Assembly (NCBI RefSeq): GCF_014635665.1
Contig: NZ_BMDG01000018.1
Span: 1 to 64,000, forward strand
Direction of reading: 5' to 3'
Length of the DNA: 64,000 bases
Source: Isoptericola cucumis
Lineage (GTDB): Bacteria > Actinomycetota > Actinomycetes > Actinomycetales > Cellulomonadaceae
Below the pieces are notes generated by a model. The model did not search any database. It saw nothing but the letters and a program-made list of their open reading frames with translations, and was not told the DNA's origin. Positions 1 through 64,000 of this stretch are shown here, piece by piece; position 1 is the stretch's first letter, and each line of letters opens with the position of its first letter. The position numbers and the translations under genes were made by a program.

Positions 1-93
1 CGACCGCACCCACCCCGACCGCACCCACCCCGACCGCACCCACCCCGACCGCACCCACCCCGACCGCACCCACCCCGACCGCACCGATCGCCC
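1..93. repeat. 15-bp tandem repeat at window edge
   Basis: The unit CGACCGCACCCACCC is repeated five times without error from 1 to 75, followed by a broken sixth copy and a degenerate copy near 94-108. The array probably continues to the left of the window. The unit length is a multiple of three, and one plus-strand frame reads Arg-Pro-His-Pro-Pro repeatedly without a stop, so it could be the tail of an upstream reading frame or a simple intergenic expansion. No function can be assigned. Confidence 0.9.
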
Positions 94-145
94 CCGACCG
101 CACCCACCGTCCGCACGACCGCCGTCCGGCACCGAGAGAGCTCCC

Positions 146-2215
146 ATGACGTACACGTTCGACCCCCTCGTCCCGAGGCCCATCGACCGGCCGACGCCGG
201 TGCCGCTCGGCGGCGCGCTGACGCCCGAGCAGAGCGTGGCGCTCGACGACGCGAAGATCTTCGTGGGGCCGGCCGACCCCGCCGACCGGCCCGCGTGGCG
301 CGAGCGGCTCGCGGCGTGGCGCGACGACGCCCGGGAGCGCCACGGCTACACGGGGGCGGCCTACACGCGGCCCGGGGCGGCGTGGGCGGCCGGCTGCCGC
401 TCGGTCGCGCAGGTGTGGCTCTGGGACGAGCTGCTCTACTCCTTCGACGAGCGACGCTTCACCCCCGAGCGCTTCCTCGCCGACGCCCGCGAGCGGTTCG
501 GGGGGCTCGACGCCGTCGTGCTGTGGCACGCCTACCCGGTCATCGGGATCGACGACCGCAACCAGTGGGACTTCTACCGCGACGTGCCCGGCATCGCCCA
601 GCTGGTGGCCGCGTTCCACGAGGCCGGCCTGCACGTGTTCGTCGACTACAACCCGTGGGACACCGGCACCCGGCGCGGCGAGGACGACCTCACCGAGCTG
701 GCCGCGCTCGTGCGCGACCTGCGCGCGGACGGGGTCTTCCTCGACACCCTGAAGAAGGCGGAGCCGGAGCTCGTCGCCCGGCTCGAGGCGGCCCGGCCCG
801 GCATCGTGCTCGAGGGCGAGTCCAAGCTGCCGGTGGAGCGCATCGAGGACCACTCGTCGTCGTGGGCGCAGTTCTTCGCGGACTCTCCCGTCCCCGGCGT
901 GCTGCGCGCCCACTGGTACGAGCGCCGGCACATGCAGCACCACGTGCGGCGCTGGCACCGGGACCACTCCGAGGAGCTGCAGTCCGCCTGGCTCAACGGC
1001 GTGGGCGTCATGGTGTGGGAGGTCGTCTTCGGGGTGTGGGTCGGCTGGTCGGCACGTGACGCGGCGACGCTGCGCCGGATGCAGGCCGTCCAGCGAGCCG
1101 GTCACGAGCTCCTCCTGGCGGGGGAGTGGACGCCGCTCGCCCGGCTGGCGCCCGAGGCCGAGTCCGCCGGGGTGTACGCCTCCCGCTGGGAGGCCGACGG
1201 CGTCGCGCTGTGGACGCTGGTCAACCGGGGCGAGGACGACTACGCAGGGCCCGTGCTCGCCGACGGCTCGCGCGTCACCGTCCCCGGCCGCGGGATCGCG
1301 GCGCTGGTCCGGGCCGACGGCGTGGCGGGCGGCGTGGCGGGCGGCGTGGCAGGCGGCGAGGAGCCGGCGTGGCTCGCGGGTCTGCGGTCCGCCGTCGCCC
1401 GCATCGACGAGCCGGGGGCGGGCGCGCACGACCCGGACGCACGCTTCCCCCACCGGCTCGCCCGCCGGCTGCGGCCCGAGGCCCCCGCGGGGATCGCGCC
1501 CGGGCCCGGCGCGGGGCCGGAGGCCGGCGCGGTCGTCGTTCCGGCCGGCGGGTACGTCGTCACGGTGCGGCACCGCGCCCGCGAGACCGGGATGTACCAG
1601 GGCGCGCCGTACGTCGACGAGTGGAAGCCGCTGCCGCCGCGCCTGCACGACGCGCGCACGCTGCAGCGCGACGGCGAGCTCGTGGCACCCGTCGCGGTCG
1701 CCGTCACCGAGGTGACCAACGCGCAGTTCGCCGCGTTCGTCACCGAGACCGGCTACGCGCCCGCCGAGCCGCACCGCTTCCTGGCGCACTGGGCCCACGG
1801 GCACCCGGCACCGGGCACCGAGGACGAGCCGGTGACCTTCGTGGACCTCGACGACGCGCGGGCCTACTGCGCGTGGCGCGGCGGCCGGCTGCCCACCGAG
1901 GACGAGTGGCAGCTGGCGGGCGAGGGGCGGCCCGGGCAGCCCGGGTTCCGACGCGGCGAGCCGGCCGTGTGGAACTGGACCGACAGCGAGCACAGCGACG
2001 GCCGCACCCGGTACGTCATGCTCAAGGGAGGCAGCGACCACGGCGCCGAGGGCTCGGACTGGTACGTCGAGGGCGGCCGGCGCGCGCCGGACCACGCGGT
2101 GAAGCTGCTGCTGCCGGGGCTCGGCCTCGCCCGCGGCGCCACCGTCGGGTTCCGGTGCGCGTGGGACCTGCCCGACGCGCCGGGCACGCAGGACACGACG
2201 GAGGTGACCCGATGA
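146..2215 (+). CDS. TIM-barrel (glycoside hydrolase-like) protein fused to an FGE-sulfatase-like domain
   Basis: This 689-residue protein has two parts. Residues about 60-350 look like a TIM-barrel glycosidase-type domain, with strand ends such as VFVDYNPWD, GVFLDTLKK and IVLEGES. Residues about 510-680 match the formylglycine-generating-enzyme/EgtB/PvdO fold (VTEVTNAQFAAFV, AYCAWRGGRLPTEDEW, GFRCAW). The paired catalytic cysteines of true FGE are not visible in the expected segment, where the text reads GRRAPDH, so oxidase activity is unlikely and the domain may bind a ligand instead. A low-complexity VAGG repeat lies near residues 393-403. The start ATG follows a GAGAG ribosome-binding site. 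The stop overlaps the next gene by ATGA, indicating an operon. Substrate is unknown. Confidence 0.75.
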   Translation: MTYTFDPLVPRPIDRPTPVPLGGALTPEQSVALDDAKIFVGPADPADRPAWRERLAAWRDDARERHGYTGAAYTRPGAAWAAGCRSVAQVWLWDELLYSFDERRFTPERFLADARERFGGLDAVVLWHAYPVIGIDDRNQWDFYRDVPGIAQLVAAFHEAGLHVFVDYNPWDTGTRRGEDDLTELAALVRDLRADGVFLDTLKKAEPELVARLEAARPGIVLEGESKLPVERIEDHSSSWAQFFADSPVPGVLRAHWYERRHMQHHVRRWHRDHSEELQSAWLNGVGVMVWEVVFGVWVGWSARDAATLRRMQAVQRAGHELLLAGEWTPLARLAPEAESAGVYASRWEADGVALWTLVNRGEDDYAGPVLADGSRVTVPGRGIAALVRADGVAGGVAGGVAGGEEPAWLAGLRSAVARIDEPGAGAHDPDARFPHRLARRLRPEAPAGIAPGPGAGPEAGAVVVPAGGYVVTVRHRARETGMYQGAPYVDEWKPLPPRLHDARTLQRDGELVAPVAVAVTEVTNAQFAAFVTETGYAPAEPHRFLAHWAHGHPAPGTEDEPVTFVDLDDARAYCAWRGGRLPTEDEWQLAGEGRPGQPGFRRGEPAVWNWTDSEHSDGRTRYVMLKGGSDHGAEGSDWYVEGGRRAPDHAVKLLLPGLGLARGATVGFRCAWDLPDAPGTQDTTEVTR

Positions 2216-3420
2216 CCGTCTCGCGCGAGCCCGGCGCCGGCGCGCTCGCCGGCCTGCGCGTCGTCGACGCGTCGACCCTGTTCGCGGGGCCGATGGCGGC
2301 GATGCACCTGGGCGACATGGGGGCCGAGGTGATCAAGGTCGAGCACCCCACGAAGCCCGACCCGTCGCGCACCCACGGCGCGGCGAAGGACGGCGTGAAC
2401 CTGTGGTGGAAGACCCTCGGGCGCAACAAGCGGGCCGTCACCGCGAACCTGGGCAGCGCGGGCGGCCGGGAGGTCTTCCTCGCGCTCGCCGAGCGCTCCG
2501 ACGTGGTGATCGAGAACTTCCGCCCGGGCACGCTGGAGCGCTGGGGGCTCGGCTACGAGGAGCTGTCGGCACGCAACCCCGGCCTGGTGCTGGCGCGCGT
2601 GAGCGGGTTCGGCCAGGTGGGGCCGTACCGCACCCGGCCCGGCTTCGGCACCCTGGCCGAGGCCATGAGCGGGTTCGCCGCGATGACCGGTGAGCCCGAC
2701 GGGCCGCCCACCCTGCCCCCCTTCGGGCTCGCGGACGGCGTGGCGTCGCTCGCGACGGCGTTCGCCGTCATGGTCGCCCTGTCGAGCCGGGAGCGCACGG
2801 GGCGCGGCCAGGTGGTGGACACCGCCATCGTCGAGCCGATCCTGGCGATGCTGGGACCGCAGATCACCCGGTGGGACCAGCTGCGCACCACCCAGCCGCG
2901 CACCGGGAACCGCTCGACCAACAATGCGCCCCGCAACACCTACCGCACGAGCGACGGGCACTGGGTCGCCGTGTCGACCTCGGCGCAGTCCATCGCCGAG
3001 CGGGTGGTGCGGCTGGTGGGGCGGCCCGAGCTGGTCGACGAGCCCTGGTTCGCGCGCGGCGTGGACCGGGCGCAGCACGCCGACGAGCTCGACGACGCCG
3101 TCGGCGGCTGGATCGCGCAGCGCACGCGCGACGAGGTCGTGGCGGCGTTCGAGGAGGCGCAGGCAGCCGTGGCGCCGATCTACGACGCGCACGACATCGT
3201 CCGTGACCCGCAGTTCCGCGCCCTGGGGACCATCCACGAGATCGACGACCCGGACCTCGGGCCGATGCTCATGCAGGGGCCGCTGTTCCGGCTCTCGGGG
3301 CACGACGGCGTCATCCGGCACACCGGGCGGGCGCACGGCGCGGACACGGACGCCGTGCTCGACGAGCTGGGGTTCGCCCCGGAGCGGGTCGCGGCCCTGC
3401 GCGCCGAGGGGGCGGTGTGA
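2212..3420 (+). CDS. CaiB/BaiF family III CoA-transferase
   Basis: The 402-residue product has the hallmarks of family III CoA-transferases: an N-terminal GLRVVDASTLFAGPMAAMHLGDMGAEVIKVE-type segment split over residues 12-42, the catalytic-aspartate region near VVIENFRPGTLERWGLGY, and the AFAVMVAL and NRSTNNAPRNTY segments. Such enzymes move CoA between carboxylic acids in the cytoplasm. The ATG overlaps the stop of the preceding gene (ATGA) and its stop overlaps the following CitE-like gene (GTGA), so the three genes are probably co-translated. CoA-transferase plus CitE-type lyase resembles the two ends of an itaconate/citramalyl-CoA type route, but no hydratase is present in the window and the true substrate is not known. 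Confidence 0.85.
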   Translation: MTVSREPGAGALAGLRVVDASTLFAGPMAAMHLGDMGAEVIKVEHPTKPDPSRTHGAAKDGVNLWWKTLGRNKRAVTANLGSAGGREVFLALAERSDVVIENFRPGTLERWGLGYEELSARNPGLVLARVSGFGQVGPYRTRPGFGTLAEAMSGFAAMTGEPDGPPTLPPFGLADGVASLATAFAVMVALSSRERTGRGQVVDTAIVEPILAMLGPQITRWDQLRTTQPRTGNRSTNNAPRNTYRTSDGHWVAVSTSAQSIAERVVRLVGRPELVDEPWFARGVDRAQHADELDDAVGGWIAQRTRDEVVAAFEEAQAAVAPIYDAHDIVRDPQFRALGTIHEIDDPDLGPMLMQGPLFRLSGHDGVIRHTGRAHGADTDAVLDELGFAPERVAALRAEGAV

Positions 3421-4307
3421 CCGGCGCCGGGGCCCACGGGCCGGCGGCCGGCGGGGCGCCCGTGCCGCCGCTGACCCTGCTGTACGTGCCGGCCGACCGC
3501 CCGGACCGGGTCGCCAAGGCGCTCGCCTCCGGCGCCGACGCCGTCCTCGTCGACCTGGAGGACGCCGTCGCCCCGGGGGCCAAGGACGCGGCCCGCGGGA
3601 ACCTCGCCGGCCTCCTGGGCGGCAGGGCTGCTGGTCCCGAGCCCGCCGGCCTGGAGGTGCAGGTGCGGATCAACGCCGCGGGCACGCCGTGGCACGCCGC
3701 CGACGTGGCGGCCGTCGCCGCGCTGCCGCCGTCGGTCGGGGTGCGGGTGCCCAAGGTCGAGTCGGTCTCGCAGGTGTGCGCCCTGGCCGGCGCCCTGCCC
3801 GGACGGCCCCTGCACCTGCTGCTCGAGTCCGCCCTCGGGGTGGAGCGGGCGTTCGAGCTCGCGTCCGCGTCCGCGCAGGTCGCGTCCGTCGGCCTGGGCG
3901 AGGCGGACCTGCGCTCCGACCTGCGGGTCGACGACGAGGCGGGGCTGGCGTGGCCGCGGTCGCGGGTCGTGGTGGCCGCACGGGCCGCCGGGCTGCCCGC
4001 CCCCGCGATGTCCGCGTACACGCACGTGCGTGACCTGGACGGGCTCGCCGCGTCGTGCCGGGCGGGCCGGGCGCTGGGGTTCTGCGGGCGGACCGCCATC
4101 CACCCCGGCCAGCTCGACGTCATCCGGCAGGCGTTCGCGCCGACGGAGCGCGACGTGGAGCGGGCCCGCGAGGTCGTGGCGCGCGTGGCCGAGGCCGCGG
4201 ACGCCGGGTCGGGGACGGTGGTCCTGGCGGACGGCACGTTCCTCGACGTGGCGATGATCGACCGGGCCCGCTGGGTCCTGGCGCTCGCCGACCGCGCCGG
4301 GGCCTGA
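3417..4307 (+). CDS. HpcH/HpaI aldolase / CitE-like CoA-ester lyase
   Basis: The 296-residue product resembles the beta subunit of citrate lyase and malyl/citramalyl-CoA lyases. Diagnostic segments are LLYVPADRPDRVAKALASGAD, DAVLVDLEDAVAP (metal-ligand Glu/Asp), VRINAAGTPWHAAD (substrate Arg), HLLLESALGVERAFE and the C-terminal GFCGRTAIHPGQLDVI. These enzymes are Mg-dependent and cleave or form C-C bonds of acyl-CoA thioesters. The GTG start overlaps the stop of the CoA-transferase, which suggests the transferase supplies the CoA ester that this enzyme splits. Precise substrate (malyl-, citramalyl- or another beta-hydroxyacyl-CoA) cannot be read from sequence. Confidence 0.85.
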   Translation: MTGAGAHGPAAGGAPVPPLTLLYVPADRPDRVAKALASGADAVLVDLEDAVAPGAKDAARGNLAGLLGGRAAGPEPAGLEVQVRINAAGTPWHAADVAAVAALPPSVGVRVPKVESVSQVCALAGALPGRPLHLLLESALGVERAFELASASAQVASVGLGEADLRSDLRVDDEAGLAWPRSRVVVAARAAGLPAPAMSAYTHVRDLDGLAASCRAGRALGFCGRTAIHPGQLDVIRQAFAPTERDVERAREVVARVAEAADAGSGTVVLADGTFLDVAMIDRARWVLALADRAGA

Positions 4308-4318
4308 CGCCGACGGCG

Positions 4319-5224
4319 TCAGGCTCGGCGGCGAGGCTCCGCGGGGAGGCCCGGGTCGTCGGCGCCCTGCGCCTGCGGCAGCGCGGCCGCGGTCTCGCGC
4401 AGGGCGTCGAGGCCGCCCGAGCGCAGGTGCGCCGGCCAGGCGAGGACCGTCGTGACGGGTGGCGCGTCGGTCACGGGGACCGCGGCGTGCTGCGGCCACT
4501 GCCACGCCCGGCTGGAGGCGGGGATGACCAGGAGGGCCCGTCCCAGGGCCACCAGCTGCGCGAGCTGCGACTGCGTCCGTACCTCGGGCCCCGGCCCGTC
4601 GGGGTAGGAGCCGTCGAGACGCGGCCAGCGCGCGATCGGCAGGTCCGGGACGTGCGCGACGTCGGAGACCGTCACTCGGTCCCGGGACGCGAGGGGGTGC
4701 GCGGCGGGGACGATCGCCACCTGGCCCTCCGTCAGCAGGTCCTGCGTCTCGAACCCTGCGAGGTCGTCGTACGGGCGGTGCATGAGCGCCACGTCGGCCG
4801 CCCCGGTGCGGAGGAACCCGGCCTGCTCTCCCACCTCGCACAGGACCACGTCGACCGGTGCGGCGTCCGGGACGCGCGAGGACGCGTCGAGGAGGGACCG
4901 CAGGAGGTCGTGCGAGGCACCGGCCTTGGTCACGAGCGTGATCGTCCGCGACGGGTCCGCGGCCCGCCGGGTGCGCCGTGCCGCCGCCTCGACGGCGGCG
5001 AGCGCCGGCCCCGCCTCGCGGCGCAGCACCGTCCCCGCCTCCGTGAGCGAGACGCCGCGCCGGTCGCGGTCGAAGAGCCGGACCCCGAACCGTCGCTCCA
5101 GCTGGTGGATCGCGCGCGACAGCGGGGGCTGGGCGATGCCCAGCCTCTCGGCGGCCCGGCCGAAGTGCAGCTCGTCGGCCACCGCGGTGAAGTAGCGCAG
5201 CTCGCGCGTCTCGAGACCGTCCAC
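4319..5224 (-). CDS. LysR-family transcriptional regulator
   Basis: The 301-residue protein has the standard LysR layout: an N-terminal winged helix-turn-helix (LRYFTAVADELHFGRAAERLGIAQPPLSRAIHQLERRFGVRLF, described by positions 9-52) and a C-terminal periplasmic-binding-like effector domain from about residue 90. The start is a GTG at 5224. It is transcribed divergently from the SDR gene at 5317, and a palindrome with T-N11-A geometry lies between them at 5244-5258, so it most likely controls that oxidoreductase and itself. The inducer is unknown. It converges tail-to-tail with the CitE-like gene, 11 nt apart. Confidence 0.9.
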   Translation of the reverse strand: MDGLETRELRYFTAVADELHFGRAAERLGIAQPPLSRAIHQLERRFGVRLFDRDRRGVSLTEAGTVLRREAGPALAAVEAAARRTRRAADPSRTITLVTKAGASHDLLRSLLDASSRVPDAAPVDVVLCEVGEQAGFLRTGAADVALMHRPYDDLAGFETQDLLTEGQVAIVPAAHPLASRDRVTVSDVAHVPDLPIARWPRLDGSYPDGPGPEVRTQSQLAQLVALGRALLVIPASSRAWQWPQHAAVPVTDAPPVTTVLAWPAHLRSGGLDALRETAAALPQAQGADDPGLPAEPRRRA

Positions 5225-5243
5225 GGCACGACCCTACGCACTC

Positions 5244-5258
5244 ATACCCGGGCGGTAT
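5244..5258. promoter_or_regulatory. Candidate LysR operator (T-N11-A palindrome)
   Basis: ATACC and GGTAT form an inverted repeat around a 5-bp centre (CGGGC), giving the T-N11-A arrangement typical of LysR sites. It sits in the 92-bp gap between the divergent lysR-type gene and the SDR gene. The assignment to this regulator is inference from position. Confidence 0.6.
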
Positions 5259-5316
5259 CACAGGCGACCCGATCGGTCTTGGACGGACCGTGCGCGCGCC
5301 GCGCAACATCTCTCCC

Positions 5317-6033
5317 ATGGACGAGAAGAAGATCGCGCTGGTCACCGGCGCCAACAAGGGGATCGGTTACGCCGTCGCGCACGGGCTCGGCGCCGAAGGG
5401 TTCCGGGTCGCTGTCGGTGCGCGCGACGACGAGCGCCGGGACGCGGCAGTCCAGAAGCTCCGGGCGGACGGCGTGGACGCGTTCGGTGTCGCGCTCGACG
5501 TCACGTCCGACGAGAGCGTCGCCACGGCGGCGCAGGAGATCGAGGCGGAGGCGGGGCGTCTCGACGTCCTCGTCAACAACGCGGGGATCTCGGGCAGGCT
5601 CGACGGGGGCGCCCAGGACCCGACGACGCTCGACCTGGCCGTCCTGCGCACCGTGCTGGACACGAACGTCCTCGGCGTCGTGCGCGTCACCAACGCGATG
5701 CTCCCCCTGCTCGAGAGGGCGGGTGCGCCCAGGATCGTCAACATGTCCAGCGACATGGGGTCGTTGGAGCTGCACACGGGGCCGCTCCTGGCCGCCTACG
5801 CCTCGTCGAAGACGATGCTCAACGCGCTGACGGTCCAGTACGCGCGCCGGCTGGCGGACACCGCGGTCATCGTCAACTCCGCGTGCCCCGGCCATGTGGC
5901 CACCGACTTCACCGGCCACCAGGCCCCGCGCACCCCCGCACAGGGCGCCACGATCGCGGTCCGGCTGGCCCGCCTGCCCGACGACGGCCCTCGGGGCGGG
6001 TTCTTCAACGAGGCAGGCCCCGTCCCCTGGTGA
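5317..6033 (+). CDS. Short-chain dehydrogenase/reductase (carbonyl reductase-like)
   Basis: The 238-residue product is a classical SDR. It shows the Rossmann cofactor loop TGANKGIG near residues 11-18, which with its downstream basic residues suggests NADP(H), then NNAG, the catalytic Ser region (NMSSDMG) and the YASSK catalytic Tyr/Lys pair. The pattern is closest to the carbonyl-reductase-like SDR group. The ATG at 5317 is preferred over an in-frame GTG at 5290 because it places the TGxxxGIG loop about ten residues from the N terminus. The gene is divergent from a LysR regulator, which probably controls it. Substrate unknown. Confidence 0.85.
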   Translation: MDEKKIALVTGANKGIGYAVAHGLGAEGFRVAVGARDDERRDAAVQKLRADGVDAFGVALDVTSDESVATAAQEIEAEAGRLDVLVNNAGISGRLDGGAQDPTTLDLAVLRTVLDTNVLGVVRVTNAMLPLLERAGAPRIVNMSSDMGSLELHTGPLLAAYASSKTMLNALTVQYARRLADTAVIVNSACPGHVATDFTGHQAPRTPAQGATIAVRLARLPDDGPRGGFFNEAGPVPW

Positions 6034-6145
6034 GGACGGACCGGCCCGCCGCCGGACGCCGCCGGACGGCGCCGGACGGCACCGGGGGCGCCGGGCGGCG
6101 CCGCACCGCGTTGAGGGCGGGGCCCGGCCGGGCAAGACTCGACCC

Positions 6146-7204
6146 ATGGGCCCGCGCGCGTTCCGCTGGGTGTTGCACGTCGACCTCGACCAGTTCCTGG
6201 CCGCGGTCGAGGTCCTGCGGCGCCCGGAGCTGGCCGGCAGGCCCGTGATCGTGGGCGGCCGCGGCGACCCGTCCGAACGCACCGTGGTCTCGACGGCGTC
6301 GTACGAGGCGCGGGCCTTCGGCGTGCGGTCCGGCATGCCGCTGCGGGTCGCGGTCCGCAAGGTCCCGGACGCGGTGCTCCTGCCCGTCGACCACGAGACC
6401 TACGACGCGGCGTCCGCGCACGTGATGGACACGCTGCGCGGGCTCGGCTCGGTGGTGGAGGTGCTGGGCTGGGACGAGGCGTTCCTCGGCTGCGACGCCG
6501 ACGACCCGGAGGCGGAAGCGCGCCGCGTGCAGCGGGCGGTGCTGGAGGCGACCGCGTTGCACTGCTCGGTCGGCATCGGCGACACCAGGGTCCGGGCGAA
6601 GATCGCCACCGGGTTCGGCAAGCCCGCTGGCGTGTTCCGCCTCACCGCCGACACCTGGTTCGAGGTGATGGGTGAGCGGCCCACCGACGCGCTGTGGGGC
6701 GTGGGGTCCAAGGTGTCCAGGCGGCTGGCGGCCCACGGCATCGGCACGGTGGCGCAGCTCGCCGCGGCCGACCTCGACACCCTGGTCGCGGAGTTCGGCC
6801 CCCGCATGGGCGCCTGGTACCGCGACCTGGGCCGCGGCGACGGCTCCGCCGTCGTCGACGACACGCCGTGGGTGGCGCGCGGGCACAGCCGCGAGACCAC
6901 GTACCAGCGCAACCTCACGACGCCGGAGCAGGTGACCGCGGCGCTGAGGGAGCTCGCCGCGCAGGTGCACGCGGACACCGAGGGCGAGGGGCGGGCGGTG
7001 TTCCGGGTGGGGCTCAAGGTGCGCTATGCGCCCTTCTTCACCCGGACCCTCGCGCGGAAGCTGTCCGCGCCGACGCGGTCCCTCGACGAGCTGACGGCCG
7101 CCGTGCTCGACCTGGCCGAGCGCCTCGAGCCGGGCCGGGAGGTGCGCCTGCTGGGGGTCCGCGCCGAGATGGTCGTGCCGCCGGGGGAGGACGTGTCGCA
7201 ATGA
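6146..7204 (+). CDS. dinB: DinB2-type Y-family DNA polymerase
   Basis: The 352-residue product is a translesion polymerase of the DinB family. Catalytic acidic residues are seen in HVDLDQFLAAVE (Asp13, Asp15) and EVLGWDEAFLG (Asp/Glu pair). A helix-hairpin-helix region follows (ALWGVGSKVSRRLAAHGIGTV) and a little-finger domain occupies the last 100 residues. The sequence is closest to mycobacterial DinP/DinB2. The residue at the steric-gate position is Leu18, where most relatives have Phe or Tyr; in M. smegmatis DinB2 the matching Leu14 permits ribonucleotide incorporation. No SOS palindrome is visible upstream. The ATG at 6146 gives the usual short N terminus. Confidence 0.88.
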   Translation: MGPRAFRWVLHVDLDQFLAAVEVLRRPELAGRPVIVGGRGDPSERTVVSTASYEARAFGVRSGMPLRVAVRKVPDAVLLPVDHETYDAASAHVMDTLRGLGSVVEVLGWDEAFLGCDADDPEAEARRVQRAVLEATALHCSVGIGDTRVRAKIATGFGKPAGVFRLTADTWFEVMGERPTDALWGVGSKVSRRLAAHGIGTVAQLAAADLDTLVAEFGPRMGAWYRDLGRGDGSAVVDDTPWVARGHSRETTYQRNLTTPEQVTAALRELAAQVHADTEGEGRAVFRVGLKVRYAPFFTRTLARKLSAPTRSLDELTAAVLDLAERLEPGREVRLLGVRAEMVVPPGEDVSQ

Positions 7205-7311
7205 CGACATGACGATCTGCGACACCGGCGGACCGTGACACCGCCGGGCGGGTGACACATCCTCGGAGGGCGGGCTCGCCGGAGCCCCTCGGCGGAGAGG
7301 GAGCACCAAGG

Positions 7312-10300
7312 ATGCGTCGGACACTGCTCGCAGGGATCACGACGACGGCCGTGGTCGTCGCCTCGTTCGGGGGCGCGGCCACCGCGGACCCCGGCGGGGG
7401 CGGCGCGACGCCGGCCACCGAGCGCCCGGGCGCGGCGGCGACGTCGGTCACGCTGCTGACGGGCGACACGGTGCGGCTCCACGAGGCCGACGGGCGGCGC
7501 GCGGTGACGATCGAGCCGGGCGAGGGGCGCGAGACGATCGACGTCCACCAGCTCGAGATCGACGGCGAGCTGTACGTCCTGCCGCTCGACGTCCTGCCGT
7601 ACGTCGCCGAGGACCTGCTCGACCGGGAGCTGTTCAGCGTCGACGCGCTGGTCTCCCAGGGGTACGACGACGCGTCCACCGACACGCTGCCGGTGATCGC
7701 GACCCTGGCGGACGGTGCCCGGCCCGGCGTGCGGTCCCTCGCGGCGGCCGAGCCGCAGGAGCGGCTGGAGAGCATCGACGCGCAGGCGCTCGCCGTCGAC
7801 AAGGAGGACGCCGGCCGGTTCTGGGAGTCGGTCGCGGCGGGCGACGTCGGCGCCCGGGCGCTGCGGCCGGGAGCCGAGGACGCGGCCCTCGCAGGCGGCG
7901 TGGAGAAGCTGTGGCTCGACGGCCAGGTGCAGGTCGACCTGGACGAGAGCACCGCCCAGATCGGTGCACCCACCGCGTGGGACGCCGGGGTGGACGGCAC
8001 CGGGACGACGGTGGCGGTGCTGGACACCGGCGTCGACGTGGCCCACCCCGACCTGGCAGGAAAGGTCGTGGCCGAAGAGAACTTCTCCACCAGCGCGACG
8101 CCGGCCGACGGACACGGGCACGGCACGCACGTGGCGTCCACCGTCGCCGGGACCGGCGCGGGCTCCGACGGCCGGCGGTCCGGCGTCGCGCCCGGCGCAG
8201 ACCTGCTCTCGGGCAAGGTGCTGTCGGACGCGGGCACGGGCTACGACTCGGACATCATCGCCGGCATGGAGTGGGCCGCGGGCGCCGGGGCGGACGTCGT
8301 CAACCTGAGCCTGGGCGGCGGCCCGACCGACGGCTCGGACCCCCTGAGCAGCGCGGTCGACGCGCTGTCCGCCGACCACGACGTGCTGTTCGTCGTGTCC
8401 GCGGGCAACGACGGGCCGCGCGGCTGGACGGTCGGCACCCCCGGTGCGGCGGCCTCGGCGCTCACGGTCGGGGCCGTCGACCGTGCCGACGTGCTCGCGG
8501 ACTTCTCCAGCCGCGGCCCCAGGCTGGGCGACCTGGCCGTGAAGCCGGACCTCACCGCCCCGGGCGTGGGGATCGTCGCCGCCCGGGCCGCCGGCACCGG
8601 GCTGGGGGACCCGGTCGACGACCTGTACACCGCCGCGAACGGCACGTCCATGGCCGCGCCCCACGTCGCGGGTGCCGCCGCGCTGCTGGCCGCGCAGCAC
8701 CCCGGCTGGTCCCGCGCGCAGCTGAAGGACGCCCTGGTCAGCACGGCGGCCACCGGCGCGGGGACGCCGTACGAGCAGGGCGGTGGCAGGGTCGACGTCG
8801 CACGGGCGGCCACCCAGCAGGTCACCGGCACCGGCACCGTGCACCTCGGGAGCTTCACCGACGGGGACGACGGCCGTGCCTCGTCGGAGGTGACCTGGAC
8901 CAACGAGGGCGACGCCGACGTCGAGCTGTCCCTGTCCCTCACGCTCGCGGACGCGCAGGGCGACCCGACCGGCGACGCCGTGGACGTCGGCGGGGACACC
9001 GTGACGGTCCCGGCGGGCGGCAGCGCCGGCGTCCCCGTCACGGCCGACGTCGGCGCGCTGCCGGTGGGACAGCACACCGGCTGGCTGACGGCCACCGCCG
9101 GGGACGTCGTCGTGCACACCACGGTCGGCGTGGTCAAGGAGCCGCCGATCCACACGGTGACGGTCCGTGGCCTCGACCGGTCGGGCGAGGAGGCCATGGC
9201 GTCGCCCGTGGTGCTGCTGGGCGAGGACCCGCGGTTCGACGTCGTGACGTTCGACAAGCCCGGCGAGACGCGCCGGGTCCGCGTGGGCGAGGGCGCGTAC
9301 TTCCTGCACGCGATGGTGAACGACGGGCAGGGGGAGTCGTCGGTGATCGTGGACCCCGACCTGGAGATCACCGGGGACACGGAGCTGGTCGTCGACGCCC
9401 GGGACGCGAACCCGGTGCGGGTCGTGACCCCGAAGCCGGCGGAGCCGCGCGGGAACCTCGGGTTCACCACGTACCGCGACATCGGCTCGCGCCGGCTGTC
9501 GAACTCGACGATGAAGTTCGACGGCACCTCGCGGATCAACGTCACGCCCACCGAGCCCGCGGACGGCGGCTACTTCGAGTTCACCTCCCGCTGGCAGCTG
9601 GCGGCGCCCATGCTGCGCGCGCGGGAGCCCGGCCGGCACGGCCTCGTGCTGTGGCCGCGGTACGAGCGGTACTCGCCCGAGGCGGACCTGCGGGGAGCCC
9701 GTCCGGTCGTGGACGTCGGGCGCGGGCTCGCCGAGGACTACGCGGGCCGGGACGTCGCGGGGGCGGTCGTCGTCGTGCACCTGGACAGCAAGGGGCAGGA
9801 GCGCGCCGCCGCGGCGGCCGCGGCCGAGGCGGGCGCCGCGGCGGTGCTGGTCGCGCCGGCCGAGGGGACGTCGTGGTGGGTGAAGTTCACCGGGCGGGGC
9901 GCCCGGCTGCCGCTGCCCGTGGCCGTGCTCGCCCCCGACGAGGTGGACCGGCTCGCTCGGCGGCTGGCGCAGGGGCCGACGGAGCTGAGGCTCAGCGGCG
10001 ACCAGCAGTACCCGTACCGGTACGACGTCGTCCAGGTCTCGCCCGACCGGGTGCCGCGGGACGTGGTGCACCGGGTGTCGCCCGCGAACACCGCGACGGT
10101 CGAGGCGGGCTACCACGAGATGGGCGGCGAGGAGTGGTCGAAGGAGCAGCGGTTCGCGTGGCGGCCGTGGCAGCGCTCGACGATCGTCGAGTCCCAGCAC
10201 GAGCTGCGCACCCCGCAGTCGCGCGTCGAGTACGTGTCGGCCGGCGACACGCTGTGGCGCCAGCACGTCCTGCACTACTTCTCGTGGGACTCGCTCAACC

Positions 10301-11028
10301 CGATCAGCGGCGGCGCGACGCACGACCTGCGCACCTACGCCCCCGGCGAGCGGGTCGCCTACGACTGGTACGGCGGCGTGCAGCGCCCGGCGGTCCGCGA
10401 GGCGTCCCGCAGCGGTGACGAGCTGACGATCCAGGTCCCGGAGTTCGTGCAGGGCGCGGCCGAGACGTCCGCCCGCGCGTCGGCGTCGGAGGCCAGCGGG
10501 CGGGTGCTCGAGGACGGTGTCGTCATCGGCGAGGGACCGGGCGTCTGGGGCACGTTCCGGGCGAGGAAGCCGGCCGCGACGTACCAGGTCGAGCTCGCGA
10601 CCCGGCGCGACGGGGCCGACTGGGAGCTCGGCACCGCCACCCGGTCGGTGTGGACCTTCGGCTCGCGGAGGCCCGCGGGGAGCCGGGCCGCGGGGCTGCC
10701 GATGATGCGGGTCGACCACGACGTGCCGGTCGGGCTGGACAACCGGGTGCACACCCGCCGGCCGTTCCACGACCTGCGGCTCCGCGTCGCGCACCCCGGG
10801 CTGCTCGGCGCCCGGGCGCCGCGGGTGGCGAAGGTCGAGGCCCGGGTGTCGTTCGACGACGGCGCGACGTGGGAGCGGCTGGACGTGACACGGGCCGGCG
10901 GCCGGGCGTTCGACGCGCGGGTCGTGCACGGCCGGCGCACCGGGCCGGTGTCCCTGGACGTGCGGGTGACCGACGCGGACGGTGGCACCCTGAGGCAGAC
11001 GGTCGAGCGTGCCTACGGGATCGGCTGA
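7312..11028 (+). CDS. Large secreted subtilisin-like serine protease (S8)
   Basis: The product is 1238 residues long. A Sec signal peptide covers residues 1 to about 25 (MRRTLLAGI, a hydrophobic core, then ATA-D). A propeptide-like region follows, then the S8 catalytic domain with Asp238 (VAVLDTGVDVAHPDL), His270 (HGHGTHVA) and Ser446 (NGTSMAAPHVAG). The C-terminal 700 residues contain beta-rich segments and a protease-associated-like insert around residues 810-890. The enzyme should be exported and degrade extracellular protein. GGAGAGGG upstream is a good ribosome-binding site for the ATG at 7312. The 3' end overlaps the convergent LuxR-type gene by 16 bp. Confidence 0.92.
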   Translation: MRRTLLAGITTTAVVVASFGGAATADPGGGGATPATERPGAAATSVTLLTGDTVRLHEADGRRAVTIEPGEGRETIDVHQLEIDGELYVLPLDVLPYVAEDLLDRELFSVDALVSQGYDDASTDTLPVIATLADGARPGVRSLAAAEPQERLESIDAQALAVDKEDAGRFWESVAAGDVGARALRPGAEDAALAGGVEKLWLDGQVQVDLDESTAQIGAPTAWDAGVDGTGTTVAVLDTGVDVAHPDLAGKVVAEENFSTSATPADGHGHGTHVASTVAGTGAGSDGRRSGVAPGADLLSGKVLSDAGTGYDSDIIAGMEWAAGAGADVVNLSLGGGPTDGSDPLSSAVDALSADHDVLFVVSAGNDGPRGWTVGTPGAAASALTVGAVDRADVLADFSSRGPRLGDLAVKPDLTAPGVGIVAARAAGTGLGDPVDDLYTAANGTSMAAPHVAGAAALLAAQHPGWSRAQLKDALVSTAATGAGTPYEQGGGRVDVARAATQQVTGTGTVHLGSFTDGDDGRASSEVTWTNEGDADVELSLSLTLADAQGDPTGDAVDVGGDTVTVPAGGSAGVPVTADVGALPVGQHTGWLTATAGDVVVHTTVGVVKEPPIHTVTVRGLDRSGEEAMASPVVLLGEDPRFDVVTFDKPGETRRVRVGEGAYFLHAMVNDGQGESSVIVDPDLEITGDTELVVDARDANPVRVVTPKPAEPRGNLGFTTYRDIGSRRLSNSTMKFDGTSRINVTPTEPADGGYFEFTSRWQLAAPMLRAREPGRHGLVLWPRYERYSPEADLRGARPVVDVGRGLAEDYAGRDVAGAVVVVHLDSKGQERAAAAAAAEAGAAAVLVAPAEGTSWWVKFTGRGARLPLPVAVLAPDEVDRLARRLAQGPTELRLSGDQQYPYRYDVVQVSPDRVPRDVVHRVSPANTATVEAGYHEMGGEEWSKEQRFAWRPWQRSTIVESQHELRTPQSRVEYVSAGDTLWRQHVLHYFSWDSLNPISGGATHDLRTYAPGERVAYDWYGGVQRPAVREASRSGDELTIQVPEFVQGAAETSARASASEASGRVLEDGVVIGEGPGVWGTFRARKPAATYQVELATRRDGADWELGTATRSVWTFGSRRPAGSRAAGLPMMRVDHDVPVGLDNRVHTRRPFHDLRLRVAHPGLLGARAPRVAKVEARVSFDDGATWERLDVTRAGGRAFDARVVHGRRTGPVSLDVRVTDADGGTLRQTVERAYGIG

Positions 11029-12110
11029 CCGTCCGCGGTCAGCCACCCGCGCTGCGCCGCGTGCCAGGCGAACTGCATCCGGGTCTGCGCGCCCGTGAGG
11101 GCCATCAGGTCGCTGACCCGGCGCTGCACGGTGCGGGTGCTGAGCCCCAGGCGGGTCGCGATGGCCTTGTCGCTCACGCCGGCGACGAGCAGCGACAGCA
11201 GGCGCCGCTCGTCCGCGCCTAGGGGCGCGGTGGGGGAGCGGACGGCCAGGGGGTGGTCCTCCTCGTCGCCGGCGTGGCCGACCAGGAGCGGCGACGCGTC
11301 CGCCCAGTAGCTCTCGAACAGGGCGATGAGCGCCGTGAGCAGGTTGCTGTCGCGCACCAGGGCGGCCGTCGGCTCGGTGACCCCGTCGCGGGCGGGGACC
11401 AGCGGGAGCAGGGCGACCGCCCCGTCGGCGACGGCCAGCCGGACCGGGAGCGAGGGAGCGGCCCGCGCCTCCTCGCCCGCCTGGACGCCGAGGACGAGGC
11501 TGTCGATCATGCCCGGCTCCTCGAGCAGGGCCTGCTCGTACACGACCCGGTACCGCACGCCCCGGGCCAGCATGGCGAACTCCTCGTCGTTGTCGGCCGA
11601 GGGCATCGCCACGTGACCGGCCCGGCAGAACCACAGGATCTCGGAACGGGTGGAGAGCTGGAGGCTGCGCAGCGCCTGGCGGAGCGCGGCCTGGCCGGTG
11701 ACGACCTCCACGAGCTGGTCGGCGTGGCGCCGCCGGGTGCTGGCCCGGTGCTCCTCGGCGAGCTCGGCGATCGCCGAGGTGGCGTGGTGCAGCGCCGTCT
11801 GGGTGCTCAGGACGCGGGGTGCGAGCGCGACGTCGGGCGCGGTCGCGGAGTAGCGCGGCGGGTCGCCGTGGGCTGCCGCGAGGCCGTGCTCGACGAGCCG
11901 GGCGAGGACGTCGGCCACGTCGTCGGCCGGCTCGGCGAGGACGTCGGCCAGGTGCGGCACGTCCGAGGTGCCGACGGTCACGAGCAGCCGGTAGAGGCGC
12001 TCCTCGTCGGGCGCGACGCCGGCGGCCGCGAGCGCCGACGTGCCGGGGGCACCCGTCGGGTCCGGGCCCGTCGTGCCCGAGCCGGTCGTGGTGGTCCGTC
12101 CCTGGGTCAT
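11013..12110 (-). CDS. LuxR-type HTH transcriptional regulator with TrmB-like N-terminal region
   Basis: The 365-residue protein ends in a LuxR/GerE helix-turn-helix ([20 protein letters not shown], then [20 protein letters not shown]). The N-terminal part resembles an MarR/TrmB-like winged helix ([23 protein letters not shown]), followed by a sensor-like middle domain. This architecture is common in actinobacterial regulators sitting beside secreted subtilases. It converges on the subtilase gene with a 16-bp overlap and is divergent from kynA, so either neighbour could be its target. No phosphoacceptor receiver domain is present. The ligand is unknown. Confidence 0.82.
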
Positions 12111-12193
12111 GGTCCTCCGTCTCGGGGGTCCGGTCGGGCGTCGGGCCCCGGCCGGCGTGCTGCGTCTTTCGGCCGGTCGTCACGATTGTGCAG

Positions 12194-12199
12194 TACGCT
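12194..12199 (+). promoter_or_regulatory. Putative -10 box of kynA
   Basis: TACGCT fits the actinobacterial TANNNT -10 element and ends 8 nt before the kynA ATG, so transcription would start at or next to the start codon (leaderless mRNA). No clear -35 hexamer is visible. Confidence 0.5.
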
Positions 12200-12207
12200 C
12201 GGTCGTC

Positions 12208-13107
12208 ATGGCTCACCCCACGCCGACCGCGCCACCGACGCCACCGACGGGCCCCGCGCCCGCGACCAACGAGCGCGAGCTCGAGGCCGAGATCGTCACC
12301 GACCTGCGCGACCAGATGACGTACGGCTCGTACCTGCGGCTGGACCGGCTGCTGACGGCCCAGGCGCCCGTGAGCTCGCCCGCCCACCACGACGAGATGC
12401 TCTTCATCGTGCAGCACCAGACGACGGAGCTGTGGCTCAAGCTCGTGCTGCACGAGCTGTTGTCGGCGCGCGAGCTGCTCGCGGCCGACGACCTGCCGGC
12501 GGCGCTCAAGCGGATCGCCCGGGTCAAGCACATCCAGAAGACGCTGACCGAGCAGTGGTCGGTGCTGGCCACGCTGACGCCCAGCGAGTACGGCGAGTTC
12601 CGCGGCGCCCTGGCCAACGCGTCGGGCTTCCAGTCGTACCAGTACCGGGCGGTGGAGTTCCTGCTCGGCAACAAGAACTCCCGGATGCTGCGCGTCTTCG
12701 ACGCCGAGCCGCCCGCGCAGGACGTGCTGCGCCGGCTGCTGGAGGAGCCGAGCGTCTACGACGAGTTCCTGCGCTACCTCGCGCGCGCCGGGCACGCCGT
12801 CCCGCAGCACCTGCTGGAGCGGGACGTCACGCACGCCCACACCCACGACGACGCCCTCGTCGAGGTCTTCCGGGCGATCTACGCCGACCCGCAGGCGCAC
12901 TGGTCGGCCTACGAGGCCTGCGAGGAGCTCGTCGACCTCGAGGACAACTTCCAGCTCTGGCGGTTCCGCCACCTGCGCACCGTGCAGCGCATCATCGGGT
13001 TCAAGCGCGGCACCGGCGGGTCCTCGGGCGCGGCCTTCCTGAAGAAGGCCCTCGACCTCACGTTCTTCCCCGAGCTGTTCGCCGTGCGCACGGAGCTCGG
13101 CGTCTGA
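12208..13107 (+). CDS. kynA: Tryptophan 2,3-dioxygenase
   Basis: The 299-residue product catalyses the first step of tryptophan breakdown, O2-dependent opening of the indole ring to N-formylkynurenine. The family signatures are [27 protein letters not shown] (distal His70), the [13 protein letters not shown] segment with the haem-ligand His255, and the [11 protein letters not shown] substrate loop. Length is normal for the bacterial family. It is first in an operon with an amidohydrolase and kynureninase; stop and start of the next gene overlap as TGATG. A -10-like box directly before the ATG suggests a leaderless transcript. Confidence 0.96.
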
Positions 13108-14084
13108 TGGCGCAGGGCCTGCCGCGCCGCGTCCCGCAGGCGCGCGCCGTCGACGGAGGCACGCTGCTGCCCGGCTTCGTCGACGCCCACGTGCACCTGG
13201 GCCTGGCCGACCCGCTCGCGCTGCGCGCGGGCGGGGTCGCCGGCGTGGACGACCTCGGCTGGGACCGGGCCGTCGCGGCCGCCTGGCCCGGCACGTCCGG
13301 GTTCCCGCACGTGCGCGTGGCCGGCGCGTTCCTCGCGGCGCCGGGCGGCTACCCGGCAGACCGGGCGTGGGCGCCGGCAGGCGCCGTCGACCCCGTGGCC
13401 ACGCCGGCCGACGCCGCGCCGGCCGTCGCGCGCCAGGTCGCGGCCGGCGCGTCGTACGTCAAGGTCACGCTGCACACCGGGGGACCGGTGCTCGACGACG
13501 CCACCCTGGCGGCCGTCGTCGGCGCGGCGCGCGCGCACCGTCTGCCCGTCGTGGCGCACGTCGAGGGGCCCGGCCAGGCCGAGCGGGCGCTCGAGGCCGG
13601 CGTCGGGCGGCTCGCGCACACCCCGTGGACCGAGCGCCTGCCGGACGCGGTCGTGGAGGCCGCCGCCGAGCGGCAGGTCTGGGTCAGCACGCTGGACATC
13701 CACGGCTGGGGCGCCCCCGACGTCGGGCAGGAGCGAGACCGGGAGGTCGCGCTCGACAACCTGCGCCGCTTCCACACCGCGGGCGGCACGATCGCCTACG
13801 GCACCGACCTCGGCAACGGGCCGCTGCCCGTCGGGCTGAACGTGCGCGAGCTGCGGGCGCTGGCCGAGGCGGGGCTGCAGGCGCCCGCCCTGCTGCGCGC
13901 CCTGACGTCGCGCCCCGTGCCGGGGCTGGCGACGTTCCTGCCGGGCGCGCCGCCCGACGCGGGCACGGGCTCCGTCGACCTGGTCGAGCTCCTGTCCCGC
14001 GCCACCGTCGTCGCCGACCCCGCCACCGACCCCGCCACCGCTTCCGCCACCCGACCGTCCCACCCCGAGGAGGGCACGCCGTGA
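13107..14084 (+). CDS. Amidohydrolase-superfamily protein in the N-formylkynurenine formamidase position
   Basis: The 325-residue product has the metal-binding amidohydrolase pattern: GFVDAHVHLG near residues 23-32 (HxH), an internal Lys in ASYVKVTLHTGG, VVAHVEGPGQAERAL, RLAHTPW and GTDLGNGP (terminal Asp). It resembles imidazolonepropionase-like hydrolases but has a shorter N terminus than usual. It lies exactly between kynA and kynU with overlapping ends on both sides (TGATG and GTGA). No separate KynB/arylformamidase is seen in the window. The natural guess is that it hydrolyses N-formylkynurenine to kynurenine and formate. That is inference; the metal-dependent cyclase-like KynB family is unrelated in sequence. 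Confidence 0.8.
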   Translation: MAQGLPRRVPQARAVDGGTLLPGFVDAHVHLGLADPLALRAGGVAGVDDLGWDRAVAAAWPGTSGFPHVRVAGAFLAAPGGYPADRAWAPAGAVDPVATPADAAPAVARQVAAGASYVKVTLHTGGPVLDDATLAAVVGAARAHRLPVVAHVEGPGQAERALEAGVGRLAHTPWTERLPDAVVEAAAERQVWVSTLDIHGWGAPDVGQERDREVALDNLRRFHTAGGTIAYGTDLGNGPLPVGLNVRELRALAEAGLQAPALLRALTSRPVPGLATFLPGAPPDAGTGSVDLVELLSRATVVADPATDPATASATRPSHPEEGTP

Positions 14085-15340
14085 CCACCCCCGCCGCAGC
14101 ACCGACCGCCGAGCTGGACCCCGCCGCCCGCGCGGCCGCGCTCGACGCCGCCGACCCGCTGGCCGCCTACCGGGACCGGTTCGTGCCGTCCGACGACGTC
14201 GTGGCCTACCTCGACGGCAACTCCCTCGGCCGCCCGACGAAGGCCGCGGCCGAGCGCCTCGCGCAGTTCGCGACCACCGGGTGGGGGGCGCGCCTGATCC
14301 GCGGCTGGGACGAGTCCTGGTACGAGCTGCCGCTGACGCTCGGCGACCGGATCGGCGACGTCGTCCTGGGGGCCGCACCGGGCCAGACGTTCGTCGGCGA
14401 CTCGACGACCGTCGTCCTGTACAAGCTGGTGCGGGCGGCGCTGGACCTGCCCGCCGTGGCGGGTCGCGACGAGATCGTGGTCGACTCGGGGAACTTCCCC
14501 ACGGACCGCTACCTGCTCGAGGGCATCGCGGCCGAGCGCGGCAAGCGTCTCGTGTGGCTCCACCCCGACCCCGCGGCCGGCGTGACCCCGGCCGACGTCG
14601 CGGCCGTGCTGGGCGAGCGCACCGCGCTCGTGCTGCTCAGCCACGTCGCGTACCGCTCCGGCCACCTCGCCGACGCCCCCGAGATCACGCGGCTCGCGCA
14701 CGACGCCGGCGCCCTGGTGCTGTGGGACCTGTGCCACTCGGCGGGTGCGGTGCCGGTCGCGCTCGACGCCTGGGGCGTCGACCTCGCCGCCGGGTGCACC
14801 TACAAGTACCTGAACGGAGGCCCGGGCTCGCCCGCGTTCGGCTACGTGCGCGCGGGCCTGGTGGAGCAGCTGCGCCAGCCCATCCAGGGCTGGATGGGCG
14901 CGGACGCCCCGTTCGAGATGGGCCCGGCGTACGCCCCGCACCCCGGGGTCCGCCGGTTCGTCTCCGGCACGCCGCCGATCACCTCGATGCTGGCGATGCA
15001 GGACATGCTCGACCTGATCGCCGGCGCCGGCATGGACGCGATCCGCGCCAAGTCGGTGCGGCTCACCGAGCTCGCGCTGGACCTGACCGACGAGCTCCTG
15101 GTCCCGCTGGGGGTCGAGGTCGCGTCGCCGCGGGAGGCCGGCCGCCGCGGCTCGCACGTGACGATCGACCACCCGGCGTTCGCCGACGTCGTCGGCGAGC
15201 TGTGGCAGCAGGGGGTCGTGCCCGACTTCCGGCGCCCGCACGGCATCCGGCTCGGCCTGTCGCCGCTGTCGACGTCGTTCGACGAGGTGCGCGTCGGCGT
15301 CGAGGCGATCCGGGCCGCCCTCCTGCGCCGCGAGGACTGA
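14081..15340 (+). CDS. kynU: Kynureninase
   Basis: The 419-residue PLP enzyme cleaves kynurenine to anthranilate and alanine. Family features are YLDGNSLGRP near the N terminus, the FVGDSTTVVLYK segment, LWDLCHSAGAVPV (PLP ring-contact Asp), CTYKYLNGGPGSPAF with Schiff-base Lys242, and GWMGADAPFEMGPAY. The C terminus ends with the usual HGIRLGLSPLSTSFDEV substrate-carboxylate region. The GTG start overlaps the amidohydrolase stop by GTGA, so the three genes should form one translational unit leading from tryptophan to anthranilate. Confidence 0.96.
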   Translation: MTTPAAAPTAELDPAARAAALDAADPLAAYRDRFVPSDDVVAYLDGNSLGRPTKAAAERLAQFATTGWGARLIRGWDESWYELPLTLGDRIGDVVLGAAPGQTFVGDSTTVVLYKLVRAALDLPAVAGRDEIVVDSGNFPTDRYLLEGIAAERGKRLVWLHPDPAAGVTPADVAAVLGERTALVLLSHVAYRSGHLADAPEITRLAHDAGALVLWDLCHSAGAVPVALDAWGVDLAAGCTYKYLNGGPGSPAFGYVRAGLVEQLRQPIQGWMGADAPFEMGPAYAPHPGVRRFVSGTPPITSMLAMQDMLDLIAGAGMDAIRAKSVRLTELALDLTDELLVPLGVEVASPREAGRRGSHVTIDHPAFADVVGELWQQGVVPDFRRPHGIRLGLSPLSTSFDEVRVGVEAIRAALLRRED

Positions 15341-15350
15341 CGGGGCGACC

Positions 15351-16223
15351 GTGACGGCCGCCCGCACCGCTACCCGCCCTGACGCCCGGCCCGCGGTCCT
15401 CGACGACGTCGACGCCCGGCCCGGCAGCACGACCTCGTTGGTGCGGACGGTCGTGGGCGCGTACCTGCGGCAGGTCGGGGGGTCGATCGCCGCGGCCGAC
15501 CTCGTCGCGCTGCTCGGCGAGGTCGGCGTCGGCGGCTCGAGCGCCCGCAGCGCCGTCTCGCGGGTCAAGTCCCGCGGCCTGCTCGACGCCGGGGTGGTAG
15601 GCGGGCGGCCCGGCTACCGGCTGGCGGCGGGCGCCGCCCGGATGCTCGAGCGCGGTGACCGGCGCATCTTCACCTACCGGCCCCAGGGGGAGGACGACCC
15701 CTGGTGCCTCGTGTCGTACACCGTCCCCGAGGCGCGTCGCGACGCACGTCACCAGCTGCGCCGGCACCTGGCGGGGCTCGGGTGCGGGCACGTGGCCACG
15801 GGCCTGTGGATCTGCCCGGCGCACCTGGCCGGGGAGGTGGAGGAGGTCTTGGACGGGCTCGGCCTGCGCGACGCCGCCACCCTCTTCGTCACGTCGACGC
15901 CGCGCCCGGCGGGCACGTTCGCCGACGCCGCCGCGCGGTGGTGGGACCTCGACCGGCTCGCGGCGCTGCACCGCGGCTTCCTGGCCCGGCACGGCGACGG
16001 TGGCGGCGACGCCGCGCCGCGCGGGCCCGGGAGCGGGGCGTTCGCGCGCTGGACCCGGGCCCTCGACGACTGGCGCGTCATCCCGGCCGTGGACCCCGGC
16101 CTCCCGGCGAGCGCTCTGCCCCACGACTGGCCGGGCCCGGTGAGCGTCGCGACGTTCGACCGGCTGCGCGCCGCGCTCGAGGAGCCGGCCACCGCCTACG
16201 TGCGCTCCGTCGTCGGCCGCTGA
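15351..16223 (+). CDS. PaaX-family transcriptional regulator
   Basis: The 290-residue protein shows the PaaX layout: an N-terminal winged helix (LVRTVVGAYLRQVGGSI, then SSARSAVSRVKSRGLL), a central domain (WCLVSYTVPEARRDARHQLRRHLAGLGCG) and a C-terminal domain (ALDDWRVIPAVDPGLPASALPHDWPG). PaaX relatives repress aromatic catabolism genes and respond to CoA thioesters or aromatic metabolites. It follows kynU by 10 nt, so a role as repressor of the kynurenine operon is likely but unproven. The final codons and stop lie inside an 18-bp tandem duplication at 16208-16243. Confidence 0.88.
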   Translation: MTAARTATRPDARPAVLDDVDARPGSTTSLVRTVVGAYLRQVGGSIAAADLVALLGEVGVGGSSARSAVSRVKSRGLLDAGVVGGRPGYRLAAGAARMLERGDRRIFTYRPQGEDDPWCLVSYTVPEARRDARHQLRRHLAGLGCGHVATGLWICPAHLAGEVEEVLDGLGLRDAATLFVTSTPRPAGTFADAAARWWDLDRLAALHRGFLARHGDGGGDAAPRGPGSGAFARWTRALDDWRVIPAVDPGLPASALPHDWPGPVSVATFDRLRAALEEPATAYVRSVVGR

Positions 16224-16243
16224 CCCGTCGTCGGCCGCTGACC
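16208..16243 (+). repeat. 18-bp tandem duplication across a stop codon
   Basis: The unit CGTCGTCGGCCGCTGACC occurs twice in direct tandem. The first copy holds the last codons and TGA of the PaaX-type gene; the second repeats them, including a second in-frame TGA, just downstream. It looks like a recent slippage duplication that left the protein unchanged. Confidence 0.85.
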
Positions 16244-16411
16244 CGTCGGCGCCCGGGCGCGTGGGTGACCGGCGCCCGCTCCCGGTTGCGGCCTTGCGCC
16301 GTCGACCGGATCATCGTGGCGATGACCTGCTGTTTCGCCGGGCCGTGACCTGACGGCACGGACCTGGCGCCACGGCGGGCGCGCGCGACCGTCGAGTGGG
16401 AAGGTGACCGC

Positions 16412-16828
16412 ATGACCGGCACGACCAGCACGCGACGTACCCACCCGTCGGCGTGGGCCGTGGGCGGGACCGCGCTCGGGGCGTCCCTCCTCATCATGGT
16501 CGGTCTCTTCCAGGGGTTCGAAGGGCTGGCGGCCCTCGTCAACGACGACTTCTTCGTGCGGACCTCGTCGTACGCGTTCGCGCTCGACCTCACCGCCTGG
16601 GGCTGGATCCACCTGGCCCTGGGCGTGTTCCTCCTGCTCACCGGCTTCTTCCTCCTCGGCGGGAGCCCGGTGGCGGCCGGGATCGCGGTGGGGCTGGCCG
16701 GGCTGAGCGCGCTGTCGAACTTCCTCTTCCTGCCGTACTACCCGGTGTGGGCGGTGCTGGTGATCGCGCTCGACGTGTTCGTGATCTGGGCGATCCTGCG
16801 CACCTCCGCCGACGACCCCACAGCCTGA
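16412..16828 (+). CDS. Small four-helix membrane protein (DUF7144-like)
   Basis: The 138-residue protein has four hydrophobic segments at about residues 15-35, 65-83, 85-105 and 108-128, with a WGWIHLALGVFLLLTGFFLL core typical of a family of actinobacterial inner-membrane proteins of unknown function. GGGAAGG lies upstream of the ATG. The two following small genes (16854 and 17302) are in the same direction with short gaps and may be co-transcribed. No catalytic residues are evident. Confidence 0.8.
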   Translation: MTGTTSTRRTHPSAWAVGGTALGASLLIMVGLFQGFEGLAALVNDDFFVRTSSYAFALDLTAWGWIHLALGVFLLLTGFFLLGGSPVAAGIAVGLAGLSALSNFLFLPYYPVWAVLVIALDVFVIWAILRTSADDPTA

Positions 16829-16853
16829 CCATCGTCCGAGAGAGAGGCAGCAC

Positions 16854-17300
16854 ATGGAATCCAGCACTCCGCCCGGACCGACGTCCGGCGCACCCGTGGA
16901 GCTCGTGCTCATCGAGTTCCCGAGGGCCGAGTTCAAGGGGGAGATCGTCGCCGAGCTGGCCCGGCTCGTCGACGCGGGCACGGTCGACGTGCTCGACGCG
17001 CTCCTCATCCGCAAGTCCGACGACGGCACCGTCCAATGGCTCGAGGCGACCGAGGGGGGTGACGACGAGCTGGCCCGCATCGTGGGCGAGCCCGCCGGCC
17101 TGCTCGCCGCGGACGACGTCGACGCCGTCGCGGAGGAGCTGGCCCCGGGGTCGGCCGTCGGGATGATCGTCTTCGAGCACACCTGGGCGCGAGGACTCAG
17201 CAGGGCCGTGCGCGGGGCCGGCGGGCAGGTGCTCGACTGGACCCGGGTACCGGCCGAGGCGATCGACGCGCTCGCCGAAGAGATCCAGAAGGAGGACTGA
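16854..17300 (+). CDS. DUF6325/DUF1269-like protein
   Basis: The 148-residue protein is soluble, acidic and predicted alpha/beta. It begins with a flexible Pro/Ser-rich stretch, then VELVLIEFPRAEFKGEIVAEL and later GMIVFEHTWARGLSRAVRGAGG, the pattern of DUF6325 and the related DUF1269 membrane-associated family. Function is unknown. The gene sits between a small membrane protein and a SHOCT-domain protein, with a GAGAGAGGCAG ribosome-binding region, and the next gene starts one base after its stop. The trio is often seen together in actinobacteria, which suggests a shared envelope or stress role (inference). Confidence 0.75.
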   Translation: MESSTPPGPTSGAPVELVLIEFPRAEFKGEIVAELARLVDAGTVDVLDALLIRKSDDGTVQWLEATEGGDDELARIVGEPAGLLAADDVDAVAEELAPGSAVGMIVFEHTWARGLSRAVRGAGGQVLDWTRVPAEAIDALAEEIQKED

Positions 17301-17301
17301 G

Positions 17302-17670
17302 ATGCCACCGATGCGACGGATGGGTCGCCCCGGCCTGATCGGGACCATGGCCCGCACTGCCGTGATCACCGGGACGGCGAACGCCACCAGCCGGGCGATG
17401 AACCGGCGTGCCATGGCCCGCGACGAGCAGCGCTACGCCGCCGACCAGTACAACGCGCAGCAGGCGCAGCAGGCGCAGCAGGCGCAGCAGGCGCAGCAGT
17501 ACCAGCCGCCGCCGCCCGCGCCCGCGCCGCCGCCCGCGCCCGCGCAGGTGACCGACGGGCCGGGTCCGGACGACCTCATCGCACAGCTGAAGCAGCTCGG
17601 CGACCTGCGGGCCGCGGGCGTGCTGTCCGACGCGGAGTTCGCGGCAGCGAAGGCCAAGCTCCTGGGTTGA
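17302..17670 (+). CDS. SHOCT-domain protein with a Gln/Ala repeat linker
   Basis: The 122-residue protein has a basic N terminus containing a weak hydrophobic stretch, then a linker with repeated QQA units encoded by a 9-bp tandem repeat (about 17455-17499), then a Pro-rich PPPAPAP stretch. It ends with a SHOCT domain (DLIAQLKQLGDLRAAGVLSDAEFAAAKAKLLG, last 32 residues). SHOCT is a short C-terminal helix-turn-helix-like oligomerisation motif found in many unrelated proteins. It begins one base after the DUF6325 gene and is probably co-transcribed with it. Function unknown. Confidence 0.82.
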   Translation: MPPMRRMGRPGLIGTMARTAVITGTANATSRAMNRRAMARDEQRYAADQYNAQQAQQAQQAQQAQQYQPPPPAPAPPPAPAQVTDGPGPDDLIAQLKQLGDLRAAGVLSDAEFAAAKAKLLG

Positions 17671-17725
17671 CACCCTGCTCGGACGGTGTCCGGGGTGGTG
17701 ACGGAGCCCGGGAAAGGGGCGGGGT

Positions 17726-18931
17726 GTGGACCTCGAGACCGTGACGATGCTGACGGTGGTCGCCGCGGCCGCCGTCGTCGCCCCGTTCGTGGTGGACCGG
17801 CTCGAGCGGGTCGTGCGGATCCCCTCGGTGGTGGTGGAGATCCTCCTCGGCATCCTCGTCGGGCCCGCGATCCTCGGCCTCGTGCACGAGACGCCCGTGA
17901 TCGAGGCGCTGTCCGACCTCGGGCTGGCGTTCCTCATGTTCCTCGCGGGCTATGAGATCGAGTTCGCGCGGATCCGCGGGGGCCCGCTGCGCACCGCGGC
18001 GGCGAGCTGGGTGGTCTCCCTCGTGCTCGGCCTGGCCGTCGGGCTGCTCCTCGCCGGACCGCAGGCCGGGCTCGTCGTCGGGCTCGCGCTCACGACGACG
18101 GCGCTGGGCGTCATCCTGCCGATCGTGCGCGACGGCGGCGCCGCCGGCACCCCGTTCGGCGACCGGGTGCTCGCCGTCGGCACCGTGGGCGAGTTCGGCC
18201 CGATCCTCGCGATCGCGTTCGTCCTGTCCGGCCAGCGCCCCGCGCAGACGCTGGTCGTGCTGCTCGTCTTCGCCGGCCTCGCCGTCACGGGGGCGGTGCT
18301 GGCGCGCAAGCCGCGCCACCCCCGGCTCGGGCGCGTCGTGACCGCCACGCTCGGCACCAGCTCGCAGGTGGCGGTGCGGCTGTGCGTGCTGGTGGTGGTG
18401 GGGATGTTCGCGCTCGCGCTGGCGCTCGGCCTCGATCCCGTGCTCGGGGCGTTCACCGCAGGCATCCTCGTGCACCTGTTCCTGTCCTCCAGCGACCCGC
18501 TGGAGTCCCGCGTGGTGGAGTCGCGGCTGGAGGGCATCGGGTTCGGCTTCCTCATCCCGGTCTTCTTCGTCATGAGCGGCGTGACGCTCGACGTCCGGTC
18601 CCTGATGGCGGACCCGGCCGTCCTGGTCTCGGTGCCGATCATCGTCGCGCTCTTCCTCGCGGTGAGGTGCCTGCCGACCTACCTGTTCCACCGCCGGGCC
18701 CTGGGCCGGACCGACGCGCTGGCCCTGGGCATGATGTCGGCGACGGCGCTGCCGCTGGTCGTGGTCATCACGACCGTCGGGACGACGGCGGGCCTGCTGC
18801 CCGAGGCCAACGCCGCGGCCGTCGTGCTGGCGGCGATCGCGTCCGTGCTGGTCTTCCCGGTGGTGGCCGAACAGCTGCGGGCCCGGCCGGGGCCGCAGCA
18901 CGACGAGACGAGCGAGGAGGCCCGGCGATGA
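17726..18931 (+). CDS. CPA2-type cation:proton antiporter
   Basis: The 401-residue protein consists almost entirely of about twelve hydrophobic helices and matches the Na+/H+ exchanger fold of the CPA2/KefB group. Typical segments are IPSVVVEILLGILVGPAILGLV, LGLAFLMFLAGYEIEF, LALTTTALGVILPIVRD and ALGLDPVLGAFTAGILV. There is no C-terminal TrkA-N/KTN domain, so no nucleotide gating is expected. It should exchange Na+ or K+ for H+ across the cytoplasmic membrane. The stop overlaps the start of a ClC channel gene (ATGA), so the two are probably co-translated and may work together in pH or ion balance. Confidence 0.88.
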   Translation: MDLETVTMLTVVAAAAVVAPFVVDRLERVVRIPSVVVEILLGILVGPAILGLVHETPVIEALSDLGLAFLMFLAGYEIEFARIRGGPLRTAAASWVVSLVLGLAVGLLLAGPQAGLVVGLALTTTALGVILPIVRDGGAAGTPFGDRVLAVGTVGEFGPILAIAFVLSGQRPAQTLVVLLVFAGLAVTGAVLARKPRHPRLGRVVTATLGTSSQVAVRLCVLVVVGMFALALALGLDPVLGAFTAGILVHLFLSSSDPLESRVVESRLEGIGFGFLIPVFFVMSGVTLDVRSLMADPAVLVSVPIIVALFLAVRCLPTYLFHRRALGRTDALALGMMSATALPLVVVITTVGTTAGLLPEANAAAVVLAAIASVLVFPVVAEQLRARPGPQHDETSEEARR

Positions 18932-20235
18932 CCCAGGTCGAGGCGGCGGCACCGCCGCGCGGGTTCACGCGGCTCCTGGCGCTGTCCGCGGCGCTGGGGG
19001 TCCCGGTGTCGGTCGCGGCCTTCCTGTTCCTGGTGGTGCTGCACGAGCTGACGCACCTCGTGTGGGAGGTGCTGCCCGGCGCCTGGGGCCTGCCCGGCGT
19101 GCCGTGGTGGTGGCCGCTGCCGTGGCTGCTGCTCGCGGGCGTCGGGGTCGGGGTCGCGGTCCGGTTCCTGCCGGGCCACGGCGGGCACGTCCCGGTGGAC
19201 GGCCTGAGCATGGGTGTCGTGCCCGCGTCGTTCGTCCCGGGCATCCTGCTGGCCGCGGTCGCGGGGCTGCCCCTCGGCGTCGTCCTCGGCCCCGAGGCGC
19301 CCCTGCTCGCCGTCGGCGCGGCGCTCGCCGTGGTCCTGGTGCGGCCGTGGGACGCGAGCCTCGGCGACCCGGGCCGCCAGGTCCTCGCCGTGGCGGGGTC
19401 GGCGGCCGCGCTGTCGGCCATCTTCGGCAACCCGCTGGTGGGCGCCGTCTTCGTCATCGAGGCGGCGGGCCTCTCGGGCCTGTCCGGCGCGAAGCTGACC
19501 CGGGTGGTGCTGCCGTGCCTGCTTGCCTCCGGCATCGGCGCGCTCGTCTTCACCGGGATGGGGAGCTGGACCGGTCTTGAGATCGCGTCGCTCGCCCTGC
19601 CGGACGTCGACGGGCCCGTGCGGCCCGACCTGGCCGACGTGCTGTGGACGGTGCCGGTGGCGGTGGTGGTCGCCGTCGGCGTCCGGCTCGTGCACCGGCT
19701 GGGCGCCGCCGTCGCGCGGCGCGCGGCCGCACGGCCGTTCGCGGCCGCCGTCACCGGGGCGCTCGTGGTGGGCGTCTGCGCGTCCGCCTACGCGCTGGTG
19801 ACGGGGCGTTCGCCGATGGAGGTGGCGCTGTCCGGGCAGGACCTGCTCGCCCCGCTGGCGGCCGACCCCGCGGCGTGGGGGGCCGGTGCGCTGGTCGCGC
19901 TGCTGGTGCTCAAGGGGGTCGCGTACGGGGTGTCGCTCGGCACGCTGCGCGGCGGCCCGATCTTCCCGGCGGTGCTCCTCGGGGCGGCGGCGGGCGTGCT
20001 GGTCGCGGGACTGCCGGGGTTCGGCGTGGTCCCCGCGCTCGCCGCCGGCATGGCGGCGGCGACCGCGGCGACGCTGCCGTTCCCGGTGTCGTCGGCCGTG
20101 CTGGTGGTGATGCTGCTCGGGGCGTCGGCGCCCGCGATGGCGCCGGTCGTGCTGCTCGCCGTGGTGGTGGGGTACGTCACCGAGCACCACGTGCTGCGTC
20201 CGCGCCGGGAGGCGGCCGAGGTCACTCCCCGGTGA
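18928..20235 (+). CDS. ClC-family chloride channel/transporter
   Basis: The 435-residue protein is strongly hydrophobic, with about ten to twelve membrane helices. ClC signatures are recognisable though diverged: LGPEAPLLAVG in place of the usual GxEGP, which keeps the gating-type Glu; FGNPLVGAVFVIE; and GTLRGGPIFPAVLLGAAAG (GxFxP-type anion site). It lacks cytoplasmic CBS domains. The start overlaps the CPA2 antiporter stop by ATGA, and the 3' end overlaps the opposite-strand kinase/DinB gene by 14 bp. Whether it is a channel or a Cl-/H+ antiporter cannot be told from this sequence. Confidence 0.85.
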   Translation: MTQVEAAAPPRGFTRLLALSAALGVPVSVAAFLFLVVLHELTHLVWEVLPGAWGLPGVPWWWPLPWLLLAGVGVGVAVRFLPGHGGHVPVDGLSMGVVPASFVPGILLAAVAGLPLGVVLGPEAPLLAVGAALAVVLVRPWDASLGDPGRQVLAVAGSAAALSAIFGNPLVGAVFVIEAAGLSGLSGAKLTRVVLPCLLASGIGALVFTGMGSWTGLEIASLALPDVDGPVRPDLADVLWTVPVAVVVAVGVRLVHRLGAAVARRAAARPFAAAVTGALVVGVCASAYALVTGRSPMEVALSGQDLLAPLAADPAAWGAGALVALLVLKGVAYGVSLGTLRGGPIFPAVLLGAAAGVLVAGLPGFGVVPALAAGMAAATAATLPFPVSSAVLVVMLLGASAPAMAPVVLLAVVVGYVTEHHVLRPRREAAEVTPR

Positions 20236-21334
20236 CGCCGTCCACCGCCTCGCGCAGCAGGTCGGCGTGGCCGTTGTGGCGGGCGTACTCCTCGATCATG
20301 TGCACGAGGATCCACCGCAGGCTGAAGGCCCCCTCGCCGTGGCGGCTCGACTCGCGCCGGCTGAGGCTTTCCAGCCCGTCGTCGGAGGCCAGCGCGGCGT
20401 CGATGCGGCGGTCGGCGTCGGCGACGGCGGCCTCGAACAACGCCCTGAGGTCCTCGGGGGAGTCGTCGGCGGCCGTGGTGAACTCCCAGTCGCGGTCCGC
20501 GTCCCAGTCGGCGGTGTCGAAGGGGGCCATCACCGTCCCGCCGTCGAGCACCGCCGCGAACCAGTCGGACTCGACGAGCGCGAGGTGCTTGAGCAGGCCG
20601 CCGAGCGTGAGCGTGCTCGGGGGGTGGGGCGTGCGCAGCTGCTCGGCGGACAGGCCTGCGGTCTTCCAGCGCAGGGTGTCGCGGTGGTAGTCGAGGTAGG
20701 CCCGCAGCGTGGTGGCCTCGTCCACCCGCAGCGGTGGGTCGACCCGGGTGGAGGCCGGCGGTTCCACGGTTGTGGCGCCCTCCTCCTCGACGGTCGCCCG
20801 CACGGGCACTCGCAGCTCGCCGCGGTCGAGCGCGGCGCGGACGGCCGCCGCGGTGGCCGCCGGCTCCTCGTCGCCCGTGTCTCGCGCGTGCGCCTCCAGC
20901 TCGCCCAGGTCGGCGAACGACGCGTGGACGCTGCGGACGGCGGCCGGGTCGCGCAGCTCGGCGTCGGAGCGGTCGGTGGCCCGGGCGAGGGCGACCTCGA
21001 GGCCGGGTCGCAGGACGACGTACGCGAGGTCCCAGCCCTCCCGCGCGGCGGCGGCGCGGAACGGCGGGAGGAACCACGGGCCGACGACGCCGTCCAGGAC
21101 GACGTCGTAGCCGCCGCGGACGTAAGCGCCGACGGCGCCGACGAGCGCCGCGGCGACCGTGTCGTTCTGCTGCTGCGAGCCGGACAGGTACGGCGGCACG
21201 AAGCCGGTGGCGATCGACCGGTAGAACGTGTCGCTCGTGAGGTTCACGGTCGGTCGGGCGGCGTCCGCCGTGAGCAGGGCGGCCACGGTGGTCTTTCCGG
21301 CGCCCGACGGGCCGGTGAGGATGGTCACGGTCAC
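20222..21334 (-). CDS. P-loop kinase-like domain fused to a DinB/DUF664 domain
   Basis: The product is 370 residues. The N-terminal half starts with ILTGPSGAGKTTVAALL (Walker A) and continues with a TSDTFYRSIATGFVPPYL motif, resembling chloramphenicol-phosphotransferase/shikimate-kinase-type small-molecule kinases. The C-terminal half (about residues 195-370) is a DinB/DUF664 four-helix bundle: LRAYLDYHRDTLRWKTAGLS, GLLKHLALVESDWF and SLRWILVHMIEEYARHNGHADLLRE, with metal-binding His residues spread as in thiol-dependent transferases. The start is one of two GTG codons (21334 or 21328); no strong ribosome-binding site decides between them. Gene-level fusion of these two folds is seen directly; its function is unknown. 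Confidence 0.75.
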   Translation of the reverse strand: MTVTILTGPSGAGKTTVAALLTADAARPTVNLTSDTFYRSIATGFVPPYLSGSQQQNDTVAAALVGAVGAYVRGGYDVVLDGVVGPWFLPPFRAAAAREGWDLAYVVLRPGLEVALARATDRSDAELRDPAAVRSVHASFADLGELEAHARDTGDEEPAATAAAVRAALDRGELRVPVRATVEEEGATTVEPPASTRVDPPLRVDEATTLRAYLDYHRDTLRWKTAGLSAEQLRTPHPPSTLTLGGLLKHLALVESDWFAAVLDGGTVMAPFDTADWDADRDWEFTTAADDSPEDLRALFEAAVADADRRIDAALASDDGLESLSRRESSRHGEGAFSLRWILVHMIEEYARHNGHADLLREAVDGVTGE

Positions 21335-21405
21335 CCGGGTGACCCTAGCGGGTGGGCGGGACGGCGCGGGCCTGATTTCTCGGCGCCGCCCCCGGAGCGA
21401 CGTCG

Positions 21406-22221
21406 TCAGCCGTGCGCCAGCTCGCGCGCCCGCTCCAGGACGTCGTCGAGCATCCGCGGGGTGAGTCGGCCGGTGAAGGTGTTCTGCTGCGAGACGTGGA
21501 AGCAGCCGAGCACGGTCAGGGTGCCGGGGCCGGGGTCCTCGGACCGTGCCCGGCGCAGGGTCACCTCGGTGCCATGCGCGAAGCGCGGCCGGGGTCGCGG
21601 CACCTCCCACCCCTGCTCGTCGAGCGTCGTCAGCAGCGCCTGCCAGCCGATGGCGCCGAGGGCGACGGCCACGCGCACCCCGTCGCCCACGAGCTCGAGC
21701 TCCCGGGCCAGGTAGGGGGCACAGCGCCGGCGTTCGGCGGGCGTGGGCTTGTTGGCGGGCGGGGCGCACCGCACGGGTGCCGTGACGCGGATGCCGCGCA
21801 GCTCCAGGCCGTCGTCGGCCGCGGTGGACGTGGCCTGGTTGGCGAACCCGGTGCGGTGCATCGCGGCGAACAGGAAGTCCCCGCTGCGGTCGCCGGTGAA
21901 CATCCGCCCGGTGCGGTTGGCGCCGTGCGCCGCCGGCGCGAGCCCGACGACGACCACCGCCGCCTGCGGGTCGCCGAAGCCGGGCACCGGCCGGCCCCAG
22001 TAGGTCTGGTCGCGGAACGCGGCGCGGCGGGTCGCGGCGACCTCCTCCCGCCACGCGACGAGGCGCGGGCAGGCGCGGCAGTCGACGAGGTGGTCGTCGA
22101 GCGCGGCCAGGCTCCCGGCCGTGCGCGCGGCCTCGGGGTACCGGGGCGACGCAGGGTCGGCGGGGTCGGCGGGGACGGAGCGGCCGGCGCCGCCGGACGG
22201 CACGGACGGGGTGGGAGGCAC
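21406..22221 (-). CDS. Family 5 (UDGb) uracil-DNA glycosylase
   Basis: The 271-residue protein removes uracil and other deaminated bases from DNA. Motif GLAPAAHGANRTGRMFTGD (residues 93-111) is the UDGb active-site block, and GCFHVSQQNTFTGRLT near the C terminus is the second. Four cysteines at 48, 51, 152 and 167 fit the 4Fe-4S cluster of this family. The start is a GTG at 22221; the first 35 residues are a poorly conserved Pro/Ala-rich extension. A GC hairpin at 22248-22274 separates it from the upstream minus-strand membrane gene. High-GC bacteria commonly keep this enzyme because of cytosine deamination load. Confidence 0.93.
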   Translation of the reverse strand: MPPTPSVPSGGAGRSVPADPADPASPRYPEAARTAGSLAALDDHLVDCRACPRLVAWREEVAATRRAAFRDQTYWGRPVPGFGDPQAAVVVVGLAPAAHGANRTGRMFTGDRSGDFLFAAMHRTGFANQATSTAADDGLELRGIRVTAPVRCAPPANKPTPAERRRCAPYLARELELVGDGVRVAVALGAIGWQALLTTLDEQGWEVPRPRPRFAHGTEVTLRRARSEDPGPGTLTVLGCFHVSQQNTFTGRLTPRMLDDVLERARELAHG

Positions 22222-22247
22222 GGACCCATCCTCGCCGGGACGTGCGT

Positions 22248-22274
22248 CGGCCCGCTCCCTGAAGGGGCGGGCCG
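22248..22274 (-). terminator. GC-rich hairpin, putative terminator
   Basis: CGGCCCGC and GCGGGCCG pair perfectly around a further short stem and a TGAA-containing loop. The hairpin lies 35 bp after the stop of the minus-strand membrane gene (22309-22803) and before the uracil-DNA glycosylase start. There is no U-tract, as is common for actinobacterial terminators. Confidence 0.55.
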
Positions 22275-22308
22275 AGGGGGTCGCGGGGACGCCTGCTGCT
22301 GCGGGCGG

Positions 22309-22803
22309 TCAGGCGGCGGTCGTCAGGTGCGTGCGCGTGGTCGCCGGCCGGGGCGTGGCGACGGCGGGGGTCGCGGCACCGAGGCTGCGGAGCGAGGCGC
22401 CCATGAGACCGACGAGGACGCCGAGGCCCATCACCAGGGCGCTGACGCCGTAGGCCACGACGGACGTGAAGAGCGAGGCCCGCAGGAACGAGGCGTTCAT
22501 CGCCGTGTCGCGCAGCGGGTCGTCCTGCTCCAGCTGGGCGTAGGTCTGCCCGCCGGTCGCCTCGAGCGCGTGCTTGTCGATGACCTGCGCCTGCGCGTAC
22601 GCCGAGAAGGGGCCGTCGACGGTGTCGCCGGCGAGGAACGCGGCGTCCTCGGAGACCGTGATCTCCTGGGCGGACAGCTGGGAGCTGACGGTGGCCCAGG
22701 TGGCGGCACCGGCGCCGATCATGACGAGGCCGGCGACGATGGCGAGGATGCCGACGGTGCGGGCCAGGCGAGAGGTGCCGCCTGCGGTGCGGGTGGTGGT
22801 CAT
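22309..22803 (-). CDS. Two-helix membrane protein of unknown function
   Basis: The 164-residue protein has an N-terminal membrane helix (residues about 15-38, VGILAIVAGLVMIGAGAATW), an extracytoplasmic loop of about 70 residues, and a second helix around 110-135 (VVAYGVSALVMGLGVLVGLM), then a Thr/Ala/Pro-rich tail. Related actinobacterial proteins are often labelled LigA-like, but nothing here supports a dioxygenase. Upstream lie a GntR/FadR-type palindrome over the likely -10 box and a 30-bp palindrome, so expression is probably regulated. The start is ATG with GGAGGGG-type Shine-Dalgarno (minus strand). Confidence 0.75.
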   Translation of the reverse strand: MTTTRTAGGTSRLARTVGILAIVAGLVMIGAGAATWATVSSQLSAQEITVSEDAAFLAGDTVDGPFSAYAQAQVIDKHALEATGGQTYAQLEQDDPLRDTAMNASFLRASLFTSVVAYGVSALVMGLGVLVGLMGASLRSLGAATPAVATPRPATTRTHLTTAA

Positions 22804-22871
22804 GGTCCCCTCCGGGGGTGCGGGGCCGCGGGTCCCGCGGCGGGTGGTGCGCCGGTCCGGCGCTCGCCTCT

Positions 22872-22883
22872 ATGGTAAGACCA
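22872..22883 (-). promoter_or_regulatory. -10 box overlapped by a FadR/GntR-type operator
   Basis: TGGTAAGACCA at 22873-22883 is an 11-bp palindrome that fits TNGTNNNACNA, the consensus of FadR-subfamily GntR regulators. On the minus strand TACCAT (22877 to 22872) is a TANNNT -10 box about 70 bp before the membrane gene, so a bound repressor would cover it. No GntR gene is present in the window. Confidence 0.55.
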
Positions 22884-22904
22884 CACCTCGCCCGGGCGCA
22901 GGGT

Positions 22905-22934
22905 GGATGCATGTGAAGTCCTTCACATGCATCC
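22905..22934. repeat. 30-bp near-perfect palindrome in a divergent promoter region
   Basis: Two perfect 14-bp arms, GGATGCATGTGAAG and its reverse complement, flank a 2-bp centre. The element is AT-richer than its surroundings and lies about 102 bp from each of the two divergent start codons (22803 minus and 23037 plus). It may be a regulator binding site or a DNA cruciform; no family could be assigned by eye. Confidence 0.8.
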
Positions 22935-23036
22935 GAGCGGGCCGTGGGGGCGGAGGTCGCGGGGCAGGGTCCGCCTGGCTACCGTGGCGAGGAGGGCGAC
23001 GGCTGTCCGGCCGCCGCACGTCGAAGGGGGAGGACC

Positions 23037-23213
23037 ATGAGCGAGCGCTCCGGACTGGGCGGGCTGTTCGACAAGGCCAAGGACAAGGCCAAGGACCTGG
23101 CGACCGACGAGAACATCGAGAAGGCCGCGGAGCAGGTGAAGAAGGTCGCGCCGGACAAGGTCGACGGCTACGTCGACAAGGCCGCCGACGAGGCCAAGAA
23201 GCGCAACGACTGA
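23037..23213 (+). CDS. Small MT0933/Rv0909-like antitoxin-family protein
   Basis: The 58-residue, very Lys/Asp-rich protein contains FDKAKDKAKDLATDENIEKA and ends with a KVDGYVDKAADEAKK stretch. This helical pattern matches the MT0933 (Rv0909) putative antitoxin family, also related to late-embryogenesis-like repeats. No toxin gene is adjacent, so a stress or chaperone-like role is equally possible. The ATG at 23037 is well supported by GGGGGAGG upstream; a TACCGT box at 22980-22985 is a plausible -10. A strong hairpin follows the gene at 23252-23282. Confidence 0.75.
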   Translation: MSERSGLGGLFDKAKDKAKDLATDENIEKAAEQVKKVAPDKVDGYVDKAADEAKKRND

Positions 23214-23251
23214 CGCGTGCTCCGTGCGCGGGCCGCACGGGTGAGTACGAT

Positions 23252-23282
23252 CGTGGGGCGTCACCGGTGGTGACGCCCCACG
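23252..23282 (+). terminator. Perfect 14-bp hairpin between the MT0933-like gene and thrS
   Basis: The arms CGTGGGGCGTCACC and GGTGACGCCCCACG pair without mismatch around a 3-nt loop. The hairpin begins 39 bp after the MT0933-like stop and 119 bp before thrS. A TACGAT -10-like box lies immediately before it (23246-23251), so the hairpin may either end the upstream transcript or sit at the extreme 5' end of the thrS leader. Confidence 0.65.
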
Positions 23283-23370
23283 GCCGTCCCCGGCTCTGCC
23301 TCGGCGGCCGCCCGCTCGACCGCCTGCGAGCACGTTCGCAGCGGTCACACCGACTCACAAGGAGCTGCAC

Positions 23371-25410
23371 GTGTCCGACGTCGCCTCGCCGATGCCACCG
23401 AACCCCGACCACCAGCAGGACGCGGTGACGGTGCAGACGCCGACGACGGGCACCGAGCTCTTCGCCGACCGCCGCGACGTCGTCGTCGTGCGCGTCGACG
23501 GCGAGCTCAAGGACCTGTCCACCCCGCTGGCGGCCGGCACCGTCGTCGAGCCGGTCACGATCGGCTCGCCCGACGGCCTCGCCGTGCTGCGGCACAGCGC
23601 CGCGCACGTGCTCGCCCAGGCGGTGCAGCAGGTGAACCCGAAGGCGAGGCTCGGCATCGGCCCGCCGGTCACGGACGGCTTCTACTACGACTTCGACGTG
23701 GAGACCCCGTTCACGCCCGAGGACCTGAAGGCTCTCGACAAGGCGATGGCACGCATCATCAAGGAGGGTCAGACCTTCCGCCGCCGCGTCGTGACCGAGG
23801 ACGAGGCGCGGGCCGAGCTGGCCGACGAGCCGTACAAGCTCGAGCTCATCGGCCTCAAGGGCGGCGCGGCGCCGGCCGAGGGCGACGACGCGGGCGTCTC
23901 CGTCGAGGTGGGCGCCGGCGAGCTGACGATCTACGACAACGTGCGCGGCGCCGGTCGCGAGAGCGAGACCGTGGTGTGGAAGGACCTGTGCCGCGGCCCC
24001 CACCTGCCCAGCACGAAGCTGATCGGCAACGGCGTGCAGCTGATGCGCACCGCCGCGGCCTACTGGCGCGGCAGCGAGAAGAACCCGCAGCTGCAGCGCG
24101 TCTACGGCACCGCCTGGCCCAGCAAGGACGAGCTCAAGGCCTACCTCGAGCGTCTCGCCGAGGCGGAGCGGCGCGACCACCGCCGCCTCGGCAGCGAGCT
24201 CGACCTCTTCTCGTTCCCGGACGAGATCGGCTCGGGCCTGCCGGTCTTCCACCCCAAGGGCGCCATGGTGCGCATGGAGATGGAGGACTACTCGCGACGC
24301 CGGCACATCGAGTCCGGGTACTCGTTCGTGTCCACCCCGCACATCACCAAGGCGAAGCTCTTCGAGACCTCGCGGCACCTCGACTGGTACGCGGACGGGA
24401 TGTACCCGCCCATGCATCTCGACGCCGAGCTCGACGACGAGGGCAACGTGCGCAAGCCCGGCCAGGACTACTACCTGAAGCCGATGAACTGCCCGATGCA
24501 CAACCTCGTCTTCTCCTCGCGGGGCCGGTCGTACCGGGAGCTGCCGCTGCGGCTGTTCGAGTTCGGCACCGTCTACCGCTACGAGAAGTCCGGCGTGGTG
24601 CACGGCCTGACGCGCGCCCGCGGCTTCACCCAGGACGACGCGCACATCTACTGCACGCGCGAGCAGATGCAGACCGAGCTGACCTCGCTCCTGACGTTCG
24701 TGCTCGAGCTGCTGCGCGACTACGGCCTGAACGACTTCTACCTCGAGCTGTCCACGCGCGACCCCGAGAAGTCCGTGGGCGACGACGCGACGTGGGACGA
24801 GGCCACGGAGGTGCTGCGCCAGGTCGCGACGGCGTCCGGCCTCGAGCTGGTCGCCGACCCGGGCGGTGCGGCGTTCTACGGCCCGAAGATCTCGGTGCAG
24901 GCCAAGGACGCCATCGGGCGCACGTGGCAGCTCTCGACCATCCAGCTCGACTTCTTCGAGCCGGAGCTGTTCGAGCTCGAGTACACGGCGTCCGACGGCT
25001 CGCGGCAGCGTCCGGTCATGATTCACCGCGCCCTGTTCGGCTCGATCGAGCGGTTCTTCGGCATCCTCGTGGAGCACTACGCGGGCGCGTTCCCGGCCTG
25101 GCTGGCTCCGGTCCAGGTGCTGGCCGTGCCCGTGGCCGACGCGTTCGACGACTACCTCTCCGACGTCGTCGCCCAGCTCAAGGCCCAGGGCATCCGCGCC
25201 GAGATCGACCGGTCGGACGACCGGTTCGGCAAGAAGATCCGCAACGCCGCCAAGGAGAAGGTGCCGTTCGTGCTCATCGCGGGCGGGGAGGACGCGGAGG
25301 CCGGCGCGGTGTCGTTCCGCTTCCGCGACGGCAGCCAGGAGAACGGGGTGCCGGTCGCCGACGCGATCGAGCGCATCGTCGCCGCCGTCCGCGACCGCGT
25401 CCAGGTCTGA
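23371..25410 (+). CDS. thrS: Threonyl-tRNA synthetase
   Basis: The 679-residue enzyme attaches threonine to its tRNA. In order it has a TGS-like ubiquitin fold (residues about 25-65), the editing domain with HSAAH (His75/His79), the class II catalytic core with the zinc ligands Cys374 (PMNCPMHN), His425 (DDAHIYC) and His552 (MIHRALFGS), and the anticodon-binding domain from about 570. The GTG start follows AAGGAG. It heads the conserved actinobacterial row thrS-HIT-pgsA-patA-pimA. The leader contains a strong hairpin but no T-box features that I can recognise. Confidence 0.97.
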
Positions 25411-25412
25411 GC

Positions 25413-25979
25413 ATGGGCGAGCACGACACCGAGCCCGCGGGCGCCTTCGGGCCGCCCGAGGACTCCATGCAGCGGCTCTGGACGCCGCACCGCATGGTGT
25501 ACATCGGGGGGCAGGACAAGCCGGCCGACGGCTCCGTCGCCCAGTGCCCGTTCTGCCGCATCCCGACGCGCGACGACGAGACCGGTCTCGTCGTCGCGCG
25601 CGGGCGCGAGTGCTACGCCGTGCTCAACCTGTACCCGTACAACTCCGGGCACCTCATGGTGCTGCCGTACCGGCACGTGTCGGACTACGTGGACCTGACG
25701 CCCACCGAGACGGCGGAGCTCGCCACCATGACGCAGACGGCGGTGCGCGCCCTGCGGGCCGCCTTCGCCCCGGCAGGGTTCAACCTCGGCATGAACCAGG
25801 GCGAGGTGGCGGGGGCCGGCATCGCGGCGCACCTGCACCAGCACGTGGTGCCCCGGTGGCTCGGCGACGCGAACTTCCTGCCGGTCGTGGGCCAGACGAA
25901 GGCGCTCCCGGAGCTGCTCGCGGAGACCCGGGCGCGGGTCGCCGCCGCGTGGGACGGCGTGGACGGGGGCGATGCCTGA
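25413..25979 (+). CDS. HIT-domain protein (Ap4A phosphorylase/hydrolase-like)
   Basis: The 188-residue protein carries the histidine-triad motif AAHLHQHVVPRW, whose middle His is the nucleophile that forms a nucleotidyl intermediate. CPFCRIP near residues 45-51 is a probable zinc site and LNLYPYNSGHLMVLPYRHV is the standard HIT core. The order thrS-HIT-pgsA matches the M. tuberculosis Rv2613c locus, whose product is a diadenosine tetraphosphate phosphorylase, so a similar role is likely. It starts two bases after the thrS stop, and its own stop overlaps pgsA (TGATG). Confidence 0.9.
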   Translation: MGEHDTEPAGAFGPPEDSMQRLWTPHRMVYIGGQDKPADGSVAQCPFCRIPTRDDETGLVVARGRECYAVLNLYPYNSGHLMVLPYRHVSDYVDLTPTETAELATMTQTAVRALRAAFAPAGFNLGMNQGEVAGAGIAAHLHQHVVPRWLGDANFLPVVGQTKALPELLAETRARVAAAWDGVDGGDA

Positions 25980-26656
25980 TGTTCTCCCGCCTGCGCGGTG
26001 CGATGCAGGGGTTCTGGAAGCCCCTGGCGACGCTGCTTCTGCGGTGGGGCGTGTCCCCGGACGCCGTGACGATCGCGGGCACCGTGATCGTCAGCGCCCT
26101 CGCCCTCACCCTTCTTCCCACGGGCCACCTCCTGCTCGGTGGCCTCCTCATCGGCGTCTTCGTGCTGACGGACTCCCTCGACGGGGTCATGGCCCGCATG
26201 TCGGGGCGTACGGGTCCGTGGGGGGCGTTCCTCGACTCGACGCTCGACCGCGTCTCCGACGGCGCCGTGTTCGTCGGGATCACCCTGTGGTTCGTGCTGC
26301 ACCCCGACGAGCCGTACGCGACCTGGGGCGCCGTTGCCGCGCTGGCCTGCCTGGTGCTCGGGTCCGTCGTGCCCTACGCCCGTGCCCGCGCCGAGAGCGT
26401 GGGCGCGACGGCCGCGGTCGGGATCGCGGAGCGCGCCGACCGGCTGTTCCTCGCGCTGGCGGGCATCACCTTCGTCCCGCTCGGCGTGCCGGTGCTCGTG
26501 GCCGTGGTGGTGCTGACCCTGCTCGCCGCCGCGAGCGCCGTCACCATCGTGCAGCGGGTCGCCACGGTGCGCCGGCAGCTCACGGCCGGCTCTGCGACCG
26601 GTGCTGCGACCGACGCCGCGACCGACCGCGCGCCCGACCAGGAGCCGGAGGCCTGA
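25979..26656 (+). CDS. pgsA: Phosphatidylinositol phosphate synthase (CDP-alcohol phosphatidyltransferase)
   Basis: The 225-residue membrane enzyme joins CDP-diacylglycerol and inositol 3-phosphate, the first step to phosphatidylinositol and its mannosides. The family signature DxxDGxxARx8GxxxDxxxD is complete with Asp65, Asp68, Asp86 and Asp90. About six membrane helices are visible. The first 25 residues are amphipathic as in the crystallised actinobacterial enzymes. The tail after residue 205 is a poorly conserved Thr/Ala/Asp stretch. Start and stop overlap both neighbours as TGATG. Function is assigned by motif plus synteny with patA and pimA. Confidence 0.92.
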   Translation: MFSRLRGAMQGFWKPLATLLLRWGVSPDAVTIAGTVIVSALALTLLPTGHLLLGGLLIGVFVLTDSLDGVMARMSGRTGPWGAFLDSTLDRVSDGAVFVGITLWFVLHPDEPYATWGAVAALACLVLGSVVPYARARAESVGATAAVGIAERADRLFLALAGITFVPLGVPVLVAVVVLTLLAAASAVTIVQRVATVRRQLTAGSATGAATDAATDRAPDQEPEA

Positions 26657-27642
26657 TGCACCTCGACGTCGCCAAGCTCTACACCTTCGCGTGGCGGCAC
26701 GCGCCGAAGGTCCCGGAGCCCGTCCTGCGGGCCGCCTTCACGCTCGTCGCCGACGTCACCTGGTGCTGCCGCACCCAGGGGGTGCGGCGCCTGGAGGCGA
26801 ACTACGCCCGCGTGCGCCCCGACCTCGACGGCCCGGCGCTGCGCCGCCTCACCCGTGCGGGCATGCGGTCGTACATGCGGTACTTCCGGGAGGCGTTCAC
26901 GCTCCAGGGCGCGACGCCCGAGCAGGTCACCGCTCGCGTGCGCGTCGAAGGCCTCGAGAACCTGCAGCCGCACGTCGACGCCGGGCGCGGGGTGTCCCTC
27001 GCGCTCGCGCACCTCGGCAACTGGGACCTCGCCGGCGCGTACGCGAGCGCGCACATCGCCCCGGTGCTCACCGTCGCGGAGCGGCTGAAGCCGGAAGAGC
27101 TGTTCCAGGAGTTCGTCGCCTTCCGCCGCTCGCTCGGGATCGAGGCGCTGCCGCTGGGCGACGCGGACGTCTTCCGCAGCCTGGTGCGGGGCGGGGCGGC
27201 GGGAGGCGTCATCATCCCGCTGCTGGCCGACCGGGACCTCACCGCCCGCGGGATCGAGGTCGACCTGTGCGGGCACCGGGCGCGGGTCGCCGCCGGCCCC
27301 GCGACCCTGGCGCTCACCGCGAAGGTGCCGCTCGTGCCGGTCGGGATCACGTACGAGCGCCTGACGGGCGAGCGGAGGCGGGTCGCGGGCACGGCGTGGG
27401 GCATCGTGCTGCGGTTCTACCCCGAGGTCCCCGTGCCGGACGTGACCACGGCCGCCGGCAAGCCCGACCGCCGGGCGCAGGCGGCGCTCATGACGCAGGG
27501 CTGGGTCGACGCCGTCGGGCGCACCCTGGTGGAGAGCACCCAGGACTGGCACATGCTGCAGCGGGTCTTCGTCGACGACCTCGACCAGGAGCGCTACGCC
27601 CGCACGCAGGCCGCCGACGCGAGAGAGGCCCGAGCCCGATGA
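26656..27642 (+). CDS. patA: Phosphatidylinositol mannoside acyltransferase
   Basis: The 328-residue membrane-associated enzyme belongs to the LpxL/HtrB-like lysophospholipid acyltransferases. The catalytic HxxxxD motif is seen as HLGNWD near residue 118, and VIIPLLADRDLTARGIEV is the conserved acceptor region. In mycobacteria the homologue acylates the 6-position of the mannose of PIM1/PIM2. The start overlaps pgsA (TGATG) and the stop overlaps pimA (ATGA), so the lipid operon is tightly coupled. Confidence 0.92.
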   Translation: MHLDVAKLYTFAWRHAPKVPEPVLRAAFTLVADVTWCCRTQGVRRLEANYARVRPDLDGPALRRLTRAGMRSYMRYFREAFTLQGATPEQVTARVRVEGLENLQPHVDAGRGVSLALAHLGNWDLAGAYASAHIAPVLTVAERLKPEELFQEFVAFRRSLGIEALPLGDADVFRSLVRGGAAGGVIIPLLADRDLTARGIEVDLCGHRARVAAGPATLALTAKVPLVPVGITYERLTGERRRVAGTAWGIVLRFYPEVPVPDVTTAAGKPDRRAQAALMTQGWVDAVGRTLVESTQDWHMLQRVFVDDLDQERYARTQAADAREARAR

Positions 27643-28901
27643 CCGGTCCCGTCGAGACGATGCCGTCGCCCGCGGTGGGCGTCCGCCCGCTGCGCGTGGG
27701 CATCGTCTGCCCCTACTCGTTCGACGCCCCCGGCGGCGTGCAGTTCCACGTGCGCGACCTGGCCCAGGAGCTGCAGCGCCAGGGCCACGAGGTCTCGGTG
27801 CTCGCGCCGGCCGACGAAGGCACCCCGGTCCCGGAGGTCGTCACCTCCGCCGGCCGCGCGGTCGCCGTGCGCTACAACGGCTCCGTCGCGCGCCTGTCGT
27901 TCGGCCCGCGGGCCGCGTCCCGCGTGCGCCGCTGGATCGAGGCGGGCGACTTCGACGTGCTGCACCTGCACGAGCCGATGGTGCCCAGCCTCGCGATGCT
28001 GGCGCTGTGGGTCGCCGAGGTGCCGGTGGTGGCCACGTTCCACACGTCCCAGGAGCGCTCGCGCGCGCTGCAGGTGGCCTACCCGCTGCTGCGCCAGTCG
28101 CTGGAGAAGATCGCGGCGCGCATCGCCGTGTCGGAGGACGCGCGCCGCACCCTGGTGGAGCACCTGGGCGGGGACGCCGTGGTCATCCCCAACGGGGTCT
28201 ACGTCGACGCGTTCACGGCGGCCGCGCCCGCCGAGCGGTGGCGCGGCACGCCCGACGCCCCGACGATCGCCTTCCTCGGCCGGCTGGACGAGCCGCGCAA
28301 GGGGCTCGAGGTGCTCGCGGCCGCCGCGCCCCGGGTGCTCGCGCACGCTCCCGGCGCGCGGTTCCTCGTGGCGGGCCGGGGTGACGCCGGCCGCGACGCC
28401 GCCGTCGAGGCGCTGGGGCCCCGTGCCGCGTCCTTCGAGTTCCTCGGTGGCGTCAGCGACGAGGAGAAGGCGTCCCTGCTCGCGTCCGCGGACCTGTACG
28501 TCGCGCCGCAGACGGGCGGCGAGAGCTTCGGCATCGTCCTGGTCGAGGCGATGAGCGCCGGCGCCGGCGTCGTCGCGAGCGACCTCGGTGCGTTCCGGCG
28601 GGTGCTCGACGACGGCGCGGCGGGGCGGCTGTTCCGCACCGGCGAGCCCGACGACCTGGCGCGGGCCCTGATCGAGGCCCTCGACGACCCGGCCGGCACC
28701 GCCGTGCGCCGCGATCGTGCGAGCGCGTTCGTGCAGCAGTTCGACTGGACGGCCGTCACCGAGCAGGTGCTCGCCGTGTACGAGATGGCGGTCGCCGCGG
28801 GCGACGCGCTGGGCAGCGAGGAGGCGCTCGCCGCCGTGGCACGCGACGAGCGGGCCGGATGGCGGCGGGTGCGCCGCACGGCAGGGGGTGAGGGCGCATG
28901 A
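27639..28901 (+). CDS. pimA: GDP-mannose:phosphatidylinositol alpha-mannosyltransferase
   Basis: The 420-residue GT-B glycosyltransferase (GT4 family) transfers the first mannose from GDP-mannose to phosphatidylinositol. Recognisable parts are PYSFDAPGGVQFHVRDLAQEL (N-terminal glycine loop), LHLHEPMVPSLAMLAL, TFHTSQERS, FLGRLDEPRKGLEVL (nucleotide domain) and GGESFGIVLVEAMSAG (E-x7-E catalytic motif). It follows pgsA and patA in the mycobacterial order. The C-terminal 40 residues are extended and basic, perhaps for membrane contact. The stop overlaps the next gene as ATGA. Confidence 0.95.
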   Translation: MTGPVETMPSPAVGVRPLRVGIVCPYSFDAPGGVQFHVRDLAQELQRQGHEVSVLAPADEGTPVPEVVTSAGRAVAVRYNGSVARLSFGPRAASRVRRWIEAGDFDVLHLHEPMVPSLAMLALWVAEVPVVATFHTSQERSRALQVAYPLLRQSLEKIAARIAVSEDARRTLVEHLGGDAVVIPNGVYVDAFTAAAPAERWRGTPDAPTIAFLGRLDEPRKGLEVLAAAAPRVLAHAPGARFLVAGRGDAGRDAAVEALGPRAASFEFLGGVSDEEKASLLASADLYVAPQTGGESFGIVLVEAMSAGAGVVASDLGAFRRVLDDGAAGRLFRTGEPDDLARALIEALDDPAGTAVRRDRASAFVQQFDWTAVTEQVLAVYEMAVAAGDALGSEEALAAVARDERAGWRRVRRTAGGEGA

Positions 28902-29485
28902 GCTGGTCGGAGATCGCGCTCGTCGTGATCGTCGTGGCGGCGGTCGTGGTGTGGCTCGCCTGGATCTCGGCGTCCCGCCTGGACCGCCTGCACCGCAAGG
29001 TCGTCGCGTCGCGGCTGGCGCTGCAGGCGCAGCTTGCGCGCCGGGCCGGCGCCGCGATCGACCTCGCGTCGTCGGGGCTGCTCGACCCGGCCGGGGCCGT
29101 GCTCGTCGCCGACGCGGGCTTCGCCGTCGTGGAGGACCCCGCAGGCCCGCCGCCGCCCGGTGGCGAGCTCGGGCTGGGCGGACTCGGGGCGGCGCGCGAG
29201 CGCGCGGAGAGCGGGCTGTCGGCGACGCTGCGTTCCGCGCTGGGCGACGACGACGCGATCCGCGAGCTGCGCGCCGGCACCGACGGCGAGACGCTCGTCG
29301 GGGCGCTCGCCGCCGCGTGGTACCGGGCGCAGCTCGCCCGTCGGTTCCACAACGAGGCGGTCGCCCAGGCACAGCGGGCGCGGCGCACGTGGTACGTGCG
29401 GCTGCTGCACCTGTCCGGCCGGGCGGCCGTGCCCCAGACCGTCGAGCTGGACGACCAGATGCCGGCCGGTCTCGGCCGGTCGTGA
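28898..29485 (+). CDS. Single-pass membrane protein with LemA-like layout
   Basis: The 195-residue protein has one N-terminal membrane helix (residues about 5-26, IALVVIVVAAVVVWLAW), a short Ser-Arg-Leu-Asp-Arg segment, then a mostly helical cytoplasmic or external domain ending in a helix rich in Arg/Ala (FHNEAVAQAQRARRTWYVRLL). The topology resembles LemA proteins, but sequence similarity is too weak to claim the family. It is translationally coupled to pimA (ATGA) and lies between the lipid genes and pdxS in this actinobacterial order. Function unknown. Confidence 0.75.
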   Translation: MSWSEIALVVIVVAAVVVWLAWISASRLDRLHRKVVASRLALQAQLARRAGAAIDLASSGLLDPAGAVLVADAGFAVVEDPAGPPPPGGELGLGGLGAARERAESGLSATLRSALGDDDAIRELRAGTDGETLVGALAAAWYRAQLARRFHNEAVAQAQRARRTWYVRLLHLSGRAAVPQTVELDDQMPAGLGRS

Positions 29486-29515
29486 CCGCTGCCCCTGAGC
29501 GGGCGCGCGCGACCG

Positions 29516-29521
29516 TAGGAT
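29516..29521 (+). promoter_or_regulatory. Putative -10 box of pdxS
   Basis: TAGGAT fits TANNNT and would start transcription near 29528. This makes the in-frame ATG at 29520 untranslatable from that promoter and favours the TTG at 29571 as the pdxS start, with a leader of about 43 nt. Confidence 0.45.
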
Positions 29522-29570
29522 GGCCTGGAGGCGTGACACCGGTCACGCCGCGGACACGAGCGAGGTTGCG

Positions 29571-30491
29571 TTGAGCGAGAGCACCGGGAACCACGGCGCC
29601 ACGGGCGCCGGCGAGGTGGGCACCGCCCGCGTCAAGCGGGGCATGGCCGAGATGCTCAAGGGTGGCGTCATCATGGACGTCGTCACCGCGGAGCAGGCGA
29701 AGATCGCCGAGGACGCGGGGGCCGTCGCCGTGATGGCGCTCGAGCGCGTGCCGGCCGACATCCGTGCCCAGGGCGGGGTGTCGCGGATGAGCGACCCCGA
29801 CATGATCGACGGCATCGTCGAGGCCGTCTCCATCCCGGTGATGGCCAAGGCGCGCATTGGCCACTTCGTCGAGGCGCAGGTGCTCCAGTCCCTCGGGGTC
29901 GACTACGTCGACGAGTCCGAGGTCCTGACCCCCGCCGACTATGCCAACCACATCGACAAGTGGCAGTTCACCGTGCCGTTCGTGTGCGGCGCCACCAACC
30001 TCGGCGAGGCGCTGCGCCGCATCACCGAGGGCGCGGCGATGATCCGTTCCAAGGGCGAGGCCGGCACGGGCGACGTGTCGAACGCGACCACGCACATGCG
30101 CCAGATCCGCGCGCAGATCCGCCGGCTGACCTCGATGGAGCCCGACGAGCTGTTCGTCGCCGCCAAGGAGCTGCAGGCGCCGTACGAGCTCGTCGCCGAG
30201 ATCGCGCGCACCGGCAAGCTCCCCGTGGTGCTGTTCACCGCGGGCGGCATCGCGACGCCCGCCGACGCGGCGATGATGATGCAGCTCGGGGCCGAGGGCG
30301 TGTTCGTGGGGTCCGGCATCTTCAAGTCCGGCGACCCTGTCGCGCGCGCCAAGGCGATCGTGCAGGCCACCACCTTCTACGACGACCCCTCCGTGATCGC
30401 GAAGGTCTCGCGCGGCCTGGGCGAGGCGATGGTCGGGATCAACGTCGAGGAGGAGCCCGAGCCGGTCCGGCTGGCCGAGCGCGGCTGGTGA
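29571..30491 (+). CDS. pdxS: Pyridoxal 5'-phosphate synthase, PdxS subunit
   Basis: The 306-residue (beta/alpha)8 enzyme condenses ribose 5-phosphate, glyceraldehyde 3-phosphate and ammonia to pyridoxal 5'-phosphate. Conserved parts are [22 protein letters not shown] (positions 22-43), [20 protein letters not shown] with the Schiff-base Lys93, and the phosphate loops [17 protein letters not shown] and [12 protein letters not shown]. The TTG start is chosen because it gives the normal length, follows a GAGG, and lies behind a TAGGAT promoter. PdxS needs the glutaminase PdxT, encoded at 35542, which is separated from it by about 5 kb of unrelated genes. Confidence 0.96.
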
Positions 30492-30539
30492 CGCCCCGCT
30501 CCGGGGGCTGACGGGCCGGCCCGCGGGGTCCTGCCCACC

Positions 30540-30583
30540 CGGTACCGGCCCGGTGCCGGCCCGGTGTCAGCCCGGTTCAGCTC
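30540..30583. repeat. Degenerate 11-bp tandem repeat
   Basis: Four imperfect copies of CGGTGCCGGCC run from 30540 to 30583, across the gap between pdxS and the convergent CrtA-like gene and into its stop codon. Together with GC stems just upstream (30493-30510) it may form the transcription stop for both converging genes. Confidence 0.6.
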
Positions 30584-31275
30584 AGCGGCACGATCCCGGT
30601 CCGCCCCTCCCAGGTGCCGTGCTCCGCGAGCGGGCGGAAGCGGAACGTCGCGAACTCGTGGTGGAAGTCGCGACGACGACGTTCGACCATGGCGTCCGCG
30701 TGCCGTCGGTCCGGGTGGTCGCCGGCGCGGCCGTGCACCATCTGCTCCATCTCGCGCACGGTGCGCCACACGGAGAAGGTGGCGATGGTGCGCGGCGGCC
30801 GGACGGCGGCCAGGGCCAGCGTGGTGCCGGGGTGGTCGCGCACCTGGCGTTCGACGGGTCGGCCCCAGCGCAGGAACCGGGGCACCTCGGGCAGGCGCAT
30901 CCGCGCGACCGTCACCGCGACCACGGGTTCGTCCTGGTCCCAGCCGCCCGTCCGGGCGGGCAGGCCGGGCAGGGCCGCGAGCCGCGACCAGCGGCGCAGG
31001 TACTCCAGGCGGACGTGCCACCCGGCCGCCAGGTGACGGCCGAGGGCGTCCTCGGACAGGAAGCGGTCCACGGCGTCCTCGTCGCACCACTGCGCGAACA
31101 CCGCGATGCGTCTCAGCTGCAGCCGGTCCAGAGAGACGGCCGGCGCCCCCAGGCGCATGAGGGCCAGGCACTCGGCGTGGTCCAGCCCGGGAGCGCCGGT
31201 GCTCGACGGCGGTCGCAGCAGCGCGCGTGCCGTCACGGCGGCGGGCAGCTCGGCGAGGTGGAACGTGTGGATCAT
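30577..31275 (-). CDS. Spheroidene monooxygenase (CrtA)-like protein
   Basis: The 232-residue protein starts MIHTFHLAELP and contains the CrtA-family segments RLGAPAVSLDRLQLRRIAVFAQW, ATFSVWRTVREMEQMVHG and HADAMVERRRRDFHHEFATFRF, then GTWEGR near the C terminus. In phototrophs CrtA oxidises spheroidene; in actinobacteria relatives of unknown substrate are common and usually lie outside carotenoid clusters, as here. A haem-binding or alpha/beta-barrel monooxygenase role is likely but unproven. The ATG overlaps the corrected stop of the upstream gene (ATGA), so the two should be one operon divergent from hrpB. Confidence 0.8.
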   Translation of the reverse strand: MIHTFHLAELPAAVTARALLRPPSSTGAPGLDHAECLALMRLGAPAVSLDRLQLRRIAVFAQWCDEDAVDRFLSEDALGRHLAAGWHVRLEYLRRWSRLAALPGLPARTGGWDQDEPVVAVTVARMRLPEVPRFLRWGRPVERQVRDHPGTTLALAAVRPPRTIATFSVWRTVREMEQMVHGRAGDHPDRRHADAMVERRRRDFHHEFATFRFRPLAEHGTWEGRTGIVPLS

Positions 31276-32139
31276 CGGGCGCGCTCCATCTTGTAGTGCA
31301 GCCGCATCATCCAGGTGCGCCAGATCCGCAGCTCGTGGTCGGTACGGAGCACCCCGTCCGGGTCGAGGGACAGCCGGAAGGTCTCGTGGAGCGGGACGCG
31401 CGCGGCGTAGTCCCGCCCGCCGTCGTGGACCACGACGTACGCGCCGTCCTGCCCGAACCGCCCCGGGGGGCGACTCCAGGACGAGTCCGCCGCCGTCGCC
31501 GACGACCGGGCGCAGGAACACCTGGACGTTGCCGGACTCGAGCGGGAACGCGACGTGCACGCTCGGCCGTGCCGCGCCGGGGAGCCGGCGCGCCGAGTAG
31601 CACCCGCTGAACACGTAGCGGCCCGACGGGCGGAGCGTCCGCAGCCACGCGGCGCCCACCTGCTCGCCGTCCCCGTCGCGGATCACGCGGACCTGGCTGT
31701 CCATCCCGTGCGCGACGTCGAGCGGGCGCATCGGGAGGGACAGCTGCTCCACCCGGCGGCCGAACAACCGCGCGACCAGCTCGCCGGCCGGCCAGAACAG
31801 GGGCGACCAGCCGCTCCACACCTCCATGTGCCAGGCGGCGGTGTGCTCGTAGAAGTCGCGGACCCGCCGGTCCAGCCGGGCGGCGTCGAACCCGGGCCCG
31901 TCGAGGACCGTCATCGCCGGGAGCAGGCCGGGTGCGGGGCCTGCCGCAGGGGCCGTGGCCGCGGCGGCGTCGTCGACCGTGCCGCCGTGGTGCGCGGCCT
32001 CGGCGGCGAGCCAGCCGTCCCCGACGGTGGAGGAGCGGCTCGTCGGCGCGCGCAACCAGGAGTGGTCGGAGGCGAGATCGACGCGCTTGCCGACCAGGCG
32101 CCAGAACTTCCGGGACCCGAGGTCCAGCAGGTGGTTCAC
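31272..32139 (-). CDS. DUF4166-like conserved protein, frameshifted near 31461-31470
   Basis: The 5' part runs from a GTG at 32139 (preceded by GGAAGGA) through VRDFYEHTAAWHMEVWSGWS, LPMRPLDVAHGMDSQVRV and VHVAFPLESGNVQVFLRPV. At about 31465, inside a C4G6 run, the conserved frame breaks: the matching continuation (FGQDGAYVVVHDGGRDYAARV, VLRTDHELRIWRTW, LHYKMERAR) is read one base off and ends at a TGA at 31272-31274 that overlaps the CrtA-like start. The span is one base over a multiple of three, consistent with one extra G. As written, the first frame has no stop and runs into the CrtA-like gene. Either a sequencing error or a true recent mutation. Function unknown. Confidence 0.72.
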
Positions 32140-32208
32140 GGGAGCGCATCCTTCCAGGTCGCCGGCGCCGCCGTCGGTCGGGTGAGCGGTTGGGCCGTGG
32201 TGGTCGGC

Positions 32209-32214
32209 TACCGT
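32209..32214 (+). promoter_or_regulatory. Putative -10 box of hrpB
   Basis: TACCGT ends 6 nt before the GTG at 32221, which fits a leaderless transcript. No clear -35 element. Confidence 0.45.
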
Positions 32215-32220
32215 CGGGGC

Positions 32221-34743
32221 GTGCTGCTGCCTGAGTCGTCGGTGCCCGGGGCAGACCTGCCCGTGCGGGCGGTCCTGCCCGCCACGGTCGACGCCGTCCG
32301 GTCGCGCGGGACCGCGGTGCTGGTCGCGCCGCCCGGGTCGGGCAAGACCTCGCTGCTGCCGCTCGCGCTGGCCGACGCGCTCGGAGGCACGATCCTCGTC
32401 GCCGAGCCGCGAAGGATGGCGACCCGCGCGGCCGCGAGCCGGCTGGCGTCGCTGGTCGGCGAGCCGCTCGGGCAGCGGATCGGCTACGCGATGCGGGGCG
32501 AGCGCAGCGGCGGGAAGGGCCTGCGCATCGAGGTGGTGACGACGGGGCTCCTGGTCCGGCGCCTGCAGCGGGACCCGGAGCTGCCGGGCGTCTCCGCGAT
32601 CGTGATCGACGAGTGCCACGAGCGGCACCTGGACGCCGACCTGCTGCTCGCGCTCGGCGTCGACATCCGGGCGAACCTGCGGGACGACCTGGCGATCGTC
32701 GCCACCTCGGCCACCGCGGACACGGTCCGGCTGAGCCGTGTGCTGGGCGCCGACGACCCCGCACCGGTGATCTCCGCGTCCGCCGCGCAGTTCGACGTGA
32801 CGACCGAGTGGGCCCCACCACCGTTGCCCACGCCGCTGCTGCCCGGCGGGCGGGTCGACCCGCGCCTGCTGGACCACGTCGCGGCCGTCGTCCGGCGGGG
32901 GATCGCCGAGAACGACGGCGACGTCCTCGTGTTCGTCCCGGGGGAGGCCGAGATCCACGGGGTGACCCGCAGGTTGGCCGGTGAGAACGTCCTGCCGTTG
33001 TTCGGCCGCCAGTCGAGGGCCGAGCAGGAGCGCGCGCTGGCACCGGCCGCCACACGCCGGATCGTGGTCACGACGTCGGTCGCGGAGAGCTCGCTGACGG
33101 TCCCCGGGGTCAGGGTCGTGGTCGACTCCGGTCTGGCCCGGGAGCCACGGACCGACCAGTCCCGTGGCCTCGGGGCGCTGGTCACCTGCCGGGTCTCGAG
33201 GTCGTCGGCCGACCAGCGCGCGGGCCGCGCCGGGCGCGAGGCGCCGGGCCGGGTCTACCGATGCTGGTCCGCCACCGACCACGCGCGTCTCGACGACCAC
33301 CCGGCGCCGGAGATCGCCGTCGCCGACCTGGCGGCCTTCGCGCTCGACCTCGCGGCGTGGGGTGCGCCTGCCGGTGCCGGGCTGACCCTGCTCGACGCGC
33401 CGCCGGCGCCGGCCATGACCGCGGCCACCGAGCTGCTGCGCCGCATCGACGCCGTGGACGACGACGGCCGGATCACGGCGCGCGGCCGGCAGATGACGGA
33501 GATCGGGGTGCATCCTCGCCTCGCGCGTGCGCTGCTGGACGGCACGCCGCGGGTCGGCGCCGACCGGGCGCGCGAGGTCGTCGCGATGCTCTCGGACGAC
33601 TCCGGCCGTGGTTCCGGCGACGACCTGCCGGCCCGCTGGCGGGCCCTTCGCCGTGGCGAGGACCGGGGAGCGACGGCCCGCTGGCGAGAAGAGACGAAGC
33701 GCCTCGGCCGCGGCGCGTCGGGCGGCGCGTCGGGCGGGCCGCCCGGGCACGGGACGCGCGGGGTGCCGGACGATCTCGCGGCGGGGATCGTGGTGGGGCT
33801 GGCCTTCCCCGATCGGATCGCGCGCGCCCGGGGGACCGGCTCGGCGACCTACCAGATGTCCGGCGGCACGGGTGCCGCGCTCGATCCGCAGTCGCCGTTG
33901 CGGGGCACGACCTGGCTGGCGGTCGCGGTCGCCGACCGGGCGCCCGGTCGAGCCGACGCCAGGATCCGGTCCGCGGCGCCGATCGACGAGCAGACCGCGC
34001 GAGACGTCGCGGGTGAGCTCGTGGAGACCACCGACCAGATCCGCTGGGACGACGGCCGGGTCGTGACGCGGCGCGTCGAGACGCTCGGCGCGGTCGTGCT
34101 GGGCGACGTCCCGCTGACGAGTCCCGACCCGCTGCTCGTCCAGGCCGCGGTCCGCGACGGGATCCGCCGCAGCGGCCTGTCCGTCCTGCGCTGGTCGGAG
34201 GCCGCGCTCGCCCTGCGGGAGCGGCTCGCGTTCTGCCACGCCCACCTCGGCGCTCCCTGGCCCGCGGTCGACGACGAGGCCCTGCTGGCCGACCTCGACG
34301 GGTGGCTGGGTGCCGAGCTCGCCGCGGTGCGCAGCGCGCGCGACCTCGCCCGCATCGACGTGGCCTCGGCGCTGCGCCGGCTGCTGCCGTGGCCCGCGGC
34401 GGCCCGGTTCGGCGAGCTCGCGCCGGAGCGGCTCCGGGTCCCGTCGGGCTCCGAGGTCCGGCTCGCGTACGACGGCGTCGAGCCGCCCGTCCTCGCGGTG
34501 AAGCTGCAGGAGGTGTTCGGCTGGACCGCCGCTCCGGCCGTCGCGGACGGCCGTGTGCCGGTCGTGCTCCACCTGCTGTCGCCCGCACGGCGCCCGGTCG
34601 CGATCACGAGCGACCTCGCCTCCTTCTGGGTGCGGGGATACCCCCAGGTCCGTGCCGACCTGCGTGCCCGCTACCCCCGCCACCCGTGGCCGGAGGATCC
34701 GCTCGCCGCCGTCCCGACCGGACGACCGAAGCCCCGCCGGTGA
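32221..34743 (+). CDS. hrpB: ATP-dependent RNA helicase HrpB
   Basis: The 840-residue protein is a DEAH/RHA-type helicase. Seen in order are VAPPGSGKTSLLPLAL (motif I, Lys42), DECHERHLDADLLLAL (motif II, from residue 130), ATSATAD (motif III), VFVPGEAEI, TTSVAESSLTVPGVRVVVDSG and QRAGRAGREAPGRVYR (motif VI), then the HrpB-specific C-terminal region ending YPRHPWPEDPLAAVPTGRPK, a highly characteristic tail. Its cellular role is poorly known. The GTG at 32221 lies behind a TACCGT box. The gene is divergent from the frameshifted DUF4166-like gene. Confidence 0.95.
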   Translation: MLLPESSVPGADLPVRAVLPATVDAVRSRGTAVLVAPPGSGKTSLLPLALADALGGTILVAEPRRMATRAAASRLASLVGEPLGQRIGYAMRGERSGGKGLRIEVVTTGLLVRRLQRDPELPGVSAIVIDECHERHLDADLLLALGVDIRANLRDDLAIVATSATADTVRLSRVLGADDPAPVISASAAQFDVTTEWAPPPLPTPLLPGGRVDPRLLDHVAAVVRRGIAENDGDVLVFVPGEAEIHGVTRRLAGENVLPLFGRQSRAEQERALAPAATRRIVVTTSVAESSLTVPGVRVVVDSGLAREPRTDQSRGLGALVTCRVSRSSADQRAGRAGREAPGRVYRCWSATDHARLDDHPAPEIAVADLAAFALDLAAWGAPAGAGLTLLDAPPAPAMTAATELLRRIDAVDDDGRITARGRQMTEIGVHPRLARALLDGTPRVGADRAREVVAMLSDDSGRGSGDDLPARWRALRRGEDRGATARWREETKRLGRGASGGASGGPPGHGTRGVPDDLAAGIVVGLAFPDRIARARGTGSATYQMSGGTGAALDPQSPLRGTTWLAVAVADRAPGRADARIRSAAPIDEQTARDVAGELVETTDQIRWDDGRVVTRRVETLGAVVLGDVPLTSPDPLLVQAAVRDGIRRSGLSVLRWSEAALALRERLAFCHAHLGAPWPAVDDEALLADLDGWLGAELAAVRSARDLARIDVASALRRLLPWPAAARFGELAPERLRVPSGSEVRLAYDGVEPPVLAVKLQEVFGWTAAPAVADGRVPVVLHLLSPARRPVAITSDLASFWVRGYPQVRADLRARYPRHPWPEDPLAAVPTGRPKPRR

Positions 34744-34828
34744 GCCGCGGACGGCTCGCGCACCCGGACGGCTCACGCACCTGGACGGCCCCGCACGTGG
34801 CGTCGCCGACGGGTGGCCTCTGCGTGGC

Positions 34829-34834
34829 TAGCAT
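34829..34834 (+). promoter_or_regulatory. Putative -10 box before the small ORF/nudix-pdxT operon
   Basis: TAGCAT ends 7 nt before the ATG at 34842. It is the best promoter candidate for the nudix-pdxT-yebC genes. Confidence 0.45.
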
Positions 34835-34841
34835 GGACGGC

Positions 34842-34955
34842 ATGGATGCCCGCCCCCTGCTGCTGCCCGCCGCACCGGTTCGAGACTCGTCACCCGGCGG
34901 CGCCACCGTCGAGGAGCAGCCCGAGCGGGCCCGGTCGGCGAGGGGCGGCTGGTGA
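34842..34955 (+). CDS. Possible 37-residue leaderless ORF coupled to the nudix gene
   Basis: A short frame starts at an ATG 7 nt after a TAGCAT box and ends in a TGA that overlaps the GTG of the nudix gene as GTGA. The predicted peptide ([17 protein letters not shown] and a basic tail) has no recognisable domain. It could be a leader peptide that sets up translational coupling, or chance. Codon usage gives no decisive support. Confidence 0.3.
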
Positions 34956-35545
34956 CGTCGGCATCCCTGGGGCCCGACTGGGTGCGCGGGCCCGACGGGC
35001 TGCGCCATCGCCGTGCCGCTCGCGTGATCGTGCTCGACGACGACGACCGCGTGCTCCTGGTCCGCGGGCACGACGCCGACCAGCCCGGGCGGTCGTGGTG
35101 GTTCACCGTCGGCGGCGGCATCGACCCCGGGGAGAGCGAGGTCGACGCCGCGCTCCGCGAGCTGCGCGAGGAGGCCGGGCTCCGGCTGCGGCCCGGTGAC
35201 CTCGAGGGCCCGGTGCTGACCCGCGAGGGGGTGTTCCGCTTCCTCGCCGAGACGTGCCGCCAGGACGAGGTGTTCTTCGTCGCGCGCGTCGCGGGGCACG
35301 AGCCGTCCCGGGCCGGCTGGACCGACGTCGAGCGCGACGTCCTGGACGAGCTGCGCTGGATCAGCACCGCCGAGCTGCGCGACCAGCCGCACGAGGTCTT
35401 CCCGACCGCGCTGCCCGACCTCGTCGACGCGCTCGCCGAGGGGTGGGACGGCGTCGTACGGCACCTGGGGCTGCAGCACGACGACGAGGACGACGCGGAC
35501 GCGGCGACGAGCGGGTCGAGCGCCGCGGCGGAGGGCAGCGCGTGA
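34952..35545 (+). CDS. Nudix hydrolase
   Basis: The 197-residue protein has an intact Nudix box, [24 protein letters not shown] by positions about 50-73, with the metal-binding REEAG core. It cleaves nucleoside-diphosphate-linked compounds; the exact substrate is not visible. The last 25 residues are an acidic, Ala/Ser-rich tail. The GTG start overlaps a short upstream frame and the stop overlaps pdxT (GTGA). A nudix gene next to pdxT also occurs in other actinobacteria, but no functional link to vitamin B6 is established. Confidence 0.9.
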
Positions 35546-36192
35546 CCCCGACGATCGGGGTGCTCGCCCTGCAGGGCGACGTGCGCGAGCACCTGGCCGC
35601 TCTCGGTGCGGTCGGCGCGCGCGGCGTGCCGGTGCGCCGCCGGTCCGAGCTGGACGCCGTGGACGGGCTGGTCCTGCCCGGCGGCGAGTCGACGACGATC
35701 GACAAGCTGCTGCGGATCTTCGAGCTGGCCGGTCCGCTGCGGGACGCGATCCGCGAAGGCCTGCCCGTCTACGGCTCCTGCGCGGGGATGATCCTGCTCG
35801 CCGACCGGATCGCCGGCGGCACCGCGGACCAGCGGACGCTCGGCGGGATGGACGTGCTCGTGCGGCGCAACGCCTTCGGCCGCCAGGTCGACTCGTTCGA
35901 GGCGGACCTCGAGATGCGAGGCGTCGCGGACGGCACCACGCGCCCGGTGCGGACCGCGTTCATCCGTGCGCCGTGGATCGAGGAGGCGGGGCCGGACGTC
36001 GAGGTGCTGGCCCGGATCCCGGACCGGTGGGCGGACGGGACGATGGTGGGCGACGCCGCCGGTAAGATCGTCGCAGCACGGACCGGACGGCTGCTCTCCA
36101 CGGCGTTCCACCCGGAGATCACGGGGGACACGCGAGTGCACGGGATGTTCGTCAGGATGGTCGAGGAAAGCAATCGCGAAGGGGTCAGGTAG
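35542..36192 (+). CDS. pdxT: Pyridoxal 5'-phosphate synthase glutaminase subunit
   Basis: The 216-residue class I glutaminase supplies ammonia to PdxS. It starts [14 protein letters not shown], has [13 protein letters not shown], the nucleophile Cys80 in [11 protein letters not shown], and the catalytic His190/Glu192 in [10 protein letters not shown]. Length is normal. The GTG start overlaps the nudix stop by GTGA; yebC follows 3 nt after its stop, the usual pdxT-yebC-ruvC order. Confidence 0.96.
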
Positions 36193-36195
36193 GTC

Positions 36196-36954
36196 ATGTC
36201 CGGTCACTCCAAGTGGGCCACGACCAAGCACAAGAAGGCGGCGATCGACGCCAAGCGCGGGAAGCTCTTCGCGAAGCTCATCAAGAACATCGAGGTCGCG
36301 GCGCGCACCGGCGGGGGAGACCCGGCCGGCAACCCCACGTTGTTCGACGCCATCCAGAAGGCGAAGAAGTCGTCGGTCCCCAACGACAACATCGAGCGCG
36401 CCCTCAAGCGCGGCTCCGGCGAGGGCGCCGACGCCGTCGACTACCAGACGATCATGTACGAGGGCTACGGCAACAACGGGATCGCCGTCCTCGTCGAGTG
36501 CCTCACCGACAACAAGAACCGCGCGGCCGCCGAGGTCCGTACCGCGTTCTCGCGCAACGGTGGCAACCTGGCCGACCCGGGCTCGGTGTCGTACCTGTTC
36601 TCCCGCAAGGGGCTCGTCGTCGTGCCCAAGGCCGACGGCGTCACCGAGGACGACGTGATGCTCGCGGCCCTGGACGCCGGGGCCGAGGAGGTCACCGACG
36701 CCGGCGAGGTGATCGAGGTGCTGTCCGAGGCGACCGACCTGGTCGCGGTCCGCACGGCGATCCAGGACGCGGGGATCGAGTACGACTCCGCCGACTCGGT
36801 CTGGCACCCGTCGATGGAGGTCGAGGTCGACGTCGAGGGCGCGCGCAAGATCATGCGCCTCATCGACGCCCTCGAGGACAGCGACGACGTGCAGAACGTC
36901 TACGCGAACTTCGACGCCTCCGACGAGGTCATGGCCGCCCTCGACGAGGAGTGA
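36196..36954 (+). CDS. yebC: YebC/PmpR-family protein
   Basis: The 252-residue protein opens with the family signature [21 protein letters not shown] and contains [25 protein letters not shown] and [19 protein letters not shown]. YebC proteins were named as transcriptional regulators; more recent work describes ribosome-associated roles in translating proline-rich stretches. Position between pdxT and ruvC is the conserved arrangement. Start is ATG after AGGTAGG. Confidence 0.96.
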
Positions 36955-37013
36955 TCCCGCTCGCCCCGGCGGGCCACGCCGTCGGCGTCCGCGTCGCGTG
37001 AGATGGTGACGGC

Positions 37014-37604
37014 GTGCGCGTGCTGGGAGTGGATCCGGGCCTGACCCGGTGCGGGGTCGGCGTCGTCGACTCGCGACCGGGCCGGCGGGCCGCGTTCGTC
37101 GACGTGGGCGTCGTGGGCAGCGACCCGGGCGCGAGCATCGACCTGCGGCTGCTGGCGGTCGCCGACGGCCTGGAGACGTGGATGGACCGGCACGTGCCGG
37201 ACGTGGTGGCGGTCGAGCGGGTGTTCGCCCAGCACAACCGGGGCACCGTGATGGGTACCGCGCAGGTCGCGGGGATCGCGATGCTCGTGGCCGCCCGCCG
37301 CGGGGTGCCGGTGGCCATGCACACGCCCAGCGAGGTGAAGGCGGCCGTCACCGGCTCCGGCCGGGCCGGCAAGGAGCAGGTGCAGCACATGGTGGCGCGC
37401 ATCCTGGGTCTCGACGAGCTGCCGAGACCCGCCGACGCCGCCGACGCCCTCGCCCTGGCGGTGACGCACCTGTGGCGCCCGGCCGGCGCGCTGCAGGGCG
37501 GGGACCGGCACGAGCTGACCCCGGCGCAGCGGGCCTGGGCCGCGGCCGAGCAGTCCGCACGCCGCGGCTCGCACCGGGGCGCGCCCACGCGCGCCCGTGG
37601 CTGA
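37014..37604 (+). CDS. ruvC: Holliday junction endonuclease RuvC
   Basis: The 196-residue resolvase cuts Holliday junctions symmetrically. Catalytic acidic residues are in [12 protein letters not shown] (Asp7), [18 protein letters not shown] (Glu) and the C-terminal [13 protein letters not shown] (Asp pair). The GTG at 37014 is the start. It lies 59 bp after yebC and 168 bp before ruvA. I see no SOS palindrome before it, unlike M. tuberculosis ruvC. Confidence 0.95.
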
Positions 37605-37706
37605 CCTCCCGTCTCCGACCGTGCGCGGCTGACCTCCCCGCGGGGCCGCCGGCGCCCCGCGCCGCCGCCCACCGTGTCGTGACCCGGCGCCGTCGGCGGG
37701 GGTTGT

Positions 37707-37712
37707 TACAGT
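37707..37712 (+). promoter_or_regulatory. Putative -10 box of ruvAB
   Basis: TACAGT in the 168-bp gap between ruvC and ruvA would start transcription near 37719. Downstream lie two copies of GTGTTCGAC spaced 22 bp (37727 and 37749), which resemble LexA half-sites but lack inverted partners. Confidence 0.4.
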
Positions 37713-37772
37713 GACGCCTCGTACGGGTGTTCGACCATGTTCCCGGCGGTGTTCGACGGAAGGAAGCCAGCG

Positions 37773-38405
37773 GTGATCGCCTCCCTGACCGGCACGGTCA
37801 CGCACGTGTCCCTGGAACGGGTGGTGCTGGACGTCGGCGGCGTGGGGTACCTCGTGCACGCCACCCCCGGCACCCTCGCGGGTCTGCGGGTGGGGGAGCG
37901 CGCACAGCTGCACACCACCCTCGTCGTGCGCGAGGACTCGATGACGGTCTACGGGTTCGCGGAGGCGGACGAGCGCGAGGTCTTCGAGACGGCGCAGTCC
38001 GTGTCGGGGGTCGGGCCGCGGATCGCGCTGGCGATGCTCGCCGTCATGCCCCCGGACGCCCTGCGTCGTGCGGTGGACTCCGACGACACGGCGGCGCTGC
38101 GGCGGGTGCCCGGCGTCGGGCCGAAGAGCGCGCAGCGCATCGTCCTGGAGCTGTCCGGCAAGCTCGGTGCGCCGTCGTCCGGCGGCCCCGGCGCGCAGGA
38201 GACGCCGACGCCGGCGTCGGGCGACGCGGGCCGCGACCAGGTGGTCGAGGCGCTCGTCGGCCTCGGCTGGACCGCGAAGGTCGCGCAGGACGCGGTGGAC
38301 CGGGTTCTGGCCGACTCGGCGACGGACGGCGCGCCGGCCGCACCGGTCGACGTCGCCGCCACGCTGCGCGCGGCCCTGCGGTCGCTGGGCGGCCGCCGTG
38401 GCTGA
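37773..38405 (+). CDS. ruvA: Holliday junction branch-migration protein RuvA
   Basis: The 210-residue protein binds Holliday junctions and loads RuvB. It shows the OB-fold start [26 protein letters not shown] by positions 1-26, the helix-hairpin-helix pairs [13 protein letters not shown] and [16 protein letters not shown], and a C-terminal RuvB-binding domain ([12 protein letters not shown]). The GTG at 37773 is preferred over 37737 because it gives the canonical N terminus and follows GGAAGG. The 3' end overlaps ruvB by 8 bp. Confidence 0.95.
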
Positions 38406-39549
38406 CCTCACGGGCGGGTACCCGGACCAGGACGGCTACGCGGGCGAGCGGCTCGTCACCGCGGGCGCCGACGAGATCGAGCGCGCCGCCGAGGCGGCGC
38501 TGCGCCCCAAGAAGCTCGACGAGTTCGTCGGGCAGGTCGTGGTCCGCGAACAGCTCTCCCTCGTGCTGCAGGCGGCGCTGGCCCGGGAGGCCACGCCCGA
38601 CCACGTGCTGCTCTCCGGGCCGCCCGGTCTGGGCAAGACGACGCTGGCCATGATCATCGCGGCCGAGCTCGGTGCCTCGCTGCGCGTCACCAGCGGGCCG
38701 GCCATCCAGCACGCGGGCGACCTCGCGGCCGTGCTCTCCTCGCTCGAGGAGGGCGAGGTGCTGTTCATCGACGAGATCCACCGCCTCGCCCGGCCGGCCG
38801 AGGAGCTGCTCTACGTGGCGATGGAGGACTTCCGGGTCGACGTCGTGGTCGGCAAGGGCGCCGGCGCCAGCGCGATCCCGCTGGCGCTGCCGCCGTTCAC
38901 CGTGGTCGGGGCCACCACCCGGTCGGGGCTGCTGCCGGCGCCGCTGCGCGACCGGTTCGGCTTCACCGGCCACCTCGACTTCTACGACGCGCCGGAGCTG
39001 GAGCGGGTCATCCTGCGCTCCGCGGGCCTGCTGGGCGTCGAGATCCAGCACGGCGCGGCGCACGAGATCGCGGGCCGCTCCCGCGGCACCCCCCGCATCG
39101 CCAACCGGCTGCTGCGCCGTGTGCGCGACTGGGCGCAGGTGCGCGGCGACGGCCGGCTGGACCTGCGGGCCGCGCACGCCGCGCTCGAGGTGTACGAGGT
39201 CGACCCGATCGGGCTGGACCGGCTCGACCGGGCGGTGCTCGACGCCCTGTGCCGGCGGTTCGCCGGCGGGCCGGTCGGCCTCGGCACGCTGGCCATGACG
39301 GTGGGGGAGGAGCCGGACACGGTCGAGACCGTGGCCGAGCCGTACCTCGTGCGTGAAGGGCTCGTCGCGCGCACCCCGCGAGGTCGGGTCGCGACGGCGG
39401 CCGCCTGGCAGCACCTCGGCATCCAGCCGCCCCCGGGGGCCTGGGGGACGACGCCGGGGTCGCTGTTCGACCCCGACGAGGACGGCCGGGCGGGCTCCGT
39501 CGCCGGGCGTCTCCAGGGCCCGGGTCCGAGCGGCGGCTCGGGCCCCTAG
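38398..39549 (+). CDS. ruvB: Holliday junction helicase RuvB
   Basis: The 383-residue AAA+ motor drives branch migration. It has [11 protein letters not shown], Walker [12 protein letters not shown] (Lys80), Walker [11 protein letters not shown], sensor [18 protein letters not shown] and arginine finger, and the C-terminal winged helix ending around residue 350. An extra Gly/Pro-rich tail of about 40 residues follows. The GTG start overlaps ruvA by 8 bp. Confidence 0.97.
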
Positions 39550-39716
39550 ACTGGGGTGGTCCCGGCCACAGGAGGACGGGACCGGAACTCGGCGGGCGGA
39601 GTGCTCGTTGGGGCCCGTACGCGCACAGTCACTGTGCCCGGCGCGCCGACCGGCGCGCCCCGACGCCCGCCTGTCGTCCTCGACGGTCGGGCAGCGACAG
39701 ACAAGGACGCCCCTCC

Positions 39717-40154
39717 GTGGAAATGATCATCCTCTTTGTGGTCCTCGCCGGGCTCATGTTCTTCATGAGCGCCCGCTCCCGCAAGCAGCAGCGCGCCCAG
39801 CAGGAGTTCCGCTCCCAGCTCGCGCCCGGCCAGGAGGTCATGACCGGCTCGGGCCTGTTCGGGACGGTCGTGGAGGTCGACGAGGCCAGCGACACCGTCA
39901 CCATCGAGTCCTCGCCCGGGACGCAGACGCGCTGGCTGCGCGCCGCCATCGCCAAGCGCGTCGACACGCCGGTCGAGGAGGGCTCCGAGACGGACGGCGA
40001 GACCGACGTCACAGATGAGTCCGGTGAGACCGGTACGATCACCTCCGGCGACGGTCACGTGGACGTCCCTGACGACCTGTCGAGCCTGGACACCGCCCAG
40101 CGGGAGTACCGGGAACAGCAGCGTCGTGAGGACGGCGAGACCGACTCCAAGTAA
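39717..40154 (+). CDS. yajC: Preprotein translocase accessory subunit YajC
   Basis: The 145-residue protein has one N-terminal membrane helix (IILFVVLAGLMFFMSA) and the YajC core RKQQRAQQEFRSQLAPGQEVMTGSGLFGTVVEV. The C-terminal third is a long acidic tail rich in Asp, Glu, Thr and Gly. YajC associates with SecDF at the Sec translocon. The GTG at 39717 starts VEMIILF. It precedes secD with a 132-bp gap that contains strong GC hairpins. Confidence 0.93.
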   Translation: MEMIILFVVLAGLMFFMSARSRKQQRAQQEFRSQLAPGQEVMTGSGLFGTVVEVDEASDTVTIESSPGTQTRWLRAAIAKRVDTPVEEGSETDGETDVTDESGETGTITSGDGHVDVPDDLSSLDTAQREYREQQRREDGETDSK

Positions 40155-40211
40155 CTCCACGCAGCAGCGGTACGCGAGGGCGGGCGTTCGGAGCCCCGCC
40201 CGCCTGACACC

Positions 40212-40239
40212 GCGCCGGCCGGGGCGACCCGGCCGGCGC
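40212..40239 (+). terminator. 12-bp hairpin with GCGA tetraloop between yajC and secD
   Basis: GCGCCGGCCGGG pairs perfectly with CCCGGCCGGCGC around GCGA, a GNRA tetraloop. A smaller stem (GGGCGGG with CCCGCCC, 40178-40201) precedes it. The pair may attenuate transcription or protect the yajC mRNA end inside the operon. No U-tract follows. Confidence 0.55.
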
Positions 40240-40286
40240 CCTCACGCGTCGACCCAGGTCGGTGCGCACACGGGAAGAGACTGAAG

Positions 40287-42404
40287 TTGGCTGACTCACG
40301 CACGAAGCGGTCGCGGCCGGTACGCACCCTCGTCGTCCTGACGATCCTCACGATCGTGGTGCCGTTCCTCGCGCTCGGCGCCGGGGTGCTCTTCGACGGA
40401 AAGTCGGAGGAGAACCCGGGCGGGGCGAGCTGGGCGCCGGGTCTCGCGCTGGACCTGCAGGGCGGGACGCAGATCGTCCTGACGCCGGTGTCCACCGACG
40501 GCTCGGAGGTCACGGACGAGACCGTCTCGGAGTCGATCAACGTCATCCGGCAGCGCATCGACTCCTCGGGCGTGACCGAGGCCGAGATCACCAGCCAGGG
40601 GTCGGGCAACATCGTCGTCGGCATCCCCGGCGAGGTGGACCAGGCGACCATCGACCTGGTCTCGCAGCCCGCGCAGATGCGCTTCCGTCCCGTGCTGACC
40701 TACGCCCAGGGCACCCCGACCCCCGAGCAGGGGGGCGCCGGTGGCGGCGAGGAGGGCGCGCCCGCCGAGGGTGGCGGCGCGAAGGACGGCGCTGCGAAGG
40801 ACGGCGCGGCCGACGACGCCGGTACGAGCCCGAGCGGCAAGAGCGCGGGCGGCGCGGTCCCGGACCCCGAGGCCACGGCTACCGCGGCGACCCAGGACCC
40901 GACGCCGGAGCCGACCGACGAGCAGTCCGGCGGCAAGGGCGAGGGGCAGGGCGACGCCGCGGCGACCGACCCCAGCGACCTCGCCCAGATCACGCCCGAG
41001 GTCCAGGCGGAGTTCGACGCCCTCGACTGCACCGACCCGAAGAACCTCACCGGCGGGGGCGGCGACGACCCCGACAAGGTGCTCGTCACCTGCGGCGAGA
41101 GCGACGGGATGAAGTACATCCTGGGGCCGATGGAGGTCGACGGGACGCACATCTCCTCCGCGAGCTCGGGGCTGGTCCCGGGGCCGAACGGCACCACCAC
41201 CAACGAGTGGGGCGTCTTCCTCAACTTCGACAGCGTGGGCACCACGGAGTTCCGTGAGACCACGCAGCGCCTGCAGGGCCTCGAGCCGCCTCGCAACCAG
41301 TTCGCGATCGTCCTCGACAGCCTCGTGGTGTCCGCCCCGTCGCTGGACGCCGGCACCGTGATCACGGACGGCCAGGCACAGATCTCCGGCAGCTTCACGC
41401 AGGACTCCGCCGCCACGCTGGCGAACCAGCTGAGCTTCGGCGCGCTGCCGATCAACTTCGACGTGCAGAGCCAGGAGGAGATCTCCGCGACGCTGGGCTC
41501 CGAGCAGCTGCGCAACGGTCTGCTCGCGGGGCTCATCGGCCTCGCGCTGGTCGTCGTCTACTCGCTCTTCCAGTACCGCACGCTCGGGCTCCTGACCGTC
41601 GGATCGCTGGTCGTCGCCGGGGTGATGACGTACCTGGCGATCGCGATCCTCTCGTGGACGATGGGCTACCGGCTCTCCCTGGCGGGCGTCGCGGGCCTCA
41701 TCGTCGCCATCGGCTTCACCGCGGACTCGTTCATCGTCTACTTCGAACGCATCCGCGATGAGATTCGCGACGGTCGCACGCTCTCCTATGCGGTCGAGCG
41801 CGGGTGGATTCGCGCACGCCGGACCGTGCTGGCCGCGAAGTCCGTCACCCTCATCTCCGCGATCATCCTCTACTTCCTCGCCGTGGGCGGCGTCCAGGGC
41901 TTCGCCTTCACCCTGGGCCTGACGACGATCATCGACGTCATGGTCGTCTTCTGGATGACGCACCCGGTGATGGAGGTCCTCTCGCGGATACCGTTCTTCC
42001 GCGACGGCCACAGTTGGTCGGGCCTCTCGCCGGAGCGCCTGCGCATCGGCAGCGGCCCGCGCTACGCGGGTGCCGGCCGGGTGCGGATGCCGGAGCCCGC
42101 GACGGTCGGCGCGCCGGCCACCGGTGCTGGTGCGAGCCCGGTGTCCGAGCCCGCCGCGCCCGCCCCGTCTGCCGGCCCGTCGGTCGGGGAGCGTGTCGGG
42201 GCCGCGGCGAGCACCGGAGCGCCGGCCACGGCCGCGACCGGTCGCCGGCTCACCATCGCCGAGCGTCGTGCGGCGGAGCGCAAGGCGGCCGCGGCCGCCG
42301 CGGACGGGTCGGCCCCCGACGGGTCCGCCCCGGACGGCCGCGCCCCTGACGACCCCGCGACCGCCGGGCCCGCCGCGTCAGACGAGAACGAGGAGAACCG
42401 GTGA
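40287..42404 (+). CDS. secD: Protein translocase subunit SecD
   Basis: The 705-residue protein uses the proton gradient to pull secreted proteins through SecYEG. The N-terminal helix is near residues 13-33, followed by ALDLQGGTQIVLTP, the P1 periplasmic domain, then the six-helix RND-like core (LLAGLIGLALVVVYSLFQYRTLGL to VDVMVVFW region) with GFTADSFIVYFERIRDE. Residues about 153-240 inside P1 are a low-complexity Gly/Ala/Asp/Pro insert, and the last 100 residues are an Ala/Pro-rich cytoplasmic tail. The start is a TTG preceded by GGGAAGAGA. The stop overlaps secF. Confidence 0.95.
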   Translation: MADSRTKRSRPVRTLVVLTILTIVVPFLALGAGVLFDGKSEENPGGASWAPGLALDLQGGTQIVLTPVSTDGSEVTDETVSESINVIRQRIDSSGVTEAEITSQGSGNIVVGIPGEVDQATIDLVSQPAQMRFRPVLTYAQGTPTPEQGGAGGGEEGAPAEGGGAKDGAAKDGAADDAGTSPSGKSAGGAVPDPEATATAATQDPTPEPTDEQSGGKGEGQGDAAATDPSDLAQITPEVQAEFDALDCTDPKNLTGGGGDDPDKVLVTCGESDGMKYILGPMEVDGTHISSASSGLVPGPNGTTTNEWGVFLNFDSVGTTEFRETTQRLQGLEPPRNQFAIVLDSLVVSAPSLDAGTVITDGQAQISGSFTQDSAATLANQLSFGALPINFDVQSQEEISATLGSEQLRNGLLAGLIGLALVVVYSLFQYRTLGLLTVGSLVVAGVMTYLAIAILSWTMGYRLSLAGVAGLIVAIGFTADSFIVYFERIRDEIRDGRTLSYAVERGWIRARRTVLAAKSVTLISAIILYFLAVGGVQGFAFTLGLTTIIDVMVVFWMTHPVMEVLSRIPFFRDGHSWSGLSPERLRIGSGPRYAGAGRVRMPEPATVGAPATGAGASPVSEPAAPAPSAGPSVGERVGAAASTGAPATAATGRRLTIAERRAAERKAAAAAADGSAPDGSAPDGRAPDDPATAGPAASDENEENR

Positions 42405-43501
42405 TGGCCGGCATGAACTTCGCCCAGTGGGGCAACGACCTGTACACCGGGCGGCGGTCCTACCCGATCGTCCAGCGTCGCAAGACCTGGTTCGCGATCG
42501 TCGGGGTCTTCGCGATCGCCTCGATCGTCGTGCTCCTGACCAAGGGGCTGACGCTCGGCATCGACTTCCGCGGCGGCACGGAGTTCACCGTGGCGGGCGC
42601 CACCACGACGGACCAGCAGCCCGCGGTGGACGCGGTGCACGACGTGCTGCCGGACGACGAGCCGCGTGTCGCGGTGGTCGGCGGCGACTCCGTGCGCGTG
42701 CAGACCGAGACGGTCGACGAGGCGCAGAAGTCGGAGCTGGCCACCGGCCTCGCGGACGCCTACGGCGTCGAGGAGTCGGCGATCACGACCTCGTTCGTCG
42801 GCCCGACGTGGGGCGCCGGCGTCTCGATGCGCGCCCTGTGGGGCACCGTGGTGTTCATCGCGGCGGCGGCGCTGTTCATGGCCGTCTACTTCCGCGCGTG
42901 GCGGATGTCGGTCGCGGCGATCGTGGCGATGCTGTCCGACCTGCTGATCTCGGCGGGTGTCTACTCGCTGATCGGCTGGGAGGTCACGCCGTCGACGATC
43001 ATCGGCTTCCTGACGATCCTCGGCTTCTCGCTGTACGACAAGATGGTCGTGTTCGACAAGGTGCGCGAGAACACCGCCGACCTGCAGACCCAGACCCGCA
43101 GCACGTACGAGGAGCGGGCCAACCTGGCGGTCAACCAGACTCTCGTCCGGTCGATCAACACCTCCGTCGTCGCCCTGCTGCCGGTGGCGAGCATCCTGTT
43201 CGTCGGGGCGTTCCTGCTGGGCGCCGGCACGCTGCGCGACCTGTCGCTGTCGCTCTTCGTCGGCATCGCCGTCGGCGCGGCGTCGTCGATCTTCCTCGCC
43301 ACGCCGCTCGACGCCGCCCTGCGCAACGGGGAACCGAAGATCGCCGCCCACACCCGGGCCGTGCTGGAGTCGCGTCAGCAGCTCGCGGCCGAGGGCGGCC
43401 ACGAGGCCGAGCTCGCGGCGGCGAGCACCGGCTCCGCCCAGCTGATCCCCGGCCGGCACCAGGGCCAGGGCGCCCAGCCGCGCCGCCGGCGCGGGAACTG
43501 A
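42401..43501 (+). CDS. secF: Protein translocase subunit SecF
   Basis: The 366-residue partner of SecD has the first helix at about 28-47, LGIDFRGGTEFTV, a short periplasmic domain, and the membrane core VYSLIGWEVTPSTIIGFLTILGFSLYDKMVVFDKVREN by positions about 187-224, then SINTSVVALLPV. Start is GTG at 42401 or the next ATG at 42404; both overlap the secD stop. The C-terminal 50 residues are basic and poorly conserved. Confidence 0.96.
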   Translation: MMAGMNFAQWGNDLYTGRRSYPIVQRRKTWFAIVGVFAIASIVVLLTKGLTLGIDFRGGTEFTVAGATTTDQQPAVDAVHDVLPDDEPRVAVVGGDSVRVQTETVDEAQKSELATGLADAYGVEESAITTSFVGPTWGAGVSMRALWGTVVFIAAAALFMAVYFRAWRMSVAAIVAMLSDLLISAGVYSLIGWEVTPSTIIGFLTILGFSLYDKMVVFDKVRENTADLQTQTRSTYEERANLAVNQTLVRSINTSVVALLPVASILFVGAFLLGAGTLRDLSLSLFVGIAVGAASSIFLATPLDAALRNGEPKIAAHTRAVLESRQQLAAEGGHEAELAAASTGSAQLIPGRHQGQGAQPRRRRGN

Positions 43502-43507
43502 CCGGGC

Positions 43508-44167
43508 ATGGGATGGGACATCGAACCGCAGCACCCGGCGCACGCCGCAGCCGGTGACGTGCCGGCCGCGCCGGGGGCGGACGACATCGTCCCCGACGCG
43601 CTCGCGCTCCTCGGCGCGGGGCGGGCCGCGCAGATCCGCGCGCTGATCAGGGACGTGCCGGACTACCCGCACCCGCCGGTCGTCTTCCGGGACATCACCC
43701 CCCTGCTCGCCGACGGTCCGGCGCTGACGGACGTCGTGGAGGCGTTCGCCGGCATGCACCTCGCCGACGGCGCGTCGGCGCTCGACGGGGAGATCGACGT
43801 CGTGGCGGGGATGGAGGCGCGCGGGTTCCTGCTGGGCGCGCCCCTGGCCACCCGGCTGGGCGTCGGGTTCCTGCCGCTGCGCAAGGCCGGCAAGCTGCCG
43901 CCGCCCGTCGAGCGGGTCGACTACGACCTCGAGTACGGCTCGGCGGCGATCGAGCTGCGCACGGGAACACTGCACCCCGGTGCGCGTGTTCTTCTCATCG
44001 ACGACGTGCTGGCGACCGGCGGGACCGCCCGGGCGGCGGCCGAGCTCGTGGAGCGATCCGGCGGGCAGGTGGTCGCCCTGGCCTTCCTGCTCGAGCTGGT
44101 CGGCCTGGGCGGCCGCGACCGACTCACGGGGCGCACGGTCGAGACCCTGCTGCGAGTAGGGTCGTAG
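43508..44167 (+). CDS. apt: Adenine phosphoribosyltransferase
   Basis: The 219-residue purine-salvage enzyme makes AMP from adenine and PRPP. It shows [39 protein letters not shown], and the PRPP loop [20 protein letters not shown]. An N-terminal extension of about 40 residues is unusual in length but low in complexity. Position between secF and rel is the conserved actinobacterial order. ATG start, 7 nt after the secF stop. Confidence 0.94.
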
Positions 44168-44217
44168 ACTTGCCGTTCCGGACGTCCAGCACACCACGGT
44201 GGCGGAGGGAGGCGCAG

Positions 44218-46575
44218 ATGAGCGACGAGACGAAGGTCGCGCGCGCCGCGACCTCCCCGCCCCCGGCGTCCGGCAACAGGTCAAGCGGCTCCGGCGAATG
44301 GGTGCGCAACCGGCTGGTGCGCCTCGGCGTCCGCGGCGCACCCGCGACGACGCCCGCTCTCGAGCCGGTGCTGCAGGCCGTGCGCACCAACCACCCGAAG
44401 TCCGACCTCTCCGTCCTGGAGCGGGCCTACGCGACGGCCGAACGATGTCACCGCGGCCAGGAGCGCAAGTCGGGCGACCCGTACATCACGCACCCGGTCG
44501 CCGTGGCGACGATCCTGGCGGAGCTGGGCTTCGACGGTGCGACGCTCGCGGCCGCCCTGCTGCACGACACGGTCGAGGACACCGAGTACGGGCTGGAGGA
44601 GCTCACCCGGGAGTACGGCGAGGAGATCGCCATGCTCGTGGACGGCGTCACCAAGCTCGACAAGGTGAAGTACGGCGACGCGGCGCAGGCGGAGACCGTC
44701 CGCAAGATGGTCGTGGCGATGGCCAAGGACATCCGCGTCCTGGTGATCAAGCTCGCCGACCGGCTGCACAACGCGCGCACGTGGAAGTACGTCTCCGGTA
44801 ACTCCGCGCAGCGCAAGGCCCGCGAGACGCTCGAGATCTACGCCCCGCTGGCGCACCGGCTCGGCATGAACGCCATCAAGTGGGAGCTGGAGGACCTGTC
44901 CTTCCAGACGCTGTACCCCAAGGTGTACGACGAGATCGTGCACCTCGTGGCGGAGCGCGCGCCGGCGCGCGAGGAGTACCTGTCGGTGGTGCGCGAGCAG
45001 ATCACGGCCGACCTGCGCAGCGCGAAGATCAAGGCGACCGTCACCGGCCGGCCGAAGCACTACTACTCGATCTACCAGAAGATGATCGTCCGCGGTCACG
45101 ACTTCGCGGAGATCTACGACCTGGTGGGCACGCGCGTCCTCGTGGACACGGTGCGGGACTGCTACGCGGTGCTCGGTGCGCTGCACGCGCGCTGGAACCC
45201 CGTCCCGGGCCGGTTCAAGGACTACATCGCGATGCCGAAGTTCAACATGTACCAGTCGCTGCACACGACGGTCGTGGGCCCGGGCGGCAAGCCCGTCGAG
45301 ATCCAGATCCGCACGCACGACATGCACCGCCGTGCCGAGTACGGCGTCGCGGCGCACTGGAAGTACAAGGAGATGGCGCGCTCCGGCAAGGGGGCGTCGG
45401 ACGACCCGCGGGCCAACGACATGGCGTGGTTGCGCCAGCTCGTGGACTGGCAGCGGGAGACCGCGGACCCGAGCGAGTTCCTCGACTCGCTGCGCTACGA
45501 GATCGGCGGCGCCGAGGTCTACGTCTTCACCCCGAAGGGTGAGGTCATGGCGCTGCCGGCGGACGCGACCCCCGTCGACTTCGCGTACTCGGTGCACACC
45601 GAGGTCGGGCACCGCACGATGGGCGCGCGGGTGAACGGGCGGCTCGTGCCGCTGGACTCGTCGCTGCAGAACGGCGACACGGTCGACATCCTCACGTCGA
45701 AGGCGGAGTCCGCGGGGCCGTCGCGCGACTGGCTCGCCTTCGTGAAGTCGCCCCGCGCCCGGAACAAGATCCGGCAGTGGTTCACCAAGGAGCGCCGCGA
45801 GGAGGCGATCGAGCAGGGCAAGGACGCCATCACCAAGGCGATGCGCAAGCAGAACCTGCCGATCCAGCGGCTGCTGAGCCACGAGGCCCTCGTCGGGATC
45901 GCGAGCGACATGCGGTACGCCGACGTGTCCGCGCTGTACGCCGCGGTGGGCGAGGGACACACGTCCGCCCAGCACGTCGTCGAGACCCTGGTGAAGTCGC
46001 TCGGCGGGGCCGAGGGCACCGAGGAGGACGCGGCCGAGGTCGCGCAGCCGGGCCGTCCGTCGCGCCGCAGCCGCACCGGTGACCCGGGCGTCATGGTCAA
46101 GGGCGTCGAGGACATCTGGGTGAAGCTGGCCAAGTGCTGCACCCCCGTGCCGGGCGACGACATCGTCGGGTTCGTGACCCGCGGCGCCGGGGTCAGCGTG
46201 CACCGTTCCGACTGCGCGAACGCCGAGCAGCTCCGTCACGCCCAGCCGGAGCGGATGGTCGACGTGAGCTGGACGACCGGCGCGAACACGATGTTCCTGG
46301 TGCAGATCCAGGTCGAGGCCCTCGACCGGTCGCGCCTGCTGTCCGACGTCACCCGGGTGCTGTCCGACTACCACGTGAACATCCTGTCGGCGTCGGTCGC
46401 CACCACGTCGGACCGGATCGCGACGTCGAAGTTCGTCTTCGAGATGGCCGAGCCCGCGCACCTCGCGCAGGTGCTGACGGCCGTCCGCAAGGTGGACGGC
46501 GTCTTCGACGTCTACCGCATCACCGGGACGAAGGCCTCCGAGGTGCACGAGGTGGCGGGCTCTCCCGGCGCCTGA
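44218..46575 (+). CDS. rel: Bifunctional (p)ppGpp synthetase/hydrolase
   Basis: The 785-residue Rel protein makes and degrades the starvation alarmone. The order is HD hydrolase ([20 protein letters not shown] with His116/Asp117), synthetase ([20 protein letters not shown] and [12 protein letters not shown]), TGS ([28 protein letters not shown]) and C-terminal ACT domain. The HD motif is intact, so hydrolase activity is expected. The ATG at 44218 is chosen over an earlier TTG because GGAGGGAGG lies directly upstream. The 3' end overlaps the convergent tetR-type gene by 56 bp. Confidence 0.96.
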
Positions 46576-47239
46576 GCGATTCCGCGAGCCCGCGCCCGGT
46601 GGCGGGTGGCAACCGGACCGCGCCGTCCGCCCGGAACCCGCTGAGCAGGATCCCGACGAGCCGGCGCGAGGCGATCTGCGCCTCCTCGGGTGACGCGGCG
46701 ACCACCCCGCTGTTGGCCATGACGACGAGCGCGAGGTCGTCGATGGTGACGTCGGGGCGCAGCCGGCCGACCGCCTGGGCCCGCGCGACGAGGTCGGCGA
46801 TGACGCCCAGGACGCGGTCCCGCTCTCGGGCGACGGTGTCCGTCTCGGGGAGCGCCGCCAGGAAGGCTGCGCTGAACCCGCGGTCGACGGCCTGCAGTGC
46901 GCACACGTGCTCCACGGCCACACGGAAGCCCCGCCACGGGTCCGGATCGGCGGCTGCCTGGTCGACGGCCGCGGCACAGGTGGCGAACTCCTCGGCGAAG
47001 ACCGCCTCGACGAGCGACTCACGTGTGGGGAAGCGCCGGTAGAGCGTCGCGACGCCGACGTCGGCCCGGCGGGCCACGGCGGCCAGCGGCACGTCGATAC
47101 CCCGAGAGGCGAACAGCCAACGGGCAGCCTCGACGATCCGGTCCCGGTTCTGCCGGGCGTCCGACCGCAGCGGTGGGTCTGCCGGCGTGGTTGCGGCTGC
47201 CGGCCCGGCGACGCGTGGGTGAGAGGTTTCGGCGCTCAT
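46520..47239 (-). CDS. TetR/AcrR-family regulator
   Basis: The 239-residue protein has a TetR helix-turn-helix ([20 protein letters not shown], then [30 protein letters not shown]) and a C-terminal ligand domain with [10 protein letters not shown]-like helices. The ATG at 47239 is preferred because it leaves a usual short N-terminal arm. It is divergent from a Ddn-like gene, and a 24-bp inverted repeat lies between them at 47257-47280, so autoregulation and control of that gene are likely. Its tail overlaps rel by 56 bp. Confidence 0.88.
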
Positions 47240-47256
47240 TGCTCTCACTCTAGACC

Positions 47257-47280
47257 TAAGCGGAATCCTCCCTCCGCTTA
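47257..47280. promoter_or_regulatory. Inverted-repeat operator between tetR and ddn-like genes
   Basis: TAAGCGGA and TCCGCTTA form perfect 8-bp arms around an 8-bp spacer, 18 bp upstream of the TetR-type start. Size and position fit a TetR operator. Confidence 0.65.
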
Positions 47281-47361
47281 CGTGGCTGACGTGACGGTGG
47301 TCGTCTGACGCACCGCGTCCGGTCGTCCCGCCCGACGCTCGTCCTGACATGAAGGAGACCC

Positions 47362-47724
47362 ATGCCGAACCTCGGTTCGCCCCGCGCCCGGCGCTTCGTC
47401 ACCTGGTTCAACGGACGCGTGCTCGCGTGGCGCGCCTCGCCGCGCTGGGGCGGCCCGGTGCGCCGGCACCTCACGATCGTCAGGTACACGGGCCGACGCT
47501 CGGGGCGGGACTTCGTCATCCCGGTCGGGTTCCGTCGTAGCGGGGACGACGTCGTCATCGGGGTGCGCATGCCGGATGCCAAGAGCTGGTGGCGCAACTT
47601 CCTGGGCGAGGGCGCTCCGCTGTCGCTCGAGCTGGACGGCGCGGAGCACAGCGGGCACGGTGTGGCGGACCGCGACGCGGCGGGTCGGGTGACGGTACGG
47701 GTGCGGCTCGTGACCGCGGCCTGA
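47362..47724 (+). CDS. Ddn-like (deazaflavin-dependent) nitroreductase/quinone reductase family protein
   Basis: The 120-residue protein has the split-beta-barrel pattern of the F420H2-dependent Ddn family: RRHLTIVRYTGRRSGRDFVIPV, then DAKSWWRNFLGEGAPLSLELDG. Such proteins reduce quinones or nitro compounds using deazaflavin F420, or bind fatty acids in more distant members. The ATG follows GGAGACC. It is divergent from the TetR regulator and separated by its probable operator. Cofactor use is inferred from family only. Confidence 0.85.
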   Translation: MPNLGSPRARRFVTWFNGRVLAWRASPRWGGPVRRHLTIVRYTGRRSGRDFVIPVGFRRSGDDVVIGVRMPDAKSWWRNFLGEGAPLSLELDGAEHSGHGVADRDAAGRVTVRVRLVTAA

Positions 47725-47765
47725 GCCGGTCGGGCGTGCGAGAGGTGCTCGGGCGGCGCCCGGAG

Positions 47766-47771
47766 TAGTTT
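47766..47771 (+). promoter_or_regulatory. Putative -10 box of the LigC-type ligase gene
   Basis: TAGTTT ends 7 nt before the ATG at 47779, consistent with a leaderless transcript. Confidence 0.45.
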
Positions 47772-47778
47772 CGCCTCC

Positions 47779-48942
47779 ATGACGCTGCCGTTGGAGCCGC
47801 CGGTCCTGCCCATGCTCGCGCGGTCGGTCGCCGCCGTGCCCGACCAGCCGGCCGACGGGCCGGGGTGGGTCTACGAGCCCAAGTGGGACGGCTTCCGGGC
47901 GCTCGTCTTCCGCGACGGCGACGACGTGCGCATCGACTCGCGCAACGGCCGCCCGATGCAGCGCTACTTCCCGGAGGTCGTCGAGGCCGCCCGCGCGGCG
48001 CTCCCGCCCCGGTGCGTGGTCGACGGGGAGATCGTGCTGGCACGGCCGGGCGACGGGGCGGGCTCCGCGCACCTGGACTTCGACGCACTCGGCCAGCGCA
48101 TCCACCCGGCCGAGTCGCGCGTGACGATGCTGGCGGAGCAGACGCCCGCGAGCCTCGTCGTCTTCGACCTGCTCGCGCTCGACGACGACGACCTCACGGC
48201 GCGGCCCCTCACGGAGCGGCTGGCGCTCCTGGACGGGCTCGGCCTGGCCGGGCCGCAGGTGCACGCGACGCCGCGCACCACGGACCCACGGGTCGCCCGC
48301 GAGTGGTTCGACTCCTTCGAGGGGGCCGGGCTGGACGGCGTCGTCGCCAAGCCGGCCGACGGCCCCTACCAGCCGGACAAGCGCGCGATGCTCAAGATCA
48401 AGCACGCCCGCACGGCGGACGTCGTGCTCGCGGGCTACCGGCCGCACAAGACCTCGACGCCCGAGAAGCCGCTGATCGGGTCGCTGCTGCTGGGCCTGTA
48501 CCGCGACGACGAGGCCGGGGGTGGGTCGCGGCTCCAGTTCGTCGGGGTGGCGGCCTCGTTCCCCGTCGCGCGGCGGGCCGAGCTGTACCAGGAGCTGGCG
48601 CCGCTCGTCGTCGAGCCCGGCACCTCGGCGGCGGCGGAGCACCCGTGGGCGGACTGGCAGGACCCGGCCGTGGCCGACGGGAGCGCGGGGGAGCGGCGCC
48701 CCGGCGCGCAGTCGCGGTGGAGCGCGGGCAAGGACCTGTCGTTCACGCCGCTGCGCGTCGAGCGCGTGCTCGAGGTGGGCTACGACCACATGGAGGGGGC
48801 ACGGTTCCGGCACACCGCACAGTTCAAGCGCTGGCGCCCGGACCGCGACCCCGCGTCCTGCACGTACGAGCAGCTGGTCGAGCCGGTCGGCTACGACCTC
48901 GCGTCGCTCCTGCCCGGCGCTCCGGGCACGACGGAGCGGTAG
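47779..48942 (+). CDS. ATP-dependent DNA ligase, LigC type
   Basis: The 387-residue protein seals DNA nicks using ATP. The nucleotidyl-transfer motif YEPKWDGFRAL carries the adenylated Lys35; VVDGEIV (motif III), LDGVVAKPADGPYQPDK (motif IV) and MLKIKHARTADVVLAGY (motif V) follow. A C-terminal OB domain ends near residue 370. The size and sequence are closest to actinobacterial LigC, which acts with Ku and LigD-type enzymes in repair and, in mycobacteria, in ribonucleotide-linked gap repair. A LigD-type polymerase lies 2.2 kb downstream on the other strand. No Ku gene is in the window. Confidence 0.9.
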   Translation: MTLPLEPPVLPMLARSVAAVPDQPADGPGWVYEPKWDGFRALVFRDGDDVRIDSRNGRPMQRYFPEVVEAARAALPPRCVVDGEIVLARPGDGAGSAHLDFDALGQRIHPAESRVTMLAEQTPASLVVFDLLALDDDDLTARPLTERLALLDGLGLAGPQVHATPRTTDPRVAREWFDSFEGAGLDGVVAKPADGPYQPDKRAMLKIKHARTADVVLAGYRPHKTSTPEKPLIGSLLLGLYRDDEAGGGSRLQFVGVAASFPVARRAELYQELAPLVVEPGTSAAAEHPWADWQDPAVADGSAGERRPGAQSRWSAGKDLSFTPLRVERVLEVGYDHMEGARFRHTAQFKRWRPDRDPASCTYEQLVEPVGYDLASLLPGAPGTTER

Positions 48943-48984
48943 CCTCCCGGACCCTCGGCGGGGGACCTGGACCGGCGCCACCGC

Positions 48985-48999
48985 GTTTACACTGTAAAC
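48985..48999 (+). promoter_or_regulatory. TetR-type operator overlapping the -10 box of the next gene
   Basis: GTTTAC-ACT-GTAAAC is a perfect palindrome that ends one base before the GTG start at 49000. TACACT inside it (48988-48993) is a -10 box placed 6 nt before the start. The TetR protein encoded there would block its own promoter by binding here. Confidence 0.75.
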
Positions 49000-49680
49000 G
49001 TGACCGGACGACGTGCGGCTGACAGGCTGGGGGCCTCCGCGATCGCGGACGCCGCGATCGCTCTCGCCGACGCCGAAGGTGTCGAAGCCGTCTCGATGCG
49101 CCGCGTCGGGGCCGCCCTCGGCGTCTCCGGGATGGCGCTGTACCGCCATGTCGGCGACCGCGACGACCTCGTGCGCCGCATGGTCGCCCGGATCGCCGTG
49201 GAGCTGCCCCACGTGCCGGCCGGCGAGGTCGGCTGGCGGGAGACGCTGGAGCACCTCGCGACCACCGAGTGGACGGCGTTCGAACGGCACCGCTGGCTGG
49301 TCGACGTCGCCGTCTCGCCGAGCCGGCTGGTGGACGCCACCTCCGCCCCCGAGACCGAGACCGTGCTCGCGCGTCTGGTCGCCGCCGGGTGCCCGCCCGA
49401 CCGCGCGGGCGACGTGTTCCTCGGTACCGCGGCGCTGGTCATCGGCATCGCCCGGGTCACCCTCGGCCCACCCTCCGGCACGGCGCCCGGAACGGGAGCC
49501 TCGCGTCCTGTCGAGTACGCCGCCGACCACCCGGGGGGCGGAGCGCCCGTCGAGGAGACGCTGACCGCACGGTTCCGCGGCGAGCCGTTCGACGCCGGGC
49601 GCGGCAGGCGCCTGCTCGAGGTGGCGCTGGGCAGCTACCTCGACGGTGTCGCCCACTCCCTCCACCCGCGCGACCGGTGA
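49000..49680 (+). CDS. TetR-family regulator (TetR_C_1 type)
   Basis: The 226-residue protein has an N-terminal helix-turn-helix (SAIADAAIALADAEGVEAV, then SMRRVGAALGVSGMALYRHVGDRDDLV) and a C-terminal domain like the classical TetR group (TEWTAFERHRWLVDVAVSPSRL, LVIGIARVTLGPP). The start is a leaderless GTG directly after a self-operator palindrome. It is followed 31 bp later by an SDR gene and then a RibD_C protein in the same direction, which it probably controls. Confidence 0.88.
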   Translation: MTGRRAADRLGASAIADAAIALADAEGVEAVSMRRVGAALGVSGMALYRHVGDRDDLVRRMVARIAVELPHVPAGEVGWRETLEHLATTEWTAFERHRWLVDVAVSPSRLVDATSAPETETVLARLVAAGCPPDRAGDVFLGTAALVIGIARVTLGPPSGTAPGTGASRPVEYAADHPGGGAPVEETLTARFRGEPFDAGRGRRLLEVALGSYLDGVAHSLHPRDR

Positions 49681-49711
49681 CGGCGCGCACACCACCACGA
49701 AAGGCACAGCA

Positions 49712-50476
49712 ATGACAGACACCGGCTCCCTGGCGGGCAAGGTCGCGATCGTCACCGGCGGCGCAGGCGGCATCGGGCAGGGGATCGTGCGGCACTTCCT
49801 CGCGCGCGGCGCGAAGGTGCTGGTCGTCGACATCGTGGACCAGGCCGCCGGCGACGAGCTCGTCGCCGGGCTCGTCCCCGCGGAGAACGTCGCCTACCTG
49901 CGCTCCGACATCTCGGCGGCGGAGAACGCCCCGGTGATCGTCGCGGCCGCCGTCGAGCGGTTCGGCGCGCTCGACGCGCTCGTCAACAACGCCCACGCGT
50001 CGCAGCAGGCACCGATCATGGAGACGACCCAGGAGATGTGGGACCTGTCCCTGGGCAGCGGCATGTACGCGACGTTCCACCTGATGCGGGCCGCGTACCC
50101 CGAGCTGACGAAGACGCGGGGCGCCGTGGTGAACTTCGCCTCCGGGGCAGGTCTGAAGGGGCTGCCGAACCAGGTCACGTACGCCGCGGCGAAGGAGGCC
50201 ATCCGCGCCATCACCCGGGTGGCCGCGCACGAGTGGGCCGCCGACGGCGTCCGCGTCAACCTCGTGTCCCCGGTCGCGCTGACCCCGGGGATCGAGCAGT
50301 GGTCGAAGGCCTACCCCGACGCCTACGAGGAGGTCCGTCAGGGCATCCCGCTCGGGCGCCTGGGCGACCCGGAGGACGACATCGCGCCGGTCGTCGCGTT
50401 CCTCGCGGGCGACGACTCGAGGTACGTCACCGGCCAGACCCTCATGACCGACGGCGGCTCGATCATGCTGCACTGA
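49712..50476 (+). CDS. Short-chain dehydrogenase/reductase
   Basis: The 254-residue SDR has TGGAGGIGQG near residues 16-25, VVDIVDQA (acidic end of beta 2, suggesting NAD), a variant NNAHASQ in place of NNAG, the YAAAK catalytic pair near 170, and the C-terminal YVTGQTLMTDGGS of classical SDRs. The ATG at 49712 follows AAAGGCA. It lies just after a self-regulated TetR gene. Substrate unknown. Confidence 0.88.
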   Translation: MTDTGSLAGKVAIVTGGAGGIGQGIVRHFLARGAKVLVVDIVDQAAGDELVAGLVPAENVAYLRSDISAAENAPVIVAAAVERFGALDALVNNAHASQQAPIMETTQEMWDLSLGSGMYATFHLMRAAYPELTKTRGAVVNFASGAGLKGLPNQVTYAAAKEAIRAITRVAAHEWAADGVRVNLVSPVALTPGIEQWSKAYPDAYEEVRQGIPLGRLGDPEDDIAPVVAFLAGDDSRYVTGQTLMTDGGSIMLH

Positions 50477-50541
50477 CCCGCTGCCGGGCGGTCGCCGCCC
50501 CGGCACCGGTGAGTTCCGGCGCCGGGGTCGGTCGGCAGGGC

Positions 50542-51096
50542 ATGGGAACACTGAGGTACGGCCTGATGACCTGCTCGCTCGACGGCTACGTCGCCGACGC
50601 GGACGGCGGCTTCGACTGGGGAGCGCCGGACGAGGAGGTCCACGCGTTCATCAACGACCGGGTCCGCGACGTGCGGACGTTCGTCGTCGGCCGGCGCATG
50701 TTCGACACGATGCGTGTGTGGGACGACTGGCCGCCCGGCCAGGGGGAGGCCGCTGACGAGTTCGCCGAGCTCTGGAAGGGGATCGACAAGATCGTCTGCT
50801 CCGACAGCCTCGACGCCGTCGACGCACCGCGCACCACGCTCGAGCCGCGGCTCACCCCGGGCCGCCTCGCCGAGATCGTGGCGGCGACCGACGGCGTCGT
50901 GGAGGTCTCCGGGCCGACGACGGCGGCGGGCATGCTGCGCGCCGGGCTGGTCGATGAGCTGACGGTGCGCGTCGCGCCCTACGTGGCGGGAGGCGGGCTG
51001 CGCCTGCTGCCCGACGGCTGGCAGACGGAGCTCACGCTCGCGGAGTCCCGGCCGCTCACTGACGGGTCGGTCTTCCTGCGCTACACGGCCCGCTGA
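50542..51096 (+). CDS. Dihydrofolate reductase-like (RibD_C) protein
   Basis: The 184-residue protein resembles the C-terminal reductase domain of RibD and DHFR: MTCSLDGYVADADGGFDW at the start, TFVVGRRMFDTMRVW, IVCSDSL, VEVSGPTTAAGML and VAPYVAGGGLRLL. Such stand-alone proteins bind NADPH but mostly have unknown substrates. It lies 65 bp after the SDR gene and probably shares its TetR control. It converges with the LigD-type polymerase gene 14 bp away. Confidence 0.85.
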   Translation: MGTLRYGLMTCSLDGYVADADGGFDWGAPDEEVHAFINDRVRDVRTFVVGRRMFDTMRVWDDWPPGQGEAADEFAELWKGIDKIVCSDSLDAVDAPRTTLEPRLTPGRLAEIVAATDGVVEVSGPTTAAGMLRAGLVDELTVRVAPYVAGGGLRLLPDGWQTELTLAESRPLTDGSVFLRYTAR

Positions 51097-51110
51097 CCGC
51101 GCCGGGGGCG

Positions 51111-52199
51111 TCAGGAGCGCTTGCGGTCGGTGTCGCGGCTGGGCTGCACGCGCTTGGGCTCGCCCGGCATCTTCGGGTACTCGGGCGGGTAGGGCAGGTC
51201 GCCGAGGCCGTGCTCCTCTTCGTCGCGGCGGGCCAGTTCGAGCGCCTGGTCGAGGGAGCAGTCCAGCGCGGGGTCGCGGTCGGCGCGCAGGGCCGCGAAC
51301 AGGTCGCCACGCTCGGCGAACCGGGCCGGGACGGTGAAGACGTCGAAGTCGTCAGGATGCACCTCGCCGACCTCGTCCCACTCGAGCGGCGTGGAGACCG
51401 TCGCGCGCTGGTTGGCGCGCACCGAGTACGCGGACGCGATGGTGCGGTCGCGCGCCATCTGGTTGTAGTCGACGAAGATCTTGGCCCCGCGCTCCTCCTT
51501 CCACCACTTCGTGGTGACGCGCTCGGGCAGCCGGCGCTCCAGCTCGCGGCCGACAGCGATGGTGGCGCGCCTGGCCTGCTGAAACGACCACCGGGGCGCG
51601 AGCGGCACGAAGACGTGGATCCCGCGGCCGCCGGACGTCTTGGGATAGCCGGTCAGCCCGAGCTCGCCCAGCAGCTCGCGCAGGTGCGGCGCGACCGCGG
51701 CCGCGTCGCCGAAGTCGGTGCCGGGCTGCGGGTCGAGGTCGATGCGCAGCTGGTCCACGGCCTCGACGTCGTCGCGCCGCACGGGCCACGGGTGGAACGT
51801 GAGGGTGCCCAGGTTCGCGGCCCACCCCACGACGGCCAGCTCCGTCGGCGCGACCTCGTCCGCGGTGCGGCCGCTCGGGAAGGCGATGGTCGCCGTCTCG
51901 ACGTAGTCGGGCGCCCCCTTCGGGAGGCGCTTCTGGTAGAAGGCGTCGCCGCGGCTGTCGGCCCGCGTGGCCATGACGGCGTCGGCCCACCAGCCCTTGG
52001 GCCAGCGCTCGAGCGTGGTGGGCCGGTGCAGCAGCGCCCCCAGGATCCCGTCACCCACGGAGAGGAAGTACTCGACGACCTCCCGCTTGGTGATGCCGGG
52101 GCGGCTGCCGAGGGAGGGGAAGACGACCCGGTCCGGGCTGGAGACGCGCACGGCGCGTCCGGCGGCGTCGAGCTCGACGGCGGGGGAGGCGGAGGCCAT
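51111..52199 (-). CDS. LigD-type NHEJ polymerase (PrimPol domain)
   Basis: The 362-residue protein is a stand-alone relative of the polymerase domain of bacterial LigD, an archaeo-eukaryotic primase-type enzyme that fills gaps with ribo- or deoxynucleotides. The catalytic pair is in QLRIDLDPQPGTDF (Asp154/Asp156); TSGGRGIHVFVPL, KIFVDYNQMARDRTIASAYSVR and TPLEWDEV are the other family blocks. No ligase or phosphoesterase domain is attached. It shares a neighbourhood with the LigC-type ligase at 47779, so the two may work together in break or gap repair. ATG start at 52199. Confidence 0.92.
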   Translation of the reverse strand: MASASPAVELDAAGRAVRVSSPDRVVFPSLGSRPGITKREVVEYFLSVGDGILGALLHRPTTLERWPKGWWADAVMATRADSRGDAFYQKRLPKGAPDYVETATIAFPSGRTADEVAPTELAVVGWAANLGTLTFHPWPVRRDDVEAVDQLRIDLDPQPGTDFGDAAAVAPHLRELLGELGLTGYPKTSGGRGIHVFVPLAPRWSFQQARRATIAVGRELERRLPERVTTKWWKEERGAKIFVDYNQMARDRTIASAYSVRANQRATVSTPLEWDEVGEVHPDDFDVFTVPARFAERGDLFAALRADRDPALDCSLDQALELARRDEEEHGLGDLPYPPEYPKMPGEPKRVQPSRDTDRKRS

Positions 52200-52209
52200 G
52201 GGCCTCAAC

Positions 52210-52857
52210 CTAGGGCAGCGGGCCCGGCGCCGCACCCAGGCTCGCCCCGACCCGGTCGAGGACCGTCCGGGCCCGCGGACGCCCGACGGCGCGCACCCGG
52301 CGTTCGAGCTGCCGGCGGACCTCCCGCAGGTCGACGCCGCACGCGCGCACGAGCGCGACGACCCGCCACGCCGCGTCGTCGGGGGCCAGGTGCAGGGCGA
52401 GGTCCAGCGCCGTGCGGACCGGGCTCGTGACACGCAGGCCGCCGTACGGGGAGACGTCCTCGCGCAGCAGCGGCGACTGCCAGACGAGGCCGGCGCCCCA
52501 GACGGACGGCCGGTGGCCCCCGGCAGGGTAGGTGAGGTCGAGGGCCCCGCCGTCGTCGAGCACGCGCCCGGCGTGCACCCAGGCGGCGGTCCGGCCGGCG
52601 ACGACGGCACCGGTCGGCACGGCGCCCGCCAGGAGCCCCGCCCGGTGCGCCGCGTCGAGCCGCGTGCCTGCCGCCACGGCGGCGTCGCCGCGCACGACCT
52701 CGAGGACGCCGTCGCGCACCAGGACGTCCCACGCGGCGCGCCCGCCGACGTCGGCCGGGCTGCGTAGCGGGCTGCGCGACGGGCCAGGCGCGCGGAGCAG
52801 CTCGCCGAGCGGTGTCGGCGCGGGGGCGGGGAGGACGGGAGACGAGGCAGGGCCCAC
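52210..52857 (-). CDS. AbiEi-antitoxin-like protein
   Basis: The 215-residue protein has a winged-helix-like start (AWDVLVRDGVLEVVRGDAAV) and a second domain with AVVAGRTAAWVHAG, LDLTYPAGGHRP, and LRVTSPVRTALDLAL, like the actinobacterial AbiEi/DUF559-neighbour family. There is no AbiEii toxin beside it, so it is probably a regulator-like orphan. The GTG at 52857 lies inside a strong hairpin, so a later start is possible. It sits between the LigD-type polymerase and a DUF349 gene, the usual position of such a gene near rel and hisS. Confidence 0.65.
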   Translation of the reverse strand: MGPASSPVLPAPAPTPLGELLRAPGPSRSPLRSPADVGGRAAWDVLVRDGVLEVVRGDAAVAAGTRLDAAHRAGLLAGAVPTGAVVAGRTAAWVHAGRVLDDGGALDLTYPAGGHRPSVWGAGLVWQSPLLREDVSPYGGLRVTSPVRTALDLALHLAPDDAAWRVVALVRACGVDLREVRRQLERRVRAVGRPRARTVLDRVGASLGAAPGPLP

Positions 52858-52888
52858 ACCCGGGAACGTACCCGGGCGTGGGCCCTGC
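52847..52888 (-). terminator. 18-bp hairpin after the DUF349 gene
   Basis: Two 18-bp arms pair with a single A/C mismatch on the plus strand, which becomes a G-U wobble in the minus-strand RNA, around a 6-nt loop. It lies 62-103 bp after the stop of the minus-strand DUF349 gene, so it probably ends that transcript. No U-tract is present. It overlaps the annotated start of the AbiEi-like gene. Confidence 0.6.
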
Positions 52889-52949
52889 TCGTGGACCTCC
52901 TGTGGACGGCCCTGACTCGGACCGCGCCGGGGCCGGGCTGTGCGCAGGC

Positions 52950-54662
52950 TCAGCCGCGCGTCTCCTCCGCGGCGCGCACCACCTGCTCCAGCCAGGAGCG
53001 GCGCGCGGCGATCGAGGTCTCGATCTCCTCGGCGCGGCGCGCGTCCCCGGCCTCCCGGGCCCGCGCGAGGTCGGCCTCCAGCCCCTCGATCGCGGACTCG
53101 AGCTGCGACGCCGCGCCCTCGGCGCGGGCACGCGTCTCCGGGTTCGTGCGGTCCCACCGGGCCTGGTCGGCGTCGCGCACGGCCGACTCGACGGCGCGCA
53201 GCCGGCCCTCGACACGCTGCAGGTCGCCGCGCGGGACCTTGCCGGCGTCCTCCCAGCGTTCCTGGATGTCCCGCAGCGCGGCCTTGGCGGCCTGGAGGTC
53301 GGTGACCGGCAACAGCGCCTCCGCCTGCGCGAGCAGCTCCTCCTTGACCACGAGGTTCTGCGCGTACTCCGCGTCGATCACCGCGTTCTCGGCGTCCCGG
53401 GCGGCGAAGAACGTGTCCTGCGCGCCGCGGAAGCGTGCCCAGAGCGCGTCATCGTCCTTCCGGTTGGCCCGGCCGGCCGCCTTCCAGCGGGTCATGAGGT
53501 CGCGGTACGCCGCTGCGGTCGCCCCCCAGTCGGTGCTGTGCGCGAGGGCCTCGGCCTCCTGGACGAGCTTCTCCTTGGCCGCCTTGGCGGCGCTGTTGCG
53601 CTGCTCCAGGTCGGCGAAGAAGTGCCGGCGCTCGCGGTCGAAGGCCGTGCGCGCGTGGCTGAAACGCTTCCAGAGCGCCTCCTCGGTGGGCCGGTCGATG
53701 CGAGGGCCGTTGCGCTGCGACTCCTTCCAGGTCTCGAGCAGGGACCGCAGCTCCTCCCCGGCGGGCCGCCACTGCATCTTGGCCGGGTCGGTGGCCGCGA
53801 TCTTCTCCGCCGCCTCGACGATGCCGGTGCGGGCCTCGACGGCCTCGGCCTTCGCGGCCTGACGCTCCTGCTCGAGCGCGGCCCGGCGCTCCGCCGCGAC
53901 CGAGCGCAGCCCCTCCACGCGCGTCCGCAGGGTGTCGAGGTCGCCCACGGCGGCCGGCTCGGCCGTCTCCTCCGACAGCTTGGCCAGGGTCTGGTCGATC
54001 TCGCGGACCGACAGGTCCGCGGACGACAGCCGCGTCTCGAACAGCGCCACCTTGGCCACGAGGTCGAGGTACCGGCGGACGTAGAGGCTCATCGCCTCGT
54101 ACGTGGAGACCCCGGGGAACTGGCCCACGGCCCGCTCGCCGGCCGCCTCGCGCACGTACACCGTGCCGTCGTCGTCGACGCGGCCGAACGCCTCGGCCGC
54201 GGCGGCCTCCGCGGCGTCCAGCGCCGCGGGCGGGACCGCGGGCACCGGGGCGGCGTCGGCTCCCGGCTTGGCTCCTGGCCGGGCCACGGCGGCCGGCGTC
54301 GGCCGGCGCAGCGCCGAGGGCTTGGGCGCGAGGGCCGACGGCTTGGGGGGTCGGGGCGTACCCGTCGCCGGCGCGCTCGGTGTCTCTTCGGCGCCCGGTG
54401 TGGTCTCAGCCGTCGCGTCGTCGTCGGCGGGTGCGCTCTCGGCGGCGGGTGCGCTCGCGGCAGCACCGCCGTCGTCATCGGCGGGCGCCCCTTCGTCGGT
54501 GGGCGCTCCTTCGTCGGTGGGCGCCCCCTCGTCGGTGGCTGGGGAGGAGTTCCCGGGAGCCTCCGCGGCACGGTCGGTGTCGGGGGCAGGAGTCTCGGCC
54601 TGCTCGGTCTCGACCGCCTCGGGCTGCTCCGGGCCGGTCGAGCCGGGGGTGCTCTCGCTCAC
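52950..54662 (-). CDS. DUF349-domain coiled-coil protein
   Basis: The 570-residue protein has a 150-residue low-complexity N terminus (acidic, with three DEGAPT repeats encoded by an 18-bp tandem repeat at about 54481-54537, then Pro/Ala/Lys-rich) and a long helical region from about 185 to 565 made of repeated DUF349 units, each about 70 residues (for example WKAAGRANRKDDDALWARFRGAQDTFF). Function is unknown; DUF349 proteins often lie beside rel in actinobacteria. The GTG start overlaps the cyclophilin stop by GTGA, so both form one operon. Confidence 0.9.
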   Translation of the reverse strand: MSESTPGSTGPEQPEAVETEQAETPAPDTDRAAEAPGNSSPATDEGAPTDEGAPTDEGAPADDDGGAAASAPAAESAPADDDATAETTPGAEETPSAPATGTPRPPKPSALAPKPSALRRPTPAAVARPGAKPGADAAPVPAVPPAALDAAEAAAAEAFGRVDDDGTVYVREAAGERAVGQFPGVSTYEAMSLYVRRYLDLVAKVALFETRLSSADLSVREIDQTLAKLSEETAEPAAVGDLDTLRTRVEGLRSVAAERRAALEQERQAAKAEAVEARTGIVEAAEKIAATDPAKMQWRPAGEELRSLLETWKESQRNGPRIDRPTEEALWKRFSHARTAFDRERRHFFADLEQRNSAAKAAKEKLVQEAEALAHSTDWGATAAAYRDLMTRWKAAGRANRKDDDALWARFRGAQDTFFAARDAENAVIDAEYAQNLVVKEELLAQAEALLPVTDLQAAKAALRDIQERWEDAGKVPRGDLQRVEGRLRAVESAVRDADQARWDRTNPETRARAEGAASQLESAIEGLEADLARAREAGDARRAEEIETSIAARRSWLEQVVRAAEETRG

Positions 54663-55438
54663 TGGGTCTCCACTCCTTCGATGATGACGGGGCTCGTGGG
54701 GGACTCTGTCCCCTCCACGGTGCCCGCGTCAGCGACTGCCTGGACGGCGTCCAGGCCGGACGTCACGGTGCCGAGCACCGTGTACCCGCCGGCGGCGTCG
54801 GACGGGATGGTCGAATCCTGGTACACGATGAAGAACTGCGAGCCCATCGACTCGCCGTCGCCGCTGGCGCGGGCCATCGCGACGGTGCCGGCGGGGTACA
54901 CGTTGTCGGCGGGGGCGTTCTCGACCGGGCCGTACGAGTAGCCGGGGTCGCCGGACCCGGTGCCGGTGGGGTCGCCGCACTGCAGCACGTGGATGCCCGA
55001 GGTGGTGAGGCGGTGGCAGGCGGTGTCGTCGTAATAGCCGCCGTCCGCGAGCGACACGAAGCTGGCGACGGCCTGGGGGGCCGCGGCGCCGTCGAGCTCC
55101 ATGACGACCTGGGACTCGGTGCCTCCGGCGCACATGTCGAGCGTCGCGGTCCACGTGCGGCCCTCGGCGGCCGACGGGTCCGGCAGCTCGCCCCCGCTCC
55201 GCGCACCGGTGGACGCGGCGGGGCAGTCGCCGGCGGCCGCGGGGGTGCCGGACGCCGCCGGGCCCGACGCACCGCCCAGACCTGCGACGACGGCCGTGCC
55301 TCCGACCAGCGCGAGGATCGCGAGGATCGCCACGATCGCCCACGTCCGGCGCCGGCGCTCCCTCGTCCGAGCCTGTCGCTCGTCCCACTTCGCCTGCCGC
55401 TTGCGTGCCTGCTCGCGCTCGCGCTTGGTGGCCGCCAC
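54659..55438 (-). CDS. Membrane-anchored peptidyl-prolyl isomerase (cyclophilin)
   Basis: The 259-residue protein starts with a charged cytoplasmic stretch (KREREQARKRQAKWDERQ), a membrane helix at about 33-53 (WAIVAILAILALVGGTAVVAGL), and an extracytoplasmic cyclophilin domain (DGGYYDDTACHRL, MGSQFFIVYQDS, YTVLGTVTSGLDAV). It should speed proline isomerisation in exported proteins. The GTG at 55438 is preferred over 55486 because it gives the usual actinobacterial N terminus and follows GGAGGTG. The order ppi-MBL-hisS near rel is conserved. Confidence 0.92.
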   Translation of the reverse strand: MAATKREREQARKRQAKWDERQARTRERRRRTWAIVAILAILALVGGTAVVAGLGGASGPAASGTPAAAGDCPAASTGARSGGELPDPSAAEGRTWTATLDMCAGGTESQVVMELDGAAAPQAVASFVSLADGGYYDDTACHRLTTSGIHVLQCGDPTGTGSGDPGYSYGPVENAPADNVYPAGTVAMARASGDGESMGSQFFIVYQDSTIPSDAAGGYTVLGTVTSGLDAVQAVADAGTVEGTESPTSPVIIEGVETQ

Positions 55439-55542
55439 CGTCGGGGGCACCTCCTTGGTCGTCCGGTCACCGCACGTCGGATCCACGTGCGCAGGACAGT
55501 CTAGGCGGCGGGACGCCGGTCACGCCCACGAGAATCCGCCGC

Positions 55543-55548
55543 TAGCGT
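55543..55548 (+). promoter_or_regulatory. Putative -10 box of the metallo-hydrolase gene
   Basis: TAGCGT ends 7 nt before the GTG at 55556, pointing to a leaderless start there rather than at the in-frame GTG at 55547. Confidence 0.5.
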
Positions 55549-55555
55549 GTGGGTC

Positions 55556-56332
55556 GTGCAGGTGCTCCAGGTCGTCGCCCCCGTGTTCGGCACCAACTGC
55601 TGCGTCGTGGTCGCCGGCGGCTCGTCGGCGGACGCGCGCCAGGACGCCGGTCCGCGCCGCGACTGCGTCGTCGTCGACCCGGGCGCCGGCGTCGCCGCGG
55701 AGGTGTCGCGCCTGGTGGAGAGACACGGGCTGCGGCCGCGTGCGGTGCTCGCCACGCATGGTCACGTCGACCACACCTGGGACGCCGCCGACCTGTGCGC
55801 GCGGTACGACGTGCCCCTCCGTCTCCACGCCGCGGACGCCTACCGCCTCGCGGACCCGTTCGGGAGCCTCGGCCTCGCGGCCGGCGGGGGCCCTGGCGTC
55901 TCCGACGCCCTCGCGGCGGCGCTCGCAGGTACCGGGCGACGGCCTGGCGACTACCGCGTCCCGCGGCACGTCGAGACGTTCGACGGCACCGGCGGCCCCG
56001 TGGAGGTCGTCGCGGGCGCCGTGCGCCTGGCCGGCGTGCCGGCGCCGGGTCACACGCAGGGCTCCACCCTGTTCGTCCTGGACGACGGCCCGGGCACCGC
56101 GGACGACGGGGACGCGGCCGCCGGGACCGTCCTCGCGGGCGACGTGCTGTTCGCGGGCGGCGTCGGGCGCACGGACCTGCCCGGCGGCGACGCGGCGACG
56201 ATGACGCGCACGCTGCGCGACGTCGTCGCGCGGCTCGACCCCCGCCTCGTCGTCGTACCCGGCCACGGACCGAGGACGACCGTCGCCCACGAGCTGGCCA
56301 CCAACCCGTTCCTGCGCCGAGCGGCCGGCTGA
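55556..56332 (+). CDS. Metallo-beta-lactamase-fold hydrolase (glyoxalase II-like)
   Basis: The 258-residue protein has the two-metal site ATHGHVDHTWDA (HxHxDH), PAPGHTQGSTLFV, GDVLFAGGVGRTDLPGGD and PGHGPRTTVAHE in the usual order. The family splits thioesters such as S-lactoylglutathione analogues; the actinobacterial substrate is unknown. It lies between the cyclophilin (divergent) and hisS, the conserved arrangement. The GTG at 55556 is chosen because of the preceding TAGCGT box. Confidence 0.9.
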   Translation: MQVLQVVAPVFGTNCCVVVAGGSSADARQDAGPRRDCVVVDPGAGVAAEVSRLVERHGLRPRAVLATHGHVDHTWDAADLCARYDVPLRLHAADAYRLADPFGSLGLAAGGGPGVSDALAAALAGTGRRPGDYRVPRHVETFDGTGGPVEVVAGAVRLAGVPAPGHTQGSTLFVLDDGPGTADDGDAAAGTVLAGDVLFAGGVGRTDLPGGDAATMTRTLRDVVARLDPRLVVVPGHGPRTTVAHELATNPFLRRAAG

Positions 56333-56430
56333 ACCCGGCGACCCCGAGCGGCGCCCGAGCGGTGTCCGAGACCGGTCCGGCCGATGGGCGCCGGGACCGG
56401 TGCACCTCCGTCGTCTGGGAAGATGGCCGC

Positions 56431-57864
56431 ATGGCACGCCCTCACCCTCTCTCCGGCTTCCCCGAATGGCTCCCCGACGGCCGCGTGGTCGAGCAGCACG
56501 TGCTCGAGGTCTTGCGGCGCACGTTCGAGCTGCACGGGTTCGCCGGCATCGAGACGCGGGCGGTCGAGCCGTTGGACCAGCTGCTGCGCAAGGGGGAGAC
56601 CTCCAAGGAGGTCTACGTGCTGCGGCGGCTGCAGGACGACGCCGACGGTGCCGAGCCGGCGGACCGGCAGCCGGAGAAGCAGCTGGGCCTGCACTTCGAC
56701 CTCACCGTCCCGTTCGCGCGGTACGTGCTGGAGAACGCCGGCCGCCTGGCGTTCCCGTTCAAGCGCTACCAGATCCAGAAGGTGTGGCGCGGCGAGCGGC
56801 CGCAGGACGGTCGCTTCCGCGAGTTCGTGCAGGCGGACATCGACGTCGTGGGCGCGGGCGAGCTGCCCTACCACTACGAGGTCGAGCTCCCGCTGGTCAT
56901 GGCCGAGGCGCTCGGGGCGCTGCGCGACGTCGGCGTGCCCGAGGTCCGGGTCCTGGTGAACAACCGCAAGGTGGCCGAGGGGTTCTACCGCGGGCTGGGG
57001 CTCGAGGACGTCGAGGGCGTGCTGCGTCAGGTCGACAAGCTCGACAAGGTCGGGCCGGACTCCGTCGCCGCGCTGCTCCAGGACGAGCAGGGTGCCACGC
57101 CGGAGCAGGCGAAGGCCTGCCTCGAGCTCGCGGAGATCTCGGGCGACGACGCGACGGTCGTCGAGCGGGTCCGTGCGCTCGCCGCGTCCTACGACGCCGG
57201 CACCGACCTGCTGGAGACGGGCCTCGACGAGCTCGGGGCGCTGATCGACGCCGCGGCACGCCGCGCCCCGGGCGTCGTGGTGGCCGACCTCAAGATCGCG
57301 CGCGGGCTGGACTACTACACGGGCTCCGTCTACGAGACCGTCCTGGTCGGCCACGAGGAGCTCGGGTCGATCTGCTCGGGCGGGCGGTACGACACCCTCG
57401 CCTCGGACGGCAAGAACACGTACCCCGGCGTCGGCCTGTCGGTCGGCGTCTCGCGCCTGGTGTCCCGCCTGCTGTCCGCCGGTCTCGTGACCGCGACCCG
57501 CGGGGTGCCGACGGTCGTGCTCGTGGCGGTGGCCGACGAGGCCACGCGCCCGCAGTCCGACGCGGTCGCGACCGCGCTGCGGGCCCGCGGGATCGCCGCC
57601 GACGTCGCGCCGACGGCCGCCAAGTTCGGCAAGCAGATCAAGTTCGCCGACCGTCGCGGCATCCCGTTCGTGTGGTTCCCCGGGCAGCCGGGCGACACGG
57701 GACACGACCGGGCCGACGACCAGGCCGACGACCGGGCCGACGACCGGGCCGGCGACCAGGTGAAGGACATCCGGTCCGGCGACCAGACGGACGCCGACGC
57801 CGCGACGTGGGAGCCGCCGGCGGGCGACCTGCGCCCCCGGGCCGTCGCCGTGGCGCGGCACTAG
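56431..57864 (+). CDS. hisS: Histidyl-tRNA synthetase
   Basis: The 477-residue class II synthetase has LSGFPEWLPDGRVVEQ, motif 2 (FKRYQIQKVWRGERPQDGRFREF), ARGLDYYTGSVYE and SICSGGRYDTLAS (histidine site), and a C-terminal anticodon domain (GIPFVWFPG, VKDIRSGDQ). Near the end, residues 426-441 are an extra Asp/Ala/Arg-rich stretch from four 12-bp repeats (57706-57753), placed in a loop just before VKDIRSG. ATG at 56431 follows GGGAAGA. Confidence 0.96.
   Translation: MARPHPLSGFPEWLPDGRVVEQHVLEVLRRTFELHGFAGIETRAVEPLDQLLRKGETSKEVYVLRRLQDDADGAEPADRQPEKQLGLHFDLTVPFARYVLENAGRLAFPFKRYQIQKVWRGERPQDGRFREFVQADIDVVGAGELPYHYEVELPLVMAEALGALRDVGVPEVRVLVNNRKVAEGFYRGLGLEDVEGVLRQVDKLDKVGPDSVAALLQDEQGATPEQAKACLELAEISGDDATVVERVRALAASYDAGTDLLETGLDELGALIDAAARRAPGVVVADLKIARGLDYYTGSVYETVLVGHEELGSICSGGRYDTLASDGKNTYPGVGLSVGVSRLVSRLLSAGLVTATRGVPTVVLVAVADEATRPQSDAVATALRARGIAADVAPTAAKFGKQIKFADRRGIPFVWFPGQPGDTGHDRADDQADDRADDRAGDQVKDIRSGDQTDADAATWEPPAGDLRPRAVAVARH
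57706..57753 (+). repeat. In-frame 12-bp tandem repeat in hisS
   Basis: Four copies of GACCGGGCCGAC (with one A and one G variant) add about 16 residues of Asp-Arg-Ala-Asp type to a surface loop of the anticodon domain. Confidence 0.9.
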
Positions 57865-57884
57865 CCACCGCTGGGCGGCCGCGC

Positions 57885-58268
57885 TCAGGCCTCGATGAGC
57901 GCGACGACGTTGCGCGCCGGGTCGCGGAACCACGCGATCGTCGGCCCCTGGCGCGGGTCGTCGCTGCGCACCACCCCGTCGGCGTCCTGGGCGAAGCCCG
58001 GGTAGCGGACCAGGTCGACACCCGACCCGTGCAGGTCGGCGGCCGCGCTCGCGACGTCCGGCACGACGAGGTTGAGCACCGTGTGGCTCGCGGGCTCGTG
58101 GTCGTCGCCCTTCGGGTAGACGAACACGGGAGCGCCGCCGGTGACGTCGAGCTCGAGCCCCATGGGGGTGCGGGTGACCGTCAGCCCCAGGATGTCCCGG
58201 TAGAAGGCCTCCGACGTGTCCAGGTCGTCGACGGAGAAGCTGCTGAAGGCATGCTGCACGGTGAACAC
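57885..58268 (-). CDS. VOC-family (glyoxalase/bleomycin-resistance fold) protein
   Basis: The 127-residue protein has the VOC pattern: AFSSFSVDDLDTSEAFYRDILGL, ELDVTGGAPVFVYPK, HTVLNLVVPDV and GPTIAWFRDPARNVVALIE. Metal ligands are not fully clear. Function is unknown. The GTG at 58268 has AAGGAG upstream. It is divergent from the papain-like gene, with a perfect 18-bp palindrome in between. Confidence 0.85.
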   Translation of the reverse strand: MFTVQHAFSSFSVDDLDTSEAFYRDILGLTVTRTPMGLELDVTGGAPVFVYPKGDDHEPASHTVLNLVVPDVASAAADLHGSGVDLVRYPGFAQDADGVVRSDDPRQGPTIAWFRDPARNVVALIEA

Positions 58269-58350
58269 GGTGTCTCCTTCGCCCGGGTGTCGGTGGTGGT
58301 GCGCCGGGCCTGGAGGGTGGACCGCGCGGGCGGGACGAACTGAGCGGCGC

Positions 58351-58368
58351 CGGGGGGATATCCCCCCG
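58351..58368. repeat. Perfect 18-bp G/C-tract palindrome
   Basis: C-G6-ATAT-C6-G forms a perfect palindrome in the 185-bp gap between the divergent VOC and papain-like genes. It could be a regulator site. Direct copies of CCCTGAGG follow at 58373-58391. Confidence 0.8.
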
Positions 58369-58440
58369 AACACCCTGAGGGGCCCCTGAGGATGCCCCTG
58401 ATTCGCCCGCTGATCAGGCCTGACGCGGCCGTTCAGACGC

Positions 58441-58446
58441 TACGGT
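58441..58446 (+). promoter_or_regulatory. Putative -10 box of the papain-like gene
   Basis: TACGGT ends 7 nt before the GTG at 58454, which suggests a leaderless start there. Confidence 0.45.
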
Positions 58447-58453
58447 GTGGGCC

Positions 58454-59032
58454 GTGAGCATCTACGTCGTCCTGTCCCGCAGCAGCACCGTCCTGTCCCG
58501 GACGATCCGCCTGGCGACGCGGGACGAGTTCACCCACTCGGCGCTCGCGCTGGACGCCGACCTGGACCTGATGTTCAGCTTCGGTCGCCGCCGGGCCAGC
58601 AACCCGTTCGTGGGGTGCTTCAAGCGGGAGCGCCTGGACGACGCGTTCTACCGCGACATGGACCGGCTGCCCGGGGTCGTCCTCGAGGTGCCCGTCACGG
58701 AGCGGCAGCGCGAGGCGATCTGCGGGCACGTCGCCGAGATCCTGCTGGACGGCCACACCTACACGTACAACGCCCCGGGGCTCGTGTCGGGCCTGCTCGG
58801 CCGCGGGGCCGAGGACGACCGGCGCTTCTTCTGCTCCGAGTTCGTCTACGACGTGCTGCACCGGGCGGGCGTGTGCGACCTGGGGGTGCCGCGCTGGAAG
58901 GTCCGGCCGCAGACCCTGCTGAACCTGCCGGGCGAGGTCGTCTTCCGCGGAGACCTCAAGCAGTACTCCGCCCAGCGCGTGCGCACGGGCGCCGGCGCCT
59001 CGCTCACGTTCCGGCTTCCCGCGAGCGCCTAG
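58454..59032 (+). CDS. Permuted papain-like (YiiX/NlpC-P60-type) amidase
   Basis: The 192-residue protein has the circularly permuted NlpC/P60-like arrangement: His in DEFTHSALALD near residue 32 and Cys in RRFFCSEFVYDVLHRAG near 134. Such enzymes hydrolyse or bind amide or thioester links in lipids or peptides. No signal peptide is visible, so it is probably cytoplasmic. The GTG at 58454 lies behind a TACGGT box. Function is inferred from fold only. Confidence 0.78.
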   Translation: MSIYVVLSRSSTVLSRTIRLATRDEFTHSALALDADLDLMFSFGRRRASNPFVGCFKRERLDDAFYRDMDRLPGVVLEVPVTERQREAICGHVAEILLDGHTYTYNAPGLVSGLLGRGAEDDRRFFCSEFVYDVLHRAGVCDLGVPRWKVRPQTLLNLPGEVVFRGDLKQYSAQRVRTGAGASLTFRLPASA

Positions 59033-59120
59033 CCAGGGCGCACGACGGCGGCGGGCGGGTCGCGACACGCTCGCAGCGGGTGCTCAGGCGCCGCACAGGC
59101 AGTCGTGCGAACGTGGCGTC

Positions 59121-60191
59121 ATGCCGAGACGGGTCTTTCTTCATGTCGGGGCACCGAAGTCGGGCACGACCTATCTGCAGTCGCGCCTGCGCGCCAACCG
59201 CCGGGGCCTGCGGGCGTACGGCGTGCGCTACCCGCTCGGGTGGTTCGCCGACCCGCGCCTGCACTACTGGGCGGCCCTCGAGGTCACGGACTCCGACCAC
59301 GGCGTCGACCCGCGGCACGTGGACGGCTCCTGGCGCCGGCTGCTGCGGCGGGTGCGCCGCGCGCGGGGCGACGTCGTCGTCAGCCACGAGATGCTCGCGA
59401 AGGCCGCCGGCGACCAGGCCGCGCGGGCGCTCGCGGACCTGGCGGCCACGGGGGCCGAGGTCCACGTCGTCCTGACGGCCCGCGACCTGGCGCGCGAGCT
59501 GACCAGCGGCTGGCAGGAGACGCTCAAGTTCGGCTCCAGGACGACGTTCCGGCGCTACCTCGACAACGCGCAGGCGGGCCGGTCCGGGTTCATGCAGGGG
59601 TTCGACCCGACCCGGGTCCTCGCCGTGTGGGGTGCGGACCTGCCGGCGGAGCGGATCCACGTCGTGACGGCGCCGCCGCCCGGGCACGACGCGGACCTCC
59701 TGTGGTCGAGGTTCCTGGCCGCCCTGGGGGTGGGGGAGGCCGAGCTGCCGCGGGAGGCGTCGCAGGCGAACGCGTCGGTCGGCATCCCGGAGGCGCAGGT
59801 GCTGCGACGCCTCAACCGGAGGCTGGGCGAGGACGCCCGGCGGGGCGGCGCGCTGTCGCCGCTGATCGAGGGGATCGTCGTGAGCGGGGCGCTCGCCTCG
59901 CGACGGTCGCCGCGCATCACGCTCGGCCCGGCCGACCACCCCTGGGTCGCCGAGCGCAGCGATGCGTGGATCGAATGGTTGCGCGAGCGGGGCGTGCGGG
60001 TGCACGGCGACCTCGACGACCTGCGGCCGGGGGAGCCGGACCCCGACTGGGTCGACCCCGACGTCCTCATGCCGCAGAAGGTCGCCGGCGCCGCGCTGGA
60101 CACCGTGGAGGTGCTGCTGGGCGAGGTGAGCGCCCGCCGCGTCCGGCCGACGGAACGGGTCCGCCGGGCCTGGGCACGCCTCCGCTCCTGA
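59121..60191 (+). CDS. Sulfotransferase-like protein
   Basis: The 356-residue protein starts RVFLHVGAPKSGTTYLQSRL, the PAPS-binding 5' loop of sulfotransferases, and has VVVSHEML and VHVVLTARDLARELTSGWQE, the 3'-phosphate region. The second half is diverged. It may sulfate a cell-surface sugar or lipid; acceptor unknown. ATG start at 59121. It lies 55 bp before the SOS-box-bearing radical SAM gene in the same direction. Confidence 0.85.
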   Translation: MPRRVFLHVGAPKSGTTYLQSRLRANRRGLRAYGVRYPLGWFADPRLHYWAALEVTDSDHGVDPRHVDGSWRRLLRRVRRARGDVVVSHEMLAKAAGDQAARALADLAATGAEVHVVLTARDLARELTSGWQETLKFGSRTTFRRYLDNAQAGRSGFMQGFDPTRVLAVWGADLPAERIHVVTAPPPGHDADLLWSRFLAALGVGEAELPREASQANASVGIPEAQVLRRLNRRLGEDARRGGALSPLIEGIVVSGALASRRSPRITLGPADHPWVAERSDAWIEWLRERGVRVHGDLDDLRPGEPDPDWVDPDVLMPQKVAGAALDTVEVLLGEVSARRVRPTERVRRAWARLRS

Positions 60192-60222
60192 CCGAGGCCC
60201 GCCCGCCCTGCTGGACGCCGGC

Positions 60223-60238
60223 TCGAACGTGTGTTCGA
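60223..60238 (+). promoter_or_regulatory. SOS (LexA) box before the radical SAM gene
   Basis: TCGAAC-GTGT-GTTCGA is a perfect palindrome matching the actinobacterial LexA-binding consensus TCGAACN4GTTCGA. It ends 8 nt before the ATG at 60247. No other perfect match is visible in the window, including before dinB and the ruv genes. Confidence 0.88.
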
Positions 60239-60246
60239 ATGTGTCG

Positions 60247-62439
60247 ATGAGGTGGGACGGGCAAGCGATCGCGGCGGACGACGGCGCGCTGCCGGGGCTC
60301 GAGCGCAGCGGGCTGGCACGGCTCGGGCTGGTGCGCAGCGTGAGGACGCCGGAGTTCGCCGGCGTCACCTTCCACGAGGTGATGTCCAAGAGCGCCCTGT
60401 CCAAGGTCCCGGCCGCGTCGCGCATGCCGTTCGGCTGGACGGTCAACCCGTACCGCGGGTGCTCGCATGCATGTCGCTATTGCGCCAGCCCTGAGACTCT
60501 CGTCCTCATGGCGGACGGGCGGCAGGTACCGATCCGGGATGTCCTCGTCGGAGACCGTGTGATCGGGACGATGTCCGACGGCAAGTATCGTCGCTACGTC
60601 GCTACGCCCGTGCTCGCGAAATGGTGGACGGTCAAGCGTGCGCACCGCGTGACGCTGCGTGACGGCACGGAGATCGTCAGCAGCGGCGACCATCGATTTC
60701 TGGTGAGCGGGCGGGGGTGGAAGCATGCGGCCCGTCCCGCGCCGGGCGAACCGCAACGCCCTTACCTCACCGCGAACAATTCCCTCATGGGTTTCGGGCA
60801 CGGTGTGCGGACAGTGGCGTATACGGCGCCCGGAGAGTCGCGAGAGTATCGGCTGGGATATCTCGCTGGGATGATCCGCGGTGACGGGATGCGCTTCGCC
60901 AAGACGTACGTGAAGCCGACGGGGCGCCAGGTCCACGTCACGCAGTTCCGACTGGCGCTCGCTGACCGTGAGGCGCTGGAGCGGTCAGCCGACTATCTCG
61001 CGCTCGAGGGCGTCCGCCTCTCGCGTCGGCCGTTCACCCCGGCTACCAGCACCCGGCGAGCCACGGACTCCATATACACGGGCCGGCGGGCGGACTACCA
61101 GACGATCGACCGGATCGTGGCGTGGCCCGAGGATGCCTGCGCCGACTGGAAGCGCGGATTCCTCGCGGGCATCTTCGATGCCGAGGGGTCCTGCTCCCAT
61201 GGGGTTCTCCGGATCGCGAACAGCGACGCAGAGATCCTGTCCCGGACGAGCGCTTACTTGGACGACTTCGGGGTGTCGAACGTACGGGAGCAAGCCAGAG
61301 CCAACGGAGTCGCCACGATACGAGTCGTGGGTGGTCTCGCGGCCCGACAGCGGTTCTCTCGCGTCACGGGCCCGGCCATCTCGCGCAAACTCACAATCCT
61401 GGGCAGCGCGGTGAAGACTTCGACGGACCTCGGCGTCGTGAGTGTCGAGGATCTCCGCATCGAGCAGAGCATGGTCGACATCACCACGGGCACGGGGGAC
61501 TTCGTCGCGAACGGGGTGATCTCGCACAACTGCTTCGCTCGCCCCACCCATGAGTACCTCGACCTCGACGCGGGCAAGGACTTCGACTCCCAGGTCGTCG
61601 TGAAGATGAACGTCGACACCCTGCTGCGCGCCGAGCTCGCGAAGCCGTCGTGGCGGCGAGAGCCGGTGGCGCTGGGGACCAACACCGACCCGTACCAGCG
61701 CGCCGAGGGGCGCTACCGGCTCATGCCCGGCATCATCGGGGCGCTCGCGGACTCCGGCACCCCCTTCTCGATCCTCACCAAGGGGACCCTGCTGCGGCGC
61801 GACCTGCCGCTGATCGCGCAGGCGGCCCAGCGGGTGGAGGTCGGCCTCGGCGTCTCGTTGGCGTTCGCCGACGAGGAGCTCCAGCAGGCGGTCGAGCCGG
61901 GGACGCCGACCCCGCGTGCCCGGCTCGACCTGATCCGGGCGGTGCGCGCGGCCGGGCTGCCCTGCGGGGTCATGGTGGCCCCCGTCCTGCCGTGGCTGAC
62001 CGACTCCCGGGACCACCTGCGCCGACTGCTCGACGCGATCGCCGACGCGGGCGCGACCGGGGTCACGGTGGTCCCGCTGCACCTCAAGCCGGGCACCCGC
62101 GAGTGGTACCTGCAGTGGCTCGCCAAGGAGCACCCGCACGCCGTCGCGGGCTACGGGCGCGTGTTCTCCCGTGGCACGTACGCGCTGGAGGCGTACCGGC
62201 AGTGGCTGTGGGACCGGGTGCAGCCGCTGCTGGACGAGCGGGGCTTCGGGTCGTCCGGGCACCGGGCGCGCTCGGGAGCCACGGGCCGCTACGCCGGCGA
62301 GCTCCGGGCGCACGACGAGGGCGACTACCCCGCCGGCTCGATGGTCGAGCCCGCGGCCGGGGGAGCGCTGGCCGGGATGCCCCGGGACGGCGGCGGCCTG
62401 CAGGTCGCGGGCGCCGGCGTCGAGGAGGTGCTGTTCTGA
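60247..62439 (+). CDS. Intein-containing Rv2578c-family radical SAM protein
   Basis: The 730-residue precursor is an SplB-like radical SAM protein (Rv2578c family) interrupted by an intein at residues 79-428. The host begins MRWDGQAIAADDGALP and has the radical SAM motif with Cys72 and Cys76; the third ligand is either intein Cys79 (precursor) or Cys429 after splicing, so the spliced order is CSHACRYCFARPTHEYLD. Later host blocks are VVVKMNVDTLLRAEL, GTNTDPYQRAEGRYRL and GVMVAPVLPWLTDS. Mature length is about 380 residues. The ATG at 60247 follows a LexA box by 8 nt, so the gene should be induced by DNA damage. Biochemical role of the family is unknown; relatives of spore photoproduct lyase suggest a nucleic-acid or repair function (inference). 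Confidence 0.93.
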   Translation: MRWDGQAIAADDGALPGLERSGLARLGLVRSVRTPEFAGVTFHEVMSKSALSKVPAASRMPFGWTVNPYRGCSHACRYCASPETLVLMADGRQVPIRDVLVGDRVIGTMSDGKYRRYVATPVLAKWWTVKRAHRVTLRDGTEIVSSGDHRFLVSGRGWKHAARPAPGEPQRPYLTANNSLMGFGHGVRTVAYTAPGESREYRLGYLAGMIRGDGMRFAKTYVKPTGRQVHVTQFRLALADREALERSADYLALEGVRLSRRPFTPATSTRRATDSIYTGRRADYQTIDRIVAWPEDACADWKRGFLAGIFDAEGSCSHGVLRIANSDAEILSRTSAYLDDFGVSNVREQARANGVATIRVVGGLAARQRFSRVTGPAISRKLTILGSAVKTSTDLGVVSVEDLRIEQSMVDITTGTGDFVANGVISHNCFARPTHEYLDLDAGKDFDSQVVVKMNVDTLLRAELAKPSWRREPVALGTNTDPYQRAEGRYRLMPGIIGALADSGTPFSILTKGTLLRRDLPLIAQAAQRVEVGLGVSLAFADEELQQAVEPGTPTPRARLDLIRAVRAAGLPCGVMVAPVLPWLTDSRDHLRRLLDAIADAGATGVTVVPLHLKPGTREWYLQWLAKEHPHAVAGYGRVFSRGTYALEAYRQWLWDRVQPLLDERGFGSSGHRARSGATGRYAGELRAHDEGDYPAGSMVEPAAGGALAGMPRDGGGLQVAGAGVEEVLF
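60481..61530 (+). other. Intein with LAGLIDADG homing endonuclease domain
   Basis: The 350-residue intein starts with Cys1 (CASPETLVLMADG, block A), has block B as SSGDHRFLVSG, two LAGLIDADG helices (LGYLAGMIRGDG near 60850-60890 and RGFLAGIFDAEG near 61153-61190), block F (MVDITTGTGDFVANG) and ends VISHN with the terminal His-Asn pair, followed by extein Cys429. All residues for class 1 splicing are present. Base usage is clearly less GC-rich than its host (codons such as ATA, TTG, AAA, CAT and TCT appear), which points to recent transfer. The endonuclease could make the intein mobile. Confidence 0.93.
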
Positions 62440-62448
62440 CGGGCCCGG

Positions 62449-62808
62449 TCAGCGGACGAAGGAGAACCACAGCACGAAGACGCAGAACAGGAACATGCCG
62501 GTGGCGTTGACGAAGAAGTTGCGGCCGAAGTCCCGGGCGCGCACGTGGAAGGTCAGGGCCACGACGAAGTAGGCGACGAGCGCCAGGGACGTCACCGTCC
62601 CGAGCACCGGCACCCAGATCCCCGCGACCAGCCCGACCGCCGCCGCGGCCTTCAGCCAGGGCGTCACCCACCACCAGCGCTCGGGGAAGTTCACGTCCCG
62701 GAAGCACTGCGCGATGAACGCGACCGGCCGGACGCACATCGCCGCGTCCACGGCGGAGATCAGGGCGAGGACGACGACCGGCCAGACGGGGTCGGGGAGC
62801 CAGCGCAT
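62449..62808 (-). CDS. DoxX-like four-helix membrane protein
   Basis: The 119-residue protein has four hydrophobic helices at about 8-26, 48-68, 70-88 and 98-117 with a FPERWWWVTPWLKAAAAVGLVAG region, like the DoxX/DoxD-like small membrane proteins. Function unknown. ATG at 62808. It is tail-to-tail with the radical SAM gene (10 bp gap). Confidence 0.78.
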   Translation of the reverse strand: MRWLPDPVWPVVVLALISAVDAAMCVRPVAFIAQCFRDVNFPERWWWVTPWLKAAAAVGLVAGIWVPVLGTVTSLALVAYFVVALTFHVRARDFGRNFFVNATGMFLFCVFVLWFSFVR

Positions 62809-62832
62809 GGCGTGACTGTACGACGCGGGCGG

Positions 62833-63144
62833 TCAGCCGACGGGGCGGACGCGCATGATCTCGGTGCGGGCGACCGCCCGGGCGCGCAGGTCGCTGCGGG
62901 CCGCGCGGTCCGGGTCGGCCATGTAGGCCGCAAGCGCGTCCTCGTCGGGCATCTCGATGAGCTGGACCTCGGTGGGCTGCACGGCGCCGTGGTCGGCGTC
63001 GTCGGTGTGCGCCACGTTCGACATGCGCTCCAGCACCCTCCCGCCGTGGCGCGGGACGAGCGCCAGGACCTCGGTCTCGTACTCCTCGAGGGTGTCGGCC
63101 TCGCCGTCCACCGCCCACAGCAGCACGCACAGGGTGATCGCCAT
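62833..63144 (-). CDS. Dimeric alpha-beta barrel (DUF1330/YCII-like) protein
   Basis: The 103-residue protein has the ferredoxin-like pattern VLLWAVDGEADTLEEYETEV, HGGRVLERMS, EVQLIEMPDEDALAAYMADPDR. It is too diverged to name a substrate. The ATG at 63144 follows GGGAG (minus strand). It is preceded by the PPOX-type gene by 29 bp in the same direction, so they may be co-transcribed. Confidence 0.7.
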   Translation of the reverse strand: MAITLCVLLWAVDGEADTLEEYETEVLALVPRHGGRVLERMSNVAHTDDADHGAVQPTEVQLIEMPDEDALAAYMADPDRAARSDLRARAVARTEIMRVRPVG

Positions 63145-63173
63145 CGTTCGTCTCCCGTCCTCGTCCGGTCCAG

Positions 63174-63644
63174 TCAGTCCTGCGCGAGCCGCGGAGGGAA
63201 GCCGCCGGTGGCGACCGGCCCCCATCGCTCGATCGTGAGGCGCACGACGCTCTTGCCCTGGCGCCGCATCGCCTCCCGGTACTCGTCCCAGTCGGGGTGC
63301 TCCTTGCCCGCGGCCGCGCGGTAGTACTCGACCAGCGGCTCCACGGAGTCCGGGGCGTCGATCACCTCGGCGGTGCCGTCCACCTGGACCCAGGCGTCGT
63401 CGAAGTCGTCGCCGAGGGCGAGGAACGAGGCCTGCGGACGTCGCCGAAGGTTCACCGCCTTGGCCCGGTCGGGATAGGTCGAGACCACGACCCGACCGGC
63501 GGCGTCGACGCCGAACGTCACCGGGCTCAGCTGCGGGCTGCCGTCGCCGCGGGTCGTGACGAGCACCCCCTGGTGCCGGTGCCGCAGGAACTCCAGCAGC
63601 TCGTCCCGCTCGATGCGGGTGGTGGTGGCGATCCTGGGGGCCAT
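63174..63644 (-). CDS. PPOX-class F420-dependent oxidoreductase
   Basis: The 156-residue split-barrel protein has FLRHRHQGVLVTTRGDGSPQLSPVTFGVD, VVVSTYPDRAKAVNLRRRPQASFLAL and a C-terminal VVRLTIERW. This fits the F420- or FMN-binding PNPOx-like family of actinobacteria (Rv1155-type). The ATG at 63644 gives the normal length. Substrate unknown. Confidence 0.85.
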   Translation of the reverse strand: MAPRIATTTRIERDELLEFLRHRHQGVLVTTRGDGSPQLSPVTFGVDAAGRVVVSTYPDRAKAVNLRRRPQASFLALGDDFDDAWVQVDGTAEVIDAPDSVEPLVEYYRAAAGKEHPDWDEYREAMRRQGKSVVRLTIERWGPVATGGFPPRLAQD

Positions 63645-63728
63645 CGGCAGACGTCCTGTCGGTCGGCGGGGCGGGCCGGTCCAGCCTGGCACGGCCCCCG
63701 CCGTCCCGGCACCCCGACTCACCGGTGA

Positions 63729-64000
63729 TCAGCGGGTGGCACGTGCGGGCTCGTCGAGGTCGGGGCTCGCCCCCGGCTCGCTCATGAGCCACTCGGTGGC
63801 GAACAGGACCCGGTCGGTCAGGCCGAGGATCGCCTCGCGGATCTCGACGTGCGGCGTGGAGAACGCGAGCCGGGCGACGGACTGCGCCCCGGGCGCCGGC
63901 GCCCAGTAGTCGACGAGGAGCAGCGGGACGTCCTGGCCGCCGAGCTCCGGCGAGCCGTGGGCCGCACGGACGTGGCGCAGGAACGGCCCCGACAACGTCT
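63729..64000 (-). CDS. Partial gene at window edge
   Basis: A minus-strand frame ends at 63729 and stays open to the edge of the window. The visible 90 residues include LLLVDYWAPAPGAQSVARLA and LGLTDRVLFATEWLMSEPG. I do not recognise the family. A TTG at 63995 could be a start, but the gene more likely continues beyond 64000. Confidence 0.5.
   Translation of the reverse strand, partial: TLSGPFLRHVRAAHGSPELGGQDVPLLLVDYWAPAPGAQSVARLAFSTPHVEIREAILGLTDRVLFATEWLMSEPGASPDLDEPARATR

Follow-up and report, generated by a model that had tools for sequence, protein, structure and literature searches.

The radical SAM gene and its intein

The window analyzed here is a stretch of 64,000 nt from Isoptericola cucumis (contig NZ_BMDG01000018.1). 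On its plus strand, an open reading frame at 60247..62439 (start codon ATG at 60247, stop codon at 62437-62439) encodes an intein-containing radical SAM protein of the Rv2578c family as a 730-aa precursor. The precursor matched the NCBIfam model NF038136, "intein-containing Rv2578c family radical SAM protein," with 836.6 bits (cut-off, 700) over profile positions 1-573 of 574, and the Rv2578c family model NF038135 with 521.9 bits (cut-off, 430). Because both profiles match from residue 1 of the ATG reading, ATG 60247 was favored over the in-frame GTG at 60229. When the precursor was searched with Pfam profiles, Radical_SAM and LAGLIDADG_3 (PF14528) were found over their cut-offs and two intein models (PF05203 and PF14890) under theirs. 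Enzyme and intein are both covered by the single NF038136 match over a curated cut-off, and nothing essential sets the window protein apart from that family; its intein is of full length (350 aa), and mini-inteins make up 31 of the 68 alleles collected.

Relatives were gathered in 230 records, comprising the window, the locus of its own genome, 69 loci from a first search, and the loci of further searches. Three unmapped records (L055, L068, and L069) were skipped, and the 227 mapped ones contained 210 distinct genes. The sample is non-random: it consists of the best-scoring matches of phylum and class searches and the over-cut-off matches of a family sample, together with 12 distant intein-bearing matches that were chosen from the phylum search for length, several of them under the family cut-off. 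In the phylum sample, 174 of 396 genomes had a match to NF038135, 45 of them over the cut-off; the corresponding figures were 181 of 393 (165 over it) for the class sample and 101 of 150 (99 over it) for the family sample. No intein was present in 142 of the 210 distinct genes; 31 carried a mini-intein (152-214 aa), 9 a mid-sized intein (287-312 aa), and 28 a full intein (340-402 aa). In the window's genus, match lengths indicated five full inteins, six mini-inteins, and five genes with none among the 16 genomes with the gene, including that of the window.

The N-extein of the window protein (residues 1-78, 60247..60480) ends in CSHACRY, with Cys72 (Cys-7) and Cys76 (Cys-3) as ligands 1 and 2 of the Fe-S cluster motif. 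It is followed by the intein at 60481..61530, which runs from Cys1 to His349-Asn350 (Cys79 to Asn428 of the precursor), and by a C-extein of 302 aa at 61531..62436, which begins with Cys+1 (Cys429) and holds the remainder of the radical SAM domain. Two LAGLIDADG motifs, GYLAGMIRGDG (60856..60888) and GFLAGIFDAEG (61156..61188), both retain their acidic residues, as expected of an endonuclease, and the C-terminal splicing block reads ANGVISHN (61507..61530). The Cys1 codon, at 60481..60483, specifies the splicing nucleophile, which mimics ligand 3 in the precursor: the precursor contains a CX3CX2C at residues 72, 76, and 79 (60460-60483), and after the predicted splicing, the motif would be formed by Cys72, Cys76, and Cys+1, the last as ligand 3. 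Cys1, His71, His349, and Asn350 were invariant in 19 aligned inteins, and the residues typical of a class 1 LAGLIDADG intein (Cys 1, block B His, a His-Asn end, and Cys +1) are all present. Judged from these residues, the precursor should be capable of self-splicing, and the intein is predicted to have endonuclease activity.

All 68 distinct intein alleles share the same insertion point as well as Cys-7, Cys-3, Tyr-1, Cys1, the terminal His-Asn, and Cys+1. Intein-free kin read, for example, CSHACRYCFAR across this point, and the intein-free gene L014, whose C-extein is 91% identical, reads CSHACRYCFARP uninterrupted, confirming where the intein was inserted. The earlier note had described a 350-residue LAGLIDADG intein exactly between the second and third cysteines, with Cys1 at the third ligand position before splicing and Cys+1 there afterward, and had called for an alignment of homologues with and without intein; that alignment bears the description out, and the predicted geometry is exact (residues 79 and 429). 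An intein also sits at the same cysteine in L229, a distant radical SAM relative under the NF038135 cut-off (C-extein 38% identical), so the use of this insertion site extends past the Rv2578c family in the strict sense.

With regard to the enzyme itself, the family profile matched spore photoproduct lyase (SPL, SplB) entries among solved structures only weakly (E, 0.007-0.014), over 39 positions and the cysteine motif, and the precursor alone gave no match to solved structures at E 0.01, SPL included. Davis 2002 is said to have Rv2578c in its SOS list of M. tuberculosis. In several Streptomyces strains the Rv2578c-family gene is annotated as a putative SplB, with a similarity that the authors, in the part of the paper available, describe as not strong (PMC12924846). 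We infer a role of the enzyme in DNA repair. The Streptomyces gene is also reported, in the same part, as the integration site of phage Samy (PMC12924846), so two unrelated kinds of mobile element, phage and intein, target this gene family.

Promoter and LexA box

Upstream of the gene, on the plus strand, a probable -35 element (TGGACG) is located at 60212..60217 and a probable -10 element (TCGAAT), recognized from base frequencies in relatives, at 60235..60240, 17 nt from the former. The family consensus at -35..-31 from the start codon is TTGAC. Between the two elements, and overlapping the -10 element, lies the LexA box TCGAACGTGTGTTCGA at 60223..60238; as the earlier note had stated, it is a perfect palindrome (12/12) that ends 8 nt ahead of the ATG. 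Where the box lies at -24, in 51 intein-bearing and 66 intein-free relatives (117 in all), the bases at -12 and -7 were T without exception, and the -35 element was TTGAC, with positions -34 and -32 less constant. The spacing of -35 element, box, -10 element, and start codon (60212-60249 in the window) was alike with and without intein. This tight packing suggests that transcription begins from about the ATG and yields a leaderless mRNA, and the position of the box in the spacer, overlapping the -10 element, suggests that LexA represses by blocking the promoter.

LexA boxes were counted in the 184 genes whose start could be mapped and whose upstream DNA was long enough; the other 26 of the 210 were dropped. 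A box of at least 10/12 starting at -30..-20 was found in 58 of 60 intein-bearing genes (30/31 mini, 7/7 mid, and 21/22 full) versus 96 of 124 intein-free genes. Control windows of 66 nt further upstream, which offered more positions than the test, contained a LexA box in 1 of 184 genes. The two intein-bearing misses were L038, with a 12/12 box at -41, and L219, with none. Among the 28 intein-free genes lacking a box at -30..-20, 18 carried GGGAACN4GTTCTA (9/12), typically ~46 nt upstream, and in the remaining 10 a box scoring 10/12 or better lay elsewhere, at most ~92 nt away. L071, L073, L241, and L252 are among the 18 genes with GGGAACN4GTTCTA in place of the -24 box, and in L241 and L252 it is followed by a second LexA-like 14-mer. 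From these upstream sequences, the LexA box is seen to belong to the host gene, not to the intein.

LexA-regulated radical SAM genes have been described in Actinobacteria. In the portions of the literature available to us, the core SOS regulon of Gram-positive bacteria is listed with a radical SAM protein among its members (PMC7739468), and the S. venezuelae radical SAM gene vnz_31145 is induced ~20-fold by mitomycin C and bound by LexA (PMC9380542). In both, the likeness to the window gene is that of an actinobacterial radical SAM gene under LexA, but the name Rv2578c is absent from those portions (PMC7739468, PMC9380542). The main text of PMC8151990 mentions neither Rv2578 nor radical SAM. 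The 14-nt box of vnz_31145 was present in 77 of 295 putative Streptomyces genomes, and in 2 of 30 loci read, this 14-mer immediately preceded an Rv2578c-family gene, although its strand was opposite to that published for vnz_31145 and its position was -38 instead of the published -61. It is likely that vnz_31145 is itself an Rv2578c-family gene. Because box and promoter are conserved in the relatives, and in view of the literature on a LexA-bound radical SAM gene, the window gene is very probably a member of the LexA regulon, and to this extent the DNA-damage control read from the box in the earlier note holds. LexA would be expected to bind at 60223-60238 and the gene to be induced by damage, which would link an uncharacterized radical SAM enzyme to the way Actinobacteria respond to DNA damage.

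The 4.46-Mb genome contains five perfect LexA boxes and no occurrence of the reversed control pattern. It encodes LexA, and the lexA frame is preceded by three boxes that match at 10-11 of 12 positions; another of its perfect boxes lies 57 nt before a gene for ImuA'. Two of the five perfect boxes (L262 and L263) are close to genes that presumably encode proteins of the DUF222/HNH endonuclease type. In the window, a ruvC-ruvA-ruvB cluster, read from translations, is located at 37014-39549, with an 11/12 LexA box at 37719-37734 just before ruvA; the cluster is a probable second SOS locus of the window.

Mobility of the intein

The distribution of the intein was compared with the history of its host gene. 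For this, a tree of a quick type was built from the C-exteins of 186 genes; the other 24 of the 210 were dropped because of stops, shortness, or less than 50% identity. Support was weak for 71 of its 183 inner branches. To account for the 22 full inteins on this tree, 18 gains or losses are required, and starred branches force at least 14 of these. L188, with no intein, and L205, with a full intein, have exteins identical at 228/231, 295/300, and 416/420 nt. For the dS comparisons, 22 of the 68 intein alleles were used. In two sets of six full inteins, mean dS was higher in the inteins than in their own C-exteins (0.960 versus 0.500 and 0.731 versus 0.457), a pattern fitting horizontal transfer. 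Ten mini-inteins of 160 aa that form a clade gave a dS of 0.348 for the intein and 0.336 for the C-extein, a match fitting vertical descent, and their intein dN/dS was 0.105. In the window, GC3 was 0.82 in the intein versus 0.97 in the C-extein.

Both endonuclease motifs, with their acidic residues, were present in 24 of the 28 full inteins; three of the others gave no match to the second motif pattern, where the pattern itself is perhaps at fault, and L056 has lost the second acid. In several mid-sized inteins the endonuclease motifs have decayed. Such a pattern of gain, decay, and loss is the cycle expected of a homing intein, and by these sequence comparisons, the intein in the window is most likely a selfish homing element. 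Against a selfish reading, mini-inteins kept throughout a clade without an endonuclease would also fit a useful intein.

The anatomy, the identical site in every allele examined, the promoter, and the mobility pattern are direct observations on these genes, and we consider it probable that together they represent a LAGLIDADG homing intein, mainly selfish, in a LexA-repressed, SplB-like radical SAM gene. In the proposed course of events, LexA would occupy the promoter between the -35 and -10 elements, and its cleavage upon DNA damage would release a probably leaderless mRNA. The 730-aa precursor would then excise the intein autocatalytically by means of Cys1, the block B His, His-Asn, and Cys+1, rebuilding CX3CX2C and leaving an enzyme able to bind its cluster. 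The intein endonuclease would invade intein-free alleles and later decay, giving rise to mini-inteins that may be inherited vertically or lost. The cluster site may suit an intein particularly well since that stretch of DNA is not free to change in the host and already supplies Cys+1.

The recurrent gains of an intein under an SOS promoter, with both endonuclease motifs and their acidic residues in 24/28 full inteins as noted above, raise an additional possibility compatible with the homing reading, namely that LexA control causes the endonuclease to be made when RecA recombination is active, so that the SOS promoter serves the spread of the intein. However, intein-free genes typically have the box as well, and the intein would thus exploit it without having shaped it; we consider this timing of homing unlikely.

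Possible control of splicing at the cluster site

This locus bears on the question of whether inteins are ever kept for regulating their host. The earlier note proposed that a cluster bound on the precursor ties up Cys1 and makes splicing depend on iron, redox state, or damage. This proposal was not supported. The residues concerned are fixed for other reasons: Cys-7, Cys-3, and Cys+1 are ligands of the enzyme, and Cys1 is the usual class 1 nucleophile. Conservation of Cys1 and Cys-3 was accordingly rejected as evidence for a switch, both being forced by other functions. The LexA box, which was to add DNA-damage control, was likewise rejected as part of a switch; the same box and promoter are typical of intein-free genes, and near-identical sister genes differ in the intein.

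In such a cluster switch, an Fe-S cluster or other metal held by Cys-7, Cys-3, Cys1, and perhaps Cys+1 would sequester the nucleophile, and splicing would follow its loss. The precursor does present a complete CX3CX2C with Cys1 as the third cysteine, but the same geometry is unavoidable for any Cys1 intein placed before this Cys. In Hint domains, moreover, Cys1 has to be placed at the active site beside the bond to be cleaved, a position not easily reconciled with a cluster loop. There is a precedent for metal in a mycobacterial DnaB intein, which, according to the passages available, is blocked by zinc through its catalytic cysteine (PMC7360933). Cluster-gated splicing in the Rv2578c-family precursor is unsupported, and we regard this switch as very improbable.

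The catalytic cysteine of mycobacterial DnaB inteins is described, in the passages available, as a sensor of oxidants or zinc (PMC6195587, PMC7360933), and the likeness to the Rv2578c-family intein lies in this possible sensor function. The DnaB inteins differ in being class 3: their nucleophile is positioned elsewhere and the disulfide partner lies inside the intein. Those passages mention no Fe-S motif (PMC6195587, PMC7360933).

Another parallel is provided by the MoaA intein of Pyrococcus abyssi. MoaA is a radical SAM enzyme that has two Fe-S motifs. In its precursor, a native disulfide between Cys-3 of the N-extein and Cys1 is described as controlling splicing, in the passages available of two reviews (PMC3922620, PMC10663303), and the MoaA intein shares with that of the window gene the extein Cys at -3, the intein Cys1, and the radical SAM host. 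The MoaA intein differs in being archaeal and in an enzyme of another family, and the passages on MoaA mention no LexA control (PMC3922620, PMC10663303). Given this published disulfide that blocks splicing, the novelty that the earlier note claimed for the switch was too strong. Every part of the locus is of a known kind. Among the matches listed in a search of open-licence papers by titles and abstract openings, none concerned cluster-gated splicing or the Rv2578c-family intein.

By analogy with MoaA, a Cys-3/Cys1 disulfide trap is the simplest conditional mechanism that could be envisaged, and a redox-sensitive precursor is plausible. In an oxidized cell, a disulfide within this CX2C pair would hold the SOS-induced precursor unspliced until the cell became reducing, sparing an oxygen-labile enzyme. 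Extein Cys-3 stands opposite intein Cys1 in 68/68 alleles, with the same -3/1 spacing as the MoaA trap in the passages cited above. Other disulfide partners are few: in 55 of the 68 alleles, including that of the window, neither the first 100 nor the last 40 residues of the intein contain any cysteine besides Cys1, and the only cysteines of the window N-extein are Cys-7 and Cys-3. Nevertheless, the enzyme demands Cys-3 and intein chemistry demands Cys1, and their conservation therefore does not indicate that a trap has been selected for; 142 of 210 relatives lack the intein, which turns over fast; and the cytoplasm of aerobic actinobacteria is normally reducing. We consider the trap a fairly unlikely mechanism.

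Of the ideas for a switch, the best that remains is a precursor sensitive to redox state or metal. In its broadest form, Cys1, Cys+1, Cys-7, and Cys-3 would act as one thiol site that reversibly blocks splicing through a disulfide, a metal ion, or an Fe-S cluster, so that the SOS-induced repair enzyme would mature only under redox and iron conditions that allow it to carry its own cluster. We regard this four-thiol site as distinctly unlikely; if true, it would be a quality check made from a parasite and recurring across many actinobacterial genera.

The Rv2578c family is a good test bed for conditional splicing, as it offers one insertion site at an Fe-S ligand and the same SOS promoter with and without intein. 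Since full, mini, and empty alleles occur within a single genus, nature provides matched pairs in which to compare the control of splicing. When an intein profile was compared with solved structures, intein structures were matched, among them 3nzm (E, 0.022), which we take to be the structure of an engineered redox-trap intein.
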